Of a DNA stretch of 64,000 bases, positions 1 through 64,000 are shown piece by piece (positions within the stretch are counted from its first letter, which is position 1; each line of letters opens with the position of its first letter). Source of the stretch: Desulfosudis oleivorans Hxd3 (GTDB taxonomy: Bacteria > Desulfobacterota > Desulfobacteria > Desulfobacterales > Desulfosudaceae); NCBI RefSeq assembly GCF_000018405.1, contig NC_009943.1, positions 3,537,001-3,601,000 on the forward strand. Reading direction: 5' to 3'. The notes below the pieces were generated by a model that was not told the origin of the DNA, searched no databases, and was given only the letters and a program-made list of their open reading frames with translations. The translations under genes and the position numbers were made by a program.

Positions 1-2
1 TT

Positions 3-887
3 CCGACTCCCCTGACCGAAAAGGTAAGTGAAGTGAAGGTCGAGTATATAGTTACTTCAAAAAATGGAAAAATTCTAGCCAGTGGCACAGTCGCTGAAAA
101 TGGAGTTGACAACGACATTGGTTTTTTTAAAGACGTTCTTAAACAGAGTATAAATGCAGTTCAAGATGCCCTATCAAAAGCCGCGGCCAGGATTCCTGTT
201 GAGCTTGCAGAAAATGATCCTTTTGTGCAAGTTGCAAAGGCCGATGCTGATCCAAATTATGTCATTTCATATAAACCAACAAAACCCGTGCAACAGGAGG
301 AGGGGCAGCAACTACAGGAATCAGAGCAGCGACTGGCTGAGTTAATGACCCAGCAAACCCGGCAAAACATCGCCCATCTTAACGAACTGATCGACAGCGG
401 GAACAAAGATGAATTCATGGCCTTTATAGAGCAGTACCCCGACCTGGCTGATCACATCGAGAACCCCGCTTACCGCCTGCTTTATACCGGCCCCAAAGAA
501 CTGCGCATTGGCACAATCGCCAAGATGCTGGAGCACGGCTTTGGGGACAAAGTGATCGTCGCCAAGATAAACGGGGTAAAGGAGCCCTACCGGGACTTCA
601 GCTTTGACGAGCTGGTCATCCTCAAGAAGCTGAAATTTTCTGACGACATCATCGCCGCCATGCTCAATGTCACCACTGAACTCAACAGAGAGCAGGCCCG
701 TATCGCCCGGGAAGATGCACTGCTTGAGGAGCAGCGCAAGGGTGCCCAGGAAACGGGGCAAAACCAATCCTATATAGCGAATCAGCCCCAATCAGATCAA
801 AATGCCTTTGTCAATGCCGTAGGCCAGGAGGCCGGCAGGGCGCTGGGCCGGGAGGCTGTCAAGGAACTGCTGGATAGACTGTTTTAA
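3..887 (+). CDS. Hypothetical protein, probably truncated by the left window edge
   Basis: I do not recognise the family. The frame is open to the window edge with no stop before GTG 33, so the real start probably lies outside; GTG 33 with a weak AAGG seven bases upstream is the only internal candidate. The N-terminal third (VEYIVTSKNGKILASGTV) reads like a small beta-rich extracytoplasmic domain followed by a helix. Residues about 80-130 are Gln/Glu-rich and probably coiled coil. The middle (about 125-215) is helical with repeat-like spacing, and the C-terminus holds a charged, Gln-rich linker and a short amphipathic helix ending ELLDRLF. Codon use drifts from AT-rich at the start to GC-rich after about 340, which suggests a mosaic. 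The downstream neighbour is a rhomboid remnant on the same strand, with no sign of an operon. Confidence 0.6.
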   Translation, partial: PTPLTEKVSEVKVEYIVTSKNGKILASGTVAENGVDNDIGFFKDVLKQSINAVQDALSKAAARIPVELAENDPFVQVAKADADPNYVISYKPTKPVQQEEGQQLQESEQRLAELMTQQTRQNIAHLNELIDSGNKDEFMAFIEQYPDLADHIENPAYRLLYTGPKELRIGTIAKMLEHGFGDKVIVAKINGVKEPYRDFSFDELVILKKLKFSDDIIAAMLNVTTELNREQARIAREDALLEEQRKGAQETGQNQSYIANQPQSDQNAFVNAVGQEAGRALGREAVKELLDRLF

Positions 888-1050
888 TCCTCGGTGACCT
901 CTAATATAAATGGCTCATCCGCGAATTCTGGGATTCCGGGTACATCCTGATACGTAAAGGTAAGGAAAAAATAGAGATCCCCTTTCTCCACCAAATACGT
1001 TCTCTTGGAATGAATTAGATAGAGAACAGACATGAGATTGAACATTATGA

Positions 1051-1257
1051 AGGCTGACTGCTGGGGGGGGGCTGATCGGACTTTTTTCCGCCATGGACAT
1101 GGCCGGCTCACGCGCTATGTTCGGGGAGACGGCTTCTAATGTGAACTACTGGGCACATACGGGGGGATATCTGTTCGGGTTTGTGCTGGCGTTTCTGCTG
1201 CGTTTTCATCGGGAGGCATCGGAGGAGTCGGTGGGAGTTAATGTTTGTTTCTTCTAA
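1051..1257 (+). pseudogene. Rhomboid-family intramembrane protease, C-terminal remnant
   Basis: The open stretch 1051-1257 translates to a fragment containing VNYWAHTGGYLFGFVLAFLL, matching the last core helix of rhomboid proteases (the catalytic-His helix, usually xxxWAHxGGFxxGxxxA). Upstream are only GGGLIGLFSA-like residues that recall the GASGxxxGLxG serine helix but lack the GxSG serine. Stops lie at 1033, 1039 and 1048 in this frame, and a run of eight G at about 1063-1070 is a likely frameshift spot. No start codon or RBS was found. It is a decayed gene end rather than a working protease. The tail after HREASEE is probably not native. Confidence 0.6.
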
Positions 1258-1375
1258 CATAAAGAATTGAAGGGGGGCATCAGGGGGTTTTATAAGGGGA
1301 AAAAAGATAGAACCTCAAATTGATGGTCATTGGGTGTTGTGAGCGCTCATGCAGTGCTTTTTCAAGCCACTTTAT

Positions 1376-1858
1376 ATGATAAACACACGCCAAATCATTG
1401 TCGGTATCACGTTCTTATTCATCGGGGCTCTGGTATACCTGTTTGACCGACCTGCTGACATGACCTACCTGGTCTATACTAACCCTTTTAATTTAAGCTT
1501 TTACGGGCTGTTTCCACCTGTATTCGGCTTCCTGGGTAACACCCTTCCCGCCTTTCTGCATGTAGCTGCGTTTATCCTGCTGACCGTTGGTGTTTCTGGC
1601 TGGGGACGAAAAACATACCTGCCTGTCTGTCTCTTCTGGCTTATCGTTGACGCCGGGTTTGAACTGGGCCAGAAATACAGCACCAATATTGCTAAAGCGA
1701 TACCCGGCTGGTTTGACGATATCTATCTTCTGGAGAATACTAAAAACTATTTTGTATTTGGAACATACAGCAGCCTTGATTTGGTGGCAATACTGTTGGG
1801 CGGTATTGCCGCTTATGGCATTTTGATCTATACGGAAATCAAAAGGGGGGAAAAATGA
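1376..1858 (+). CDS. Small integral membrane protein, unknown function
   Basis: 160 residues from ATG 1376 (MINTRQIIVG). A longer reading starts at 1349, but neither start has a convincing ribosome site. About four hydrophobic segments are visible: residues 7-25, 57-75 (LPAFLHVAAFILLTVGV), 85-98 and 137-155. Charged loops such as DDIYLLENTKN lie between the third and fourth. I do not recognise a family. The stop overlaps the start of the next gene by ATGA (1855-1858), so it is translationally coupled to the FISUMP-domain protein and the two may share a job at the envelope. Confidence 0.6.
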   Translation: MINTRQIIVGITFLFIGALVYLFDRPADMTYLVYTNPFNLSFYGLFPPVFGFLGNTLPAFLHVAAFILLTVGVSGWGRKTYLPVCLFWLIVDAGFELGQKYSTNIAKAIPGWFDDIYLLENTKNYFVFGTYSSLDLVAILLGGIAAYGILIYTEIKRGEK

Positions 1859-2694
1859 AATTCAGTCGCAATCTGTTGACATCAATCCGCTACACCTGCC
1901 TGCTGGCAGTTATTTTAATTGGTTTTGTGGCCATTGTCGGCACGGGCGGTGGAGGCGGTGGAGGCGGTGGGGGCGCAACGACACCGGCGACAACTACTGA
2001 CAGCGATAATGATGATGATGATGGAGGGACAGGAGATACGACACCAAACGCCTCTTGCGGCGCATACGTGGCCCCGGGCGTATGGAAAGAGTTTGACTGC
2101 TATAACTTGGCCGCCATCGGCAAGACCACTGGTGATGATCCCTTCACCCCGTCCTGGAGACTGATCGGCGGTTATTGGCAGTGGGGCCGGAAAGGGCCAT
2201 CTTCCAGTCAGTGGTACGATACCAACACATCCAATTTCGCCCATGGTCCTACCGGGCCAGGATCAAGTGAAGCAAACGATGGTGCCATTAGCGCCTGGGA
2301 TGCATCTGATGCACCTGACGGTGCCTTGTCAGATGCATTCAAAACCTCCAATGATCCCTGCCCTGCCGGTTATCGAGTGCCTACCGAAAGCCAGTGGACG
2401 GGTGTTGATGCCAACAACGCCCAGAGTATTGTTGGATCGTCGTGGTCAGAGAGCATAACCAACTACAGCAGCGCTTATTTATTCGGTGATGATTTGATGT
2501 TGCCGGCCGCCGGGCTCCGGTACGACTACAGCGGCTCGTTGTACCGCCGTGGCAGCCACGGCTACTACTGGTCCAGTACTGAGTATTCGGGGGGCATCCG
2601 CAGCGCCTGGACCCTGTACGTCCGCAGCAGCAACGCCGCCACGAGCAGCCACTACCGCAGCTACGGGGGCTCGGTGCGGTGTATCGCAGAATAA
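1855..2694 (+). CDS. Exported FISUMP/C-type-lectin-fold protein, candidate DGR target
   Basis: The N-terminus is a membrane-targeting helix (LAVILIGFVAIVG) followed by ten glycines and a Thr/Asp-rich linker, a layout common in surface proteins of sulfate reducers. From about residue 60 it has the marks of the FISUMP/DUF1566 branch of C-type-lectin folds: PCPAGYRVPTESQWTG, LPAAGLRY, YYWSSTEY and a terminal GSVRCIAE. These domains display variable residues, and several families of this fold are DGR targets. The last 57 codons switch abruptly to NNC codons (37 of 57, against 21 of the 59 before by my count), mostly AGC, CGC, TAC and GGC, as expected if AAC template codons had been mutagenised. 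The gene is coupled to 1376-1858 by ATGA. No reverse transcriptase or template repeat is in the window. The binding partner is unknown. Confidence 0.75.
   Translation: MKFSRNLLTSIRYTCLLAVILIGFVAIVGTGGGGGGGGGGATTPATTTDSDNDDDDGGTGDTTPNASCGAYVAPGVWKEFDCYNLAAIGKTTGDDPFTPSWRLIGGYWQWGRKGPSSSQWYDTNTSNFAHGPTGPGSSEANDGAISAWDASDAPDGALSDAFKTSNDPCPAGYRVPTESQWTGVDANNAQSIVGSSWSESITNYSSAYLFGDDLMLPAAGLRYDYSGSLYRRGSHGYYWSSTEYSGGIRSAWTLYVRSSNAATSSHYRSYGGSVRCIAE
2521..2691 (+). other. Candidate DGR variable region
   Basis: These are codons 223-279 of the FISUMP protein. 65% of them end in C, with varied first and second bases (TAC, AGC, CGC, GGC, CAC, GCC, ATC, GTC), while the invariant-looking framework YYWSSTEY and GSVRCIAE keeps ordinary codons. 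In DGRs, adenines of an AAC-rich template are randomised into the target's 3' end. The pattern fits but is not proof, because no template copy lies in this window. Confidence 0.4.
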
Positions 2695-2798
2695 ATTAGA
2701 CTATTTGTCTATTTGACTATTTCGTTTTTGCCCGGGCCTGCCGGTCCGGGCAGAAAATAAAACCAGGGATCGCGGAGCGGCCGAAATTGTTTTTCAAA

Positions 2799-2978
2799 AT
2801 GACGCTACAAGAGAAACTGACCCGTGAAACGGGCAGACAAATTTATCTGTACAAGCAGGGGGTGTTCTGGGCCGCCTATAAACAGAGCGCCTTGCTGCTC
2901 AAAAAATGTAAAACAAAAAACCATGCGGTTTTGCCTGTACAAATCATATTGCTGATACTGTGTAGGTTAGCCATATGA
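2799..2978 (+). CDS. Short MutS-domain-I-like ORF, probably truncated DGR accessory (MSL type)
   Basis: 59 residues from ATG 2799 (a TTG at 2787 is an alternative). The core LTRETGRQIYLYKQGVFWAA followed by YKQSALLL resembles the opening of MutS domain I, in which a hydrophobic strand precedes a G-x-F-Y/W turn and a helix with a conserved Ala. MutS-like (MSL) small proteins are a described class of DGR accessory. After KKCK the sequence turns into an unrelated hydrophobic tail, so the ORF seems cut and fused to foreign sequence. Its TGA overlaps the ATG of the next gene at 2975-2978. The position just downstream of a lectin-fold target supports a DGR remnant. The MSL match is from memory of the family, not from a search. 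Confidence 0.45.
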   Translation: MTLQEKLTRETGRQIYLYKQGVFWAAYKQSALLLKKCKTKNHAVLPVQIILLILCRLAI

Positions 2979-4375
2979 AGAAATTGTCTACTATACCTGT
3001 TCAATTATCAATTGCCTGTGCTGTGATCCTTTTATCCCTCTCAACAGCCCGTGCCCAGGAAATCCACCTTCACGTCCCCCATTTTGCCGGGAGCCATTAT
3101 GAATGGAAGATTTTTCAAGGCAAACAAGAACTCACCGTCCGCTCCGGCGAAATCTCCCCGGACGGCCGGGTGATCCTAACCATGCCCGATCCCTACCAGG
3201 ACTACCGCGGCATGACCCGGTGGCTGCTCAAAAAAGGGGGCGGCCTGGACATGATCTATACCGGCAAAGGTTTTTCCGTGGAATGCCTGTCAGAAAAGCC
3301 AAATTCCGATAATATCATCTACACCGGCAATCCGGAAAATGACTACCTGGAATCCCATCACTCACGTCAGCAAACCATCCTGGGCAAACTGGGGGCGGTC
3401 AATCACTTGTTACAGGTATATGCACCGGATGAAAATCTTCATAAAATTGCCCTGGACGAACAGACACATCTGCGCCAGGCATTTTCCCAGGTCCAGGCAG
3501 ATCGGGCCGAAAGTTTACTGTATGCAGCCCGGTTCGGAAAAATCGTGGACTTTACCAAGGGTATAGCAGACAAAATTTATGACAACCCCGAAGACCATAC
3601 CACGTATTTCAACGACTTTGTAACCCATACCCTGGATTTCAAGGACCTATATACCAGCGGCCATTGGGACCAGGTACTGCACCACTGGGTGATGATGAAT
3701 ATCCGGTCCGGCAAAGGAGACCATGCTTTCATCGAACGGATGGAATCTGCCATGTCCCGCATGAATCAGGATAATATCCTGGCAGCCTTTGCAGAAAAAG
3801 CGGTGCCGTTGCTGGTGGAAAAAGGCAAAGATGACCTGTTGCCTGCGATTGCAGATCACTTGGAAAACCGGCCTGCGGTTCAGGCCGCCTTATCCGGCAG
3901 TGTGAAAAATATGATGGCCTCGGTGAAGATGCTGACCGGGAAAAAAGCCCCGGATCTGGTTTTTCATGCCCCGGTACGGACCCAGACCAAAACAAGCGCC
4001 GAAGATATAATCATTAAAACCGGCAACCTGGATGCAGCCCATACCATCCTTCTGTTTTATCAGGGTGAATGCCCCTTGTGCGAGAATACCCTGATTGACC
4101 TGGCTAACAAATATCAACAGCTCAAAGAGCAAAATGTTCGAGTGATCGCCATTAGCGCAGACATGACCGATCAGGGGTTTGAAGATAAGCTTATCTATCA
4201 CCAGTGGCCGGATAATTACTGTGATTTCACCGGAATGGCGGTAGAGAATTTTACCAAATATGGTGTCTTGGGTGTCCCGACTCTCTTTCTGCTGAATCAA
4301 GAAGGAGTGGTAGTGAAAAAGACAGCCATGATGGATGAATTGATGGAGATTCTTGACAAGAAAAAGCCATTTTGA
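2975..4375 (+). CDS. Exported TlpA/AhpC-like thioredoxin-fold protein
   Basis: 466 residues with a clear signal peptide (LSIACAVILLSLSTARAQ, cut near residue 27). Residues about 28-320 form an N-terminal region of the DUF4369 kind found with Bacteroidota TlpA-like reductases. The C-terminal 130 residues are a thioredoxin fold with the active-site motif CPLC (FYQGECPLCENTL) and the cis-Pro region GVLGVPTLFLLNQEG. It should act as a periplasmic thiol-disulfide oxidoreductase; the partner is unknown. The codon style and domain layout look Bacteroidota-like, and it sits between two broken lectin-domain loci, so transfer is plausible. Start ATG 2975 overlaps the previous stop. Confidence 0.75.
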   Translation: MKKLSTIPVQLSIACAVILLSLSTARAQEIHLHVPHFAGSHYEWKIFQGKQELTVRSGEISPDGRVILTMPDPYQDYRGMTRWLLKKGGGLDMIYTGKGFSVECLSEKPNSDNIIYTGNPENDYLESHHSRQQTILGKLGAVNHLLQVYAPDENLHKIALDEQTHLRQAFSQVQADRAESLLYAARFGKIVDFTKGIADKIYDNPEDHTTYFNDFVTHTLDFKDLYTSGHWDQVLHHWVMMNIRSGKGDHAFIERMESAMSRMNQDNILAAFAEKAVPLLVEKGKDDLLPAIADHLENRPAVQAALSGSVKNMMASVKMLTGKKAPDLVFHAPVRTQTKTSAEDIIIKTGNLDAAHTILLFYQGECPLCENTLIDLANKYQQLKEQNVRVIAISADMTDQGFEDKLIYHQWPDNYCDFTGMAVENFTKYGVLGVPTLFLLNQEGVVVKKTAMMDELMEILDKKKPF

Positions 4376-4380
4376 ACACT

Positions 4381-4521
4381 ATGTCGTCGTACTATTGATC
4401 GTCTACTACCTTCGCGTACGATACGGACAACGCCTGGCTCGTGCATTTCAGCGACGGCTACGGCAGCAACTACGATAAGTCGAGTATGTACTATGTGCGG
4501 GCGGTTCGCGGCGGACAATGA
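4381..4521 (+). pseudogene. DUF1566/Lcl lectin-fold domain, C-terminal remnant
   Basis: Reads SSYY-stop-SSTTFAYDTDNAWLVHF and then DGYGSNYDKSSMYYVRAVRG to TGA 4519. This is the standard end of a DUF1566 domain, in which the stop at 4396 replaces the Trp of the YWSST motif (TGG to TGA). No upstream part is present, since the sequence abuts the end of the TlpA-like gene. Together with the intact FISUMP protein 1.7 kb upstream this marks a site where lectin-fold genes were exchanged. Confidence 0.6.
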
Positions 4522-4915
4522 TGGGTGATTTGGTGATTTTTCAGAATAAAGGCTTTTGGAGTAAGGTCAAGGAATCAAGGCAGGGTAGAAGCTCCCAGGC
4601 CCATTCAGAACCTTTTCAGGAGATCTGCATTCGATTTCCAGGAACGGCCTTTGCCCGGGAGGCCAAAATATTGAGCCGGGAAAAGTGTCCTTAAAGAAAA
4701 AAAGGCCGAATAGCGTCGGTAAGGAGTCTCATTATGAATAGGTCCTGACGGTTAAATCATAAGGGCACTTTCATGTTTTCCGTGTGAGAATCCGTGTGAG
4801 ACTTTTTGTCCAAAATAGGGTAAAATCGGCAAAAATCAGAAAAAATGTAAAATAAGAAATCCTTTTATTTAAGAAAGTTACGGAATATTAAGGAGGTTAG
4901 GAAGCTCGAGGGCTC
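4522..4915. other. Non-coding stretch with CCGTGTGAGA direct repeats
   Basis: No gene is visible. CCGTGTGAGA occurs twice, 12 bases apart, at 4780-4789 and 4792-4801. Short tandem motifs of this kind beside a tRNA-type att site resemble the arm sites found inside neighbouring integrated elements, so this may be the edge of an older element whose integrase is gone (inference). The last bases before the tRNA-derived repeat, GGAGGTTAGGAAGCTCG at 4891-4907, look like a shortened, mispaired tRNA 5' half. Confidence 0.35.
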
Positions 4916-4963
4916 TGACTGGCAGTCATGAGGTCAGGGGTTCGATCCCCCTCAGCTCCACCA
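4916..4963 (+). repeat. Left att repeat (tRNA-Ala GGC 3' half)
   Basis: Contains anticodon loop CTGGCAG (anticodon GGC), T arm AGGGGTTCGATCCCCCT, acceptor strand CAGCTCC and the encoded ACCA. The bases before it do not give a full D arm (about four bases short) and pair only 5 of 7 in the acceptor, so I do not call a working tRNA. Confidence 0.8.
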
Positions 4964-4971
4964 AAAAAATC

Positions 4972-5009
4972 AAGGGTTTAGGCAATAACAGCCTAAGCCC
5001 TTATTTTTT
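4972..5009 (+). terminator. Rho-independent terminator after the left tRNA half
   Basis: A 12-bp perfect stem, AAGGGTTTAGGC paired with GCCTAAGCCCTT, with a 7-base loop and then ATTTTTTG. Confidence 0.8.
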
Positions 5010-5021
5010 GATATGTCATTT

Positions 5022-5040
5022 TATCCCGCTATAGTCCCGC
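5022..5040 (+). repeat. Element-end repeat, candidate integrase arm site (left)
   Basis: TATCCCGCTATAGTCCCGC, repeated exactly at 10457-10475 and in part at 10591-10609, always just inside an end of the element. Tyrosine integrases bind arm-type sites in such positions. Confidence 0.45.
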
Positions 5041-5055
5041 TTTTTTATTTTCAGG

Positions 5056-5084
5056 GCAAAAAAAAACCCCGGATTTCTCCAGGG
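5056..5084 (-). terminator. Terminator of the HhH-domain gene
   Basis: On the minus strand CCCTGGA, loop GAAA, TCCGGGG, followed by a run of T. It lies just beyond the stop of the gene ending at 5127. Confidence 0.65.
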
Positions 5085-5126
5085 TCCTTTTTGGTTCTGA
5101 TACCGGGTTAATTCGCTCCCCCGGCG

Positions 5127-6167
5127 CTACCTAATCACGTTCTCAACTCTATCGGCGTCGCGGTTCTTTGTTATGCCAGCGCAGTAGTCACGAATTGTCT
5201 TTAGCTTTGATTGTCCGATACCTTTGATGCTAAGCAGCGTTTCATCAGGTGCGGCTGCAATGCGGTTCGGGGTCTCTAAGCCCAATTCGGATAACTCATC
5301 AATTGCCGCGCTAATCTTGGGAATTGTGTCGATAAATTCCGGGAAAAATTGTCTGATAATTTTTTCTATACCACCATGCTTTTCTATATATGTTTTCCAG
5401 TCGCTCGCCATAGGCATCTCACGTAATTTTTTGATGCGGTTTTCAATAGGTTCATCGAGTTCAACAACTCTCCTGATGGCAATAAGAAAAGGCAAATAAT
5501 CAGCAGGCAAAACCAGCCCCACATCAGACGCATGTGTTCCCGGTGCCACTTCATCTACATCACAGCCAAGTTCTCGAAACGTTTTTGTTTTAAAAACCCA
5601 GATGCCTTCCCACATCTCCTTTATGATTTTGGGCGGCTTCGTGTTTATATTCGTGTGGATTTCGCCATGCCGCAGCAACACACGTAGCGGGGTGCGAAGC
5701 TGCAAAGTCGCACTAAATTGTAACCCATGGACAACGTCTTGATTGTCTTTCCATGTCCCAATCTTATTATTTTGACTTTCCTCGATTGTTGTAATGATTT
5801 TAGGCTTTGGCTGCGCAGCGCTCATTTCTCGCGTTTCAGCCTCTACCTCAGCGATACTGGTTTCTACCGCTTCCAAGTTTTCCAAGTGAAGGAATGGAAA
5901 TTTCTTTTCCATTGTTCTTAGCTCGGTAAGTGTATCACGCGCAACCCGCAATCTGGATTCCCGCGTCTCCCGGTTCTTGGACTTATTGGCTATATTAAGG
6001 GACTCCGTGAACACCCGGAGAAGGTCTCCCGCGCACTTCTGGGCCACCAACTTATCTCTTTCAGAAAACGTATATTCATTACGGACAGTCTTGGTGGATC
6101 GGGTTTGCTCACCTGGCTCAGCACTTGCTCCGAAAATCAATCTTTTAAATATACCTTTGATGCTCAT
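5127..6167 (-). CDS. Hypothetical element protein with C-terminal helix-hairpin-helix
   Basis: 346 residues, family not recognised. Residues 55-120 are strongly charged and probably coiled coil. The middle (about 130-240) is mixed alpha/beta. The last 50 residues contain PDETLLSIKGIGQSKLKTIR, a helix-hairpin-helix motif of the IKGIG type that binds DNA backbone non-specifically. Such tails occur in DNA-processing cargo proteins, but no catalytic motif is visible. It is the leftmost gene of the integrated element, has its own terminator, and is separated from the plus-strand lipoprotein by a 288-base divergent region. Confidence 0.6.
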   Translation of the reverse strand: MSIKGIFKRLIFGASAEPGEQTRSTKTVRNEYTFSERDKLVAQKCAGDLLRVFTESLNIANKSKNRETRESRLRVARDTLTELRTMEKKFPFLHLENLEAVETSIAEVEAETREMSAAQPKPKIITTIEESQNNKIGTWKDNQDVVHGLQFSATLQLRTPLRVLLRHGEIHTNINTKPPKIIKEMWEGIWVFKTKTFRELGCDVDEVAPGTHASDVGLVLPADYLPFLIAIRRVVELDEPIENRIKKLREMPMASDWKTYIEKHGGIEKIIRQFFPEFIDTIPKISAAIDELSELGLETPNRIAAAPDETLLSIKGIGQSKLKTIRDYCAGITKNRDADRVENVIR

Positions 6168-6363
6168 TACGTGGCCCCCCCTATGTGCTTGATAAGGCCT
6201 TGTTTCTATTTTTTCTAATTCTGATATTGCTTGATCAGAAAAGCCAGAATAACCCTTCCCGGTAAAATTACAAAGAAAAATTAACGGCCATAATTGCCCC
6301 AGGATTGATTTTCTTTCTTTCGGTCGTTTCTCCCCCTCCCTACCTTGACAACCACACCCAACC

Positions 6364-6393
6364 TTGACCCTTCACTGACTTATCTGGTATATG
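6364..6393 (+). promoter_or_regulatory. Possible promoter for the DUF4468-like lipoprotein
   Basis: TTGACC, 18 bases, TATATG, ending about 60 bases before the start codon. A second TTGACA at 6345 has no good -10. A 10-base G run lies just before the ATG and could act as the ribosome site or vary in length. Confidence 0.35.
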
Positions 6394-6455
6394 AATGGGG
6401 GGATAAAGCAAAACCTGTAAAGTCTAATCGTTTACAAACATAGGGGGGGGGGACC

Positions 6456-6944
6456 ATGAAAAAACTTTTTATTATCTTTTTATCGTGTATTTTTCTTTTT
6501 TCTTGTGTATTTGCAACGCAAAGGCAGGAATGCGAAAAAACATTCTTTAAGGTTTTTGAGGCACCAGGCTACACCAAAGACCAAATTTATAAAGGTATGA
6601 AGATTTGGGTTGCTGAGAACTTCAGGTCTGCAAAATCGGTTGTTGAGCTTGACGAACCAGAACAAGGGCTTTTGATCGGCAACGGCGTTGTTTCATATCC
6701 ATGCAAAGGTATGGGTTGCCTTAGTGTTGGTGAGTGGCGAGTCCCCTTTACAATGAGAATCGACGTCAAAGATAATAAGTTTAGGCTATCGTTCTCAAAC
6801 CTTCAGATTTCAGCACAAGGCTATGCGGAACAGCCAATATATTACCAAGCACACGTAGATAAAATTAAACCGGTTCTTTTGGCCTTCGGTGATGAGATCA
6901 TCACAGCGTTAAACCAGAACAAAAAAACGACTTCAGACTGGTAA
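6456..6944 (+). CDS. Small lipoprotein with DUF4468-like domain
   Basis: 162 residues. Residues 1-17 are a lipoprotein signal (FLSCIFLFSC, acylated Cys about 17). The mature part begins with CEKTFFKVFEAPGYTKDQIY and continues ENFRSAKSVVELDEPEQGLL and GNGVVSYPC, the pattern of the DUF4468 (TBP-like fold) family: an amphipathic helix, then strands with a short glycine turn. Such proteins sit in the outer or inner membrane, and their function is unknown. It is the only plus-strand gene of the element, so it is probably cargo expressed in the integrated state. The ribosome site is the G-rich run directly upstream. Confidence 0.7.
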   Translation: MKKLFIIFLSCIFLFSCVFATQRQECEKTFFKVFEAPGYTKDQIYKGMKIWVAENFRSAKSVVELDEPEQGLLIGNGVVSYPCKGMGCLSVGEWRVPFTMRIDVKDNKFRLSFSNLQISAQGYAEQPIYYQAHVDKIKPVLLAFGDEIITALNQNKKTTSDW

Positions 6945-6997
6945 GAAAACTTTATTTTGGTGATCGCCGGCCCTACGGCCTCCTGTGAAGTCGTGGC

Positions 6998-7147
6998 GAC
7001 GTTTCCGCGCGTGCGTGGGTCATGGGTCAATTTGTTGTGCTGTGAGTTGGAGCGGATAGACGTTTCCGCGCGTGCGTGGGTCATGGAAAACCTAAAAAAG
7101 CCTAAAATTCAAGCCGCTCTTTTTCCCCGCGCGTGCGTGGGTCATGC
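6998..7147 (+). CRISPR. Three-repeat CRISPR-like mini-array inside the mobile element
   Basis: Copies at 6998-7025, 7059-7086 and 7120-7147 share CGCGCGTGCGTGGGTCATG. The first two are identical over 28 bases; the third is degenerate at its 5' end. The period is exactly 61 bases both times and the two 33-base spacers are unrelated. The repeat has an internal G.T-tolerant dyad (CCGCGC/GCGTGG). A 28+33 layout equals that of type I-E arrays, including the one at 53 kb, but the repeat differs from it. No cas genes are nearby. Third-copy decay and the low copy number leave tandem regulatory sites as an alternative. Confidence 0.5.
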
Positions 7148-7390
7148 TGCCAGCTCCGCCGCCTCACACCTTGCCAGAAATGCCGCCGCTGTCTCATCCG
7201 CTCCCCGGTGATATGTTCGCCCATGCTTTGCCGGTGTGCCGCTCTTTATGACCATTAACAATTCTTCCGGCGTGTTTTGTCCGGCAATGGAGCAATCCTC
7301 CACATATATGTGAATTTCAACCGGCTCCCAGTCAATCGGTGCCATTACCTTTTCAAGTGCTTCAATCCTGGTTTTCAGATTATTATTCAT
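7142..7390 (-). CDS. Small element protein, paralogue of its upstream neighbour
   Basis: 82 residues, family unknown. The opening MNNNLKTRIEALEKVM, then EPVEIHIYVED, lines up with the next gene's MNTIKKRLAKLETQ and EPFHIIRW, so the two are probably duplicated. A short coiled coil is followed by a small strand-rich part. It overlaps the upstream gene by 8 bases. Its stop codon lies inside the third copy of the mini-array repeat. Confidence 0.55.
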   Translation of the reverse strand: MNNNLKTRIEALEKVMAPIDWEPVEIHIYVEDCSIAGQNTPEELLMVIKSGTPAKHGRTYHRGADETAAAFLARCEAAELAA

Positions 7391-7571
7391 GGTTCACCAC
7401 CTCTTGGCCCTGATGGACCTCGTCGTGGACCTGGACAAATCCGTCCTCGCCAACATAGTATTCCCGCTCGGGTCCTTTCGTTGACCCCCATCGAATAATA
7501 TGGAACGGCTCAAATTGCTGCCGGTCCTTTTGAGTTTCCAACTTGGCCAACCTTTTTTTAATTGTGTTCAT
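7383..7571 (-). CDS. Small element protein with N-terminal coiled coil
   Basis: 62 residues from ATG 7571 (MNTIKKRLAKLETQKDR). A longer reading to 7592 lacks support. It is similar in layout to the gene downstream (coiled-coil start, then an EPFHIIRW-like strand) and contains GPEREYYVGEDGFV. Genes of this kind recur in small integrative elements, but I know no function. It overlaps both neighbours. Confidence 0.5.
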   Translation of the reverse strand: MNTIKKRLAKLETQKDRQQFEPFHIIRWGSTKGPEREYYVGEDGFVQVHDEVHQGQEVVNHE

Positions 7572-7848
7572 TTTTCGATGCCTCCTGTTCAAGTTTTAAA
7601 ATTCGTGATTCAAGGTCGCCGTCTTTGATAATGCCCATCAAGACGCTGCATAAATATCCAAGCACGCGGGCTTTCCCATCAACAATTTTATCGGCGTCCA
7701 GTTCGTTTAAGGTTCGCGCCATGAAGCGCCTCAGGTCCGCAAGGGTCTTGACCCGGATCGCCGTTTTCCGCTTGCCCCCCGGGGGGGGTGTGCTTGAAGC
7801 CTTGCCCTTGTTGCCCTTCCCTGGTTTTTTCTTGACCGTTTCTTTCAT
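7558..7848 (-). CDS. Small basic element protein
   Basis: 96 residues. The first 30 are very basic and Lys/Gly/Pro-rich (KKKPGKGNKGK), and the rest is helical: KTLADLRRFMARTLNELDAD, then DLESRILKLEQEASKNEHN. It is probably a nucleic-acid-associated or regulatory protein of the element, with no named family. The three genes 7142-7848 overlap in series and form one minus-strand transcript downstream of the replication and integration genes. Confidence 0.55.
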   Translation of the reverse strand: MKETVKKKPGKGNKGKASSTPPPGGKRKTAIRVKTLADLRRFMARTLNELDADKIVDGKARVLGYLCSVLMGIIKDGDLESRILKLEQEASKNEHN

Positions 7849-7866
7849 AAATACCGCCTTTCGCTG

Positions 7867-8073
7867 TCATAAAGTCGCCCGCCTGTTTCTCCCGTGGGTC
7901 ATCCCTATCGCAAGCCCGTTAAGCCGTGCGTCGCTTGCTTTAAAAGCTTGGTTAAAAAAAACAGGCTGGCATGGTAATATATATACATCAACGGTTTCGT
8001 TGCCCTTAATTGCATTTTCTGTATTTGTGCCTAAAATAGCCTGAATCCCTATCAGTTCTAAATTTACAGCCAT
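7867..8073 (-). CDS. Possible small element protein
   Basis: 68 residues from ATG 8073. No motif is recognised, and there is no clear ribosome site. It fills the gap between the iteron-like repeats and the small-gene cluster on the coding strand. It may be spurious. Confidence 0.3.
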   Translation of the reverse strand: MAVNLELIGIQAILGTNTENAIKGNETVDVYILPCQPVFFNQAFKASDARLNGLAIGMTHGRNRRATL

Positions 8074-8086
8074 TTTTAACCTTTTT

Positions 8087-8161
8087 TATGGTTACGTTTA
8101 CGTTGCCCTTAATTAAGGCTTATGGTTACGTTTACGTTGATGTGTATGGTTACGTTTACGT
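8087..8161 (+). repeat. Iteron-like direct repeats
   Basis: TATGGTTACGTTTACGT occurs three times, starting at 8087, 8121 and 8145. The repeats sit directly beyond the stop of the putative replication gene and may be its binding sites, hence a candidate origin for the excised element. Confidence 0.5.
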
Positions 8162-8170
8162 ATGCGAGTT

Positions 8171-8635
8171 TTATTTTTTTGGATCACAAAACCCACGCTT
8201 AACGGTTTCCCTTTCTCTCGCCTGGAATGTCATTCCCGGTTTCCATCTCAACCAGTTGTCAGATAGGGCATAAACGGCCTTGTCGTGCCGATACAGCCCC
8301 CCCGGGTGAACAACCGATAGAAAGCCCTTCTCCAATAGCTGATCTATTGCCCTGGTCAACTTAGGCTGCGTGATGCCGTATTTCCCTTTAAACTCTGTGT
8401 ATGGAATGTTGATATTTTTGCCGTTCACCAGTACCCACTTTTCTTTTCCCTTACGTCCCTGCTTCTCAAACTGTCGCTTTCCCAAAACCAAAATTAAAAG
8501 CTGTGGACTGAATCCCGACAATGATAAATATGCCTTACTTTCTATCATTTCCCGGTCGATCCAAATTTTTCCAGGTAACTTTGCCAAGGTTCCCCCGCCA
8601 TAGCCGTTCTTTGAGATATAACTATTCCTTGCCAT
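8171..8635 (-). CDS. Putative replication/winged-helix protein of the element
   Basis: 154 residues from ATG 8635 (MARNSYISKNGYGG). The longer frame to 8794 would overlap the xis-like gene too far. Residues about 35-60 (LSLSGFSPQLLILVLGKRQF) and 75-125 (INIPYTEFKGKYGITQPKLT, RAIDQLLEKGFLSVV) look like a winged helix-turn-helix with the recognition helix around YGITQPKLTRAID, as in Rep initiators and phage replication proteins. Iteron-like repeats follow its stop. It overlaps the gene upstream by 14 bases and is therefore co-transcribed. No catalytic replication motif is seen. Confidence 0.55.
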   Translation of the reverse strand: MARNSYISKNGYGGGTLAKLPGKIWIDREMIESKAYLSLSGFSPQLLILVLGKRQFEKQGRKGKEKWVLVNGKNINIPYTEFKGKYGITQPKLTRAIDQLLEKGFLSVVHPGGLYRHDKAVYALSDNWLRWKPGMTFQARERETVKRGFCDPKK

Positions 8636-8897
8636 GCTCGGATATGGCATCACCCTCGGTTTTCCGGGTCCGGTCAGGGACAACCGCGCTGCGTGCCTCA
8701 AGCCATTCAATAAAAGAAGCGACGGGATATGAAATTTTTCTGCCGGTTCGGATTCGACCCTTTGGGCCTTTGCCCTGGCAGTCAAGGTTTGCAAGATATT
8801 TTTCTGAAATTATGCCGCCGGTGAAGTGCTTGATTTCCGTCCTTGCGACGAAACTTGACGGCCATTTTGACGCGAGTTCTTGAAAGACTGATTCCAT
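8622..8897 (-). CDS. Excisionase/AlpA-like helix-turn-helix protein
   Basis: 91 residues with GGAGAG upstream of ATG 8897. The centre, ISEKYLANLDCQGKGPKGRI followed by RTGRKISYPVASFIEWLEAR, is the MerR-like winged helix of the HTH_17/AlpA excisionase group, where GPxxxR...YxxxDLxxWLE makes the wing. It probably directs excision with the nearby integrase and represses or activates the element's early promoter. The dyad-rich region 9047-9124 lies upstream. Confidence 0.7.
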   Translation of the reverse strand: MESVFQELASKWPSSFVARTEIKHFTGGIISEKYLANLDCQGKGPKGRIRTGRKISYPVASFIEWLEARSAVVPDRTRKTEGDAISEHGKE

Positions 8898-9046
8898 TTT
8901 TTACTCTCCTTTTGTCAAAGAAGAGCGCACAAAAAAAGAGGACATGCGCTGATCTTAGACCTAACAAAAAATCGTTAAGTTTAAGGCCAGGGCCTTGCCC
9001 TCTTTATGGATCATCCCGCCGCCTGTCTTGGACTCCCCCTTAGGGA

Positions 9047-9124
9047 ATATCACTGTAACTGCCGTACAGTATAGTGATATAGGCGGTGTAAATATTTCCT
9101 TGCCACCGGACGGCCGTACCGTCC
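9047..9124. promoter_or_regulatory. Dyad-rich control region of the element
   Basis: The 307-base gap between xis-like and integrase genes holds ATATCACT...AGTGATAT (9047-9080) with a nested ACTGTA...TACAGT, and a hairpin GGACGG/CCGTCC (9108-9124). These are likely operators of the xis/rep transcript or the terminator of the integrase gene. The rest of the gap (8898-9046, 9125-9204) shows nothing else. Confidence 0.45.
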
Positions 9125-9204
9125 TGTGTTTATCGCTTATACTCTGGGATGTGTTATGTCAAGCTTTTTTTGATCCTCTGCTTTCCGGTCTCACTTTGAA
9201 AAGT

Positions 9205-10434
9205 TCACAACACCTGCCCGGCATTCTTTTTCTTTTTCTGCCCGTTCGTTTTAAATGCCGCCTCCAATGCCGCCGAGCCCTCTCTCAATCTGTTTTCGGT
9301 CATCTTCGCATATCTTTGGGTCATGGTGCTTGTAGTGTGCCCAAGTGACTTCTGGGTTAAATACAGGTCGTGTGTGCTTTCGTAAAGGTGCGTTGCATAA
9401 GAATGCCGAAGGGTATGAAATGTCACTTTTTGCTTTCTGTCGGTGATTCCCTGGTTCAAGCCTAACTCTTTGACTACCCTGGAAAAGGTTTTTGAGGCGC
9501 GCGCTATTGAACCATCAAGCCCGGATCGCTTTTGAAATATAAGTTCGTTTGGTGCCCCTTCTTCTCTGTTTTTCAGCATAGCCTTTGCCCGTGTCGTCAA
9601 GTATGCGGTTCTTGATCCTGTTTTAGCGTCCAGGATCGCCAGGGTTCCCGCTTTCCAATTTACGCAACTCCATGTTAACTTCGCAATCTCGCCAAAGCGC
9701 AAACCAGAATGAAGGGATAACAGCGCCATGTCATGAAGGTTGTGACTTTTTGCCGCCAGTGCATCAAATAGCTTTTCAGCCTCGTCAATGCTTAAATAAC
9801 GCATCTTCATGTTATCCAGCTTCGGCCATTTAACGGCGCTCGTCGGATTTTCGCCGGTATAGACTCCACGCTTTCGCGCCATATTAAAAACCTGTCGGGT
9901 TACTTGCAATGCATATTGAATGGTTCGGCCAGCTTTCTTTTTGTCGGCCATAGCTTTCTTGACCCGTTCAACGTGAAAAGCCGCTATTTTACCAAAGGGA
10001 AGGTTTCCTATTGTTTCGGCCAGGTGGACCCGGTAAAGGGCTTCTTCCATTGCATAAGTCGTCGGTTTTTTGTCGCGCTTGCATTGCGGAAGGTACGTTT
10101 CAGCCATGAAACGGCCAAAGGTTACGTTTTCCTTTTCGGCCAACTGTCGCGCTTGCTTGTCGGCATCTTTGCGTTTGTCCTCAATAGCCCGCTTCTCTGC
10201 CAGGGTTTGCGGACCTTCCCCGGTCTTTCGGTTTTCCTTCAATTCCTTTAAACGATCATAAGCCTTTGCCGCCGTCCAATTCTCTGAAGCCCAACCAAGC
10301 CCCTCTTCGCGGTCTTTCCCGGCCAACTTGTAACGGATCGTAAAATATTGATCGCGCTTGACTCCGTTTTTCCTGGTCGGATGTTCTTTATATCTCACTC
10401 CCGGAAAGGTCGTTTTTACCCATTTTCCAGCCAT
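9205..10434 (-). CDS. int: Tyrosine recombinase (phage-type integrase)
   Basis: 409 residues, the full length of the family. The N-terminal 75 residues contain an arm-binding-type domain (VRYKEHPTRKNG...YFTIRYKLAGKDREE), followed by a SAM-like core-binding domain (about 105-195) and the catalytic domain. Catalytic motifs are visible: SGLRFGEIAKLTW (first Arg), a Lys in the beta turn, HTLRHSYATHL (His-x-x-Arg), LGHTT and TQRYAKM (nucleophilic Tyr). It cuts and joins att sites; the 48-bp tRNA-derived repeats on both sides are its evident substrates. It is transcribed inward from the right end. Confidence 0.93.
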   Translation of the reverse strand: MAGKWVKTTFPGVRYKEHPTRKNGVKRDQYFTIRYKLAGKDREEGLGWASENWTAAKAYDRLKELKENRKTGEGPQTLAEKRAIEDKRKDADKQARQLAEKENVTFGRFMAETYLPQCKRDKKPTTYAMEEALYRVHLAETIGNLPFGKIAAFHVERVKKAMADKKKAGRTIQYALQVTRQVFNMARKRGVYTGENPTSAVKWPKLDNMKMRYLSIDEAEKLFDALAAKSHNLHDMALLSLHSGLRFGEIAKLTWSCVNWKAGTLAILDAKTGSRTAYLTTRAKAMLKNREEGAPNELIFQKRSGLDGSIARASKTFSRVVKELGLNQGITDRKQKVTFHTLRHSYATHLYESTHDLYLTQKSLGHTTSTMTQRYAKMTENRLREGSAALEAAFKTNGQKKKKNAGQVL

Positions 10435-10456
10435 AACAAGCCCCCGTTTTTGATTC

Positions 10457-10475
10457 TATCCCGCTATAGTCCCGC
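10457..10475 (+). repeat. Element-end repeat, candidate integrase arm site (right)
   Basis: An exact copy of TATCCCGCTATAGTCCCGC from 5022-5040, directly upstream of the integrase gene. A related copy with AGTCCCGCCATAGTCCCGC lies at 10591-10609. Together they form a plausible right arm. Confidence 0.45.
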
Positions 10476-10727
10476 CAATTGCCATAAAGTCTTTTAATAT
10501 CTATATGTTACAGTGCAAAATTATTTCGTGCCCTGTTTTATGACAATTTCCCGTTTCATTGATAGAAGCCTTTATCTAAGCCCGGTTTCCAGTCCCGCCA
10601 TAGTCCCGCTTTTGTGTCTGAAACAGTATGTTTTTAAATGACGCTTTAGGAAAAACAATAAAGGATAATTCTTTGATTGTCAAAGGGTTTATGTGATAAA
10701 AGGACATTATAGGAAAGTCTTAAAATA

Positions 10728-10775
10728 TGACTGGCAGTCATGAGGTCAGGGGTTCGATCCCCCTCAGCTCCACCA
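10728..10775 (+). repeat. Right att repeat (tRNA-Ala GGC 3' half)
   Basis: Identical over 48 bases to 4916-4963. Upstream bases are AT-rich and do not form a tRNA 5' half, so this is the displaced copy. Confidence 0.85.
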
Positions 10776-10780
10776 CAAAA

Positions 10781-10820
10781 AAAAGCGCTTACGGAAAGAC
10801 CGTAAGCGCTTTTGTGTTTT
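10781..10820 (+). terminator. Rho-independent terminator after the right tRNA half
   Basis: A 14-bp stem, AAAAGCGCTTACGG with CCGTAAGCGCTTTT, followed by GTGTTTTT. Confidence 0.85.
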
Positions 10821-11098
10821 TCGGGGGAAAGAATAGGAAAAATGCGCTTCTCAAAATTGCGTAAACCCCAATAACTGTTAGTATCCTTGAATTGTTTTTA
10901 AATTCGAATGGCCCAGTCTACCCCTTTCTGCTGATAACGGCGATATTCTTTTCCCCGATTTTCTATTAAACAAAAATGATATTTTCTATCAAGTTGCGTC
11001 GCTTCTCCGAATAAACATTTCAATTGGACGGTAATTTTTTTTCATTTAGACGGCAATAAAACTTTCATTTAGCCGCTTTTGAGGGTATATTAAACGAC
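10821..11098. other. AT-rich upstream region of the first DUF4143 ATPase
   Basis: No gene is seen. Imperfect direct repeats of the form CATTTAGACGGCAATAAAA occur around 11019-11085 (CATTTCAATTGGACGGTAAT, CATTTAGACGGCAATAAAAC, CATTTAGCCG), possibly regulator sites. Confidence 0.35.
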
Positions 11099-12349
11099 AT
11101 GAAAAAAGACCCTTTACATCCCCGCTTTTTGATTCCCCGGGTTACCGAGGCGCTGGCGGATTCTCCCGTAGTGTTGATTCATGGCCCGCGCCAAAGCGGG
11201 AAGACCACACTGGCCCGTCTTGTGGGTGACGCAGCCGGTTATGTCTATATCTCCTTTGATAATGATGTGCAGCGAGCTGCGGCTGAATTCGACCCGGTCG
11301 GTTTTGTGGCCGATCTGCCCGACAAGGTGATTCTGGATGAGATCCAGCGGGTTCCGGGGCTGTTCACCTCACTTAAGGCGGCCGTGGATTCACGGCGGCA
11401 GGCCGGTCGATTTATCCTTACCGGCTCGGCCAATGTGCTGCTGGTGCCGAAACTGGCGGATTCTCTGGCCGGGCGAATGGAGATATTAAGGCTTCATCCC
11501 CTTGCCCAGTGCGAACTGGCCGGCAGGGATTCGGGTTTTCTATCGATTCTGTTGGGGCAGGGATTCAAAAAATCAAGCATCGGGAGCAGGCAGGGCCGTG
11601 ACCTGGCCGAACGGATTGCGGCCGGTGGTTTTCCGGCCGCGTTGGCCCGAACAGCCTCCCGCCGGCGAGCTGCATGGTATCGGGACTATATCGATACACT
11701 GGTGCAACGGGATGTGCGTGACCTTTCCGCTATTCGTTCTCTGGAAGCACTACCCCGCCTCCTGGCCCTGGCCGCAGGGCAGACCGCACACTTGGTGAAT
11801 GTGGCCGAACTGTCCGGGCCGTTCCAGTTGAGCCGGCCCACGATTCGTGACTACATGACCCTGCTGGAACGTTTGTTTCTGCTGGAGCAGCTTCCCCCCT
11901 GGCACAACAATCGCCTCAGCCGTCTGATCAAGACGCCGAAACTGCACCTCTGTGACACCGGCCTGGCCTGCGCCCTTCTTGGCGTGGACGGCCCATCCCT
12001 TTGGGGCGATCGCGAACTGTATGGGCAATTACTGGAAACCTTTGTTTATCAGGAACTGCGGCGTCAAAGCGGTTGGCAGGAAGAGCCGGTGACATTTTAT
12101 CATTACCGCGACAAGGAGGGACTGGAAGTGGATGTGGTGCTGGAGTTCGGCGGCAGGCAACTGGCCGGAGTGGAAGTAAAGGCTTCCTCAACGGTCGGCG
12201 CTTCTGATTTTAGAGGCTTGATTCGTCTGCAAAAATCGGTAGGTAAACGGTTTGAGGCAGGGGTTGTTCTTTACGATGGAGACGCAATCGTATCTTTTGG
12301 TAAAGGGTTGTTTGCCGTGCCGATCTCGATGCTGTGGGAAAAGACATGA
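11099..12349 (+). CDS. AAA ATPase with C-terminal DUF4143 domain
   Basis: 416 residues. The P-loop GPRQSGKTTLARLVGD (residues 28-43), the Walker B KVILDEIQRVP (about 78-88) and the sensor-like RFILTGSANVLL mark the AAA_14 domain. The C-terminal half has DUF4143, with the nuclease-like core EVDVVLEFGGRQLAGVEVKA (PD-(D/E)xK-like). Proteins of this family are widespread and mobile and are suspected to be DNA-acting or toxin-related, but their role is unproven. A relative lies at 34105-35499. It stands alone right outside the integrated element's att repeat. Confidence 0.88.
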   Translation: MKKDPLHPRFLIPRVTEALADSPVVLIHGPRQSGKTTLARLVGDAAGYVYISFDNDVQRAAAEFDPVGFVADLPDKVILDEIQRVPGLFTSLKAAVDSRRQAGRFILTGSANVLLVPKLADSLAGRMEILRLHPLAQCELAGRDSGFLSILLGQGFKKSSIGSRQGRDLAERIAAGGFPAALARTASRRRAAWYRDYIDTLVQRDVRDLSAIRSLEALPRLLALAAGQTAHLVNVAELSGPFQLSRPTIRDYMTLLERLFLLEQLPPWHNNRLSRLIKTPKLHLCDTGLACALLGVDGPSLWGDRELYGQLLETFVYQELRRQSGWQEEPVTFYHYRDKEGLEVDVVLEFGGRQLAGVEVKASSTVGASDFRGLIRLQKSVGKRFEAGVVLYDGDAIVSFGKGLFAVPISMLWEKT

Positions 12350-12530
12350 GCCATACATGTACCGAGGATGCTTTGATAAGTATACTTTTACGTTCCCGCT
12401 TTTTTCTTCGTGGCTACGCGCCTGACCAATTGCCTGCGGACTCCAAAGACAATCCATGCCAAGCGTTATGAGCAGACACACCTTATCGATTTTATGCGTA
12501 TAGCCGGACGGGATTTGGTCCTGTTTGATT

Positions 12531-13562
12531 TTAGGTCTCTTTACGGCGGAAGCCAAGCGGTGTCTTGCCGGTCCATGATTTGAAGGCCCGATAGAAATTG
12601 GCCGTGTCGCTGTAGCCGAGCCTGGCGGCTATTTCCTCTATGGGTAAATCACTGGTTTGGAGAAGATTGCAGGCTCTTTTTTCCCGCACCTGGCGGGACA
12701 CGGTTTTATAGTCTGTTCCTTCAGCGGCCAGGCGGCGTCCCAATGTCTGGGGACTCATATTAAACCGCCGGGCCATCTCCGCCATTCCGGGAAACCCGTT
12801 ATCATATGAAAACAGCGCCTGTTTTACCCGCCCGGTGGTTGTGGAAAACCGGTCCAGGTCCTGCAATAGATGCCGGCACTCTTTTTCATAAAGATTTTTG
12901 GTCAGCACATTGGCGCAGGGCAGCGCCTTTTCAAGATACCGGCCGGCAAAAAGGGCCTGGGTCTCTTTGGCATTAAAAATGACCGGGCAGTTGAATATCT
13001 TTTTGTATTCATCGGCGTATTCCGGCCGGGGATAGGCGAACCGGACTTCTGTCAGCGGAAGCGGCTCTTTCATGATGTCCCGGCATATATAGTAGAAGCC
13101 GACTGTATGGGCTTCATGAATAAACCGCCGGTATTTCCCCGGATCAAAGATCTCCCGAAACCGGAAAAAAGCGGTGCCGCCCTTTGTCTCCAGAATATAC
13201 TGGAAATAGACCGGCGCTAAATCGATGAGGGTAAAGGCGGTTTTAAACGCCTCCATGGCCGTGGTGCAGCAGTTCACGGCCATCACCCATTTTCCCAGCT
13301 GACCGAGATGGTAGTTTTGCCCCAGCAGCAGGCCGAAACCCGGATCGGAAATGAGCTCCGCAATCCGCAGGTAAATACCCAGCTCCTGATCAAAGCTTAT
13401 CCATTTATCGGGATTGTCCAGGTCGGCGTAATCAAGCCCGGCTTCTTCCAGGATTTCATTTACCGCTATTCCGCGTTTTTCCGCCAGATCGACCAGAATG
13501 CGCGTGGCATGCATGGACCGGTGTTGCGGAATAATCGGTTCGGTTTTTAAACATATTCCCAT
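12531..13562 (-). CDS. AraC-family regulator with arabinose-binding-like N-terminus
   Basis: 343 residues from ATG 13562, chosen for the AGGTGAT site upstream; ATG 13577 is a close alternative. Residues about 20-205 match the Arabinose_bd-type sensor domain of the OruR/ArgR group (GFGLLLGQNYHLGQLGKWVM). The C-terminal 100 residues are the double HTH: MAEMARRFNMSPQTLGRRLA and IEEIAARLGYSDTANFYRAF followed by KSWTGKTPLGFRR. It is divergent from the methyltransferase gene at 13703 with about 140 bases between, so it probably activates the 13703-15573 operon in response to its substrate. Confidence 0.85.
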   Translation of the reverse strand: MGICLKTEPIIPQHRSMHATRILVDLAEKRGIAVNEILEEAGLDYADLDNPDKWISFDQELGIYLRIAELISDPGFGLLLGQNYHLGQLGKWVMAVNCCTTAMEAFKTAFTLIDLAPVYFQYILETKGGTAFFRFREIFDPGKYRRFIHEAHTVGFYYICRDIMKEPLPLTEVRFAYPRPEYADEYKKIFNCPVIFNAKETQALFAGRYLEKALPCANVLTKNLYEKECRHLLQDLDRFSTTTGRVKQALFSYDNGFPGMAEMARRFNMSPQTLGRRLAAEGTDYKTVSRQVREKRACNLLQTSDLPIEEIAARLGYSDTANFYRAFKSWTGKTPLGFRRKET

Positions 13563-13702
13563 AGCATCACCTCGCATGATTATACGCAAAGGTGATATGA
13601 AATGACAATATATTGATATCTTCGGCAATTGACACAATCTGCAGGAACCGTATGCTGAAGATGACAATGGCGACATGGAAACAATCAATTATGGAGGACG
13701 TG

Positions 13703-14878
13703 ATGGAAACAATGCATCCGGTTGAGAGAATTTACAAGACGTTCGAGGGTAAGCCGGTAGACAGGGTCCCCTGTTTCTGCGCCATGATGGAAAGCCGGAC
13801 CGCCAATGAAATCATTGGAAAGCCCTTTATCTCCGAAGAGAAATTCGCAAATTTCCCGGTCAACCAGTTTCTCCTGAACAACCTGCCTGAAAAGCTGACC
13901 CGGCCCATCGTCAGGGGCACCCTTATCCGAACGATCAAACGAAGGAACCTGGCCCAGATTGAAATGGGTTTTGACATGATCTGGGCCTATTATGATGATT
14001 CGTGGCACTACCCGGATGCAAAAACCATCGTATTTACCACCGGCTCCATATACAACATGATCCCGGACGGTTTCGGCAGCATGACCTACATGTACCGGGG
14101 GCCGGGCATCAATTCCCCGCAGGAATTCGATGCCTGGCCCTACTGGCCGGACACGGATGAAATGGCCCACCGGGTTTACAAATACTATAAAAAATTTCTG
14201 GCGCAACACGGCGACAAGACCTGCGTCATGACACAGGGATTTTTCGGCGGCCTTCAGGAATCGATGAACTGGACGTTTGGCATCGCAAAGGTTCCGCTCT
14301 GGATAAAAAAGCACCCGGACTACACCAAACGGTTCCTCGATATCCTTGAAGAGATCAATTTCAAAGTCCACACCGCCATGATTGACGCCGGCAGCCCGGT
14401 CATCCTGACCACCGATGACTTTGCCTTCAAGACCGGTCCCTTCATGAGTCCCAAGATGGTGGAGGATCTTTTCGGCGAACGGTACAAACGCCTTTTCAAA
14501 AACATTCATCAGCGGGGCGCAAAAGCGGTGCTTCACTCCTGCGGCGACAACACCAAGCTGTTCGACGTTTTCGCGGGATGGGGCGCTGACGGGCTTCACG
14601 CCTTTGAAAACACGTCCAACGTCGATATTTTCAGCATAAAAAAATCGCACGGTGACCGTTTTACCATAATGGGCGGTGTCGGCATCGACTACCTGCTGAC
14701 AGAACGGTCGAAAGACGAAGAGATCGTGGACAAGGTCAAGGAACTGATCAGCCGGCTCGGACCTGGCGGGCGCTTCATCATCGGCCCCACCCACAGTGAG
14801 GACAGCATGCCGGCCCATAAGCTGCGGGTGATGCTGGACGCGGCAAAAAAATACGGTTCTTACCCGATACAGGGTTAG
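13703..14878 (+). CDS. Uroporphyrinogen-decarboxylase-fold corrinoid methyltransferase
   Basis: 391 residues from ATG 13703, preceded by TGGAGG. This is the UroD-like fold used by MtaA/MtbA/CmuA-type methyltransferases. The zinc motif AVLHSCGDNTKLF (His-x-Cys) is in place near residue 280, and the second Cys/Asp region GGVGIDYLLTER follows. There is no sign of the decarboxylase active-site RQAGR start of HemE. It probably moves a methyl group between a substrate or carrier and the corrinoid protein encoded 44 bases downstream. Substrate unknown: methoxylated aromatics, betaine or methyl thiols are possibilities in anaerobes. Control by the divergent AraC regulator is likely. Confidence 0.82.
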   Translation: METMHPVERIYKTFEGKPVDRVPCFCAMMESRTANEIIGKPFISEEKFANFPVNQFLLNNLPEKLTRPIVRGTLIRTIKRRNLAQIEMGFDMIWAYYDDSWHYPDAKTIVFTTGSIYNMIPDGFGSMTYMYRGPGINSPQEFDAWPYWPDTDEMAHRVYKYYKKFLAQHGDKTCVMTQGFFGGLQESMNWTFGIAKVPLWIKKHPDYTKRFLDILEEINFKVHTAMIDAGSPVILTTDDFAFKTGPFMSPKMVEDLFGERYKRLFKNIHQRGAKAVLHSCGDNTKLFDVFAGWGADGLHAFENTSNVDIFSIKKSHGDRFTIMGGVGIDYLLTERSKDEEIVDKVKELISRLGPGGRFIIGPTHSEDSMPAHKLRVMLDAAKKYGSYPIQG

Positions 14879-14922
14879 GGTGTTACTGCGAAAAACAAAC
14901 AAATAAATCCAGGAGATGAATA

Positions 14923-15573
14923 ATGAAAGAGTGTATAGCAGTTGTCCAGGACGCCGTCATTCACATGAAGGACGATGTCATCATTGATGCCGTCAAAAAA
15001 TGTCTCGCTGAAGGGCTCTCGCCGATACAGATTATCGAGGAAGGCCTCAGTGGAGGACTTGACGTGGTCGGTCAGAAATTCGAGGCCGGGGAATACTACC
15101 TGGCGGAGCTCATCATGGCGGGTGACGTAGTCACCGAGGCGACCGGCATGCTGAAAGACAAAATGGACCCGGGGGATATGGGGAAAAAAGGCAAGGTGAT
15201 ACTGGCCACCGTCAAAGGCGACGTCCACGATATCGGCAAGAATATCGTGGCCATGATTCTTTCGGCCCAGGGCTACGAAGTTGTCGACCTGGGCGTCGAC
15301 GTTGCGTCCGAAAAAATCGTTGCCGCTGTCAGCGAAACGGGAATACAGCTTCTGGGGCTCTCCATACTCCTGACCACCATGGTGCCGGCCATAAAGGAAG
15401 TGGTCGATCTCCTTACCGCCAAAGGCCTCAGGAAGAAGGTTAAAATCGCGATAGGCGGGGCCTGCTGCTCCCAGCAGCTGGCCGATGAGATGGGGGTGGA
15501 CGCTTTTGGAGAGTCTGCCGTGGCAGCGGTTGACATATTCGACAGGTTCAAAAAGGAACTGGAGATTGCCTGA
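14923..15573 (+). CDS. Methyltransferase corrinoid protein (MtaC/MttC-like)
   Basis: 216 residues, the typical length. The N-terminal B12-binding-2 helical domain (about 1-85, with GLDVVGQKFEAGEYYLAELI) precedes the Rossmann cobalamin domain bearing GDVHDIGKNIVAMI, in which the histidine of DxHxxG is the lower axial ligand. ATCCAGGAGATGA gives a good ribosome site. It carries the methyl group on cobalt for the UroD-fold enzyme directly upstream. A second such pair lies at 20580-22357. Confidence 0.92.
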   Translation: MKECIAVVQDAVIHMKDDVIIDAVKKCLAEGLSPIQIIEEGLSGGLDVVGQKFEAGEYYLAELIMAGDVVTEATGMLKDKMDPGDMGKKGKVILATVKGDVHDIGKNIVAMILSAQGYEVVDLGVDVASEKIVAAVSETGIQLLGLSILLTTMVPAIKEVVDLLTAKGLRKKVKIAIGGACCSQQLADEMGVDAFGESAVAAVDIFDRFKKELEIA

Positions 15574-15589
15574 CTTTAAACACCTGGAG

Positions 15590-16585
15590 CTACAACCGCC
15601 AGCCCCAGTAATCCAGGAAACGAGCAAAATCCCACATGTCTGAATCATCCCGGCGCCAGGGTTTTAAGCTGGTATAAAAAGGGTTGTCCCAAATGGCCGG
15701 GTCGGCATAAATTTTGTCCGAGCCCACGAAAAGATCAAGGCTGATCAGGCTCATGAACATCATCTCCAAAGGCTTGATCGTGCCTTTCACATGTCCCTTG
15801 CGCCACCCCTGCGCATAATAAAAACTCGTGGCAGTGCCGTCACCTGACGGCAAGCGGTCCAGGGCATCCATGGCATCGACTTCCATGGCAAGCGGAAGAA
15901 AAGCCTCCCCCTGCAACTGGTCAGCGGAAACAACTTCCACATCCATGACGCGATGGACCTCCGGCCGCAGGTGGATCAGCAGGGCCGGATTTTCAACTCC
16001 TGTGAAGGCCAGCCGGGAGGGCAGCTCCTCGCCGTAAACCGACTGACGCTGATTCACGTCCCATCCTTCGGGCAGGGCATCGGCCGGCAGATAATCGGTT
16101 GGAATAAACGCCTTGTAGCAGCCGCAGGTGTGCACCGTGGTTACCAGGACCGTCCGGTTGGCCTCATCCAGGGTGACCACCACCATCAGGCCCACGTTAT
16201 TGCCGGCCGTCAGGTGAAAGTAAGGAACACGGGGAAAATGGACCCGGTAGATCAGGTTGGTGTAGGTTGCCCTGGCAGTGGTAAAGGTGCGACGCATCAC
16301 ATAGACGGCGGGATGGTCCGTGTCGATCCACACCTCATCGTCGTCTTTTCCTTCCCCCCCGATTGCGGGCCGGCCGATGCGGTTGTTTGTGTCTGTGTAA
16401 TCATAGGCCATAAACACCGGCGCCTGTTGCCGCACCCTATCCTCCGGCCACTCGCCGGCCACATAGATCGTCTGGGGCGTATCGGGCAGCGTAAGGTGGT
16501 GGGCGCAGCCCTGCCACAAAAACGCCCACACGATAACGGCCAGCCATGTAAGAAAGTTTCTTCCAGACCAACGAAAGCGGTTCAT
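15590..16585 (-). CDS. Hypothetical lipoprotein
   Basis: 331 residues, family not recognised. An N-terminal lipoprotein signal is clear: basic start, LTWLAVIVWAFLWQGC with Cys about 27. The rest is a soluble periplasmic or outer-membrane-attached domain rich in aromatic residues. It contains HTCGCYKAFIP, which could hold a metal or disulfide, and a Trp-rich end, DNPFYTSLKPWRRD. It lies 14 bases beyond the next gene on the same strand, so the two exported proteins form one transcript. It converges with the corrinoid gene. Confidence 0.65.
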   Translation of the reverse strand: MNRFRWSGRNFLTWLAVIVWAFLWQGCAHHLTLPDTPQTIYVAGEWPEDRVRQQAPVFMAYDYTDTNNRIGRPAIGGEGKDDDEVWIDTDHPAVYVMRRTFTTARATYTNLIYRVHFPRVPYFHLTAGNNVGLMVVVTLDEANRTVLVTTVHTCGCYKAFIPTDYLPADALPEGWDVNQRQSVYGEELPSRLAFTGVENPALLIHLRPEVHRVMDVEVVSADQLQGEAFLPLAMEVDAMDALDRLPSGDGTATSFYYAQGWRKGHVKGTIKPLEMMFMSLISLDLFVGSDKIYADPAIWDNPFYTSLKPWRRDDSDMWDFARFLDYWGWRL

Positions 16586-16598
16586 CTCCTGGACTCCT

Positions 16599-17888
16599 TT
16601 AGAGAATCGTTGAGGTCACCGTCAACGGCGCGTCAAACACGTTGCGGACATTCATTTCCATGCCCTTTTGGTAGCCCCGTGTATAAAAATGGGCCAGGCG
16701 CAGCTCCACGCTGTCTTCATTGAACTGGTCCCAGCCGGTGTTAAAATCAAAACCGATGCCGGGCAGCTCGCCTTTGTCGTCTTCTATTTCGTCTTCGGCC
16801 TCCGCGTCGTCGTTAAAATAGAGCGACGCCTTTATCGGGCACCCGGGTGGAGCTGTCCAGACCGACCAGAAACACTGCTTGCCGTTGGTCAGCGCACTCC
16901 ATGTCCAGGGAGAAAGGTCCAGGGCTTTGTCCGCGGCGTCCATTTTGCCGTCAATCACATGACCGCCGGGATTGTTGGAATTATAGAAGGTCCACCCGTT
17001 TGCCTCTTTAAAGTCATCAACGGTGATGGCCCGAAAAAGGCTCGGCCGCAGGGGAAAGGCGGCGGCAAAGGCAAAGTTCGCGTAACTGTCGTAATAATAG
17101 GTGTACTGGCGGGTGGAGATGGAGCCAATGCTCAGGACCAGGGGGGTGGCATTTTCCGAATAGACCACCGCGCGCACCGGTCCGTCGATGTATCCCAGCT
17201 CCTTGACCCTGATGTCCTCCTCGGACCGGTGAAGGGTGATGCCCATGGACCGCATGGTCAGCCGGACCTTGATCCGGTCGATAAAATCCTCACCGTCCCC
17301 GCCCACACCCGCTTCAAAGGCATATTCCGAAGCGCCCACCGGGTGATCTTTGTCAAACCGGCCCGAATAGTTGCGGGTGGCAAATGAAGGGGCGTCATCG
17401 TCGTAGGCCACATAATCAACGGCCGATTTTTCCGGAGCAGGGCCGGCAAAGGCCACAAGATAGACCCATCCCTTTTCCCGGGTTGCGGGGTCCGTCACCT
17501 CAAGCGCCGCACAGGCATCGGTGCCCGAAGGAAGCATGGCCCTGTCCAAAAGCCGGTCCCCGGCATCCATGGCCATGAACACCAGTTCATCGTTATCGTC
17601 AAAAGCGCTGTCATCATCCGGTGCGGCAAGCTTTCCGGCGGTAAGAACAAACAGGCCATCCTTGTCTTTCTCGTCTATCTGAAAAGGAACAGGCCGTAGT
17701 TGGTTGTCTTTGAACGCATAAAGACCGTAATGGGCAACCGGCCGGCCGGTGAGGCCGCATGCCTGTCCGGTGACAATTACCGGATCAAACACCCGGCTAA
17801 GGGTTTTTGTCATCTGTGTATCGGCGGCAGCCGGCACCGCAAAGACAATCACCAGAAAACAGGCGGCCAGCGTATTGAGCTTTTTCAT
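16599..17888 (-). CDS. Hypothetical exported protein
   Basis: 429 residues from ATG 17888 with AAGGAG six bases upstream; the frame extends to 17981 only through hexamer-repeat DNA. The signal peptide is TLAACFLVIVFAVPAAAD. The mature part has immunoglobulin-like or beta-sandwich features (FDPVIVTGQACGLTGRPVAH, VPFQIDEKDKDG) and acidic Asp/Glu clusters (DDDSAFDDNDELVF, DDAEAEDEIEDDKGE) that could bind calcium. The last part, RLAHFYTRGYQKGMEMNVRN, has no known match for me. It is co-directional with, and 13 bases ahead of, the lipoprotein gene, suggesting a paired surface function. Confidence 0.65.
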   Translation of the reverse strand: MKKLNTLAACFLVIVFAVPAAADTQMTKTLSRVFDPVIVTGQACGLTGRPVAHYGLYAFKDNQLRPVPFQIDEKDKDGLFVLTAGKLAAPDDDSAFDDNDELVFMAMDAGDRLLDRAMLPSGTDACAALEVTDPATREKGWVYLVAFAGPAPEKSAVDYVAYDDDAPSFATRNYSGRFDKDHPVGASEYAFEAGVGGDGEDFIDRIKVRLTMRSMGITLHRSEEDIRVKELGYIDGPVRAVVYSENATPLVLSIGSISTRQYTYYYDSYANFAFAAAFPLRPSLFRAITVDDFKEANGWTFYNSNNPGGHVIDGKMDAADKALDLSPWTWSALTNGKQCFWSVWTAPPGCPIKASLYFNDDAEAEDEIEDDKGELPGIGFDFNTGWDQFNEDSVELRLAHFYTRGYQKGMEMNVRNVFDAPLTVTSTIL

Positions 17889-17915
17889 TTTTTCTCCTTG
17901 ATTATTCATTTTTGT

Positions 17916-17957
17916 CCAAACCGAAATCGCTATCACTATCGGGATCGGGATCGAAAC
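17916..17957 (+). repeat. GATCGG hexamer-type repeat
   Basis: CCAAACCGAAATCGC followed by TATCGGGATCGGGATCG. The same arrangement recurs at 24788 and 29811, always just outside a gene start or end. No coding sense is likely. Confidence 0.6.
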
Positions 17958-18004
17958 CCATGTACCGCATTTAAATATCATGAATGAATTTATGGGAAAA
18001 GGGC

Positions 18005-19342
18005 TTACAGGAGATCCGAGGCAATCTCGGCCAGGGCCGATCGCTCCCCCTTTTCCAGGGTGATGTGGGCGTACATCTCCTGGCCCTTCATCTTATCGAT
18101 CAAGCAGGTCAGGCCGTTGCTGCGGGAGTCCAGGTAGGGGGTATCGATCTGGTGGGGATCACCGGTGAACACCACCTTGGTGCCTTCACCGGCCCGGGTG
18201 ATAATGGTCTTGACCTCGTGGGGCGTCAGGTTCTGTGCCTCGTCCACGATAAAATAGATGGAGGGAAGGCTGCGGCCCCGAATATAGGTCAGTGCCGTAA
18301 TCACCAGCTTTTTCTGAATCATCATTTCGGCAATACGCTTGTATTCCGGGGACTCTTCGGCAAACTGGTTCTGAATAACCGACAGGTTGTCAAACAGGGG
18401 CTGCATGTAGGGGTTGAGCTTTTCTTCCACATCTCCGGGCAGGTAGCCGATGTCCCGGTTGGACAGAGGGACCACCGGCCTGGCCAGAAAGATCTGCTTG
18501 TAGTGCTTTCGCACCTCCAGGGCCGCGGCCAGGGCCATGAGGGTTTTGCCGGTGCCGGCCTTGCCCGACAGGGAAACCAGGGAGATGCGGGGGTCCATCA
18601 GCGCGTTTAAGGAAAATATCTGTTCAGCGTTTCTCGGGGTTATGCCGTAGGCCCGCTTTTTTTCGACAAATTTTAATGCGTTTTCCTTTTTTACCCAGGT
18701 AGACAGAATGCTCTGGCTGTCGTTACGAAGGATGAAATTTTCGTTGGCAATGGGCAGGATGTCCAGGCCGGTCTCATCCAGGGGCACGGCGGTTTCCTTG
18801 AAAAGCCGGTCAATCACCGCGTGTTCGATTCCCTCGATCCGGTTTTTGCCGGTATACAGATCATCGATGTTCTGAATTTTTCCGGTTTCGTAGTCCTCGG
18901 ACTGGATGCCAATGCTCTTGGCCTTCATTCTCAGGTTGATGTCTTTTGACACCAGCACCACCCGGGGGTTGCCGTGCTGCCTGGCCAGGTTGTAGGCAAT
19001 GGACAGAATGCGATGGTCCGGGGTGTCTTCCCAGAAAAGCTCCTTGATGTAACTGTCTTTCTGAATGTTGGTGTCGACCCGGACAAAACCCCCGGAATCC
19101 AGGGGCACGTCCTCGTGGAGAAGGCGGTCCCCGATCAGGGCGTCCAGCTCCCGTGAAAACTCCCGGGCATTGTAATGAATGGCTTCGTGGCCCCGCTTGA
19201 AACGGTCCAGCTCTTCAAGCAGGGTGATGGGAATCACCACATGATGGTTTTTGAAGGAGTAAATGCACTGAAAATCATACAGAACAACGTTGGTGTCCAG
19301 GACAAAAAATTTTTTGCTGTCAGAGGAAGGCATCAGGGGCAT
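18005..19342 (-). CDS. PIN-PhoH family ATPase (PhoH2-like)
   Basis: 445 residues. The N-terminal PIN nuclease-like domain (residues 10-140: KFFVLDTNVVLYD, ITLLEELDRFK, VSKDINLRMKAKS) supplies the acidic metal site. The C-terminal PhoH RecA-like domain has Walker A SGKAGTGKTLMALAAALEV (about 260) and Walker B IYFIVDEAQNLTPHE, then FTGDPHQID. In PhoH2 proteins this pairing gives ATP-driven RNA unwinding with RNase activity. The start ATG 19342 is one of two near each other (19333). It stands alone, with the exported-protein pair downstream. Confidence 0.92.
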   Translation of the reverse strand: MPLMPSSDSKKFFVLDTNVVLYDFQCIYSFKNHHVVIPITLLEELDRFKRGHEAIHYNAREFSRELDALIGDRLLHEDVPLDSGGFVRVDTNIQKDSYIKELFWEDTPDHRILSIAYNLARQHGNPRVVLVSKDINLRMKAKSIGIQSEDYETGKIQNIDDLYTGKNRIEGIEHAVIDRLFKETAVPLDETGLDILPIANENFILRNDSQSILSTWVKKENALKFVEKKRAYGITPRNAEQIFSLNALMDPRISLVSLSGKAGTGKTLMALAAALEVRKHYKQIFLARPVVPLSNRDIGYLPGDVEEKLNPYMQPLFDNLSVIQNQFAEESPEYKRIAEMMIQKKLVITALTYIRGRSLPSIYFIVDEAQNLTPHEVKTIITRAGEGTKVVFTGDPHQIDTPYLDSRSNGLTCLIDKMKGQEMYAHITLEKGERSALAEIASDLL

Positions 19343-19404
19343 CGGTCCTGTAAGTTTGCCTTTATTCTATCGCAGGTCCATCCTAAATCCAAATAAAAAT
19401 TTTG

Positions 19405-20157
19405 TTAGGATTGCATGGAACCTTCGGACCGGCTGGTTTCGGTTTCCGCGTACGGGGCCCGGCGGTGAGCGCATTTCCGGGCGCAGAGAAAACAGGGGCT
19501 CTGTTCCGGCATGGCCTTTGCCGCGATAACGGCGGCAGTAACCGACTTGCGGGGTTTCATCAGGCCCGTGGATGCTGCGTGAATGCCGATGGCTTCCGGC
19601 TCCAGGAACGCGAAGATCGCGGCCTGGCCCATGGCAATGGGCCAGTCGCAGTAGCCCGGGCTGAACCGGGCGCTGGCCTCCACCCCCGCCTGTTCATAAT
19701 GGCGCCGGACCTGCCGATGCACCTGGTCGGCGTACTGTTCGGCCAGTATTGAAGCAGCGGCGTCCAGCATGAAGGCCCGCACCATGTCGGTGGGACTCAG
19801 ATCCTTAATGACTTTATCAATGTCAGGACCCAGGGTAACGGCAAAGCAGCACAACTCGCAAATTCCCGACATGCGGGCCGCCAGCCGGGTCCAGTTCACG
19901 GTCTCCAGCAAAAGCCCGTTTCCGCGGATCGCCTTTTTCTCCAGCGCCCTAAACGGCGTGGACCGGCACAGGGTCTTTGGCCGGGCCAGCTCCAGGCAGG
20001 TTTTAATACCCCCGTGAATCTGGGGCCATATCTTATCGGTCACGGCCTCGGCACCGGGATAGCCCAGCTGGCCGATGGTTCCGGCCAGCAGGGCGTCAGT
20101 TTCCGGCGCAAGGGGTTCTAAAACGATATTCCCGGTTTTACATTTCGGTGTGAGCAT
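19405..20157 (-). CDS. MetH-activation-domain-like protein (corrinoid reactivation candidate)
   Basis: 250 residues. The stretch ARFSPGYCDWPIAMGQ and IGIHAASTGLMKPRKSVTAA is the signature of the AdoMet-binding activation domain of cobalamin-dependent methionine synthase. It stands alone here, without the other MetH domains. The C-terminus adds CFLCARKCAHRR, a cysteine set that could hold an iron-sulfur cluster. Free-standing activation-domain proteins occur beside cobamide methyltransferase genes, where reductive reactivation of Co(II) is needed. The two corrinoid modules on either side fit that job (inference). Residues ETVNWTRLAARMSGICELCC contain further cysteines. Confidence 0.75.
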   Translation of the reverse strand: MLTPKCKTGNIVLEPLAPETDALLAGTIGQLGYPGAEAVTDKIWPQIHGGIKTCLELARPKTLCRSTPFRALEKKAIRGNGLLLETVNWTRLAARMSGICELCCFAVTLGPDIDKVIKDLSPTDMVRAFMLDAAASILAEQYADQVHRQVRRHYEQAGVEASARFSPGYCDWPIAMGQAAIFAFLEPEAIGIHAASTGLMKPRKSVTAAVIAAKAMPEQSPCFLCARKCAHRRAPYAETETSRSEGSMQS

Positions 20158-20238
20158 GTTCCGTCATTATATGAGGATGTTTCTCCGTTTATCTTATGCC
20201 GATGCTAATTCAAACCGGTTTTCTCAAACCCGAATACA

Positions 20239-20411
20239 CGGTCATTGCGAGGAGCCTTGCATTTCCCGTCATTGCGAGGAGCCTTGCATTTCCCGTCATT
20301 GCGAGGAGCAACGCGACGAAGCAATCTCCTTCGCATATGGACAAGATTGCTTCGCTGCGCTCGCAATGACACAGGTTAAGTTCAAGATTGCTTCGCTGCG
20401 CTCGCAATGAC
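20239..20411. repeat. REP-like palindrome cluster
   Basis: Three direct CATTGCGAGGAGC units (two followed by CTTGCATTTCCCGT) are followed by a long inverted counterpart, GATTGCTTCGCTGCGCTCGC, twice. The transcript could fold into a long hairpin. The rest of the gap 20158-20579 shows no gene. Confidence 0.8.
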
Positions 20412-20579
20412 GTTTTCAAATGAGCGTCCTTTTAAAACAGGACTGTAATCGTTCTTCCCCTTACTCTTACTCTTAATCCCCCACTGTTTCAATCATGCAT
20501 TTTTTGTGTAGTATCCATATTTTTTTACTGCCTGAACCATCGCACGGACGGTTTCCGCTTTCGCGTTGGGTGGAATCTC

Positions 20580-21689
20580 TCAGCCACCGGCGAGAATAAA
20601 GCCGCCTCCCCGGCCCACCTCCTCAATCAGACGGTGGCAGTATTCATCCACCTCGGATACCGTTCCGGTAACCAGCTTGGCCGCCGGCACGTCACCGAAA
20701 ATGCACATGTGGTCCCCGATCTCCTGCTTGGCGGCAAAGATGTCGGTGAGCCCGTCGAGCTGAATGATAACTTTTTTTGCCGGCAGGCGGCGCAGGGTCT
20801 TTAAGTTCTTGCCCCAGTCGCCGTCACAGTGCAGAATGGGCGTCATGCCGGCCTCCACGATCCGGTTGACAATGATCTCCATGCTGGGAAAGGCCAGATC
20901 CTCAAACTGTTTTGGCGAAATAAAACTGTTGGAGGTGCGGTGGCAGTAACACTGCACCGTGGGCACGCCCATGAGCCGGGCGGTCCAGACCGCTGTATTC
21001 GCGAAGCTTTCGGACAGGTGGGTGGCGGCCCGGCCGATCTTTTCGGGCCGCTTGAACAGGTCGGCGGAAAAGTTGATCACATTGCGGGCCTGGGAAAAGG
21101 TGTCAAAAGGCATTTCCGCCTGGTAGCCCATCTGCACCACGGCCCCCTGGTCCCGCCACCATTTGAAATCGGACCGCCAGAAAATGCCCTGCCGGATGAT
21201 GCCGAATGCCATGGCCGCAAGCATGCCCGCCGTTTTCTTGCCCTCCGCCTCCTGGCTGAACCGGGGCAGCATGCGCAGCCGGAAAAGGATGTCGGCCATC
21301 CATTTGGGAGATTCAATCGCCTGGTCGTAATCCTCCGGCTCCATGTACTGAACTTCGTCGATCTTGGCCATGGCGTCTTCTTCCAGCTCAATGCCGGGCC
21401 ACAGTTCGCGCATCATCATCACGTAGTTGTACATCAGCCGGGAGGAAGGATTGATGTTGTAATAGATGTCCCAGGGCCCGATATCGGCCCACAGCTTTTT
21501 CATCACCTGCTTGTAGACCGCCGGATCTGTCATGTACTGGCTCATCTTGACCCCGACATGAATGGGCGCGTAATAATAGAGCATCATGGAAAGCGGCACC
21601 CGGTCCGGGGTCTCCAGGCGGACCACCGCGTCAAACCGCTCCTGGGCCGTCATCGTGTCTTCTTCATAAATCTTCCGTGCCGCTGTCAT
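20580..21689 (-). CDS. Uroporphyrinogen-decarboxylase-fold corrinoid methyltransferase (second copy)
   Basis: 369 residues from ATG 21689 with AAGGAGG six bases upstream. UroD-like fold, with the zinc region MTPILHCDGDWGKNL (His-x-Cys) and a C-terminal GRGGGFILAGG, the end expected of the methyltransferase branch. It overlaps the corrinoid gene upstream by ATGA (21686-21689), so the two are made together. It is only distantly similar to 13703-14878, so the two modules probably serve different substrates. A TetR regulator precedes the module. Confidence 0.83.
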   Translation of the reverse strand: MTAARKIYEEDTMTAQERFDAVVRLETPDRVPLSMMLYYYAPIHVGVKMSQYMTDPAVYKQVMKKLWADIGPWDIYYNINPSSRLMYNYVMMMRELWPGIELEEDAMAKIDEVQYMEPEDYDQAIESPKWMADILFRLRMLPRFSQEAEGKKTAGMLAAMAFGIIRQGIFWRSDFKWWRDQGAVVQMGYQAEMPFDTFSQARNVINFSADLFKRPEKIGRAATHLSESFANTAVWTARLMGVPTVQCYCHRTSNSFISPKQFEDLAFPSMEIIVNRIVEAGMTPILHCDGDWGKNLKTLRRLPAKKVIIQLDGLTDIFAAKQEIGDHMCIFGDVPAAKLVTGTVSEVDEYCHRLIEEVGRGGGFILAGG

Positions 21690-22357
21690 GCGCTTCCTCC
21701 TTTCATCTCGCCGTCGGTCAGCCGCTTGATAAAGGAGATGCCCTCATAGGCGTCCCGGGTCTGAAAATCCACGCCCAGCTTTTCCACCAGGCTCTGTTCC
21801 GTGGCTCCGCCGCCGAGCATGACCTGCGTGTTTTTGCGCAATCCCTTTTTATCCAGCAGGGCCACGATCTGCTCAATGGTGCCAAAGGTGGTGGTCAGCA
21901 GGGAAGAAAGTCCCAGAAAGGCGGCGCCGGTCTCTTCCAGGCGGGCGATAAAGGCTTCCGGCGGCACGTCCACACCCAGGTTGTAAACGGCAAAGCCGCT
22001 GGCCTCGGCCAGCACCCCAAAGATGTCCTTTCCCAGGTCGTGAATGTCGCCCATGGGCGTGCCCAGAACGATTTCGGCAATGGCCGGCCCGGACTCGCCG
22101 GCCTGCACGGAGCCTTTGATCTTGCGGCTGGCGGTTTTAAACATTTCCCCGGCCATCACCAGATGGGGAAGGTAATATTCTCCCTTTTCAAACCGTTCTC
22201 CAACCTCCGCCATAATCGGCATGCAGGTGTCGAGAAACTGGCGTACAGTGACCCCGGCGGTCAGCATGCCGTCCGCCTCCCGGTCAATGGCGTCGATGTC
22301 GAATCCCAGAAATTTTTCCCGGAACGACGACAGGGCCGCAAGTTGCTGATCGTTCAT
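21686..22357 (-). CDS. Methyltransferase corrinoid protein (second copy)
   Basis: 223 residues from ATG 22357 (MNDQQLAALSSFREKFLG); the frame opens further upstream but lacks support. The B12-binding-2 helical domain comes first, then GTPMGDIHDLGKDIFGVLAE with the cobalt-ligand His in DxHxxG, and GGGATEQSLVEKLGVD. It is the methyl carrier for the UroD-fold protein with which it overlaps by four bases. It is transcribed as TetR, corrinoid protein, methyltransferase with short gaps. Confidence 0.9.
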   Translation of the reverse strand: MNDQQLAALSSFREKFLGFDIDAIDREADGMLTAGVTVRQFLDTCMPIMAEVGERFEKGEYYLPHLVMAGEMFKTASRKIKGSVQAGESGPAIAEIVLGTPMGDIHDLGKDIFGVLAEASGFAVYNLGVDVPPEAFIARLEETGAAFLGLSSLLTTTFGTIEQIVALLDKKGLRKNTQVMLGGGATEQSLVEKLGVDFQTRDAYEGISFIKRLTDGEMKGGSA

Positions 22358-22413
22358 GGCACCCCCTTTAATATTTGACTGCGTTATATCGCTACTTGAC
22401 TCACCGTTCAATA

Positions 22414-23088
22414 TTATAATGGTGCGGCACTGGCCGCACCCGAATTCGCTTTTCCTGACCCGTTTTTTTGCCGGGCGTCAAACAGCAGAAAGAAAATCCC
22501 GGTGTAGACACGCTCCAGGGAGAGGCGGTCTTCCAGGATCGACATGTAGATATGACCCTCGGTCAGGGAGAGCAGGGCCAGGGCCATGGCCGGACCGTCC
22601 GTTGCCGAGGGCAGATAGCCTGTCTTTATCCCCTGGCTGATCAGCGTTTCCAGCAGGTCCAGGACTTTCCGGTAGTGGTTGTTGACCTGCCGGGCAAAAT
22701 CTTCCTTTTTGTCTTTGGGGGTGTGAAGGGAACAGAAATGGACCAGCTTGTTAAGCCGGTCGCTCTGCCGGGAAATTTCAAGATACTGCCACAGGGTCCG
22801 GTAAAACCTGTCAATAAAAGGATCATCGGAGTTGACCGCATCGGTCAGAAGGTCGATATACCGGTTCATGCAGGTGTCTACCAGTTCGGAGAGCAGGGCG
22901 CCCTTGCCTTCCCAGTACCAGTAAATCAGGGACTTGCTCACACCGGCTTCCGCGGCCAGGTCCTCCATGGTGGACTGCTGGTAACCCTTGGTGGAAAACA
23001 GGTTGATGGCCGCTTCCTTGATCTGGTCACGCCGCAGCTGTTCCTTGAGGTTTCTTCTCAGACCGCGCGTCTGTTTTGCCTGGGCCAT
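22414..23088 (-). CDS. TetR-family regulator
   Basis: 224 residues. The N-terminal HTH is AINLFSTKGYQQSTMEDLAA and EAGVSKSLIYWYWEGKGALL, a canonical TetR DNA-binding domain, followed by an all-helical ligand domain (about 75-205). It is 57 bases ahead of the corrinoid gene on the same strand. The 36-bp inverted repeat at 23111-23146, directly upstream, is its likely operator, giving autoregulation of the methyltransferase operon. Confidence 0.9.
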   Translation of the reverse strand: MAQAKQTRGLRRNLKEQLRRDQIKEAAINLFSTKGYQQSTMEDLAAEAGVSKSLIYWYWEGKGALLSELVDTCMNRYIDLLTDAVNSDDPFIDRFYRTLWQYLEISRQSDRLNKLVHFCSLHTPKDKKEDFARQVNNHYRKVLDLLETLISQGIKTGYLPSATDGPAMALALLSLTEGHIYMSILEDRLSLERVYTGIFFLLFDARQKNGSGKANSGAASAAPL

Positions 23089-23110
23089 GACGTTTCCCGT
23101 GTGGAGGCCA

Positions 23111-23146
23111 ATCTCTTAAATTGAACGTATAGTCAATATAAGAGAT
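23111..23146. promoter_or_regulatory. Inverted-repeat operator upstream of TetR
   Basis: ATCTCTTAAATTGA and TCAATATAAGAGAT are near-perfect inverted arms with eight bases between them, 23 bases before the start codon. Confidence 0.7.
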
Positions 23147-23218
23147 GCAAAAGCCGGTGTCAAGAAAAAAAAAGGGGGGGGGTAATCGGTCAGGAGTTGA
23201 GGGAGCCTGGCGGCCGGA

Positions 23219-23396
23219 TTATACAGCGACAAAATCAACGTCTTGCGTAACCATGGGCTCAGCGGCCCAGTGATTGACGGCGATGCCTCCCGATGGCGCA
23301 CCATGGAATATCGGCCCGTTCAAGGCAATCGACCAGGCGCATCACATCATCCGTACCGCCCGCGGTCTGCCAGTCATAAAATTTTTTGGGGGTCAT
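23219..23396 (-). pseudogene. Nucleotidyltransferase-fold (MNT/AbiEii-like) remnant
   Basis: From ATG 23396 the frame gives MTPKKFYDWQTAGGTDDVMR, then LVDCLERADIPWCAIG. After a one-base shift around 23290 it continues GIAVNHWAAEPMVTQDVDFV and stops at 23219. The GGxAVxxW...TQDxDF pattern is the start of nucleotidyltransferase-fold proteins such as AbiEii-like toxins and DUF6036 antitoxin-side proteins. The rest of the domain is missing. It lies in an otherwise empty 337-base gap. Confidence 0.6.
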
Positions 23397-23425
23397 CGTA
23401 ATGTCCTGAATCTTTTTTCAGTCCA

Positions 23426-24016
23426 TTACCAGTGATACCCGGCCAGCAGCCCGAAGTGGCCGCCGCCGGCATTGACGGTCATGCCCGCCAGGGTCACGTC
23501 GGCCCAGGAGGCCTTGAGCTCCATGCCGATATTGAAATGGTCCCCCAGGGTCCAGTAAACACCGCCGCCGGCCCAGTACCCCAGGCTCTGGTCCGAGTCG
23601 GAGATGCTTATGCCGTAGGCCGAGCTTTCGGCTTCGGCGGCAATAAAGGAAACGCCGGCGCCAAGAAAAGGCCGCACATGGGGAAAATGGTCCCAGATTT
23701 TGCGAAACCCCAGGTTCAGCTCCGCGGTCCGGCTTTCAGCCAGAATGACTGCACCGGGCAAAAAAACATACCCCTCGCCGTAGGCGCTCATCAGGTCAAT
23801 GGCAATGTTGACCGGCCAGCCGGTTTTCCGAAAATCCACGGCAACGCCCAGCTCTGACTGTTCGTGGGCCGGCTCCCATTCATCTTCATCCAGGGCCTTG
23901 GCGCCCAGAAACCCATTGATGTTGCCGGTCCATTCGGCCTGGGCCCGGGCAAAAGGAGGCAGAACAAGCATCAGAAAAAAAATTGCGGCACAAAGAATCG
24001 GTTGAATCGGTTTCAT
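23426..24016 (-). CDS. Outer-membrane beta-barrel protein (OmpA/OmpW-like)
   Basis: 196 residues from ATG 24016 (MKPIQPILCAAIFFLMLVLP), with a signal peptide cut after ARAQ. The mature chain is made of alternating strands with glycine and aromatic residues: LGVAVDFRKTGWPVNIAIDL, VRPFLGAGVSF, LGYWAGGGVYWTLGDHFNIG, and a terminal GGGHFGLLAGYHW ending in an aromatic residue, as barrels do. About eight strands are expected. Function unknown; it may be a small pore or structural protein. It is monocistronic as far as seen. Confidence 0.75.
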   Translation of the reverse strand: MKPIQPILCAAIFFLMLVLPPFARAQAEWTGNINGFLGAKALDEDEWEPAHEQSELGVAVDFRKTGWPVNIAIDLMSAYGEGYVFLPGAVILAESRTAELNLGFRKIWDHFPHVRPFLGAGVSFIAAEAESSAYGISISDSDQSLGYWAGGGVYWTLGDHFNIGMELKASWADVTLAGMTVNAGGGHFGLLAGYHW

Positions 24017-24157
24017 GGCAACAAGGGCCTCCCCTTTAAAAGATAAAGACCGGTCTTGGAATCGAACCAAGCGGCAGACTTTTCACGGTTGCCCGGCGGG
24101 GTTGAAGCCCGCGGCCGGCGCCAGCCGACTATACCGGTCACATCATCCGGACGGTCG

Positions 24158-24490
24158 TCAGAACGCAAACTTTTCCGCGGGCCGCCGTTCCGGCACATAG
24201 ACACGGTCAACCGCGCCGTCGTTCCACTCTTTTGAAACATAAAGGGCGCAGTAGCAGCTGCCGTATTCGGCCACGTCCGCCTCCCGGTAGCCGCAGGGGC
24301 AGAGAATGTCCCTGTCGTTTTCCCGGTCCCCGGATGCCAGCCGGCAGGGGCAGCACATGTAACCGTAGCGCTCCTTGTTGGTCAGCAGGGCCGACAGCAG
24401 GTCAAACACCAGTTCCCGGTCGTTGTTGAAAAAATAGCCTTTGGGTTCCTGGACCGACTGAAGCTGCTCGTAAAGCTTTTCCGGTGTCAT
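24158..24490 (-). CDS. Ferredoxin:thioredoxin reductase catalytic-chain-like protein
   Basis: 110 residues, the usual length of the catalytic chain. The cysteine set is complete: YMCCPCRLASG, DILCPCGYREADV and YGSCYCALYVS, matching the CPCR, CPC and CxC groups that hold a [4Fe-4S] cluster beside the redox disulfide. It reduces thioredoxin-like partners with electrons from ferredoxin. It overlaps the glutaredoxin-like gene upstream by four bases, which makes that protein the likely partner. No variable chain is nearby, as is usual outside photosynthetic organisms. Confidence 0.88.
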   Translation of the reverse strand: MTPEKLYEQLQSVQEPKGYFFNNDRELVFDLLSALLTNKERYGYMCCPCRLASGDRENDRDILCPCGYREADVAEYGSCYCALYVSKEWNDGAVDRVYVPERRPAEKFAF

Positions 24491-24744
24491 GAAATGCCCA
24501 GCGCCTCCCGAATCTCCTGCTCCTTGTAACCCACGATCACCCTGTCGTTGATCTTGATGGTGGGAAAGGTGCAGTTGGGGTTGATCTTTTTGATATCATC
24601 CAGAATGGCCTTGCGCTCGTCGCCGGTGGTCAGATCGACATCCACGAAATCATAGGCCACGCTGCATTCATTGAGCAGCCGCTTGGTGGACTTGCAGTGA
24701 CTGCATGTGCTCAGGGAATAAATCATCACATCGTTTTGGGTCAT
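24487..24744 (-). CDS. Glutaredoxin-like protein
   Basis: 85 residues, a single thioredoxin-fold domain. The active site CSHC is in IYSLSTCSHCKSTKRLL, the cis-Pro in CTFPTIKIND and the GYKE turn near the end. It is the first gene of the pair with the FTR catalytic chain, so electrons probably pass ferredoxin to FTR to this protein and on to unknown targets. Start ATG 24744 precedes IYSLST by the usual few residues. Confidence 0.88.
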   Translation of the reverse strand: MTQNDVMIYSLSTCSHCKSTKRLLNECSVAYDFVDVDLTTGDERKAILDDIKKINPNCTFPTIKINDRVIVGYKEQEIREALGIS

Positions 24745-24787
24745 GTCGGCATCCTATTCACTGGAGTTATATTTTTTCACCATTTAT

Positions 24788-24822
24788 CCAAATCGAAATC
24801 GCTATCGGGATCGGGATCGAAA
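24788..24822 (+). repeat. GATCGG hexamer-type repeat
   Basis: CCAAATCGAAATCGC then TATCGGGATCGGGATCG, between the glutaredoxin and nitroreductase genes. See 17916 and 29811. Confidence 0.6.
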
Positions 24823-24844
24823 CGCATATATCGGGTTAACCGCT

Positions 24845-25474
24845 TTAGAACTTCACGACAATCTCGTCATAGGTCTTGCGCCACTTGGGCGGGTCCAGCT
24901 TCTTGTCGCCCCTGAAATAACCCACGGCGATCAGCAGGGGAATCCAGTAGTTGTCCGGAATCGCAAACTCCTTGTGCACCGCGTCTAGGTCGAAACCGTC
25001 CATGGGATGGGTGTCCACGCCTTTGTTTTTGGCGGCCAGCATCAGGTTCATGGCAAAAAAGGCGGTATTCTTGCAGGCAAAGGCCACACCCCGGGCCTCG
25101 GAGGCGCCGTACAGGGTCTGGCAGGCGTTCTCGAACCACTCCCGCTTGTCTTCGGTCATGGCCCCGGCCTTGACCATTTCGGCAAAGTTTTTTTCCGCAA
25201 ACCGGTTGCCCGGCTTCCACCCCTCCATGTCGGCCAGCACGATCAGGGTCACCGGGGCCTCGCTGACCTTTTCCTGTTTCCACGCATGCTGCTGAAGCCG
25301 CAATTTTTCCTCCCGGCTTCTTAACACCATCAGGCTCCAGGGCTGAATGTTGAACCCGGACGGCGCCGTGGCCGCCGTTTCAACGATTTCCCGCAGCAGG
25401 GCATCGGGAACATCGCGATCCGGGTCAAAAAAATTGACGGCCCGCCTGCCGTAAACGACATCTTTAAAGTCCAT
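24845..25474 (-). CDS. Nitroreductase-family flavoprotein
   Basis: 209 residues. The start FKDVVYGRRAVNFFDPDRDV and the SxxNxQPW segment TAPSGFNIQPWSLMVLRS bind FMN, with the C-terminal GYFRGDKK near the flavin phosphate. It should reduce nitro groups, quinones or similar acceptors with NAD(P)H as a dimer. The physiological substrate is unknown. Single gene; the ribosome site GGAGGCG lies before ATG 25474. Confidence 0.9.
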   Translation of the reverse strand: MDFKDVVYGRRAVNFFDPDRDVPDALLREIVETAATAPSGFNIQPWSLMVLRSREEKLRLQQHAWKQEKVSEAPVTLIVLADMEGWKPGNRFAEKNFAEMVKAGAMTEDKREWFENACQTLYGASEARGVAFACKNTAFFAMNLMLAAKNKGVDTHPMDGFDLDAVHKEFAIPDNYWIPLLIAVGYFRGDKKLDPPKWRKTYDEIVVKF

Positions 25475-25683
25475 GACGCCTCCTTATGGTTTTTTGCGCT
25501 GCCCGCAACATGGTCCCTGGATGGCACAACGGGACAAATGGCCGCGGGGCTGGTCCCTACCCCGAGCCCGGACATTTTTCGTCAATACGGACCGGGATGT
25601 TTAACGACAGGGAAAGCATATCGGGATCGGTTGTTTTTTTCAATACCTATCCCGTGAGAGCGGATAAAACCCGCATGGCGATT

Positions 25684-25718
25684 CAATAAAAAAGGGAACC
25701 GGAGAACCGGTTCCCTTT
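25684..25718 (-). terminator. Terminator of the gene ending at 25749
   Basis: A 12-bp stem AAAGGGAACCGG with CCGGTTCCCTTT and a 4-base loop, followed on the minus strand by a T run. The remaining gap 25475-25683 shows nothing. Confidence 0.85.
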
Positions 25719-25748
25719 GAATGGGTAAAAACGGATAAACTATACGCC

Positions 25749-26072
25749 TTACCGCTGGGCCGAACGGGGGGCCTTGCCGGCCAGGGGGTTGTAAATCTTC
25801 ATGATCGCCATTTTCATCACATCGGTGGTCTTGGCGTTGCAGATAATGTCAAACACCGTGTTCTCAGCCGTTTCGGGCAGAACGCAGGCATTGGCATCAT
25901 CAAAGGCCAGGTCGGGAAACCCCTTGACCAGTTTTTTCTGCTCTTTTTCGCTGGCCTTCACCTGAATCGCCTTTTTGCCGCCCACGTCTTTTATTTCGCC
26001 GGCCAGGCCCGCTTCGCTGAGTTTGCTCTCTTTATCACCATCCACAAAAATATTGATGTAACAGTCCGCCAT
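25749..26072 (-). CDS. Small hypothetical protein
   Basis: 107 residues, no known family. It begins MADCYINIFVDGDKESKLSE and continues with a Lys-rich middle (KVKASEKEQKKLVKG as a helix) and NAKTTDVMKMAIMKIYNP. It is cytoplasmic by composition. It has a well-formed terminator and GGAGGCG before its start, so it is very likely expressed. Confidence 0.65.
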   Translation of the reverse strand: MADCYINIFVDGDKESKLSEAGLAGEIKDVGGKKAIQVKASEKEQKKLVKGFPDLAFDDANACVLPETAENTVFDIICNAKTTDVMKMAIMKIYNPLAGKAPRSAQR

Positions 26073-26252
26073 TTGTCGCCTCCATTAAAATTATTGATAA
26101 AAGTATAGCCGGTGCACCGGCTGCTCATAAACACGCAATTGGCTGAAACCCAACGCATTGACCGTTTTTTATAGTATGGCGGGAACGGGTGTGTCAAGAA
26201 GACTTCGCCCTTCATTCAGGACGGGCCGGTTTGCCGCCACGGGTTAGCCGCG

Positions 26253-26936
26253 TCACGCCCGGTCCTGGGGCCACATCCGGTCCGTATCTTCATACAGCGC
26301 GTACATGGCCTTTTCCACCTCCAGCCGCTTCTGTTCAAAAGCATCTTCCGAAAGATCGGCCGGCACATAAATGGGATCGCCGAAGCGAATCTTGACCCGG
26401 GAAAAGGGCTTGGGCACCATGAACCGGTCCCAGCTGTTGAGCACCCACTTTTTTTCCGCCGACGTGATGGTGGGCACAATGGCCTTGCCCGACACCTGGG
26501 CGATGCGCAGCAGCCCGGCTTTGACCACGCCGAAGGGCCCCTGGGGGCCGTCCACGATATGGCCGATCTTGTACCCGCTGCCAGACAGCCGCTTGATCTC
26601 AGCCAGGGCCTCTCTCCCTCCCCTGGTGGACGACCCCCGCACCGGGAGCCAGCCCAGAATGGCGACGACGCGGGCCGCCATTTCGCCGTCCTTGCTCTGG
26701 CTGATCATAATGGTGATGGGTTTCCGTGTGGCGAAAAAGGCGATGCCCGGAAAAAAGCGCTGGTGCCAGGAGGCGTAGATGATGCCCCCGTCCTTTTTTA
26801 TAAGGGCCTGCTCCCGGTCTTCGCCGATCCGCTCGACCCGGAAGGTCAGGGAAAGAAGCTTTACCACAATCAGGGCCACATAGGGAAGCAGCCAGGAATA
26901 AAGAAATTTTTTCCACCGTTTTTTCATTTGCCACAC
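26253..26936 (-). CDS. DUF374 lysophospholipid acyltransferase-like protein
   Basis: 227 residues. The N-terminal hydrophobic segment LLPYVALIVVKLLSLTF is a membrane anchor. YASWHQRFFPGI replaces the HxxxxD acyltransferase motif in this subfamily, and RGSSTRGGREAL and HIVDGPQGP follow as in DUF374 proteins. Members act on lipid A or phospholipid precursors at the inner membrane. The distant M48 lipoprotein and ClpX-like genes are unrelated. Start 26936 or the Met three codons in. Confidence 0.85.
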   Translation of the reverse strand: MWQMKKRWKKFLYSWLLPYVALIVVKLLSLTFRVERIGEDREQALIKKDGGIIYASWHQRFFPGIAFFATRKPITIMISQSKDGEMAARVVAILGWLPVRGSSTRGGREALAEIKRLSGSGYKIGHIVDGPQGPFGVVKAGLLRIAQVSGKAIVPTITSAEKKWVLNSWDRFMVPKPFSRVKIRFGDPIYVPADLSEDAFEQKRLEVEKAMYALYEDTDRMWPQDRA

Positions 26937-27152
26937 CCGGCCAAGGCGTTGTTTAAACAGACGTATCCATAGCAGGACCGCATTCGGGTGTCAATCTTTT
27001 ACCCGATGCCGCCGTGTGCACTGATCTTTGCGCCCACTGCCCCATGGCGGTTTCTTTGCTTGACACGTTCGCACAGCCGGGTTTAATCTGCAAATACAGC
27101 ATGTTCAGCTTTTATCCCGACAACCGCCCGCTTTGTGAAAGGACAACATGGA

Positions 27153-28496
27153 ATGAAGACCCACATCCCTGCGCCCCGACAGACCCTCAGCCGACGGGAG
27201 TTCCTGCAGATGTCGGCCCTGGCTTCGGCCGGCCTGATTCTCGGGTGCGCCATCAACCCGGTAACCGGTGAAAAACAGCTCATGCTGGTGTCCGAGGAGT
27301 GGGAGGTCCAGGTGGACCGGCAGAACGCGCCCCACCAGTTTTCCGCCGACTACGGAACCATTCAGGACCAGGCGGTAAACCGCTATGTTCAGCAGGTCGG
27401 CGCAAACCTGGTGAAAAACACGCACCGGCCCCAGATGCCCTACTCCTTCCGGTGCGTCAATGCCACCTACATCAATGCCTACGCCTTTCCCGGCGGCAGC
27501 ATCGCCGCCACCCGGGGCATTCTGCTCTCCCTGGAAAGCGAGGCCGAACTGGCCGCGCTGATGGGCCATGAGCTGGGCCATGTCAATGCCCGGCACACGG
27601 CTCAGCAGATGTCCAAGGGCATGGTGACCCAAACCCTGGTGGGCGGGGTCAGCGCGTACATCGGCACCCATGGCACGGCCTTCGGCACTGTGGCCGAACA
27701 GCTCGGCATGCTGGGCGCCGGCGCGCTTCTGGCCGGATACAGCCGCGACAATGAACGGGAGGCCGACCACCTGGGTCTGGCCTACATGACCCAAAGCGGA
27801 TACGGCACCGACGGCATGGTCGGTCTCATGGCCATGCTCAATTCCCTTCACAAGGGCGGCACCGACGCGGTCTCCCTGCTGTTTTCCACCCACCCCATGA
27901 GCCAGGAGCGATACGATACAGCCGTGGCCGAGGCCGGCGCCGAATTTGCCGCCGCCAAAAGCCTGCCCGTTCACCGGGAGCGATACATGGACAGCACCGC
28001 GTCTTTACGCAAAATAAAACCGGCCATTGAGCTGTTTCAAAAAGGAGAAGCCGCCATGGCCAGGGAAAATTTTGATGCCGCTGAAACCGCGCTGCAGCAG
28101 GGCCTGAAGCTTGCCCCGGCCGACTATGCCGGCCTTGTGATCATGGCCAAATGCCGGCTCTCCCAGGGAAAATACGCAGAAGCCCTGCGCTTTTCGGAAA
28201 CCGCGGGACAGGTCTATCCCCAGGAGGCCCAGGCCAGCCACCTGAGCGGTTTTGCCAGAATCAAGCTGAAACAGTTTGAGGGGGCGGTTGCCAATTTTAC
28301 CGCCTATGAGAAAAAGCTGCCCGGCAACCCCAACACCGCTTTTTACAGGGGCTATGCCTACGAAGGGATGAACAACAGGCAGAAGGCCGCCGCCGATTAC
28401 GTGGCCTATCTCAAACAGGTCAACCAGGGGGACCAGGCCCGGTACGCCTACAACCGCCTGGTGGAGTGGGGGGTTGTCAAACCGGCCGGCCAGTGA
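27153..28496 (+). CDS. M48-family metalloprotease lipoprotein with TPR tail (BepA/YfgC-like)
   Basis: 447 residues from ATG 27153; the GTG at 27135 is less likely. The signal has a twin-arginine-like SRREFLQMSALASAGLILGC with the lipobox LILGC. The zinc site is MGHELGHVNARHTAQQMSKG (HExxH) and the third ligand Glu is in NEREADHLGLAYM. Residues about 300-440 form several TPR helices (ENFDAAETALQQGLKLAPAD). This is the BepA layout, a protease and chaperone that watches outer-membrane protein assembly. The upstream 200 bases show no other gene. Confidence 0.9.
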   Translation: MKTHIPAPRQTLSRREFLQMSALASAGLILGCAINPVTGEKQLMLVSEEWEVQVDRQNAPHQFSADYGTIQDQAVNRYVQQVGANLVKNTHRPQMPYSFRCVNATYINAYAFPGGSIAATRGILLSLESEAELAALMGHELGHVNARHTAQQMSKGMVTQTLVGGVSAYIGTHGTAFGTVAEQLGMLGAGALLAGYSRDNEREADHLGLAYMTQSGYGTDGMVGLMAMLNSLHKGGTDAVSLLFSTHPMSQERYDTAVAEAGAEFAAAKSLPVHRERYMDSTASLRKIKPAIELFQKGEAAMARENFDAAETALQQGLKLAPADYAGLVIMAKCRLSQGKYAEALRFSETAGQVYPQEAQASHLSGFARIKLKQFEGAVANFTAYEKKLPGNPNTAFYRGYAYEGMNNRQKAAADYVAYLKQVNQGDQARYAYNRLVEWGVVKPAGQ

Positions 28497-28551
28497 TGGG
28501 TTTGCGGAAAGTCACGAGTGTAGGGAAAACCCCCTGTGGTTGCCCATCAAA

Positions 28552-28572
28552 GGGCGAACACAAGGTTCGCCC
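28552..28572. terminator. Hairpin between convergent genes
   Basis: GGGCGAAC and GTTCGCCC with a 5-base loop, without a T tract, lying between the converging M48 and AAA+ genes. Confidence 0.45.
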
Positions 28573-28657
28573 CTGCCGTACATCCGTGCATGTCCTGCAA
28601 CACAGTCCCGCCGATGGCGGGACCAGGGTTACTCTCCCGAAGGATGAAATGTTCAGA

Positions 28658-29755
28658 TTACGCGGCCACCGGTGCCAGATAGCCTTCGATGTCGCTTTTG
28701 TCCAGGGCCAGCAGCCATTTGTTCTCTTTTTTGATCAGCTTTCCTGAGCCAAAGGGGTCAAACTGAAGGTCGGCCGTGATCCGGTTAAACACCTCTCTTA
28801 AGGCCCTTGCACCGATTCTTGTGTTTGCCTCGGCATGGATGGCGATCAGCTCAAGGGCGTCGTCGGAGATCTCCAGGTCAATGCCCAGGGTCTCAAAATA
28901 CTGCTTTGCACCGGTGTAGGGGGAATCGGCCGCGTTTAAAAGAATGTGCTTGAGCACGTCCCTTTCCAGGTTTTCCAGAACGGAGATGGCGCTGAACCGG
29001 GATATGAACTGGGGCACCATGCCGTATTCAAACAGGTCGTCCAGCCGCATATAGTCCTTCAGGCTGAAAATAATTTTTCTTTCCGGCCGTTCCCTGGCCT
29101 CGTCCCAGATATAGGTCTCTTTTAATTTTCTGCCGTCTTTTCCCTCCTCGGTAAGGGCATAGACCTGGCTGTAAAGATCCTCGAACGCGCCGCCGCAGAT
29201 AAACAGCATCCTGCCCGTGTCTATGGGAACCCGGACGCGCCGCGTTTTTCCCTCTCGGACCACGGATGTTTCAATGGACAGGGTCTCCCCTTCCAGAATG
29301 GTAAGCAGGGCCTGTTGAATGGAAATGCCGGTCACGTTGGTTCTGCCGGAAATCTGTGCCGATATCTTGTCGATCTCGTCCAGGCAGACCGTGGCGTTTT
29401 CAATATGGGCCTTCAACGCCTCGGCCGTGACATCCGTGCCCAGCCGGTTGCGGACCCCTGCCTCGATGTCCTTGAATATCCGGTGCAGATTGACTTCACC
29501 GGCCTCGTCCACCAGGGTGTTGGCATTCATCACGCACATGGCCTGGTATCGATCCAGATCGGCGTGATCCCGGTAAAACTGGCCAACGGCATTCATCAGG
29601 GTGGTTTTGCCGGTCCCGCTGTTTCCGATCAGCAGAATGTTGCTCCACTTGATGCCGTGAATGTGCTTGTAGACCGAAACCGCTACCTGCCTGAGAACCT
29701 CGTCCTGGCCCATCACTTTCCGGGAAAGATAGGCAAAAATATCGACTGGCAGCAT
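28658..29755 (-). CDS. ClpX-like AAA+ ATPase without zinc-binding domain
   Basis: 365 residues. Walker A is LLIGNSGTGKTTLMNAVG, Walker B is VCLDEIDKIS, the ClpX-type GGAFEDL sensor region follows, then RFSAISVLENL and the arginine of the sensor-2 helix, NTRIGARALREVFNRI. The N-terminal ClpX zinc domain and the ClpP-binding IGF loop are not evident, so it may work alone as an unfoldase or remodelling factor. No partner protease is adjacent. A hexamer repeat and a MITE fill the upstream gap. Confidence 0.85.
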   Translation of the reverse strand: MLPVDIFAYLSRKVMGQDEVLRQVAVSVYKHIHGIKWSNILLIGNSGTGKTTLMNAVGQFYRDHADLDRYQAMCVMNANTLVDEAGEVNLHRIFKDIEAGVRNRLGTDVTAEALKAHIENATVCLDEIDKISAQISGRTNVTGISIQQALLTILEGETLSIETSVVREGKTRRVRVPIDTGRMLFICGGAFEDLYSQVYALTEEGKDGRKLKETYIWDEARERPERKIIFSLKDYMRLDDLFEYGMVPQFISRFSAISVLENLERDVLKHILLNAADSPYTGAKQYFETLGIDLEISDDALELIAIHAEANTRIGARALREVFNRITADLQFDPFGSGKLIKKENKWLLALDKSDIEGYLAPVAA

Positions 29756-29810
29756 GGTGGATATTCCTGATTTTAAAATCGTTGTTATCCGACGGCGGTT
29801 TGCTGGTTAA

Positions 29811-29857
29811 TCCAAATCTCTATCTCTATCGGGATCGGGATCGCTATCGGGATCGAA
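29811..29857 (+). repeat. GATCGG hexamer-type repeat
   Basis: TCCAAATCTCTATCTC followed by TATCGGGATCGGGATCG and a further CTATCGGGATCG. This is the longest of three such sites. Confidence 0.6.
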
Positions 29858-29934
29858 TTTTCTGCACCGCCGTCCATGTGTCGCCGCTTTTTACGGCCAG
29901 ACACGATGCCATCATAAAAAATCAAAATCCAGGC

Positions 29935-30052
29935 GGCTTCGTAAAAAGTTCAAGTTCAAGGCGCGCAAATTCAGAGGAATGAGGCGTACTGAGCGTACGC
30001 CGCAGTGACGATGGATGCAGCGCAACGCAGAAATTGGGCTTTTTACGAAGCC
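29935..30052. repeat. 118-bp MITE-like element with GGCTTCGTAAAAAG ends
   Basis: Perfect 14-bp inverted ends GGCTTCGTAAAAAG and CTTTTTACGAAGCC. The interior has TTCAAGTTCAAGGCG, the dyad GCGTACTGAGCGTACGC and GCAGTGACG. Related copies lie at 37767-37885 and 39543-39664, with one half at 32526-32575. Confidence 0.85.
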
Positions 30053-30110
30053 GCCAGGCAGTACTGATGGTACAGCAGCCGGCATGGGGTGTCAATCCGG
30101 CGCTTCCGCC

Positions 30111-30740
30111 TTACAGTCGTTCGACCAGGTCGATCAGCTCATCGATGGAGTCGCGGTAGATGGACGGCAGGTCTTCGGCCACGTAGGCGGCCACCTGGCT
30201 GTTGTGCAGGCTCACCATGCCGTGGACCAGGCTCCAGACCTGGATCAGGCGGCGGGTCACAACGGCCTTGTCCACCTTCCGGCCGTAAACCTTTTCAATG
30301 GCCTTTTCCGCCATGGCCGCGATCTCCATGGAGAGCCGGTACTCGGTCTCGGACAGGGCTTCAAACGGCGTGCCTTTATAGTCATCGTACTTGGGCGTGG
30401 GCAGCACGAACATGATGTCGTAGTAACGGGAATTTTCCATACCGAACCGCAGGTAGGCCTCCAGCATGGCCTTTGCCCGCTTGCGGATGTTGCCGGAGCC
30501 TTCGTAAGCCGCCTTCAGGTCCGCGTGCAGCATTTCAAACCCCTTGACCACCAGGGCAAGGTAAATCTCGTCTTTTCCCGAATAGTAGTTGTAGAGGTTC
30601 GGGGCCGTCATCTTCGCGCGGCGGGCCAGGTTGCGCATGGTCAGGTCATCCAGCCCCTGGCTCACGATAATATCCAGGGCATGGTCCAGAATGACGGCTT
30701 TTATGGCGTCGATCGCTTCAGGACTGCGGGGCTTTTTCAT
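30111..30740 (-). CDS. TetR-family regulator
   Basis: 209 residues. The HTH is DDLTMRNLARRAKMTAPNLY followed by NYYSGKDEIYLALV, then an all-helical sensor domain. It is the last gene of the 33813-30111 cluster; its ATG touches the kinase stop by one base. The 28-bp palindrome at 33839 ahead of the first gene is the obvious candidate operator, so the cluster is probably self-regulated. Confidence 0.88.
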   Translation of the reverse strand: MKKPRSPEAIDAIKAVILDHALDIIVSQGLDDLTMRNLARRAKMTAPNLYNYYSGKDEIYLALVVKGFEMLHADLKAAYEGSGNIRKRAKAMLEAYLRFGMENSRYYDIMFVLPTPKYDDYKGTPFEALSETEYRLSMEIAAMAEKAIEKVYGRKVDKAVVTRRLIQVWSLVHGMVSLHNSQVAAYVAEDLPSIYRDSIDELIDLVERL

Positions 30741-32311
30741 CAGGGGTTGTTCCGGTTAAGCGTTTTGCAGATTTTTTTATGGGCACGGTAAAGCTTCAAA
30801 AACTGCGCGTAGAGCGTGTCATAAATTTCCCGGTTTTCCGGCCGGGGATCAAACACCCGGTCAATGGGCACCAGCTTGGGAATATCGTCAAACCCGATCT
30901 CTCCCAGGGCCACGGCCGCGATAAAGGCCGCGCCCCGGGCGTTGGCCATCATGGGGGCCTTGACCCGGCGCACCTGCCGGTCCATCACGTCGGCAAAAAT
31001 CCGGCACCACAGGTCGGACTTTGCGCCGCCGCCGATAATGTTCAGCGTCTCCAGTTTCCGGCCGACAAACTTCTCCACATATCCCAGGCTCCAGCGGTTG
31101 TTATAGGCCACCCCCTCCATCACGGCCCGAAGGATATGGCCGGTGGAGGCGGTCTGGGAGAGGTTGAACAGCCCGCCCCGAATGGTTTCGTTGTCCACCG
31201 GGGTGCGCTCGCCGTTGAGCCAGGGCGTGAAGATCAGGCGGCCGCTGCCGGCCGGGGCCTGCTCGGCCAGCTGGTTGACATACTGGTAAATGTCCCGTCC
31301 CGACGTGCCGGGCGGGCCGAAAAAAAAGTTTTCAACAAAAAAGTCCAAGGCCTCGCCGGCAATGTCCTGTTCGTTTACCGCCTGGTATTTGCCGCAAATG
31401 GCCGTGGGAAAAGAGGCCACCGAGTGAAGCACGTCAGTCTTCTTAAACGGCACCATGCACTGGACCCAGGAAGAGGTGCCGATGTACAGGTGGCCGGCAA
31501 AATCCTCCACCGCGCCGGAGCCGATGCAGGCGCTCTGGTGGTCCGGCGAGCCCGCCACCACGGGCGTGCCCCTGGCAAGGCCCATCCGATCGGCGGTTTC
31601 ATCGGTGATCGGCCCCAGGATATCGGTGGACGCCACCAGGGGCGGCAGCTTTTCCCGGTCGATGCCGAATCCGCGAATCAGCCGGTCGTCGTACCGGATG
31701 TTGTTAATATCCCGAATGTCGGTCACCCAGAAAAGATGGACCGAGTCAAAGGTGGCGGCCATTTTTCCGGTAAGCCGGAAGTTGAGAAAATCCTTGCTGG
31801 GCAAAAAAAGGTGGGTCTGTTCGTATATCTCGGGAAACTCGTTTTTCACCAGCAGCACGTGGCCGATATCGTCCTTGCCGGACAGCGTGGGCGCGCCCCC
31901 GGTTACGGCCACCCATCGCAGGGCCTTGAAAATGCCGTAGCCGTCAAAGCTGGGAAACCCGGCCATGGCCTTTTTGACATAGGGCCCGCCCCGGGTGTCC
32001 ATCCAGGTGATGGCGTTGGTCAGGGCACGGCCCCTTGCATCCACGGCCACGGTGGAGGAAAAGGTGCTGGAAACCGACACCGCGGCGATCTGCTTTTTAT
32101 TGACCTTTCCGCCTGCCATCAGCCGGGCCGAGGTGGCCACCACCGCTTCCCACCACTGTTCCGGGTCCTGCTCCACCCCGCCGTTGGGAAGAAAGTGCAG
32201 GCCGGTTTTTTCAAAGGCGGCATCCACCACCCGGCCGGCAACCGAAACAATGGCGGTTTTTACGCCGGATGTGCCGTGGTCAATGGCCAGTATGAATTTT
32301 TCCGCTGCCAT
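30740..32311 (-). CDS. FGGY-family carbohydrate kinase
   Basis: 523 residues from ATG 32311 (MAAEKFILAIDHGTSGVKTA) with GAGGGG upstream; the long N-terminal extension of the frame is translated REP sequence and is rejected. It has the ATP-phosphate motif DHGTSGVKT, TWMDTRG, the catalytic Asp region GSPDHQSACIGSG, and the FGGY C-terminal motif GGGAKSDLWCRIFADVMDRQ. It phosphorylates a sugar or polyol, most like xylulose-type kinases, but the substrate cannot be told. It is grouped with a saccharopine-dehydrogenase-like enzyme and TetR. Confidence 0.88.
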   Translation of the reverse strand: MAAEKFILAIDHGTSGVKTAIVSVAGRVVDAAFEKTGLHFLPNGGVEQDPEQWWEAVVATSARLMAGGKVNKKQIAAVSVSSTFSSTVAVDARGRALTNAITWMDTRGGPYVKKAMAGFPSFDGYGIFKALRWVAVTGGAPTLSGKDDIGHVLLVKNEFPEIYEQTHLFLPSKDFLNFRLTGKMAATFDSVHLFWVTDIRDINNIRYDDRLIRGFGIDREKLPPLVASTDILGPITDETADRMGLARGTPVVAGSPDHQSACIGSGAVEDFAGHLYIGTSSWVQCMVPFKKTDVLHSVASFPTAICGKYQAVNEQDIAGEALDFFVENFFFGPPGTSGRDIYQYVNQLAEQAPAGSGRLIFTPWLNGERTPVDNETIRGGLFNLSQTASTGHILRAVMEGVAYNNRWSLGYVEKFVGRKLETLNIIGGGAKSDLWCRIFADVMDRQVRRVKAPMMANARGAAFIAAVALGEIGFDDIPKLVPIDRVFDPRPENREIYDTLYAQFLKLYRAHKKICKTLNRNNP

Positions 32312-32367
32312 GGGTTTTCCCCTCTTTTGTCGGTTCTGGCTGGTTGTAACGCCCTGTCCGCCCACCA

Positions 32368-32575
32368 CGTCATTGCGCCTGTCCGCCATAGCCTTTGGCG
32401 ACGGCGGAAGCGCAGCGAAGCAATCTTGTCCACCCTCCACGTCATTGCGAGCGCAGCGAAGCAATCTTGTCCATATGCGAAGGAGATTGCGTCGTCGCTA
32501 CGCTCCTCGCAATGACGTGCGTGGACAGCGCAACGCGGCCGGCCGCCTTGCGGCAATTGGGCTTTTTACGAAGCC
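32368..32575. repeat. REP-like cluster plus half MITE
   Basis: Two CATTGCGAGCGCAGCGAAGC-type units and their inverted partner ending CTCCTCGCAATGACG occupy 32368-32516. From 32526 to 32575 the right half of the GGCTTCGTAAAAAG element follows, ending inside the 3' end of the next gene. Confidence 0.8.
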
Positions 32576-33813
32576 AGCATTTTTGCCGCATCCATCATAT
32601 CCATGGTGGTCTTCTTTCCGGCATCGTCAATAATGTCGATGGTCAGCTGCGCGGCCCGGGACGGATCACCGGCACTCTCTTTTTCCAGCACCGCCGGAAT
32701 CAGGGACACAAAATCCAGGGGGTTGACCCCGGCTTCGGGCGGGAAAATGCCCCTCCGGTTTACCTTGCCCTGCTGGACCAGGATGGCGCCCAGGGCCGCG
32801 GGAATGCCGGTGCCCTCTCCCAGGGCCTGGGAGGCCGAGGCCATGTGAAACCGCAGTTCCTGGCGGCGGCCGTCCTTTTTGCCGGTCACCACCGTGGAGG
32901 TGCATCCCTTTTGCGTGCCGAACCCGGTATCGGCAAGTATCCTGTCCCGCTCCCGGATCAGAAAGGCTGTGGCGAAATCATAAGGGCTTACCGGAACGCC
33001 GTTAATGTCTATGGGCGTTTTGTCTGCCATGCCCAGCCGGCAGACATCCATGGTCAATTGATAATAGGCGGCCGGCAGAATGGTGCCCCGGTTGGTCACC
33101 TGCTTTACCTTCAAATACTGGGGCAGGGTCACCTGCTCCGGGTGGGGATAGGGATAGACCATGGTGTCGCCCACAATGGGAAAATCAAAAGACCGGCGCA
33201 GGGCCATGCCGTCGGGCTCAAAAAATTTTACATACTGAAGCTGTCCGTCTAAAAACATGGGAATGTCGATGGACATGCAGTGAAACCGGTGTCCGATCAC
33301 GCCCTTGCCTTCAAAAGGCTCGCCACCGTGGGCGTGAAAGATGTCCACGGCCTCGGTCTCGTCCAGCAGGTGGTCGGCGGCCAGTTTGGCCAGCAGGTTG
33401 GTGGCGCCCGGCGAGTTGCCCATGCCGATGAGCATGGTGAGGCCCGCGGCCTCGGCCCTGGGGCTCATGTCCAGCAGATCGAAAGTCACATCCACGTCGT
33501 CGCAGATGTCCACATAATGGATGCCGCTTTCGATGACAGCCTCCACAATGGGCATCACGGTCTTGTAAAACGGGCCCACACAGTTGACCACCAGGTCGCA
33601 GCCGGCAATGGCCTTTTTCACGGTTTCCGGTTCAAGTGCATTGACGCCGGTCGCGGAAACCGGCTTGCCCTTTATCTGACCGGCCAGGGTTTTTGCCGTG
33701 TCCAGGTCGAGATCCCCGATCACAATCTCGTCAAACGTATCATCCGCGGCCAGGGTCTTTACCACCACCCGGCCCACGGCCCCGCATCCGCCCAGCACAA
33801 TTACTTTTGCCAT
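32566..33813 (-). CDS. Saccharopine-dehydrogenase-like NAD(P) oxidoreductase
   Basis: 415 residues. The Rossmann start VIVLGGCGAVGRVVVKTLAA binds the dinucleotide; CDLVVNCVGPFYKTVM and GIHYVDICDD follow as in the saccharopine dehydrogenase/reductase superfamily, and the C-terminal half is the substrate domain. The reaction is unknown. It is first in a cluster with the FGGY kinase and TetR. The last codons (MLAS then TAA) are written by the inverted end of the MITE at 32562-32575. Confidence 0.85.
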   Translation of the reverse strand: MAKVIVLGGCGAVGRVVVKTLAADDTFDEIVIGDLDLDTAKTLAGQIKGKPVSATGVNALEPETVKKAIAGCDLVVNCVGPFYKTVMPIVEAVIESGIHYVDICDDVDVTFDLLDMSPRAEAAGLTMLIGMGNSPGATNLLAKLAADHLLDETEAVDIFHAHGGEPFEGKGVIGHRFHCMSIDIPMFLDGQLQYVKFFEPDGMALRRSFDFPIVGDTMVYPYPHPEQVTLPQYLKVKQVTNRGTILPAAYYQLTMDVCRLGMADKTPIDINGVPVSPYDFATAFLIRERDRILADTGFGTQKGCTSTVVTGKKDGRRQELRFHMASASQALGEGTGIPAALGAILVQQGKVNRRGIFPPEAGVNPLDFVSLIPAVLEKESAGDPSRAAQLTIDIIDDAGKKTTMDMMDAAKMLAS

Positions 33814-33838
33814 GGTTCAAGCCTTTCTATTCTAAAAT

Positions 33839-33866
33839 TGAACAAAGTTAAATTTAACTTAGTTCA
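33839..33866. promoter_or_regulatory. 28-bp palindromic operator
   Basis: TGAACAAAGTTAAATT and its mirror TTAACTTAGTTCA; 26 of 28 positions are symmetric. It starts 26 bases before the saccharopine-like gene. Confidence 0.7.
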
Positions 33867-33930
33867 CAAACGGGTTCGTGTCAAGAAAAAAATGAGGCGG
33901 CCTTTCCGAAAGACCCTTTGCGCCTCCTCC

Positions 33931-34049
33931 GTCATTGCGCCTTTATTTTTTAAGTCATTGCGAGGAGCGAAAGCGACGTGGCAATCTCCTTCGCATCCGT
34001 TCAAGATTGCTTCGCGGCCCTGTCCCGCCTTGGCGGGATCGCAATGACG
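33931..34049. repeat. REP-like palindrome cluster
   Basis: CATTGCGAGGAGCGAAAGCG, then an inverted AAGATTGCTTCGCGG with GATCGCAATGACGG, split by a CCCGCCTTGGCGGG hairpin. Confidence 0.75.
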
Positions 34050-34104
34050 GAAACAAACCTGTTTTTTGTTGACTTTGTGGTTAAAAAACGGGTATGTTTT
34101 ATCC

Positions 34105-35499
34105 ATGATTTATCGAAACGCTGAAAAAGACCTGTATGTCTGGCACCAGAAAAAACGCCGCAAGCCCCTGGTCATAAGGGGTGCCCGCCAGGTGGGCAAA
34201 TCCACCCTGGTGCGCCGGTTTGCCGAAAAAAACAAGCTGGTCTTAAATGAGATCAACCTGGAGCAGCACCTGTACCTGGACAATATCTTCAAGTCACTGG
34301 ACATGGATGTGATACTGCGGGAGCTGGACGCCCTTGCCGGCCGCCGCATCCACTCCCCGAACGCGGTTCTGTTTTTGGACGAGATTCAGGCCACCCCCCA
34401 TGCCATTGCCGCACTCCGCTATTTCTACGAAACCCTGCCGGACCTGCCGGTCATTGCCGCCGGCTCCCTGCTGGAATTTGCCCTTTCAAACCATCATTTT
34501 TCCATGCCGGTCGGCCGCATCGAATATTACCATCTGGGTCCCCTGACCTTCGGGGAATTTTTAAATGCAACAGAGCCCGCCCTGGCCCCGTATCTTTCCG
34601 AATTTCATCCCGGCACGTCCATCCCCCTGGCTGCCCATGAAAAACTGATCAAACGCCAGCGGGAACATCTGTTCGTGGGCGGAATGCCGGAGGCCGTTTA
34701 TGCCTTTGTGTCGGAAAACGCCCTGCCCGAAGTCACGGATGTTCATCGCTCCATCGCCGAAACATACCAGGACGATTTTTCCAAATACGCCCGGCAAAAA
34801 GACCTGGCCCTGATGCAGAAGGTGTTCCGGCAGATTCCCCGGATGATCGGCCAGAAAGTCAAATACAGCAACATCTCCCGGGAAGATAAATCACGGGAGG
34901 TCCGGGCCGTTATCGATCTGCTGGTCAAGGCGCGGGTCTGCCACCAGGTATTTCACGGTAACTGCTCCGGGGTCCCGCTTCTGGCGGACATTCATGAAAA
35001 TGTCTATAAGCTGGTGTTCATGGATGTGGGCATGGCCGCCTGGCTCACCGGGCTGGACTGGACCACCCTTCAGCGCCTGGACGGGCATGCCCTTGTCAAT
35101 GAGGGAAAACTCGCGGAACAGTTTGTGGCGCAACACCTGATGAATCCCCAGGAGCCGCCCCGGCTGGTCTACTGGCTGCGGGAGGCAAAATCGGCCAACG
35201 CGGAAGTGGATTTTGTGACGGCAAGCGGCAGTCAGGTCATTCCGGTGGAAGTCAAGGCCGGCAAAAGCGGAGCCCTCAAATCCCTGCAACAGTTCGTCCT
35301 TCACAAAAACGCAAGCCTGTGTGTGCGGTTCGACCTTAATCTTCCCGGCATTCAGGACATTACCCATACCGCCCGGACGGAGGGCGGCACCACACCCGTG
35401 TCGTATCGCCTTCTTTCCCTTCCCCTGTACCTGGCCGGGGAACTGCCCCGGATTCTGGATGAACTGCGCCTGGGCAAGATTGCTTCGCTGGCGCAATGA
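34105..35499 (+). CDS. AAA ATPase with C-terminal DUF4143 domain (second copy)
   Basis: 464 residues from ATG 34105 (MIYRNAEKDLYVWHQ). Walker A is RGARQVGKSTLVRRFAE, Walker B is AVLFLDEIQATP, and AAGSLLEFAL fits the sensor region. The C-terminal DUF4143 part has NAEVDFVTASGSQVIPVEVK, the nuclease-like acidic/Lys core. It is only distantly related to 11099-12349, so the two arrived separately. The last residues GKIASLAQ and the stop are translated from the REP repeat that begins at 35471. Function as for the first copy: unknown, suspected mobile or toxin-linked. Confidence 0.88.
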   Translation: MIYRNAEKDLYVWHQKKRRKPLVIRGARQVGKSTLVRRFAEKNKLVLNEINLEQHLYLDNIFKSLDMDVILRELDALAGRRIHSPNAVLFLDEIQATPHAIAALRYFYETLPDLPVIAAGSLLEFALSNHHFSMPVGRIEYYHLGPLTFGEFLNATEPALAPYLSEFHPGTSIPLAAHEKLIKRQREHLFVGGMPEAVYAFVSENALPEVTDVHRSIAETYQDDFSKYARQKDLALMQKVFRQIPRMIGQKVKYSNISREDKSREVRAVIDLLVKARVCHQVFHGNCSGVPLLADIHENVYKLVFMDVGMAAWLTGLDWTTLQRLDGHALVNEGKLAEQFVAQHLMNPQEPPRLVYWLREAKSANAEVDFVTASGSQVIPVEVKAGKSGALKSLQQFVLHKNASLCVRFDLNLPGIQDITHTARTEGGTTPVSYRLLSLPLYLAGELPRILDELRLGKIASLAQ

Positions 35500-35592
35500 C
35501 ACCGTTTTTCCCGTCATTGCGAGGAGCGAAAGCGACGTGGCAATCTCCTTCGCATTCGGACAAGATTGCTTCGCCTGCGGCTCGCAATGACA
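35471..35592. repeat. REP-like palindrome overlapping a gene end
   Basis: GGCAAGATTGCTTCGCTGGC at 35474 is the repeat's arm and also the last codons of the ATPase; CATTGCGAGGAGCGAAAGCG follows, then the inverted arm ending CTCGCAATGAC. Confidence 0.8.
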
Positions 35593-35593
35593 C

Positions 35594-35824
35594 CCTCCTC
35601 CGTCATTGCCGGGCTTGACCCGGCAATCCAGTGTAAATTGACCCTGTTCCGCCTCCTCCGTCATTGCCGGGCTTGACCCGGCAATCCAGTGTAAATTGAC
35701 CTGATTCCTTATTAACAGGGTATGAAACCATTTTGATTCTGGATTACCCGGTCAAGCCGGGTAATGACGAAAAGGGTGTGGGGTCTATTTTTTCTGGATT
35801 CCGGCTCGGAGGCCGGAATGACGG
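35594..35824. repeat. CATTGCCGGGCTTGACC palindromes, including a 58-bp tandem pair
   Basis: 35594-35700 holds two copies with a 58-base period of a unit carrying CATTGCCGGGCTTGACCCGG. 35741-35775 is the inverted form (TACCCGGTCAAGCCGGGTAA), and 35793-35824 a related CCGGAATGACGG palindrome. They form hairpins with 9-11 bp stems. Confidence 0.75.
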
Positions 35825-36699
35825 GATGTGACAGCCGCCGGATTTGCGTAACAGAACAGGCAACTGTGATAACACGGATGCTGAGCGTAAGAGCCGATAT
35901 CAATCGACTCGGTGCACCCGCACCCGGCCCCGGCCCTCTGGCCCCGGTCCTTTTGCACCGGCACCACGCCGCCGTCATTTTCCATGAACAGCCTGCCGTT
36001 GATGCAGGCGCTGGCCGTCACCGGCACATTCCCGGCAAGCCCGGCCATCAGCTCTTTTTCACAGCAGGTGTGCAGGGCAATGCCGCAGCCTTTCAGCAGG
36101 TCCGCCATGCGCGTGACAATTTCGACCTGTTTTTCCATTCCCGGTTCCATGAAAGTCACGCCGGCCCGGGCGGCCCGCTTCTTTACCTTGGCGTAAAGGT
36201 CTAAAAAACTGGTCACGCACCGGCCGATGCCGGCTTCGGTCGCGGCTTTTGCAATCTTCGGAAAGTCGGCCAGGTTATTCTTAAAACCGCCGTTGCCTGC
36301 GGAGTAAAAACAGATCGGGTCAAACCGCCACTGCACACGCTCCGGCCCGAACCGGCGGGCCAGCGCGTCAAGCTGGCAAAGCCGCTGGTCCAGCGGCGGA
36401 AGATTCGGCTCCAGCAGGCGGTCTTCCGTGTTGACGGTGAAATTAAAAAAAAGATGGTAGCCCTCGCCGGCCAGGGTTTCGCCGAACCGGCCGTCTAAAA
36501 ACGGACCGAAGTTCTTGGACCAGAAGACAATGGTGTGCACCGATTCCGGCGTGCACTCCACCTGCCGGACCACCCCGTTGTACGGGTTGGTCACCTCAAA
36601 AAGCCCCCGGTCAATCCCGGCCATGAACCACTCCATATAAAAGGCCGGAATATCGGTGCGCCGGGACGCGGAAAGAACGGTTTTGACGTCTGTTTCCAT
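35785..36699 (-). CDS. DUF1848 family protein (radical-SAM-like, cysteine-rich end)
   Basis: 304 residues from ATG 36699 (METDVKTVLSASRRTDIPAF); the frame reaches 36756. The start SASRRTDIPAFYMEW and VFWSKNFGPF are typical of DUF1848. The C-terminus carries GCGCTESIDIGSY and HPCYHSCLFCYANPAA, a cysteine arrangement expected to hold an iron-sulfur cluster, as in SPL/radical SAM-like barrels. The reaction is unknown. The last 15 residues (TSRHSGLRAG...) and the stop are translated from the palindromic repeat at 35793-35824, replacing the native end. Confidence 0.85.
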   Translation of the reverse strand: METDVKTVLSASRRTDIPAFYMEWFMAGIDRGLFEVTNPYNGVVRQVECTPESVHTIVFWSKNFGPFLDGRFGETLAGEGYHLFFNFTVNTEDRLLEPNLPPLDQRLCQLDALARRFGPERVQWRFDPICFYSAGNGGFKNNLADFPKIAKAATEAGIGRCVTSFLDLYAKVKKRAARAGVTFMEPGMEKQVEIVTRMADLLKGCGIALHTCCEKELMAGLAGNVPVTASACINGRLFMENDGGVVPVQKDRGQRAGAGCGCTESIDIGSYAQHPCYHSCLFCYANPAAVTSRHSGLRAGIQKK

Positions 36700-36756
36700 G
36701 CGGTTATCATACAACAGATTGGGTATTTCACGCTTGCCTTTTTCTGCTTCCTGCAT

Positions 36757-37302
36757 TAGGTTTTAAGAAACGATGGGGATGGGGTCCCCCGACAACCGCC
36801 GCACTGGACAGGCTGATGACTCCTGCCGATACCATTATATATAATGTATGGCAGGTGTTGTGAGGGCCTGCCGGAAGCGGTTTTTTTGTTTATGGAAAGG
36901 CATTGACAGGGGTGCAAAGGGTATACACGGGCAAGCTGACGCTTGGCCCGTGCCACCCGGTAAATATGATCCACACAATAACGGGTGCCACGGGCGAACC
37001 GAAGGTTGCCCGTGAAAGGCCGAGGGTTGTATCGTGCGTCATTGCGAGCGAAGCGAAGCAATCTTGTTCGTGTACTTACGTCATTGCGAGCGAAGCGAAG
37101 CAATCTTGTCCAGAAACGAAGGAGATTGCCACGTCGCTGCGCTCCTCGCAATGACGGGGCAAAAAGCCCGTTTGTAGTGTGCCCGTAAGGGCATCACTTT
37201 TGCCCGGCTGCAAAACGCCTGACGGCGTCACTACAAACAAAACGACAAAGCAATACCGTTTTATTAAATTTTGCCTGTAAAAAATATTCACAAGGAGGCT
37301 GG
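36757..37302. other. Gene-free stretch with four repeat types
   Basis: It holds an AT-rich dyad CCTGCC...CATTATATATAATG...GGCAGG (36822-36855), a CACGGGCAAGCTGACGCTTG repeat from 36926 that recurs at 56881 and 58632, a REP-like cluster (37038-37155), and the 69-bp GTTTGTAGTG element (37170-37238). No gene is seen. I looked for a fluoride riboswitch ahead of crcB and saw none. Confidence 0.6.
37170..37238. repeat. 69-bp MITE-like element with GTTTGTAGTG ends
   Basis: Perfect 10-bp inverted ends GTTTGTAGTG and CACTACAAAC, with internal hairpins GCCCGTAAGGGC and GCCTGACGGC. A left half recurs at 43418-43442 and a right part at 61233-61287. Confidence 0.75.
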
Positions 37303-37704
37303 ATGGTTTCGCTGGAAATAAACAGAATATTCCTGGTCATGATCGGTGGCGGCCTGGGCGCGGCCAGCCGTTACGGCGTGGGCCTGATGACGGTGCGGCT
37401 GTGGGGAACCCGGTTTCCCTGGGGCACCCTGGCGGTAAACCTTGTGGGCTGTTTTCTCATCGGCCTGCTGTTCGCCCTGTCCGACCGGGTGCGGCTGCTC
37501 TCCCCTGAAATGCGCCTGCTGCTGGTCACCGGTTACCTGGGCGCCCTGACCACATTTTCCACCTTTTCTTTGGAAACGGTCAGCGCCGGCCGGGCCGGCC
37601 TGACATTGCTGCCCCTGGCCAACATTCTTATAAACAACATCGGGGGCCTGGCCCTGACCCTGGCCGGCATGTGGCTGGGCAGTTTGTTCTCAAATATCTC
37701 ATGA
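37303..37704 (+). CDS. crcB: Fluoride channel CrcB/Fluc
   Basis: 133 residues with four hydrophobic helices. Signatures: GGGLGAASRYGVG (helix 1), FPWGTLAVNLVGCFLIGLL (with the Asn of the channel) and GYLGALTTFSTFSLET (the break helix with the TFSTF phenylalanine box). A dimer exports fluoride passively. RBS AAGGAGG precedes ATG 37303. The downstream DUF190-CBS gene on the same strand is a frequent neighbour of crcB; here a 119-bp MITE has been inserted between them. Confidence 0.93.
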   Translation: MVSLEINRIFLVMIGGGLGAASRYGVGLMTVRLWGTRFPWGTLAVNLVGCFLIGLLFALSDRVRLLSPEMRLLLVTGYLGALTTFSTFSLETVSAGRAGLTLLPLANILINNIGGLALTLAGMWLGSLFSNIS

Positions 37705-37766
37705 AATTTTTTGACAATGATCGGCATGCCGGCAGCCACAAGATCATAACCACTCGTTTCGGGAAA

Positions 37767-37885
37767 GGCTTTGTAAAAAGTTCAAGAGCAAGGCGCCGCA
37801 AGGCACGAGGAATGAGGCCTACTGATTGTACGCCGCAGTGACGAGGGACGCAGCGCAACACAGCTATTGGGCTTTTTACGAAGCC
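37767..37885. repeat. MITE-like element (GGCTTCGTAAAAAG family), copy 2
   Basis: Ends GGCTTTGTAAAAAG and CTTTTTACGAAGCC, interior like copy 1 at 29935. Lies between crcB and the CBS gene. Confidence 0.85.
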
Positions 37886-37905
37886 GTTATTATTGGAGGG
37901 AAAAT

Positions 37906-39177
37906 ATGTTGAACTACAAAGCCATTGAAATCTTCACCAGCGAGTCGGCCCGCCACCAGGGCCGGCCCCTGACCGAGACAGTCGTTGAATATGTGCGAGG
38001 CCTGAAAATCGCGGCCCGCTGCATCGTCACCCGCGGCATTGCCGGGTGCTATGAAAGCGGAGAAACCGCCACCACGCGGTTCGAGCTGCTCTCCTTCAAC
38101 ATGCCGGTACGAATCTACATTGTTATGCCGTCCACCCAGACCGACCGGGTGCTGGATGGATTAAACGACATGGTCACCGACGGCATCGTGGCCATCCACG
38201 ACCTGAACGTGGTGGCCCATCGGACCCGCAACGCCTTTTTCCCCCGCCAGCTTTCCGTCCGCGACGTCATGACCGCCGACCCCAGAAGCGTGACGTCTGA
38301 AACACCCCTTGATGAGGTGACCCGCCTGCTGCTCTCTTCAATTTTCACCGGCGTGCCCGTGGTGGACAAAAAGGGCCGTCCCGTGGGCGTGATCACCCAG
38401 GGCGACCTGATCCGCAAAGGCGGCCTGCCCCTGCGGCTGGGCCTGCTGGCCGAATCAGACCAGGACCGCATGAAATCGGTGTTGAGCCAGATGGCCGGCA
38501 GGCAGGCCGAACAGGTGATGACCGGCCCGGCAGTGACCATCGCCGAAGACCGGCCCCTGGCCGAGGCCGTGGATCTCATGATCAGCCGGAATTTCAAACG
38601 CCTGCCCGTCACCGACAAAGAGGGCCGCCTTTGCGGCATGGTTTCCCGGCTGGACATCTTTCGCACGGTCATGCGCGAGGCCCCGGACTGGAACGCCTTC
38701 CGCTCCCAGAAAGTCGATGTGACCCATCTCAAGCAGGTGGCCGACATTGCCCGGCGCGACACCCACACCGTTTCGCCGGACACACCTGTTGCCGACGTGC
38801 TCCGCCTCATCGGAGACAACGACATTCAGCGGGTGGCCGTGGTGGACGCCGAAAACAACCTCCTGGGCCTGATATCTGACAAAGACCTTTTGCGCTGTTT
38901 TGCGCAAAAACAGTCCGGCATCTGGGGCCTTCTCTCCCGCGTGGGCAGTGCCTTCAAACATGACGAGGCCGACACCTGCCTGGCCGGGGCCACCGCCGGG
39001 ACGGTGATGAACACCGAGCTGATCACGGTCAAAGAGGAGATGCTGATCGAAGAGGCCATCGGCCTGATGGTGGAACGGGGCCTCAAGCGCCTGCCCGTGG
39101 TGGATGCCGAAGGCCGGTTTGCCGGCATGATCAGCCGCGACTCCCTGCTGCGCACCGGGTTCGGCGCCGGCATGTAG
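37906..39177 (+). CDS. DUF190 and multi-CBS-domain protein
   Basis: 423 residues from ATG 37906, behind TTGGAGGG; the longer frame starts inside the MITE and is rejected. The N-terminal DUF190 domain (residues 1-100, KAIEIFTSESARHQGRPLTE) has a PII-like ferredoxin fold. Four CBS motifs follow: VRDVMTADPRSVTSETPLDE, AEQVMTGPAVTIAEDRPLAE, a third around DTHTVSPDTPVADVLRLIGD, and TVMNTELITVKEEMLIEEAI. They probably sense adenine nucleotides. With CrcB upstream it may modulate ion handling or the fluoride response, but no mechanism is established. Confidence 0.88.
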   Translation: MLNYKAIEIFTSESARHQGRPLTETVVEYVRGLKIAARCIVTRGIAGCYESGETATTRFELLSFNMPVRIYIVMPSTQTDRVLDGLNDMVTDGIVAIHDLNVVAHRTRNAFFPRQLSVRDVMTADPRSVTSETPLDEVTRLLLSSIFTGVPVVDKKGRPVGVITQGDLIRKGGLPLRLGLLAESDQDRMKSVLSQMAGRQAEQVMTGPAVTIAEDRPLAEAVDLMISRNFKRLPVTDKEGRLCGMVSRLDIFRTVMREAPDWNAFRSQKVDVTHLKQVADIARRDTHTVSPDTPVADVLRLIGDNDIQRVAVVDAENNLLGLISDKDLLRCFAQKQSGIWGLLSRVGSAFKHDEADTCLAGATAGTVMNTELITVKEEMLIEEAIGLMVERGLKRLPVVDAEGRFAGMISRDSLLRTGFGAGM

Positions 39178-39195
39178 GCACAACGACACCCCCGT

Positions 39196-39375
39196 CATTG
39201 TGAAGCATTTTTTACGCCATTGCGAGGAGCGGCACCCTTCCCGTCATTGCGAGGAGCGTAGCCCATTCCGTCATTGCGAGGAGCGGCAGCCCCTTCCGTC
39301 ATTGCGAGGAGCGGCAGCGACGAAGCAATCTCCTTCGCATTCGGACAAGATTGCTTCGCTGCGCTCGCAATGACG
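39196..39375. repeat. REP-like palindrome cluster
   Basis: Four direct CATTGCGAGGAGCG units (39219, 39246, 39273 and 39300) and one inverted arm ending CTCGCAATGACG at 39373. Confidence 0.8.
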
Positions 39376-39425
39376 CACGTGCGGCAGAATTGCTTTTCTC
39401 TCCTCTGTTTTGCCCTCTCTGCAAA

Positions 39426-39452
39426 AAACTAACCTATTAGTTAGTTTTTTTC
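39426..39452 (+). terminator. Rho-independent terminator
   Basis: Stem AAACTAAC with GTTAGTTT, loop CTATTA, then T6. It ends the DUF190-CBS transcript and insulates the promoter downstream. Confidence 0.75.
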
Positions 39453-39471
39453 TAAAAATCTAATTTTTTAC

Positions 39472-39500
39472 TTGACACATATACGATATCGTACTATCTA
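39472..39500 (+). promoter_or_regulatory. Promoter with internal palindrome ahead of the XRE/Hsp70 pair
   Basis: TTGACA at 39472, a 17-base spacer and TATCTA at 39495. The perfect palindrome TACGATATCGTA (39482-39493) fills the spacer and is a fit site for the HTH regulator encoded at 39677. The MITE copy 3 lies between the promoter and the gene, so it is transcribed as 5' leader. Confidence 0.65.
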
Positions 39501-39542
39501 AAAATTGTACTGGGAGGAACCACACGCAAACACAAAGACAAA

Positions 39543-39664
39543 GCGACTTTTTAAAAAGTTCAAGTTCAAGGCGCGCAAATCGCGAGGAATGAGGCGTACT
39601 GCGCGTACGCCGCAGTGACGAGTGATGCGGCGCAACGCAGAAATTGGGCGTTTTACGAAGTCGC
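39543..39664. repeat. MITE-like element, diverged copy 3
   Basis: Ends GCGACTTTTTAAAAAG and CGTTTTACGAAGTCGC, i.e. a changed terminal pair, with the interior as in copy 1. Inserted between promoter and gene. Confidence 0.8.
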
Positions 39665-39676
39665 CAGAGGCTATTC

Positions 39677-40840
39677 ATGATTCAGAAAACCACCGACCTC
39701 ACCTTTATCGGCAGAAACATCCGCAAGCTGCGCCGCCAGCGCGGCTGGACCATCAGCCGCCTGGCCGGCGAAATCGGCATGGCGGAAATTCCCCTGGGCC
39801 GCATCGAACGCGGGGGAAACGCGCCCTCCGCCGCTGTTATCTTTCAACTCTCCAGGGCCCTGGGTGTGTCGGTGGACACCCTGTTTGCCGAAGACGAAAG
39901 CGACCTGCTGGCCGAACGGGTCAAAACCCCGGGCACCGGGTTTGTGCCGGCCCGGTCCGTGGAACACCTGCCGCCCAGCATCCTGACCCCCATTTACGAA
40001 GTCATCGACGCCATATGCAGCCTGGAAGATATATGCCGCGCCCATAAACGGGCCAAAATCCCCCTGAACATATCATTTGAGACCAACCAGCGGGGCCTTC
40101 AGGACCTTTCCGAGGCCGCCAGAAATCATATGGGTATCGGCCGGGGCGTGGTATTCGATTACATCGAGCTGTTCGAGGCCATGGGGTTTCGCGTGATATT
40201 CCTGCCCCTGCCCAAAGAGACCCCGTCCATGACCTTTTACGATATGGAAAACAGCAACGCCTTTTTCTTTATTCGTCACAAACAGAACCCGGAGCGCCAG
40301 ATTTTTCACCTGGCCTACGGGCTGGGCCGCATCTTTTTTCTGCGGCAGGCCAGGCACACAGGCGCCAATCCCTTTCCATCCGATGACGACGCCCGGACCG
40401 AAGAGATGCCGCCCGCGGAAAAAGAAGGGAAAAAGACCCTGACCATGCACCGGGCCGGCCGCAAGTTTGCCGCCTTTTTCCTCATGCCCGAGCAGGCCAT
40501 CCGGGCCACGGTCAACCAGCTGGGCATTCAGAACAAGCAGTGGTCCTGGGAACTGCTGCTGCGCATCAAGCACCGGTTCGGGGTGTCGGCCCAGGCCTTT
40601 CTTTTCCGGTTAAAAGAGCTGGACCTGATCACCGGCAAACTCCACGACCGGTTTTCCAAACAGATCGAAGACCATTACAAAAAAACAGGCTATGCCGAGC
40701 CCGACTCGTCCCGCCGCATCCTCACACCCAACGGCCGCGTGTGGGACCTGGTGCTGACCGCAAGGCAGCATGCAGAGGCCAAAGCCGAAGTGGCCCGCAT
40801 AGAAGAAACCCTTAACCAGTGGAAGGTGGTAAAAGTTTAA
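39677..40840 (+). CDS. XRE-type HTH protein with degenerate ImmA/IrrE-like domain
   Basis: 387 residues from ATG 39677 (MIQKTTDLTFIGRNIRKLRR). The HTH is RGWTISRLAGEIGMAEIPLG and RIERGGNAPSAAVIFQLSRA. The middle is IrrE-like, but where the zinc protease motif (LAHELGHLLL type) should stand the sequence is HLAYGLGRIFF: both histidines and the Glu are gone, so it should not cleave. The AAFFLMPEQAIRATVNQLGI region after it matches the conserved C-terminal part of the family. It probably acts as a repressor that senses by other means. It sits 106 bases ahead of the Hsp70-TPR gene on the same strand. Confidence 0.82.
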   Translation: MIQKTTDLTFIGRNIRKLRRQRGWTISRLAGEIGMAEIPLGRIERGGNAPSAAVIFQLSRALGVSVDTLFAEDESDLLAERVKTPGTGFVPARSVEHLPPSILTPIYEVIDAICSLEDICRAHKRAKIPLNISFETNQRGLQDLSEAARNHMGIGRGVVFDYIELFEAMGFRVIFLPLPKETPSMTFYDMENSNAFFFIRHKQNPERQIFHLAYGLGRIFFLRQARHTGANPFPSDDDARTEEMPPAEKEGKKTLTMHRAGRKFAAFFLMPEQAIRATVNQLGIQNKQWSWELLLRIKHRFGVSAQAFLFRLKELDLITGKLHDRFSKQIEDHYKKTGYAEPDSSRRILTPNGRVWDLVLTARQHAEAKAEVARIEETLNQWKVVKV

Positions 40841-40864
40841 ACATCACACACAATTCGAATAAAA

Positions 40865-40887
40865 GCTGAAAGGGCAACCTTTTCAGC
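40865..40887 (+). promoter_or_regulatory. Hairpin between the XRE and Hsp70 genes
   Basis: GCTGAAAGG and CCTTTTCAGC with loop GCAA. It is followed by CAGGGGGCTG, not a T run, so it is more likely an attenuator-like or mRNA-stabilising hairpin. Confidence 0.4.
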
Positions 40888-40946
40888 CAGGGGGCTGTTT
40901 TGGAAGGGCGGGCGTTTTTATTCATCCTTTAGCCAGGGAGGATAAA

Positions 40947-43385
40947 ATGGATATTTTAAAAACCTTTGGCGGTCCCTTTGTTCCCGCGAAAAACAACCTT
41001 CTTCGCACCTTAAGCATCGACCTGGGCACCACCAACTCCACCATTGCGGAAAGCGTCTGCGTGCCGGGCTACCCACCCATGTGCAAGGTCCTTAAAATCA
41101 CCCAGCCCCTGGAAAACGGGGATACCGTCACCAGCGCCCTGGTGCCGTCGGTTGTGGCGTTTCTGGAAGACGAAGAAAACAGCACGGTGCTGGTGGGCGA
41201 AGGCGCAAAACAGCTCCGCTGCGAAATGGACACCCTGGAACTGGTGACAGGAGAAAACTTCTTCCACGACACCAAAAATGACATGGGCTTAAACAAAACC
41301 TATGCCCTGGCCCCGGCCTTTCTCAACCACGCCCACAAGGTGGCCGGGCATGTTCTCTCCTTTCTGGTGGAGGCCGCCGAACAGGGCGCCGTAGCCCCCT
41401 ACCAGGTCCTTACCGTCACCGTGCCCGCCTCGTTTCAGATCAACCAGAGAAACGACACCCTGCGGGCCGCCCGCATGGACAACCTTCACCTGGAGGCCTG
41501 CGACCTGATGGAAGAGCCCACCGCTGCCCTGGTGGATTTTCTGATGTCCGACCAGCGGCGCTTTTCCCTGCCCCGCGAGGGCAAGGCCACCTGCCTGGTT
41601 TTTGACTTCGGCGGCGGCACCTGCGACGTGTCGGTGATTGCCGTGTCCGGCAACGGCCCGAACAGGCCCCTTTCCGTAAGCGAGCTTTCCGTGTCCCGCT
41701 ATCACCGCCTGGGCGGCGGCGACATCGACGCCGCCATTGTTCACGAGGTGCTGATCCCGGCCCTGGCCGAAGAGAATGTTTTCGATCTTTCCGACCTGAC
41801 CTGGGAAAACAAAAAACTGGAACTCGAACCCCGGTTGCTGGCCACGGCCGAAACCCTGAAAATCGATCTGTGCCGCAAAATCCGCCGGTCCATTGACCAG
41901 TGCGAATATGCCGAGGTCAACCAGGCCATGTTTGGGGTCACGGCCCCGGCGATTACCTGCTGGATCAACAATGACGAGGAGGGCCTGGACTTCTCCGCCC
42001 CCTCCCTGTCCGCGGCCCAGTTTGAAAAGCTGCTGGAACCCTTTTTAGACACCGACTTTCTCTATGCCCGGGAGACCGAATACCGGCTGACCCAGTCCAT
42101 CTTTTCCCCCATTGAAGACGCCCTGGACCGGGCCGGCATCAGCCCGAAAGAGGTGGACTTCTGCCTGCTTTCCGGCGGCAGCATCCTGATTCCGCAGGTG
42201 CGGGCCGCGATGGAATCCTATTTCGGCAAAAACAAAACAGGCGGTTTTGACGACCCGGAACAGATTCAGACCGCCGTGGCCCGGGGCGCGGCATGGAACA
42301 CCATCTTCAAGGCCGTCACCGGCCGGCCCCTGGTACGGCCCGTGCTGCACGACGGCATCGACCTGGAGACCAACGACGGCAGCCGCTACCCCCTGGTGGA
42401 CCCCGGCACGCCCCTGCCCTTTCCATCGGACGACACCTGGCAGCGCCTGGACCTGGAAGTTCCTCCCGCCGACCGGCTCTTGGTCGATCAGCTCCGCATT
42501 CGCCTGATATCCCACACCGACGGCCGCCACCTGTTAAACGAAATCTGGAACCTGCCCACCGCTGCCTGCGCCGGCGCCGGGATCCTTCTGGAATACCGGG
42601 TCACCGCCGGCAAGCAGTTCGAGTGCCGGGCCTTCTTAAAGTCCTCCCCAAAGGCCGTGTTTGCACAGGCCGTTGAAAACCCCCTGGTCAACGTGGTCAA
42701 CCCCGGCGCCACCCGCCTGAAAATCGAAGAAACCGAGGAAAAGCTTCGCCTCTGCTTCGGCGGCACCGAGAAAAACGTCGACGACTATGTAAACCTGGCC
42801 AGGTGGTACGAGGAACTGAACCAGAAGGAAAAGGCCATCCACTGCCTGCACACCGCACTGCGAAAGAAAAACCGGCCCAGCTCCTATATCTCCAACCTCA
42901 TGGGCATTTACTATGAAGACCTGAAAGACCACCAGCGCGCCGAAAAGGCCTACCTGGAAGCCATAAAGGATGACCGGGACTGGAGCAGCCCGGCGTTCAA
43001 CCTGGCCCTGCTCTACCGCAACACCAAACGCCATGACGAGGCCCTGGCCATGCTGGACCAGGCCATAGAAAAAGACGACGAGGACCGTGCCCCGTGCCTC
43101 GCCCTGAAAGCCACGGTCTTAAACCGGATGGACCGCAAATCCGAGGCAAACGAAACCGCCGTCCAGGCGTTAAATGCCTTTTCCCCCTTCCCCAAACTGG
43201 ATAACTGGGCCCTGGGCTGGTACGAAACCACGGCCCGCCTGGTAAAAGACGACAAGGCCCTTGCCGCCGCCGAAGCCGAACGCAAGCGCCGCAAACACAA
43301 TCCCGACACCGAACCGGACGACACCACCCCCCGGCCCGTGGTCAAAAACAACATCATCCTTTTCCAGCGAGTCAACGCCGCATGA
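40947..43385 (+). CDS. Hsp70-family ATPase with C-terminal TPR region
   Basis: 812 residues behind GGGAGGATAAA. Hsp70 actin-fold motifs are intact: LSIDLGTTNSTIAES (phosphate 1), CLVFDFGGGTCDVSV (phosphate 2) and CLLSGGSILIPQVRAAMESY (adenosine). There is a large insertion in the nucleotide domain, and the canonical substrate domain and EEVD-type tail are missing. Residues about 610-750 are TPR helices (YVNLARWYEELNQKEKAIHC, AEKAYLEAIKDDRDW, ALAMLDQAIEKDDEDR). It is probably a specialised chaperone-like ATPase that docks clients through TPRs. Co-transcribed with the degenerate IrrE-type regulator. Confidence 0.88.
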   Translation: MDILKTFGGPFVPAKNNLLRTLSIDLGTTNSTIAESVCVPGYPPMCKVLKITQPLENGDTVTSALVPSVVAFLEDEENSTVLVGEGAKQLRCEMDTLELVTGENFFHDTKNDMGLNKTYALAPAFLNHAHKVAGHVLSFLVEAAEQGAVAPYQVLTVTVPASFQINQRNDTLRAARMDNLHLEACDLMEEPTAALVDFLMSDQRRFSLPREGKATCLVFDFGGGTCDVSVIAVSGNGPNRPLSVSELSVSRYHRLGGGDIDAAIVHEVLIPALAEENVFDLSDLTWENKKLELEPRLLATAETLKIDLCRKIRRSIDQCEYAEVNQAMFGVTAPAITCWINNDEEGLDFSAPSLSAAQFEKLLEPFLDTDFLYARETEYRLTQSIFSPIEDALDRAGISPKEVDFCLLSGGSILIPQVRAAMESYFGKNKTGGFDDPEQIQTAVARGAAWNTIFKAVTGRPLVRPVLHDGIDLETNDGSRYPLVDPGTPLPFPSDDTWQRLDLEVPPADRLLVDQLRIRLISHTDGRHLLNEIWNLPTAACAGAGILLEYRVTAGKQFECRAFLKSSPKAVFAQAVENPLVNVVNPGATRLKIEETEEKLRLCFGGTEKNVDDYVNLARWYEELNQKEKAIHCLHTALRKKNRPSSYISNLMGIYYEDLKDHQRAEKAYLEAIKDDRDWSSPAFNLALLYRNTKRHDEALAMLDQAIEKDDEDRAPCLALKATVLNRMDRKSEANETAVQALNAFSPFPKLDNWALGWYETTARLVKDDKALAAAEAERKRRKHNPDTEPDDTTPRPVVKNNIILFQRVNAA

Positions 43386-43417
43386 CAGCACCTGCTTGTA
43401 ATACACCTGTAGCTCCC

Positions 43418-43683
43418 GTTTGTAGTGTGCCCGTAAGGGCATTTATAAAAATTGCCCCATTACCTTGTCCGTCATTGCCCGGCTTGACCCCTTTGTCGTC
43501 ATTGCCCGGCTTGACCGGGCAATCCAGAATAAAATTGACCCATTACATTATCCGTCATTGCGAGGAGCGCAGCGACGAAGCAATCCCCTCCGCCCCTATC
43601 CGTCATTGCGAGGAGCGCAGCGACGAAGCAATCCCCTCCGCCCCTATCCGTCATTGCGAGGAGCGCAGCGACGAAGCAATCCC
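43418..43683. repeat. Mixed repeats including a 48-bp unit in three tandem copies
   Basis: 43418-43442 is the left half of the GTTTGTAGTG element. 43466-43530 has two CATTGCCCGGCTTGACC palindromes. 43551-43683 has three tandem copies (starts 43551, 43599, 43647) of a 48-base unit starting TCCGTCATTGCGAGGAGCGC. Confidence 0.8.
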
Positions 43684-43728
43684 AACCTCAACCCCCCAAA
43701 ACCATTAAAACACAAAAGGCACCCCATC

Positions 43729-43926
43729 ATGACCCCCATCATACCCATCAAAGCCTTTGAAAAACGCCGCCGCCACCTGAAACGATACCCCTCCATCTAC
43801 CGGCCCGTAACATTCAGAAAGGTACTAAAATTCCAGATACGATACCCCCAGCAGCAGGAAAATTGGCTGATTGCCCCCAGACTCATACACGGCAAAAAAG
43901 GAGACTACCCGACCTTTGAAGAATAA
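43729..43926 (+). CDS. Small basic ORF ahead of the CRISPR locus
   Basis: 65 residues (MTPIIPIKAFEKRRRHLKRY), Arg/Lys/Tyr-rich, with no family and only AAAAGG as a weak ribosome site. A GC-rich dyad follows its stop. It might be a real small protein or chance coding. Confidence 0.3.
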   Translation: MTPIIPIKAFEKRRRHLKRYPSIYRPVTFRKVLKFQIRYPQQQENWLIAPRLIHGKKGDYPTFEE

Positions 43927-43951
43927 CCCGGCCACATACCACCCGGCCCCC

Positions 43952-43980
43952 TTGACCGGGCCGCCTGTTTTTACTATGGT
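43952..43980 (+). promoter_or_regulatory. Possible cas operon promoter
   Basis: TTGACC, 17 bases, TATGGT, about 30 bases before the leader ORF. The -35 lies within a GGCCCCCTTGACCGGGCC dyad, which could equally be a terminator for the small ORF upstream. Confidence 0.4.
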
Positions 43981-44010
43981 CAACCAGTATCACAAGGAGG
44001 GGAGAATCCT

Positions 44011-44076
44011 GTGAAAGAGACAAATACCTGCGGCAGCAAGCCCCGCTCTATACCGAGAGCAAAACTCAGACTATGA
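44011..44076 (+). CDS. 21-residue leader ORF coupled to cas3
   Basis: GTG 44011 follows AAGGAGGGGAGAATCCT, the strongest ribosome site in the area, while cas3 itself has none. The peptide is MKETNTCGSKPRSIPRAKLR plus Leu, and its TGA (44074-44076) overlaps the cas3 ATG. It may serve only to bring ribosomes to cas3 by termination-reinitiation. Confidence 0.5.
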   Translation: MKETNTCGSKPRSIPRAKLRL

Positions 44077-46772
44077 ATACTGAAAAATCTTATTACCGCT
44101 ACTGGGGTAAAGCCGAAAAAGATGGTTCAGGCTATCATTTGTTGCCTTATCACTGTTTAGATGTGGCGGCGATTGGGTGGTTTTTGCTGAATCCTGAGAA
44201 ACCTCTTTGTATGGAACTGGCAAAAAGATTAGACATAAAACCCGCGTTGCTTCGTGTTTTTTTTGTCTTCTGCCTCGCACTTCATGATTTGGGAAAATTC
44301 GCACGGGCGTTTCAAGGTCTAAAACCCGAGCTTGCGCCGGACTTGGTCATGGCTAATCCACAAATGTCCTATTCGGAAAGACACGACTCTCTCGGTTTCT
44401 TATTATGGCGAAAGGTTCTCAGTAAACAGGATAAAGATAACGGGGATCTTAATTGGTTCAATAAGATTGAAGCGTGTATAAAGATTGTCACCGGTCATCA
44501 CGGTATGCCCCCAAAACAATCCGGCATCAATCTCAATACTTTTTTTGAGAATGAGGATGAGGAAGCAGCCAAAAATTTTATGGTGGACATCTGTAACCTT
44601 TTCCTTTCGGATTTTGATCCATCGCCTCTTTTTGACAACATATTCCAGAAACAATTAAAAACAGTTTCCTGGCAACTGGCCGGTATTACTGTTCTGGCGG
44701 ACTGGATCGGCTCAAATACGGAATATTTCGATTACTACGGATGTGATAAACAACTCGACTTAAAGGCGTATTGGGATACCATTGCCCTACCCTCGGCACA
44801 AAAAGCGGTTAGCGCCATGCCTGAACCGGCAACCACCCGTAATTTTGAAAGCATTACCGATCTGTTCCCTATTATCCATAAACCGACCCCATTGCAGGAA
44901 TATGCCGCCAATGAGCCCTTAAGTGATGGCCCGCAACTGTTCATTCTTGAAGATGTCACCGGCGCAGGGAAGACAGAGGCGGCTATTGTATTGGCCCATC
45001 GTCTGTTGAGTGCCGGTTTGGCGGATGGCCTCTATGTCGCGCTTCCGACCATGGCTACGGCCAATGCCATGTATGAACGCCTGGGCAGGGTATATAGACG
45101 GCTCTATGATCAAAACAACACCCCTTCTTTAATCCTGGCGCACGGGGCAAGAGATTTGTCCGAGGCGTTCAGGCAAACTGTCGCCGTGCCGGAAAATAAA
45201 TCGGATGGGGTCGCTTATGATAAGCCCTATGATAGCGAAGACGAAGAACTGAGCGCGTCGGCTTATTGCAATGCCTGGCTGGCGGATAATCGAAAAAAAG
45301 CCTTGCTGGCTGATGTCGGTGTAGGCACTCTTGATCAGGCGCTTTTGGCAGTACTGCCTGTCCGGCATCAATCCCTCCGGTTGTTGGGCTTAAGAAGAAA
45401 AGTGCTGTTGGTGGATGAAGTCCATGCTTATGACAGCTATATGCAGAAGCTGCTTGATACCTTGATAGAAGCCCACGCCAGACAGGGTGGCAGCGTCATT
45501 CTTTTATCAGCCACGCTGCCAAAAAAAATGCGTTTGCAATTGGTCAGTGCTTTTTATCGAGGGCTCGGGAAAGAGGCTCCGGAAATACACAATACAGCAT
45601 ATCCGCTGGCTACACATGCCCCTGCGTCAAGTGACCTTGAAAAGCATATTGATACACGGGAAGAAGTTAAAAGAACGGTATCTGTTATCAGACTGGATAC
45701 GGAAGATGCGGTTTTTGAACAGGTCCAAAGTGCGGTCAATAAAGGCCGATGTGTCTGCTGGATACGCAACACAGTCAAAGCGGCGCGGGAAAGCCATACT
45801 GCGCTATCCCAAAGTGAGTGGATGGATAAACACCACTTGCATCTGTTTCACAGCCGCTTTGCCATGATCGACAGGCAACGTATTGAGAATGACGTATTGA
45901 AACGATTTGGCGATCAATCTGGCCATGAGGACAGAAGAGGCCATGTGCTGATTGCTACTCAAGTGGTTGAGCAATCTCTGGATCTTGATTTTGATGTGTT
46001 GATTACCGATCTTGCCCCTATTGATCTGATCGTACAGCGGGCCGGGCGGCTTTGCCGTCACATCCGTGATGGCAAAGGGAACAGACTTCTGGATCATGAT
46101 GCCAAAGACCAGCGTAGCAAGCCGACTCTTTATGTATACAGCCCCGATCCAACCAAAGGCGCCGACGAAAACTGGTTAAAAAACCATCAAAAAGGGACAC
46201 AGGCGGTTTATCCTCATATTGGGCAACTTTGGCTGACGGCAAAATTATTATGTAAAGGGAGATTCGCCATGCCTGGAGATGCCAGAGAACTGATTGAAAA
46301 TGTTTACGGGAATGAGCCGGAAGATGAAGTCCCCGAAGAAATTCGTCTCGCCTCTAATATCGCTATTGCACAGAACCAAGCCCAGGCAGGGATGGCAGGC
46401 CTGAACGTGCTTAAAATCAATAAAGGCTATACCTGGTCCAGCGGCGACTGGGACGAGGAAATCCGCATCCCAACCCGCCTGACCGAGGAAGAAAGCATTA
46501 CTGTGGCGCTGGCAAAACACAAGGACGGGAAGCTCATGCCCTATGCAGCCAACATCCACAACTCTTGGGCCATGAGTATTGTCAAGATACCGGAATGGGA
46601 ATGGAAAAAGGCCCGAGGCAAAATAACCCAGGAGTTTCAGAAAATAATTGAAGAATTGAAAGCCGAGGTCAAGTTCCTTCGTTGGCTGGAGGTCTTTCCC
46701 CTTACGGAAGAAACGCAACATTATTACAAAGCTGCTGGCGGCTGGCAACCACAAGGAGGAGAAAACCCATGA
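44073..46772 (+). CDS. cas3: CRISPR-associated nuclease-helicase Cas3 (type I-E)
   Basis: 899 residues, full length. The N-terminal HD nuclease has YHCLDVAAIGW, LHDLGKFARAFQ (the HD pair) and VTGHHGMPP. The SF2 helicase follows: Walker A LEDVTGAGKTEAAIVLAH (about 300), VDEVHAYDSYM (DEVH box), LLSATLPKKMR (motif III), ATQVVEQSLDLDFDVLITDL and IVQRAGRLCRH (motifs V-VI). It is recruited by Cascade to degrade the displaced DNA strand. Start ATG 44073 overlaps the leader ORF; its stop overlaps the cas8e start by ATGA. First of eight co-directional cas genes. Confidence 0.97.
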   Translation: MNTEKSYYRYWGKAEKDGSGYHLLPYHCLDVAAIGWFLLNPEKPLCMELAKRLDIKPALLRVFFVFCLALHDLGKFARAFQGLKPELAPDLVMANPQMSYSERHDSLGFLLWRKVLSKQDKDNGDLNWFNKIEACIKIVTGHHGMPPKQSGINLNTFFENEDEEAAKNFMVDICNLFLSDFDPSPLFDNIFQKQLKTVSWQLAGITVLADWIGSNTEYFDYYGCDKQLDLKAYWDTIALPSAQKAVSAMPEPATTRNFESITDLFPIIHKPTPLQEYAANEPLSDGPQLFILEDVTGAGKTEAAIVLAHRLLSAGLADGLYVALPTMATANAMYERLGRVYRRLYDQNNTPSLILAHGARDLSEAFRQTVAVPENKSDGVAYDKPYDSEDEELSASAYCNAWLADNRKKALLADVGVGTLDQALLAVLPVRHQSLRLLGLRRKVLLVDEVHAYDSYMQKLLDTLIEAHARQGGSVILLSATLPKKMRLQLVSAFYRGLGKEAPEIHNTAYPLATHAPASSDLEKHIDTREEVKRTVSVIRLDTEDAVFEQVQSAVNKGRCVCWIRNTVKAARESHTALSQSEWMDKHHLHLFHSRFAMIDRQRIENDVLKRFGDQSGHEDRRGHVLIATQVVEQSLDLDFDVLITDLAPIDLIVQRAGRLCRHIRDGKGNRLLDHDAKDQRSKPTLYVYSPDPTKGADENWLKNHQKGTQAVYPHIGQLWLTAKLLCKGRFAMPGDARELIENVYGNEPEDEVPEEIRLASNIAIAQNQAQAGMAGLNVLKINKGYTWSSGDWDEEIRIPTRLTEEESITVALAKHKDGKLMPYAANIHNSWAMSIVKIPEWEWKKARGKITQEFQKIIEELKAEVKFLRWLEVFPLTEETQHYYKAAGGWQPQGGENP

Positions 46773-48358
46773 ACCTGCTCACAGACAAATGGATTCCGGT
46801 TATACGCGAAAACGGGCCGGATAAAATCGCGCCCTGGCAGATTGTCGAGACTGAGAATCCGGTTATGGAAATCAACGCGCCGCGCCCGGATTTCCAGGGT
46901 GCGCTGTATCAATTTTTTATCGGCCTGCTGCAAACCTGTTTTGCGCCGGAAGATGAGGATCAGTGGCGGCAGTACTGGGAAAATATGCCTAAGCCTGATG
47001 AGTTAAAAAAGGTTTTTGAGAAAAATACTATTAAGAAGAATTTTGAGTTGTATAACCCTGATGGCCCGGCGTTTATGCAGGACTTTGATTTGTCTGATGG
47101 TGAAGAAAAGCACATTTCCTTTTTATTAATTGAGGCTCCGGGCGGGAAAACACAGAAAGACAATCTGGACCATTTTATAAAACGCGGTCACGTGAACAGC
47201 CTTTGTGAGAGTTGTACCGCCTCGGCTTTGTTTACACTACAACTTAACGCGCCAGCGGGAGGACAAGGGAACAGGGTCGGATTAAGGGGCGGCGGCCCTT
47301 TAACAACATTGCTTGTCCCGGAAGAGGCCAACTCGAACCTGTGGCATAAGGTCTGGCTCAACATTTTGAATAAGGAGGACAACGAGGAGTTCTTCAGCCC
47401 CGGACCACTTGATGATAGTGTCCTGCCGTGGTTGGGACCGACCCGAATATCGGACAAACAGGGGGTTGCCACTACGCCCGAAGATTGCCATGCTTTACAA
47501 ATGTATTGGGGCATGCCCCGCCGGATAAGGCTTAGAGCCAATGAAGAAAAGGGCAATTGTGACATCTGCGGACACCCATCCAACGTGCTTTATAAGACAT
47601 ATAAAGCAAAAAATTTTGGGATTGACTATGTCGGCGCCTGGGTCCACCCGCTTACGCCATATCGTTTTGACACCGACCATCAAAAGCCTCCCCTTTCGCT
47701 TAAAGGTCAGAAAGGCGGCCTGGGCTACAGACACTGGCTCGGCCTGGCGTTGCAGGATACTGAAACCGGGAATAAGGCAGCGACGACAGTACAGTTCTAT
47801 AACGACGAACGGGGGCCGACGCTTTTCAACAACCAGTCTGCCGCTTTGTGGTGCTTCGGCTTTGATATGGACAATATGAAAGCCCGCTGCTGGTATGACA
47901 CCCATTTCCCTGTTCTCATACTTAATAAACAACAAAAAGAGAATCTGATTGCATGGGCAGTTGAATTGATCGGTTCGGCAAGGGCGACGGTTAAAATCCT
48001 GAGGGATGCCGTAAAATCTGCCTGGTTTAAACGTCCCGGCGACGCCAAGGGAGACATGAGTGCTATTGACCGGCAGTTCTGGGAAACGACCGAACCGGGG
48101 TTTTATAAGTTACTTGACGACATGGCGAAACTGCCTAGCGCGACCAGAATGGCTCCCCCTGAAATATATGCAAACTGGTTTCGAATGATCAAAGAATCGA
48201 TGTTTGATATTTTTGAGAAAGCCACCCTGTACAACAGTCCCGAAGAAGTTGATCTTAAACAAATAGTATCAGCCAAACAGTCTTTAACCAAAACATTCTA
48301 TAACAACAGCGTAATCAAGAATTTGAAAGCAAAGGCAAAAGAGGAGGTTGCCCAATGA
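46769..48358 (+). CDS. casA: Cascade large subunit Cas8e (Cse1/CasA)
   Basis: 529 residues from ATG 46769 with AAGGAGGAG upstream. The start MNLLTDKWIPVIRENGPDKI is typical of Cse1. NSLCESCTASALFTLQLNAP and GGQGNRVGLRGGGPLTTLL fit the PAM-recognition core, and CDICGHP is a cysteine pair on the zinc-binding loop (second pair not clear). It recognises the PAM and recruits Cas3. It is coupled by ATGA to both neighbours. Confidence 0.94.
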   Translation: MNLLTDKWIPVIRENGPDKIAPWQIVETENPVMEINAPRPDFQGALYQFFIGLLQTCFAPEDEDQWRQYWENMPKPDELKKVFEKNTIKKNFELYNPDGPAFMQDFDLSDGEEKHISFLLIEAPGGKTQKDNLDHFIKRGHVNSLCESCTASALFTLQLNAPAGGQGNRVGLRGGGPLTTLLVPEEANSNLWHKVWLNILNKEDNEEFFSPGPLDDSVLPWLGPTRISDKQGVATTPEDCHALQMYWGMPRRIRLRANEEKGNCDICGHPSNVLYKTYKAKNFGIDYVGAWVHPLTPYRFDTDHQKPPLSLKGQKGGLGYRHWLGLALQDTETGNKAATTVQFYNDERGPTLFNNQSAALWCFGFDMDNMKARCWYDTHFPVLILNKQQKENLIAWAVELIGSARATVKILRDAVKSAWFKRPGDAKGDMSAIDRQFWETTEPGFYKLLDDMAKLPSATRMAPPEIYANWFRMIKESMFDIFEKATLYNSPEEVDLKQIVSAKQSLTKTFYNNSVIKNLKAKAKEEVAQ

Positions 48359-48933
48359 GTGAATACTATTATTTAGACGCGGAAAGCTGTCAATTGTTGC
48401 AGCGCTGGCATCACTGGCTGGATAACAACCGGGGAGACCGAGCCCGGCTGCGGCGGGCGGAACGGCCGGAAGATGTTTTGCTGACCGAAGCATTTTTTAA
48501 TTTTCTAAAACAAATGCCGAATAGCTGGCAGGAGCAGAAACCGATTTTTTCCAGTGCGGCGGTGGCCGGGCTTCTGTCGCATGTAAAAGCGGACCATCAG
48601 GTGGTGAGCAAGGGCTATCAGCCCAAAGATGAAAAGAAATCGAAAAAGATGGCCTCCTTTTCCGAACAATTGGCTACATCAATTAAAGGCGACAGGGGAG
48701 CTATGAGCGAATTGCGTTTCCAGCAGTTGCAGAAAAGCCGGACAACCGATGAATTCTATCGCCGCATGGTCCGGGCGATTCGCCTGCTGGACGGCCGGGT
48801 AAATATCCTCTCCCTGGCCAATGACATTATTCAATGGCACAAAGAGCATGATCGGGAGTTTGACCGCAAGCCGGCCAACCGCCTGGCTGTCCGCTGGGCT
48901 ACCGATTATTTTTCAGTGTTACCGAACAACTAA
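48355..48933 (+). CDS. casB: Cascade small subunit Cse2 (CasB)
   Basis: 192 residues. It is all-helical and basic with LQRWHHWLDNNRGDRARLRR, AERPEDVLLTEAFFNFLK, SELRFQQLQKSR and the closing NRLAVRWATDYFSV, matching Cse2. It forms the dimer in the belly of Cascade that stabilises the R-loop. Starts at the ATGA overlap with cas8e, and is 17 bases before cas7e. Confidence 0.93.
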   Translation: MSEYYYLDAESCQLLQRWHHWLDNNRGDRARLRRAERPEDVLLTEAFFNFLKQMPNSWQEQKPIFSSAAVAGLLSHVKADHQVVSKGYQPKDEKKSKKMASFSEQLATSIKGDRGAMSELRFQQLQKSRTTDEFYRRMVRAIRLLDGRVNILSLANDIIQWHKEHDREFDRKPANRLAVRWATDYFSVLPNN

Positions 48934-48950
48934 AATAAAGGAGAACGATG

Positions 48951-50060
48951 ATGAGCCGATTTATTCAATTACATTTATTGACCGCCTATCCACCCGCCAA
49001 CCTGAATCGCGATGACATGGGCAGCCCCAAAACCGCAAAAATGGGCGGGTATGAACGCCTCCGGGTATCGTCTCAATGCCTGAAACGGTCATGGCGAACT
49101 TCGGATGCGTTTCAAGCAGCAATGGCCGGGCATATTGGCAAGCGGACGAAAGAAATGGGTTTGAAGGTATACGAAATCCTTCGGAAGAAAGATGTTACCC
49201 ACAAAGATGCCATAGCGTGGTCTAAATCGATAGCGGGCGTTTTCGGGAAGCTTAAGGAGCTTTCCAAAAAGGAAAAGGATGGCCTGAAGGACCTGGATAA
49301 GAAGGATCGCGAAAAAAAAGAACTGGTGGAACTTGAAATAGAACAATTAGCCTTCTTTGATACCGGAGAAGAGCAAGGCATAATTGACCTTGCAAATACA
49401 ATTGTTAAAAGAACAGAAGGCCCAACAGACCAGGAATTGGAACTCTTGCGTGATAGGATGCAGGCTGTCGATATTGCCCTCTTTGGACGAATGCTTGCAT
49501 CAAAACCCTCTTATAGCATCGAAGCGGCCTGTCAGGTTGCTCATTCAATCAGCGTTCATCCGGTAGTTATAGAGGATGACTATTTTACCGCAGTTGATGA
49601 TTTGAATAATGGCCTGGAAGACATGGGCGCTGCCCATATCGGGGAAACCCGTTTTGCGGCCGGGTTGTTTTATTCCTATGTATGCATCAATCGAGATCTG
49701 CTGATCGAAAATCTGGGCGGCGACAAAGCTCTGGCCGCAAAAGCCATCCGGGCCTTGGTCGAAGCAGCGGTCAAGGTCGCGCCGGAAGGCAAGCAAAACA
49801 GCTTTGCGTCCCGGGCCTATGCCTCCTATGTCCTTTCGGAAAAAGGCGACCAGCAGCCCCGCTCCCTGTCGGTCGCCTATTTAAAACCGATCAACCACCG
49901 TGAAAATGAGAATTTTATCAGTGATTCCATTAAGGCGCTGGTTGAGCAAAAAGACTGCTTTGATTCGGTTTACGGCAAATGCGCGGATGGTCGATATGAA
50001 ATAAATGTTCCCAAAAAAGAAGGCACCTTGGCTGATCTGCTGGACTTTGTAAGCCAATAG
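48951..50060 (+). CDS. casC: Cascade backbone Cas7e (Cse4/CasC)
   Basis: 369 residues; two adjacent ATGs (48948 and 48951) follow AAAGGAGAACG. Signatures are FIQLHLLTAYPPANLNRDDM and GSPKTAKMGGYERLRVSSQC, then LKRSWRTSD, the RNA-binding RAMP region, and GRMLASKPSYSIEAACQVAH. Six copies coat the crRNA spacer. A charged insert, KKEKDGLKDLDKKDREKKEL, around residues 105-125 is a probable solvent helix. Confidence 0.96.
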   Translation: MSRFIQLHLLTAYPPANLNRDDMGSPKTAKMGGYERLRVSSQCLKRSWRTSDAFQAAMAGHIGKRTKEMGLKVYEILRKKDVTHKDAIAWSKSIAGVFGKLKELSKKEKDGLKDLDKKDREKKELVELEIEQLAFFDTGEEQGIIDLANTIVKRTEGPTDQELELLRDRMQAVDIALFGRMLASKPSYSIEAACQVAHSISVHPVVIEDDYFTAVDDLNNGLEDMGAAHIGETRFAAGLFYSYVCINRDLLIENLGGDKALAAKAIRALVEAAVKVAPEGKQNSFASRAYASYVLSEKGDQQPRSLSVAYLKPINHRENENFISDSIKALVEQKDCFDSVYGKCADGRYEINVPKKEGTLADLLDFVSQ

Positions 50061-50069
50061 GAGGTTATC

Positions 50070-50849
50070 ATGGGTTATCTTTTATTCCGTCTTTACGGGC
50101 CAATGGCCAGTTGGGGAGAAATTGCCGTGGGAGAAACCCGGCATACGGCAAACTATCCCGGCAGATCGGCCATTATCGGGTTGATGGCAGCCGCCCTGGG
50201 AATCAAACGTTCCGAAACCGAAAACCAGCAGGCCCTGGATCAGGGCTGTTTAATCGCTGTTGAGGCCCGCTCGCACGGCAGCCTGCTTCGGGATTATCAC
50301 ACCACCCAGGTGCCGGATTCCGTCGGCGGTTTTGTTTACAGGACACGCCGGGATGAACTGATTATCGGAAAGCCTCGCCTGGGAACCATCCTGTCCAGTC
50401 GTGAATACCGTCAGGATGCCTTGGCGGTGTCGGCAGTAAGGGTTTTGCCGGGTGCCCGGTATGAGCTACAAACGATAAAAACCCACCTTGAACAGCCCAG
50501 GCTCCATGTGTATCTCGGCCGCAAATCGTGCCCCTTGTCAGCGCCCATGAACCCGCAGATAGATAAAACCAGCCGTAATTTTCATGAGGCCTTCCAGGCG
50601 TATGCACATCAACCCCTTTTGCCGGTTCATCATTCCGGCAAAGAGGGGTTGTCGAAGCGCGATGCCTACTGGCTGGGGTTGGCTAACGACCGCCATTACT
50701 ACTGGGAAGGAGAACCATCTGAGTTTTCCGATACGATTGATCTTAGCCGGGTTCAGACCAGGATCAGGCATGACCAGCCGTTGTCGCGGACGCGCTGGCA
50801 ATTCTCTCCGCGCCAGGAACACTATTGGTATTTTTCGGGAGGTGAATAA
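50070..50849 (+). CDS. casD: Cascade Cas5e (CasD)
   Basis: 259 residues. The RAMP start YLLFRLYGPMASWGEIAVGE and TANYPGRSAIIGLMAAALGI identify Cas5e, and VQTRIRHDQPLSRTRWQFSP is close to its end. It caps the 5' handle (ATGAACCG here) of the crRNA. Its TAA shares the A at 50849 with the cas6e ATG. Confidence 0.95.
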   Translation: MGYLLFRLYGPMASWGEIAVGETRHTANYPGRSAIIGLMAAALGIKRSETENQQALDQGCLIAVEARSHGSLLRDYHTTQVPDSVGGFVYRTRRDELIIGKPRLGTILSSREYRQDALAVSAVRVLPGARYELQTIKTHLEQPRLHVYLGRKSCPLSAPMNPQIDKTSRNFHEAFQAYAHQPLLPVHHSGKEGLSKRDAYWLGLANDRHYYWEGEPSEFSDTIDLSRVQTRIRHDQPLSRTRWQFSPRQEHYWYFSGGE

Positions 50850-51721
50850 TGTATTTTTCCCGCGTTCGAATACAGCCGGATATTCATCAGGAAACACAGA
50901 TGGCAAAAGTGCTTGCGGACAGTGTCTATAACATCCATCGGCTGCTTTGGGACCTTTTCCCCGGACAAAAACAAAGAAACTTTCTGTACCGGGAGGAGAT
51001 CGCCAGAGAACAGCTCGGGTATCAAGGAGGCGCCCGTGGGGAATCTCTTTATTACCTTGTGTCTTCATCGGCACCTTCTTCTCAATCCCCGTTTTTTGCA
51101 GTAGAAACCCGGCGGTATGAACCCCAGTTGCAGCCGGACGAAGCCCTGCGTTTTGAGCTGCGTGCCAATCCGGTCGTGACTAAAAACGGTAAAAAACATG
51201 ATGTTGTCATGGATGCCCAGCAAACTTTTTTAAAACTGTTATGCGAAGAGCTGGGGCTTCTGTCACACCTGCAAGGTACGCCTGAAAAAAAAGAGTATAA
51301 AAATGTTCTCCTTACACATGGAGGGCAACGCTTGGACAGCCGGTTGACCGATTTGTTAGACGGAGATTATCGATATGCCGAGCGCCTGGACCAGAAGCTT
51401 ACCCCGCGCGAAAAGTTGGAATGGGCACTGAGAGCCGAAATCGATAACACGCTTGACGAGTGGATGGCAAAGCAGGGCAAACAAAATGGATTTACGATTG
51501 TAAAGGATACTCATGGGAATCTGAAACTTCAGAACAGTGCCTACCAATGGCATGCATTAACAGGAAAAGCCGCCAAAGGGAAGAAGTCCGGCTTCAGCGC
51601 CGTGGACTTTACTGGTGATTTGGTGGTCTCTGATGTTGAGGCATTCAAGAAGTCACTTTTTAACGGTATCGGACGATCTAAAGCCTTTGGCTGTGGGCTG
51701 ATGTTGGTGAAACGGATTTGA
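50849..51721 (+). CDS. casE: crRNA endonuclease Cas6e (CasE)
   Basis: 290 residues, clearly longer than the roughly 200-240 usual for Cas6e; the excess sits around residues 125-230 (TPEKKEYKNVLLTHGGQRLD and following). The N-terminus MYFSRVRIQPD and the C-terminal glycine-rich RNA loop GIGRSKAFGCGLMLVKRI are canonical. It cuts pre-crRNA at the base of the repeat hairpin. The histidine at about residue 28 (SVYNIHRLLWDLFP) is the likely general acid/base. Confidence 0.94.
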   Translation: MYFSRVRIQPDIHQETQMAKVLADSVYNIHRLLWDLFPGQKQRNFLYREEIAREQLGYQGGARGESLYYLVSSSAPSSQSPFFAVETRRYEPQLQPDEALRFELRANPVVTKNGKKHDVVMDAQQTFLKLLCEELGLLSHLQGTPEKKEYKNVLLTHGGQRLDSRLTDLLDGDYRYAERLDQKLTPREKLEWALRAEIDNTLDEWMAKQGKQNGFTIVKDTHGNLKLQNSAYQWHALTGKAAKGKKSGFSAVDFTGDLVVSDVEAFKKSLFNGIGRSKAFGCGLMLVKRI

Positions 51722-51766
51722 GACGATGATCATGGAAAAAAATTGCTGGCTCTAAAGGGAGAAAAA

Positions 51767-53015
<1,249 letters not shown>

Positions 53016-53107
53016 CAACCAGATTAAATTGGGGCAACAAGGCCGAAATGACCGGTAGAAAAAACAAACTGCAAAAATACTTCTAAAAACAAAAAGTTCG
53101 AGGAAGT
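53016..53107 (+). promoter_or_regulatory. CRISPR leader
   Basis: 92 AT-rich bases between cas2 and the first repeat. ATGACCGGTAGAAAAAACAA and ACTTCTAAAAACAAAAAG are the A-rich parts. This is where Cas1-Cas2 adds spacers and where array transcription should start. No clear IHF consensus is seen. Confidence 0.75.
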
Positions 53108-55576
53108 ATGTTCCCCACACGTGTGGGGATGAACCGCAACACCGTTTTTACAAGCGCCTGAATTTTGTATGTTCCCCACACGTGTGGGGATGAACCGCCC
53201 TTCCTTCATCAGCTCCACTTCTGTTTTTAATGTTCCCCACACGTGTGGGGATGAACCGCGGTAACGCTATAAGTGATTAAATCGTTAGTAATGTTCCCCA
53301 CACGTGTGGGGATGAACCGACAACATGATGATACTGCACCCCCTGACTCTTATGTTCCCCACACGTGTGGGGATGAACCGCTGACCGGAGAACTGGAACT
53401 GGGCGAAGCAACATGTTCCCCACACGTGTGGGGATGAACCGGAAGATGCTGACCGCGGCGTTCTTTTCTGCCAATGTTCCCCACACGTGTGGGGATGAAC
53501 CGGACACGGCTTCTGATTGGCTGACTTGGCTGCCATGTTCCCCACACGTGTGGGGATGAACCGTATTCGTAATTCCGCGCGATATCGGCGGAGGCATGTT
53601 CCCCACACGTGTGGGGATGAACCGCGAACGAGGGACAGCGCGAATTTCATATTCTAATGTTCCCCACACGTGTGGGGATGAACCGGGTTCCAGAGGGATT
53701 ATTTTTTTCACCAGATAATGTTCCCCACACGTGTGGGGATGAACCGCGGGTAAACGAAAAAACAGTTAAAACAGAAATATGTTCCCCACACGTGTGGGGA
53801 TGAACCGGGATATGAAAATATTAAAAGTTTTGTATGGGAATGTTCCCCACACGTGTGGGGATGAACCGCCACGTTTTCAACCTTTACGACACCGGTTTTG
53901 ATGTTCCCCACACGTGTGGGGATGAACCGCGGCGGATGACCAGTGTTCCACGGCCAGATACATGTTCCCCACACGTGTGGGGATGAACCGTATAGCGGCG
54001 GTACAAACCCAGATAGGCGTTAATGTTCCCCACACGTGTGGGGATGAACCGTATCGCGGATACCGTGGAGGATGGATCGGATCATGTTCCCCACACGTGT
54101 GGGGATGAACCGTGATAATCACAAAGCAGACTGACCGGGCCATCATGTTCCCCACACGTGTGGGGATGAACCGAATCCACCATGGCCTCGTCTTCCTCCC
54201 GCAGGATGTTCCCCACACGTGTGGGGATGAACCGCTGTCCAGGTGTATCTCGATGAGGTGCGGGCGATGTTCCCCACACGTGTGGGGATGAACCGCCCTC
54301 CGTCCAGAGCATGACGGCGGACCAGATATGTTCCCCACACGTGTGGGGATGAACCGGTATTCGGAGGCGGCTTTGTCGGAACCGAACTATGTTCCCCACA
54401 CGTGTGGGGATGAACCGTTATAGCCGGGAGCAGCGGCCCCCATCATAACATGTTCCCCACACGTGTGGGGATGAACCGCAAACATAACCAGATCCCGGCC
54501 GAGGCGTTTGATGTTCCCCACACGTGTGGGGATGAACCGCCCTGGGAAAAGATTATGCGTCGGCGGCCGAGATGTTCCCCACACGTGTGGGGATGAACCG
54601 GAATAAGGAAAAACCGGTTTTGGTTTTCGATCATGTTCCCCACACGTGTGGGGATGAACCGCCGGGGCCAGTAATCCAGCAAACATCATTTATATGTTCC
54701 CCACACGTGTGGGGATGAACCGGCTCGGTCAATACCCGGGCGGCTGTCGTTCTTATGTTCCCCACACGTGTGGGGATGAACCGGTGGCCTCTGGCGTGTC
54801 ACCAAGGGTGCACGCATGTTCCCCACACGTGTGGGGATGAACCGCCTGAGTCATATATTCGGTGGCTTTTCGCAGGATGTTCCCCACACGTGTGGGGATG
54901 AACCGGTGTTTATTTTATTTAAAATTTCTGTCATTTTATGTTCCCCACACGTGTGGGGATGAACCGTTTGCCGTTGGGTTTGCCACCTGTCAGAGAAAAT
55001 GTTCCCCACACGTGTGGGGATGAACCGCATATCAGGTTGCTGTCGAGGTCGTTGATGGTATGTTCCCCACACGTGTGGGGATGAACCGAGAAAAGAACCT
55101 TATTTTTAAATATTTTGTTTATGTTCCCCACACGTGTGGGGATGAACCGAGAAAAGAACCTTATTTTTAAATATTTTGTTTATGTTCCCCACACGTGTGG
55201 GGATGAACCGCTCATGATCGCCGTGCGGGCCGCGCCGTAGCTATGTTCCCCACACGTGTGGGGATGAACCGGGAAATGAAGAACAGAAAACGGAACCCCC
55301 GGAATGTTCCCCACACGTGTGGGGATGAACCGCGACCGACGACGTGGATCCACTGGCCACGGATATGTTCCCCACACGTGTGGGGATGAACCGTACGGGA
55401 CGCTCAACTCCCAGGATGCCATCGGATGTTCCCCACACGCGTGGGGATGAACCGGGCGACGGCCCGAAAACCGCCGCCCTGCAGTGATGTTCCCCACACG
55501 TGTGGGGATGAACCGGCCCCGGGTTGGCCGCCGCTGAGGATCTGGCGATGTTCCCCACACGCGTGAGGACGTGGAT
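53108..55576 (+). CRISPR. Type I-E CRISPR array, 41 repeats and 40 spacers
   Basis: A 29-bp repeat starting ATGTTCCCCACACGTG and ending in the crRNA handle ATGAACCG. The period is exactly 61 bases throughout: (55548-53108)/61 = 40, so all spacers are 32 bp. Its orientation matches cas genes and leader. One repeat (55426) reads CACGCGTG instead of CACGTGTG, and the last (55548) is divergent after ACGCGTG. Spacers at 55089-55120 and 55150-55181 are identical. No spacer matches anything I could see in this window. Confidence 0.99.
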
Positions 55577-55582
55577 TGAAAC
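55548..55582 (+). repeat. Divergent terminal repeat with foreign 3' tail
   Basis: It begins as the I-E repeat (ATGTTCCCCACACGCGTG) and continues AGGACGTGGATTGAAAC. The last 12 bases, GTGGATTGAAAC, are the usual 3' end of I-C and some other repeats, and the whole forms an I-C-like unit. A single decayed I-E repeat is the alternative. Confidence 0.5.
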
Positions 55583-55701
55583 GGTGAAGAGTTTATGGCT
55601 CTATGGTCGGCAGACGATATCGGCCAACTCATTACGCAGTATGCGCCGGCATTATGGAAGGGAATGACCCGTGCGATTGTACGGGCACTGGGAGGAGCGG
55701 G

Positions 55702-55875
55702 TTAGTCGCCCAGAAACAACGCCAGGACGCCGGCCAGAATCAGGGGGGTGACGACTTTGCGGTCGTTTTCAATGGTGGCACGGCCCAGCTCAACCGCCAT
55801 AATGGCGACAAGGCCAACGGCGATAAAAAAGGCCACAAACCCGACAATGAAAAGCGTGCCTATTAAGAAATCCAT
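55702..55875 (-). CDS. 57-residue membrane protein
   Basis: MDFLIGTLFIVGFVAFFIAV starts the first hydrophobic helix, then GLVAIMAVELGRATIENDRK, and a second, VVTPLILAGVLALFLGD, closes at TAA 55702. Two transmembrane helices with a short charged loop and clean coding character. It resembles holin-like or small envelope proteins; family unknown. It lies beyond the array's trailer, divergent from the small ORF at 55985. Confidence 0.55.
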   Translation of the reverse strand: MDFLIGTLFIVGFVAFFIAVGLVAIMAVELGRATIENDRKVVTPLILAGVLALFLGD

Positions 55876-55940
55876 GAATACAGATTATATAGCGCCGCCG
55901 GTGATGTCAAGTGGAGTCGATATTTACACTAATTGACCGC

Positions 55941-55957
55941 CGCGTGGAAATGAACCG
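55941..55957 (+). repeat. Possible decayed CRISPR repeat end
   Basis: CGCGTGGAAATGAACCG matches the last 17 bases of the array repeat at 14 positions, 365 bases past the array. It might be an isolated remnant. Confidence 0.3.
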
Positions 55958-55984
55958 TGAAAACTCCTTGAAAAGGGGGTACGA

Positions 55985-56164
55985 ATGAGGCAGCATTTGA
56001 GCATGAATTCGGTTACTCCACAGCAGGACAAATCCAGCAACACCTCCTCAAATGCGGAAAAGGCCGAGAAAGCATCTGAAAAAGCTTCCCGGTTGAAAGA
56101 ATGGCAGGAAATAATACGGCTGTCCATACAGGAAGTGCAACGGCGCAAAAAACCCCGGAAGTAA
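55985..56164 (+). CDS. Small charged protein, paralogue of 56454-56621
   Basis: 59 residues (MRQHLSMNSVTPQQDKSSNT), or 53 from the internal Met of MNSVTPQ. A Ser/Thr/Asn-rich start is followed by a helix, RLKEWQEIIRLSIQEVQRRK. The gene opposite at 56621 starts MNSDTPQ and shares the DNA upstream (AGGCAGCATTTGAGCATGAA against AGGCAGGATTTAATCATGAA). Function unknown. AAAGGGGG is the ribosome site. Confidence 0.45.
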   Translation: MRQHLSMNSVTPQQDKSSNTSSNAEKAEKASEKASRLKEWQEIIRLSIQEVQRRKKPRK

Positions 56165-56331
56165 AAGCTTGTCTTCAGAACACCGATGCGATAACGAGAA
56201 AAAAGAAAAAAGCATCCCTCACCATTACAGACAATAAATATCTGGTCCAGCTGTTCAAGACTTTCGACCGATCTTCTCTGCTCCACGAAATCGGACATAT
56301 CTTTTTAAACAAACTCCAGCAGCGAGTTCAG
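56161..56331 (+). pseudogene. Mobile-element peptidase-like domain remnant (HEIGH motif)
   Basis: The frame reads ITDNKYLVQLFKTFDRSSLL followed by HEIGHIFLNKLQQ. A 'DRSTLLHExGHxFLxxL' segment is the hallmark of the metallopeptidase-like domain found in large polyvalent proteins of phages and conjugative elements. Only about 55 residues survive; before it is an unrelated Lys-rich stretch, after it the frame runs into repeats. Confidence 0.5.
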
Positions 56332-56453
56332 GAGAGCCGATGGTTCTGTCTTGTTTCATTACGGGTGGAGCAAGGCGGTCTTAAGCGTCTTTATGTGCCT
56401 TCTGAGGAGGGGATTGCTTCGTCGCTGAGGCTCCTTGTAATGACGGGGGGCGA

Positions 56454-56621
56454 TTATTTCTGGCTGTTTTTGTTCAGAATCTCCCGAACTTTTTTGATTG
56501 CCGCCCGGGCTTCGGAAAGCAGGGACTCGAGGGCGGCGGCCCTTGAGTCCTCTTGTGACGCTGAAGGGGTAATACTGGGTTTGTCCGGCTGTGAGGGTTT
56601 CTGTGGTGTATCCGAATTCAT
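56454..56621 (-). CDS. Small hypothetical protein, paralogue of 55985-56164
   Basis: 55 residues (MNSDTPQKPSQPDKPSITPS), a Pro/Ser-rich start and a C-terminal amphipathic helix, AALESLLSEARAAIKKVREI. It is the mirror copy of the small gene at 55985: both begin MNS-x-TPQ and end in a basic helix. Function unknown. Confidence 0.5.
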   Translation of the reverse strand: MNSDTPQKPSQPDKPSITPSASQEDSRAAALESLLSEARAAIKKVREILNKNSQK

Positions 56622-56747
56622 GATTAAATCCTGCCTTATTCACACTCCACTTGTCAAAACGTTTTTACCGGCACTCTGGCCTGAAGGAGAGCCGGTGGTT
56701 TTGTCTTGTGTCATTGCAGGTGGAGCGGGGGAATTTTGTGTATTTGC

Positions 56748-56921
56748 GGAGGAGATTGCTTCGTCGCTTTGCTCCTCGCAATGACGTGGGGGCGCTGCGC
56801 TCCTCGCAATGACGTGGGGGCGCTGACGCTCCTTGCAATGACGTGGGGGCGCTGCGCTACTTGCAATGGCGGGAAGTAATCACGGGCAAGCTGGCGCTTG
56901 GCCCGTGGCACCCGTTTCTGG
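56748..56921. repeat. REP-like units and CACGGGCAAGCTGGCGCTTG repeat overlapping a gene end
   Basis: Several GCTCCTCGCAATGACGTGGG units in tandem (56767-56870), then CACGGGCAAGCTGGCGCTTG at 56881, which contributes the C-terminus of the FHA-EAL gene. A smaller REP unit lies at 56403-56446. Confidence 0.75.
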
Positions 56922-58043
56922 AAAGCCGGTGGTGTGGATTTCGTTGATGGGCAGGGGGCGGCCGTAGAAAAAGCCCTGGGCAAACTGGAAACCCAGGTTG
57001 CGGCAGACATCGGCCTCTTCGGCGCACTCGATTCCCTCTGCAAGGGAGGAGATCTCCAGGTCCCGGGCCGCTGTGACAAAGGTGGCCACCATCTGGTGCA
57101 GGCGTTTGGGGGCCAGGTGGATTTTGCGGATCAGGGAGATATCGAATTTTAGAAAATCCGGGGGCGCCTTGGCCAGTTCGGCCAGCCGTGTCTGGCCCAC
57201 GCCGAAATCGTCAAAGGCCAGGCCCATGTTGAGGTCGTTCAGGGCGGTGCGCAGGCGGGCAATTTCAGTGGTGTCGTTGGCCGCTTTTTCATTGAGTTCC
57301 AGCACGACTCTGTTGGCGGGGGCCAGGTCGTGAACGCGGCCCAGTGATTCTACAAGCCGATCCATGCGGCTGATTTCAGAGGACGTGGCGTTGACAAACA
57401 GCAGGGGTGAGCCGGGCAGGTGCTTTCCGATGCCCACGCCGGCCTCACGAAAAAGGGAGCTGAGTTCGGCATCGCACCCGAACCATTCGGCCATGTCAAA
57501 AAGGGTGGTGGCGTCGGCGGGAAGGTTTTCATCGGTGGTCCGGCCCAGGATTTCATACCCCAGAACCGAGGCGCTGGATATGTTGAACACCGGCTGAAAA
57601 TGGATGATCACGCTTTGCTGTGCAATCATGGCCCGCAGCCGGGGTTCAAGCGAAAGGTCGTAGTTGGACAGGTCGCCGAGTGAAAGGGTGTCGTCCACTG
57701 TGAGGCCCGCGTCCGGGGTAAAGTACTTTATGTTGAACTGGAATTTACCGATAGAAACAAGGTCGCCCGGCTTGAGGAGTTCGGCCTGGTCCATCTGCCT
57801 GCTGTTTACAAAGGTGCCGTTTTTGCTGTTCAGGTCGCGAATCCAGAGGTGATCGCCGCTGATATGGATTTCGCAGTGGTGGCGGGAGACCAGGCTGTCG
57901 GTGAGCGTAAGGTTGCAGTCCTTTTCCCGGCCGATGACAAAGGGCACGGCTTCAATGGCGACCATCCACTCCCTGTTGGCGTCCGCAGCCGCCTCCAGGT
58001 ACCATTGCCCCCGCCCTTCAGTGGTGTTTGCCCCGGTTTTCAC
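56880..58043 (-). CDS. FHA and EAL domain signalling protein
   Basis: 387 residues from GTG 58043, in a G-rich context; the frame extends to TTG 58124 over low-complexity sequence. The FHA domain comes first (FVIGREKDCNLTLTDSLVSR, HHCEI, RDLNSKNGTFVNSRQ) and should bind phosphothreonine. The EAL domain follows: YEILGR in place of the EAL triplet, LELNEKA, LAFDDFGVGQTRLAEL with the Asp pair, FLKFDISLIR and LAEGIE. Most catalytic residues are kept, so c-di-GMP hydrolysis is possible though not certain. The last residues TGATGQAPACP and the stop come from a palindromic repeat. Confidence 0.82.
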   Translation of the reverse strand: MKTGANTTEGRGQWYLEAAADANREWMVAIEAVPFVIGREKDCNLTLTDSLVSRHHCEIHISGDHLWIRDLNSKNGTFVNSRQMDQAELLKPGDLVSIGKFQFNIKYFTPDAGLTVDDTLSLGDLSNYDLSLEPRLRAMIAQQSVIIHFQPVFNISSASVLGYEILGRTTDENLPADATTLFDMAEWFGCDAELSSLFREAGVGIGKHLPGSPLLFVNATSSEISRMDRLVESLGRVHDLAPANRVVLELNEKAANDTTEIARLRTALNDLNMGLAFDDFGVGQTRLAELAKAPPDFLKFDISLIRKIHLAPKRLHQMVATFVTAARDLEISSLAEGIECAEEADVCRNLGFQFAQGFFYGRPLPINEIHTTGFPETGATGQAPACP

Positions 58044-58171
58044 AGACGGTCCCCCCCGTGTGAAAACTGCATTGGGTGAATCTGAAGCTGTTGAATTTAT
58101 AGCGTGGATGGAAAAAGAAAGCAAGAAAATGAAAGGATGGGGACTGCCACTGATCTCTATTTGTGATTTTT

Positions 58172-58450
58172 TTACATTACAGCCAGCTTGCAGCCCAGCG
58201 CCTCGATAACTTTTTTGACAGTATCAAATTTTGGAGCGCCGTTGGGTCCCAAGGCTTTATAAAGATTCTGCCGGCTCAGGTTGGTCTTGCGGGCTATCTC
58301 GCTCATGCCCCTGGCTTTGGCTACATTGCCAATGGCAGCCAGCAGCAATTCGCTGTCACCTTCGGCAAAAGCCGCCTGAAGGTACTCATGAATCATTTCC
58401 GGGCTGTCCAGATACTCGCTGGCATCCCATTTTTTTGTGGTTACTTTCAT
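58172..58450 (-). CDS. HigA-like addiction-module antidote protein
   Basis: 92 residues. The N-terminal WDASEYLDSPEMIHEYLQAA, then IGNVAKARGMSEIARKTNLS and RQNLYKALGPNGAPKFDTVK, is the probable-addiction-module antidote family with an XRE-type HTH. It normally follows, or overlaps, a RelE/ParE-type toxin gene. Here only the last part of the toxin remains seven bases upstream, so the antitoxin is an orphan; it may still act in trans on a homologous toxin or as a regulator. Confidence 0.85.
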   Translation of the reverse strand: MKVTTKKWDASEYLDSPEMIHEYLQAAFAEGDSELLLAAIGNVAKARGMSEIARKTNLSRQNLYKALGPNGAPKFDTVKKVIEALGCKLAVM

Positions 58451-58456
58451 GGTTCT

Positions 58457-58537
58457 TTACTCCAGTTCTTTTATAATCGTTCTGGCTTTTTCAATATCTC
58501 TGCTTTGGGTTCTGTCGCATTTAAGAGACAATGTGTC
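58457..58537 (-). pseudogene. Truncated toxin (RelE/HigB-type killer protein) remnant
   Basis: The frame DTLSLKCDRTQSRDIEKART followed by IIKELE and TAA 58457 matches the C-terminal end of addiction-module killer proteins (LLLCGGDKxTQxxDIxxA). Everything before Asp is lost; the sequence upstream is repeat DNA. Confidence 0.55.
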
Positions 58538-58579
58538 AAGGGGTCTTATAGGGAATTGGGGCTATTTTATGCTGGACCC

Positions 58580-58746
58580 CCTGGTCAAGCCCGAGGGTGA
58601 CGAGGTATAGGATCAATTTTACGCTGGATTGCCGGGTCAAGCTGGCGCTTGGCCCGTAGCACCCGGTAAAGGCAGGCGTTTTCGATGACGTGGGACACGC
58701 TTCTGGAGCGGAGGGGATTGCTTCGTCGCTTACGCTCCTCGCAATG
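58580..58746. repeat. Mixed palindromic repeats
   Basis: CTGGTCAAGCCCGAGGG and GATTGCCGGGTCAAGCTGGC units lead to the CTTGGCCCGTAGCACCCGG repeat (58632-58670) and one REP arm, ATTGCTTCGTCGCTTACGCT. No gene. Confidence 0.7.
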
Positions 58747-58759
58747 ACGTGTGGGCGTG

Positions 58760-59125
58760 CTACTTCGGGGCTTTTTTGGGAAACGAAATGACCTGGCCGG
58801 AGCCGGTGGATTTGCGTTTTGAAGGGGATTTGCCTGAAGGGATGGTGGGTGCGGCGGTTGCGGGCAGGGGGTCTTCCGGGCACACCACCCTTTCCATGCG
58901 GACCCTTTTTCCCTCCATGGTGAACTCGCCGCCGTTGATATATTCCTCTTTTAAAATCCAGGTCACCACCTGAAGGGGCACGGCCAGGACCAGCAGCTTG
59001 ACCTGGTACCACTCTTTTTTATGGTCCGCCACGATGGTTTCCACCCGGGCAAAGACCATGGGCACATCTTCAAAATGAATCAGGACCAGGTCGTTTTCAA
59101 GTGTGGACTGTTGTTTATTCGTCAT
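58760..59125 (-). CDS. Hypothetical protein, overlapping a patatin-like gene
   Basis: 121 residues from ATG 59125 with AAAGGAG upstream. It begins MTNKQQSTLENDLVLIHFED and VPMVFARVETIVADHKKEWY, a small beta domain, then VTWILKEEYINGGEFTMEGK. The tail is Pro/Lys-rich. It overlaps the end of the patatin-like gene by 11 bases, so the two are co-translated. I know no function. Confidence 0.6.
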   Translation of the reverse strand: MTNKQQSTLENDLVLIHFEDVPMVFARVETIVADHKKEWYQVKLLVLAVPLQVVTWILKEEYINGGEFTMEGKRVRMERVVCPEDPLPATAAPTIPSGKSPSKRKSTGSGQVISFPKKAPK

Positions 59126-60095
59126 GGTTCTCCTTTTGGTCCGCCGGGGATTGAACTTTTTCAATTGATCCTGCCGCCTGCCGGTCTTCGGTATCGTCCG
59201 GGTCGAACAGGCAGGAGAGCCGGTCCTGCGTGGACCGGTAGCCCAGGTCGATCATTTCGGCGGCCCGGTCAAACTCCAGCAGGCCGCAGGCGTTTTTGGG
59301 GATTTCCACCACGCAGGTGGGCGGGTAAGCGGCCAGCTTGAGCCGGGCAATGGTGCCCTGCATGGCGTCAAAGGCCATGGAGGCGACGTCGAACATACCC
59401 CACTCTTCTTCGTCGTCCGGCTCGTCGGGTTCTTCACTTTTGCGAAATTTTTTAATCAACCGGCTGATGGTTTCCGCAAAAGGGGAGGCCGGCTCGGCTT
59501 CGGGAAGCGGCTCGGGTGGTGTTGTCTCTTTTTTTGACGGCCCGTCCAGGTTGACGGCAATGGTCATGTCGGTGCCGTCGCCAAAGGTGGGGGCAATGGG
59601 CACGGGGTTAAGAACGCCGCCGTCGATCAGCGGCACCCCCTTGAACCGGAAGGGTGTAAAAAACAGGGGCAGGGAGATGGATGCCCGAATGGCGTCAAAC
59701 AGGGGGCCGGACTGGATCCACACCTCTTTTTCGTTTTTCAGGTCCACGGCCACGGCCGTATAGGCAATGGGCAGGTCTTCGATGGCTATCTCTCCCACCA
59801 GGTCGACCATGGTGTGAATGATGCGATCTCCCTTGACCAGGCCGCCGCCGCCCCAGGACAGGTCGATAAGCGTCAGGATGTCTCTTCGCGTGACGCCGCG
59901 CACCCAGGTTTCATACTCGTCCAGCTTGCCGGCAGCAAAGATGCCGCCCACCAGGGCGCCCATGGAGCAGCCGGTAATCGAGCGGATGTCGTAGCCGTTT
60001 TCTTCCAGCCAGTGGATCACGCCGATGTGGGCCAGGCCACGGGCCCCGCCGCTGCCCAGTACCAAAGAGACTGTTTTTTTCCGGTTTTCCGCCAT
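59115..60095 (-). CDS. Patatin-like phospholipase (RssA/NTE type)
   Basis: 326 residues from ATG 60095 (GTG 60104 is an alternative). The oxyanion loop is LVLGSGGARGLAHIGVI, the nucleophile Ser in ITGCSMGALVGGI (GxSxG) and the catalytic Asp in LIDGGVLNPVP. The acidic insert (EEPDEPDDEEEW) near residue 225 is unusual. It probably acts as a lipid acyl hydrolase at the inner face of the membrane. Divergent from the Ahb-like gene by about 140 bases. Confidence 0.88.
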   Translation of the reverse strand: MAENRKKTVSLVLGSGGARGLAHIGVIHWLEENGYDIRSITGCSMGALVGGIFAAGKLDEYETWVRGVTRRDILTLIDLSWGGGGLVKGDRIIHTMVDLVGEIAIEDLPIAYTAVAVDLKNEKEVWIQSGPLFDAIRASISLPLFFTPFRFKGVPLIDGGVLNPVPIAPTFGDGTDMTIAVNLDGPSKKETTPPEPLPEAEPASPFAETISRLIKKFRKSEEPDEPDDEEEWGMFDVASMAFDAMQGTIARLKLAAYPPTCVVEIPKNACGLLEFDRAAEMIDLGYRSTQDRLSCLFDPDDTEDRQAAGSIEKVQSPADQKENHDE

Positions 60096-60232
60096 GATGC
60101 TCACGATTCGGTTTTGATGAAAGATGAAATATGAATCCGTAATTTCTACAACAGATTGACGCTTTTTTCAACCACCGGCTGCCCGACACAAAAGGCTTGA
60201 CTTTAGCAGTCGCTTCTTCGAATATCGGGAAC

Positions 60233-60712
60233 ATGTTATCAGAAACCGAGAAAAAAGTGATTGCCGCCATTCAGGGCGATATTCCCATTACCGAGCGGCC
60301 CTACCTGGAGATTGCCGAAAAACTCGACATATCCGAGGAGGCGCTGATCGCCGTTCTTGCCGACCTGCGGGACCGGGGCATTATCCGCCGGTTCGGGGCC
60401 ACCCTGCGCCACCAGAAATCGGGCATCACGGCCAATGCCATGGTGGCCTGGAAGGTGGAAGAGGATCGGATCGAAGACGTGGGCAAGGTGTTTGCCGCCT
60501 TTGACGCGGTGAGCCACTGCTACCGCCGGGACCCGGTGCCGGACTGGCCGTATAACATGTATACCATGGTGCATGCCGTTTCCGAGGAGAACTGCCTTGA
60601 GACTACCCGGCGAATGGCCGAGGCCGCGGGTGTATCCGACTACAGTGTGCTGTTCAGCCGGCGCGAGCTGAAAAAAACGTCGATGGAGTACTTTACTGAC
60701 GAAGACGACTGA
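60233..60712 (+). CDS. Siroheme decarboxylase subunit-like protein (AhbA/AhbB, Lrp/AsnC fold)
   Basis: 159 residues from ATG 60233 (MLSETEKKVIAAIQGDIPIT). The N-terminal winged HTH of the Lrp/AsnC type precedes the Ahb-type core GIIRRFGATLRHQKSGITAN, HCYRRDPVPDWPYNMYTMVH and YSVLFSRRELKKTSMEYF. In the siroheme-dependent heme pathway of sulfate reducers, AhbA/B decarboxylate siroheme to 12,18-didecarboxysiroheme. Which of the two subunits this is cannot be told alone, and no other ahb gene is in the window. Confidence 0.8.
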   Translation: MLSETEKKVIAAIQGDIPITERPYLEIAEKLDISEEALIAVLADLRDRGIIRRFGATLRHQKSGITANAMVAWKVEEDRIEDVGKVFAAFDAVSHCYRRDPVPDWPYNMYTMVHAVSEENCLETTRRMAEAAGVSDYSVLFSRRELKKTSMEYFTDEDD

Positions 60713-60731
60713 CCTGTGCGCGGGGTGGTTT

Positions 60732-60792
60732 CCGTCATTGCGAGGAGCGTAGCTTTTCTCGTCATTGCGAGGAGCAACGCGACGAAGCAATC
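60732..60792. repeat. REP-like units
   Basis: Two direct CATTGCGAGGAGC copies, the second ending GACGAAGCAATC. Confidence 0.7.
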
Positions 60793-60822
60793 TTAAACGC
60801 ATAAAAAACACTGCAATCAAAA

Positions 60823-61110
60823 ATGGAAAAACTGCCCTGTGTGTATATTATGACCAACAATACGAATTCAGTGCTTTACACGGGTGTTACAAGCCACCTG
60901 AAAAAACGTGTCTATAAGCATAAGGAGAAAATAACGGGCGGTTTTACGAAAAAATATAACGCTCATAAGCTGGTATATTACGAGGTATTCCAGGACATGA
61001 AGGCCGCCATTGCGAGGGAGAAGCAGATCAAAAACGGTTCCCGGCAGAAGAAAGTCGATTTGATCGACAACATGAATGCTGAATGGGTGGATCTGTATGA
61101 GTTGTTGTAA
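60823..61110 (+). CDS. GIY-YIG domain small protein
   Basis: 95 residues. VYIMTNNTNSVLYTGVTSHL has the GIY-YIG first-strand pattern (VYI...YTG), RVYKHKEK supplies the Arg/His region and YNAHKLVYYEVFQDMKAAIA the Glu helix. Free-standing GIY-YIG proteins of this size (UPF0213-like) are structure-specific nucleases or unknown. There is only a weak ribosome site, and REP units flank both sides; it may be mobile. Confidence 0.85.
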   Translation: MEKLPCVYIMTNNTNSVLYTGVTSHLKKRVYKHKEKITGGFTKKYNAHKLVYYEVFQDMKAAIAREKQIKNGSRQKKVDLIDNMNAEWVDLYELL

Positions 61111-61132
61111 GAAAGGCCGGGTGGGTACAGAT

Positions 61133-61287
61133 GCGGACAAGATTGCTTCGCCTTCGGCTCGCAATGACACAAAATAAGTTCAAGATTGCTTCGCTTCGCT
61201 CGCAATGACGTACGGGGCTTCGCTCGCAATGACGTAAGGGCATCAGTCCTGCCCGGCTGCAAAACGCCTGACGGCGTCACTACGAAC
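61133..61287. repeat. REP arms and right part of the GTTTGTAGTG element
   Basis: Two inverted arms (GATTGCTTCGCCTTCGGCTC, GATTGCTTCGCTTCGCTCGC), then at 61233 CGTAAGGGCATCAG and GCCTGACGGCGTCACTACGA, i.e. the right end of the 69-bp element. Confidence 0.75.
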
Positions 61288-61303
61288 AATTCCGAAACTG
61301 TCC

Positions 61304-62791
61304 ATGCACTTTATCAAAATAGTTCTCACAACAGTGGTGTTGGTTTCCATGGTGCTGGCCGTGGCGGTTGTGGCCACACGGATCTACCTGGGCAGCCGTT
61401 ATCCGGCGCCTGCCGCCGGGGCGACGGCGGTGCCGGCGGCACCGGTCGAGACACAGGCCAAACCGGGCATCACGATTCTTAACATTCCCCTTTTCATGAG
61501 CGTTGACGACCTGGGCCGTGCCCTGGAACAGCATGTGCCGAAAACCTACCAGGACGTGGACGACGACCCCACCGACCTGCTGATTGAAGACCAGATCACC
61601 TATGACCTGAAGCGGGGGCCCATTAAAATTTCCATTATAGAAAACGGGTTTGATTTTTCCTTTTCGGTAACCGGCGTGGTCCGGGCCAGGGGCAAGGTCA
61701 ACCTGGTGGTGACCCGGATTCCGGCCAGCGCCCATGCCGACGTGGCCGGCCGCATATCGGGCCGCATCGGGGTGAACATTCTGCCGGACTGGCAGGTGAA
61801 GCCCACGCTGGATTTCAGCGTACAGATGGACGAGGCGACCATTCCCATTGAAAACTTCGGCAAAATCAGCCTGCGCACCTTTCTTGAAGAAAAACTCACC
61901 AAAAAGATTCAAAAGGAACGGTACAAACTGGTAGAAAAGGTGCTGGCCAAAGACCAGGTGCGAAAAGAGGTGACCGAGGCGTGGGCGCAGATGCACCGGG
62001 TGGAGCAGGTTCACGATTTTCCGCCGGTGTGGATTCGGGTGGCGCCGCAAAAGGTGGGGCTGATGCCGCCCACGGCCAAAGGGGAAGAAGGACTGGCCCT
62101 GGGGTTACAGGTGGCGCTGAGAACCGATATGGGCATCTCCAGCACCCTGCCCCATGCGCCTATAACCCCCCTGCCCGACGCATCCATACTGGAAACGATC
62201 TCCAACAGATTTCGCATTCGGGTACCGTTTCAGATTCACACCGCTGCCGTCAACAGCTACCTGGCAAAAACAGTGACCGGAACGGGCCATGACCTGGTAA
62301 AAGGACTGCGCGTTACAGTGGACCGGGCCCAGGTGCTTTCAGCCGAAGAGGACCGGCTGACCGCCATCGCGTTTGCCACGTTTACGCATGACCGTCTGAA
62401 CATAAAAACCCAGGCCCGGGTCTACCTGACCGGCCGGGTGGTGTATGACGCAAAAGCCGGCCGGATTGAACTGGACGATGTGACCTATGACGCGGCCTTT
62501 TCCCGGTGGTGGGCCGGCCTGGCCCACTGGGTGGCCGCCCCCTACGTGGCCCACCAGGCCCGAACACTACTGGTCTTTGACCTGAGCAGGGAAATCGCAA
62601 AGGCAGACAAGGCCATTGACCGGCTGGTTACCCGGCTGGCCGTGCCGCCGGGGATAAAAGCCGACCTGTCTGTGCGATCCCCACAGATCAATCACCTGGG
62701 AATCAACCACGACGGCATTTACGGTCACCTGGAGTTAAACGGCACCCTTGAAGCGGCCCTGGACTTTGCCGAACCGGCACCGGTGCCATGA
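61304..62791 (+). CDS. DUF4403 family exported protein
   Basis: 495 residues. The N-terminal membrane anchor or signal is VVLVSMVLAVAVVATRIYLG, followed by an Ala/Pro linker. The rest matches DUF4403 by pattern: an ITILNIPLFMSVDDLGRALE start, PTLDFSVQMDEATIPIENFG, a C-terminal LNIKTQARVYLTGRVVYDAK and GINHDGIYGHLELNGTLEAA. These proteins are thought to be lipid-binding or TULIP-like domains in the periplasm (inference from the family). The stop overlaps the radical SAM ATG by four bases. Confidence 0.8.
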   Translation: MHFIKIVLTTVVLVSMVLAVAVVATRIYLGSRYPAPAAGATAVPAAPVETQAKPGITILNIPLFMSVDDLGRALEQHVPKTYQDVDDDPTDLLIEDQITYDLKRGPIKISIIENGFDFSFSVTGVVRARGKVNLVVTRIPASAHADVAGRISGRIGVNILPDWQVKPTLDFSVQMDEATIPIENFGKISLRTFLEEKLTKKIQKERYKLVEKVLAKDQVRKEVTEAWAQMHRVEQVHDFPPVWIRVAPQKVGLMPPTAKGEEGLALGLQVALRTDMGISSTLPHAPITPLPDASILETISNRFRIRVPFQIHTAAVNSYLAKTVTGTGHDLVKGLRVTVDRAQVLSAEEDRLTAIAFATFTHDRLNIKTQARVYLTGRVVYDAKAGRIELDDVTYDAAFSRWWAGLAHWVAAPYVAHQARTLLVFDLSREIAKADKAIDRLVTRLAVPPGIKADLSVRSPQINHLGINHDGIYGHLELNGTLEAALDFAEPAPVP

Positions 62792-64000
62792 CATCCCGTT
62801 TTCCCACCATACTGTGCGTCAACCCCTGGATTCACGACTTTGCCGCCTATGACGTCTGGTCCAAACCCCTGGGTCTGTTGTCACTGGCCGGTGTGCTGCG
62901 GGCCCTCGGCTGCCGGGTGTTTTACATGGACTGCACGGACCGGTTTCATCCACGGGCGCAAACGGCCGACCCCTTTGCCCGGTGTGGCCGGGGCCCCTAC
63001 CTGAAAACCCCCATTGCCAAACCTGCCGGGCTTGAAGACGTGGGCCGCACCTTCTGCCGGTACGGCATCACGCCGGAATGGTTTGTTCAGGATTTACGCG
63101 CTCTTCCGGCCCGGCCCGACCTGGTGCTGGTGACCTCCGTCATGACCTACTGGTATCCCGGTGTGGCAGAGACCATACAGGTGATTAAATCCGTTTTTCC
63201 GAAGGTGCCTGTGGTGCTGGGCGGGGTCTATGCCACCCTGTACCCGGACCATGCCCGGACAAACAGCGGGGCCGATGCCGTGATGCCGGGGGCATGGGAA
63301 AAGGATCTGCCCGAAATCGTGGCGGCCCATACCGGCATGACGCTGGACCCCGGTTTTGACCCGGCGGCGTGGCAGGATCTGCCGTTTCCGGCCATAGACC
63401 TTCAGCGGGTGATCAACTACGCGCCCCTGCTGACCACCCGGGGCTGCCCCTTTTCCTGCCCTTACTGCGCCAACCGGTTTCTGCATCCCGGCCCCATGGA
63501 GCGCCGCGCGCCTGAATCCGTGGTAAAAGAGATCGGTTTTCGGCACACGGCACACGGGGTAAAGGATTTCGCGTTTTACGACGACGCCCTGCTGATCGAC
63601 CCGGAGCGCCACTTTGTGCCCATGGCCGAACAGGTGATTGCCAAAGGGTGGAAACTGCGGTTTCACACGCCCAACGCCCTTCACGTGCGGGAGATTACGC
63701 CTGCCGTGGCCGGCCTGATGCGGCAAATGGGGTTTGAAACCGTGCGGCTGGGCCTGGAGACCACATCGTTTGAAAACCGACAAAGCTTTGACGCCAAGGT
63801 GACGGCACAGGAGTTTGAGCACGCCGTGGCCTGCCTGAAACAGGCGGGTTTTGACCGCCGGCACCTCGGGGCCTACCTGCTGGCAGGACTGCCTGGCCAG
63901 TCCATGGAGAATATCAAGGACTCCATTTCCGTGGTTGCGCAAAGCGGAATCACGCCGGTTCCCACCTACTACACCCCCCTGCCCCACACGGCCCTGTGGC
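62788..64000 (+). CDS. B12-binding-type radical SAM protein, cut by the right edge
   Basis: The reading frame from ATG 62788 stays open to the window end (404 residues seen). The N-terminal part is a cobalamin-binding-like Rossmann domain (WSKPLGLLSLAGVLRALGCR, VVLGGVYATLYPDHA). The radical SAM cluster motif is LTTRGCPFSCPYCANRF (CxxxCxxC), and AFYDDALLIDPE and MGFETVRLGLETTSFEN follow. Typical members methylate or rearrange unreactive carbon, or serve in tetrapyrrole and lipid tailoring. Start overlaps the DUF4403 stop, so it is one transcript. Confidence 0.9.
   Translation, partial: MTSRFPTILCVNPWIHDFAAYDVWSKPLGLLSLAGVLRALGCRVFYMDCTDRFHPRAQTADPFARCGRGPYLKTPIAKPAGLEDVGRTFCRYGITPEWFVQDLRALPARPDLVLVTSVMTYWYPGVAETIQVIKSVFPKVPVVLGGVYATLYPDHARTNSGADAVMPGAWEKDLPEIVAAHTGMTLDPGFDPAAWQDLPFPAIDLQRVINYAPLLTTRGCPFSCPYCANRFLHPGPMERRAPESVVKEIGFRHTAHGVKDFAFYDDALLIDPERHFVPMAEQVIAKGWKLRFHTPNALHVREITPAVAGLMRQMGFETVRLGLETTSFENRQSFDAKVTAQEFEHAVACLKQAGFDRRHLGAYLLAGLPGQSMENIKDSISVVAQSGITPVPTYYTPLPHTALW

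Follow-up and report, generated by a model that had tools for sequence, protein, structure and literature searches.

Remnants of diversity-generating retroelements (DGRs) are known from Treponema denticola, where target lipoproteins persist in strains that have neither reverse transcriptase (RT) nor template repeat (TR) (PMC4891356). In the DGR of BPP-1, a hairpin 3' of the variable region (VR) is needed for homing (PMC3240598), and MSL (MutS-like) proteins have been described as DGR accessories and assigned to PF01624 (PMC10053308). In our literature searches, we found no papers on orphan DGR targets, on MutS-like proteins or on FISUMP domains in connection with retroelements. The closest complete systems that we found are two DGRs of Bacteroidota with C-type-lectin targets. 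In a Prevotellaceae MAG (L062), the order is target with FISUMP-type VR, hairpin, MSL-Avd fusion gene, TR and RT, the Avd half of the fusion being recognized both by the PHROGs family 'Avd protein of DGR' (E 1.4e-13) and by Pfam bAvd. The DGR of a Bacteroidaceae MAG (L070) has a FISUMP-type VR, MSL, TR and RT in the same order, and in both systems VR and TR correspond without any change of framework.

Here we describe a locus in Desulfosudis oleivorans Hxd3, within a 64,000-nucleotide stretch of the chromosome (the window), that shares with these MSL-type DGRs the type of target, an NNC-coded VR at the 3' end of the target gene, a candidate hairpin and then the putative start of an MSL, and that differs from them in that TR, RT and most of the MSL are missing. 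As in the T. denticola remnants, the target gene has outlived the core DGR; unlike there, a truncated accessory gene is kept and the target domain stands behind the export leader of another gene. Very probably, the locus is a decayed DGR target. Its kind is thus already known from T. denticola, and what can be learnt from the present case lies in the piece of accessory gene, in the apparent swap of one lectin domain for another and in the thioredoxin-like partner.

The target protein and its predicted fold

1855 to 2049, plus strand: export leader, poly-glycine run and acidic linker, similar to the N-termini of long Lcl_C-type lipoproteins of a genome of the same family (G002; E 9e-10) and collinear with gene B of locus L074
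2050 to 2691, plus strand: FISUMP-type C-type-lectin-like domain, the putative DGR target (TIGR02145, E 3e-8; 62% identical homologue in a Desulfotignum MAG; model matching 8q4e)

The target gene (1855-2694) encodes a protein of 279 residues, in which a leader with a long glycine run and an acidic linker precede a FISUMP-type domain that begins at residue 66. Scores stay below the curated cut-offs of TIGR02145 and PF09603 (34.5 vs 41.65 and 25.9 vs 33.9 bits, respectively), and the kinship with FISUMP proteins is therefore based on homologues that are 46-62% identical. The nearest relatives come from Desulfotignum MAGs (62 and 58% identity) and from Bacteroidota; a second, partial Desulfotignum relative (L052), on a contig that stops within the FISUMP domain, is 84% identical over 84 residues. 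Among 57 relatives from the same family or order, the FISUMP domain has no match in any other genome, the few matches obtained falling on the leader, and given this patchy distribution the domain has probably been acquired. The target protein has no match in phage records and only three weak ones, to FISUMP or Lcl_C proteins, in viral contigs.

The predicted structure has a mean pLDDT of 78.8, rising to about 90 over residues 71-279, and aligns with the C-terminal domain of Legionella Lcl (8q4e; Z 8.5, rmsd 2.8, 96 residues), the remaining rows of the structure search being mostly C-type lectins. Judged by this model, the target has a C-type lectin fold, and the same predicted fold is common to FISUMP and Lcl_C domains. 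Cysteines C68, C169 and C276 are invariant in the FISUMP alignment, and C82 is nearly so. FISUMP domains also occur in tandem: a 2711-residue protein encoded at 937-9072 of L057, from a Bacteroidetes MAG, contains at least seven of them.

The 3' end of the target gene carries an NNC signature

2521 to 2691, plus strand: variable region (VR) with NNC signature, 37 of 57 codons being NNC, and 18 of 20 at the AAY positions of the L070 TR

A first-pass annotation, made from the sequence of the window, had counted 37 NNC codons among the 57 of this region and 21 among the 59 just before it (2344-2520), and both counts are exact. Outside the VR, the target gene has a lower share of NNC codons (74/222) than within it (Fisher p = 3e-5). 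When 57-codon windows were drawn from the other genes of the 64 kb, a fraction of 7e-5 of 14,838 reached 37 NNC; it counts against the signature that one gene elsewhere in the window likewise attains this value.

For a position-wise comparison, the TR of the complete DGR in L070 served as template, its translated peptide aligning with the window without gaps from the YWSS motif onwards, and only approximately, in an ungapped alignment, upstream of it. Of the 20 window codons aligned to AAC or AAT in this TR, 18 are NNC (binomial p 4e-7 at background NNC) and 19 are NNY, and none encodes K, E, Q, M or W. The first-pass annotation had also claimed randomised first and second bases within the NNC codons, and it is at the template's AAY positions that this pattern is found. 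Relatives in contexts without a DGR (L053, L055 and L058, where for L055 this refers to the vicinity only, a DGR-type RT being present on another contig of its genome) have NNC at 4-7 of the same positions. Among homologues whose C-terminus is complete, the closest one (L051) is intermediate, with NNC at 14 of the 20; that it has no DGR near by counts against a DGR origin of the signature.

These data have to be weighed against the view that the target is an ordinary FISUMP gene in which selection drives rapid change of the binding loops, the surplus of NNC reflecting codon bias and the open reading frame at 2799-2978 being a product of chance. FISUMP domains are generally hypervariable at the positions in question, also in contexts without a DGR, and the genome background of C among NNY codons is 0.63. 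Since amino-acid variability is common to all FISUMP domains, our argument rests on the third-base C and on the neighbours of the VR. C ends 37 of the 42 NNY codons in the VR, as opposed to 74 of 137 in the remainder of the same gene (Fisher p 5e-5), and an ordinary gene would require three independent coincidences, namely NNC where the template has AAY, the hairpin, and the beginning of an MSL in the syntenic place. We regard this explanation as very improbable.

A hairpin and a probable MSL fragment follow the target gene

2729 to 2752, unstranded: GC-rich hairpin with a 10-bp stem and a 4-nt loop, no T-run after it, 34 nt past the target stop codon (stop at 2694); L062 has a hairpin at the corresponding place
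2799 to 2909, plus strand: probable 5' piece, ~37 codons long, of an MSL (MutS-like) DGR accessory gene, sharing 49% identity with the beginning of the L062 MSL (MSL profile, E 5.7e-5)
2910 to 2974, plus strand: putative deletion scar, without similarity to RT or TR, at the site where the complete order in L062 and L070 places the rest of MSL/Avd, TR and RT

The 64 kb contain four hairpins of such quality, and five block shuffles gave none. The loop reads TGCC on the sense strand and thereby departs from the GRNA sense-strand consensus of phage DGRs. A role as transcription terminator was considered and rejected, as a T-run follows on neither strand and no terminator is called at the site. Both elements recognized in the first-pass annotation, the VR and the MSL fragment, are supported by these data, and the hairpin would join them as a third one, independent of the two and suitably placed.

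The fragment that starts at 2799 reads MTLQEKLTRETGRQIYLYKQGVFWAAYKQSALLLKK, and the identity given above is to the MSL start of a complete DGR. A profile built from the MSLs of L062, L070 and L059, when run against the six-frame translation of the window, selects this open reading frame only, the next match having an E-value of 0.9. In the first-pass annotation, the whole frame of 59 amino acids (2799-2978) had been likened to MutS domain I, to be checked with HMMs of the MSL and MutS_I families; the resemblance to MSL stands for the first ~37 codons, the rest of the frame is unrelated, and PF01624 does not detect the fragment, which is too short for it and has no Pfam match at all. Even the full-length MSL of L070 reaches just E 0.21 against PF01624. 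The shortness of the match counts against the DGR reading. MSL queries found nothing in viral contigs, nor did a BLAST search with MSL in 395 genomes of the phylum, a result of little weight in that it comes without a known positive. The MSL, and with it the cassette, breaks off at codon ~37, and the thioredoxin-like gene described below begins about 65 bases further on.

A comparable locus is present in a Bacteroidales MAG (L059), where a decayed DGR at 6300-7214, made up of an MSL that an in-frame stop interrupts and of the truncated start of an RT, lies between a FISUMP gene and a thioredoxin-like gene. The truncated RT is 42% identical to the RT of L062 over 50 residues (E 2e-6), and an RVT_1 search of the L059 genome is without match. 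L059 is an earlier stage of a like decay, belonging to a second and independent series, and it independently puts MSL and RT between FISUMP and thioredoxin. With one locus at this intermediate stage, the order of loss becomes testable.

The chromosome holds neither reverse transcriptase nor template repeat

The chromosome is complete and consists of a single contig of 3,944,167 bases, on which the RVT_1 profile has no match; the same search recovers DGR RTs in other genomes. The statement of the first-pass annotation that no RT lies within reach hence extends to the entire chromosome. Patterns that allow every base of the VR to be an A in the template match, chromosome-wide, the VR alone, and by the same method the TRs of L062 and L070 are recovered at 0 mismatches. 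BLAST of the VR against the chromosome likewise gives no template-like copy, the best other match being 31 bases long. The genome-wide search for an RT and a template copy, which the first-pass annotation had proposed as a check, has thus yielded neither. That annotation had held that the lack of a template copy would speak against a DGR; it is, however, exactly what a decayed cassette predicts.

Two alternatives had been put forward there, an orphan target served in trans and a decayed cassette. Service in trans, whether from a DGR at another place in the cell or from an element that visits it, would fit the intact open reading frame, framework and hairpin of the target, and remote targets are known in T. 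denticola (PMC4891356). Against this, the chromosome contains no RVT_1 match and no TR-compatible sequence, in searches that each found their positive controls. Because the complete chromosome is devoid of RT and TR, we favor a decayed target over one served from elsewhere in the genome, and consider continued service in trans extremely unlikely.

Further retroelements were encountered in genomes of the same order and family. One genome of the order (G051) has 43 nearly identical RVT_1 matches, which stem from the proliferation of a single retroelement, perhaps a group II intron. On contig 10 of G002, a seemingly complete DGR of the FGE-sulfatase type (L039) comprises an RT, an Avd-like gene and an asparagine-rich TR.

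The cassette probably interrupts an Lcl_C lipoprotein gene

1349 to 1858, plus strand: conserved membrane-protein gene, overlapping at its stop with the beginning of the target gene; a same-family genome (L015/L074) has a homologue of 53% identity
4384 to 4521, plus strand: stranded 3' end (138 bases) of an Lcl_C lipoprotein gene, with an Lcl_C match, aligning to the last codons and the stop of gene B in L074

In G002, the homologue of the membrane-protein gene overlaps by 4 nt with a lipoprotein gene that ends in an Lcl_C domain. Collinearity of the window with this arrangement extends over 1376 to about 1909 and resumes at 4384, lasting up to the stop at 4521; the stranded end contains an in-frame TGA at 4396-4398, where relatives have Trp. 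On the simplest reading of this alignment, the segment from FISUMP to thioredoxin would have replaced the middle of an Lcl_C lipoprotein gene, the leader of which is still in use and the 3' end of which was left behind. The displaced gene would have been an Lcl_C (DUF1566) gene, and the C-type lectin fold is common to both proteins; the present target domain differs in being of the FISUMP type, and of the Lcl_C gene no more than the final 138 bases are left.

Alternatively, and for the split gene only, the FISUMP-MSL piece and the Lcl_C 3' end could stem from two adjacent genes joined by a deletion, with no insertion involved. Tandem Lcl_C lipoprotein genes do exist in G002, but gene B of that genome corresponds to the locus on both sides, at one end in its upstream neighbour, the 4-nt overlap and the leader, and at the other in the stranded 3' end. 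We hold a two-gene deletion to be the less likely reading.

A thioredoxin-like gene accompanies FISUMP genes

2975 to 4375, plus strand: secreted thioredoxin-like gene with a CPLC motif and an AhpC/TSA-Redoxin domain (Pfam PF00578, E 3e-10), with homologues directly 3' of FISUMP genes in L053, L058, L059 and L077

Three of these homologues (L053, L058 and L059) were obtained with a FISUMP query, and L077 with a thioredoxin query. A thioredoxin search of 395 Bacteroidota genomes found the gene in Phaeodactylibacter only, together with a second FISUMP-thioredoxin pair. Since the gene is present in just 1 of the 395 genomes, its pairing with FISUMP is unlikely to be due to chance. The CxxC protein next to the target may help to form disulfides of the conserved FISUMP cysteines.

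Proposed origin and decay of the cassette

4928 to 4963, plus strand: attachment-site duplicate of the tRNA-Ala(GGC) 3' end at the right end of a 48.5-kb island, one of three identical 36-mers in the genome

The copies of the 36-mer are located at the end of the intact tRNA-Ala(GGC) gene (3,493,360) and at 4928 and 10740 of the window, and a phage-type integrase gene (PF00589) follows the tRNA-Ala gene. The target locus lies at the right end of the 48.5-kb island in this tRNA gene. The first-pass annotation had recognized neither this island nor the thioredoxin-like neighbour or the split Lcl_C gene. An Rfam call of a tmRNA at 4909-4963 was rejected, as the sequence is the tRNA-Ala 3' end duplicated by integration.

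We propose that a cassette of FISUMP target with VR, hairpin, MSL, TR, RT and thioredoxin arrived on, or into, the tRNA-Ala island and came to sit inside the Lcl_C lipoprotein gene, whose leader would now export the FISUMP domain and whose 3' end would be a pseudogene piece. At an earlier time, adenines of the TR would have been miscopied by the RT, such that AAC codons entered the VR as NNC, a process that has presumably stopped since. Most of the MSL, the TR and the RT would have been deleted later, either before or after arrival. As its reading frame has stayed open, the target gene probably yields a binding protein of frozen specificity, located at the surface or in the periplasm. Going further, FISUMP target, DGR and thioredoxin might form a mobile module that is carried by Desulfobacterota islands and can insert downstream of the export leader in a lectin-like gene of the host, so that a diversifiable C-type-lectin domain takes the place of the original one, with the thioredoxin as dedicated folding partner; this broader view is speculative and, at present, improbable.

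The locus puts the course of DGR decay on view, with the core lost and target and hairpin kept, and suggests that diversified lectin domains can be transferred to the export leader of a different gene. Genome surveys that start from the RT would miss such stranded targets, and the combination of NNC codons, hairpin and MSL start offers a way to find them.

Further features of the window lie downstream. Between two of the tRNA-Ala 3'-end copies, 4964-10775 constitutes a second integrated element of 5.8 kb, with an integrase-like open reading frame at 9205-10434, and a selenocysteine tRNA gene is located at 24047-24139 on the minus strand.
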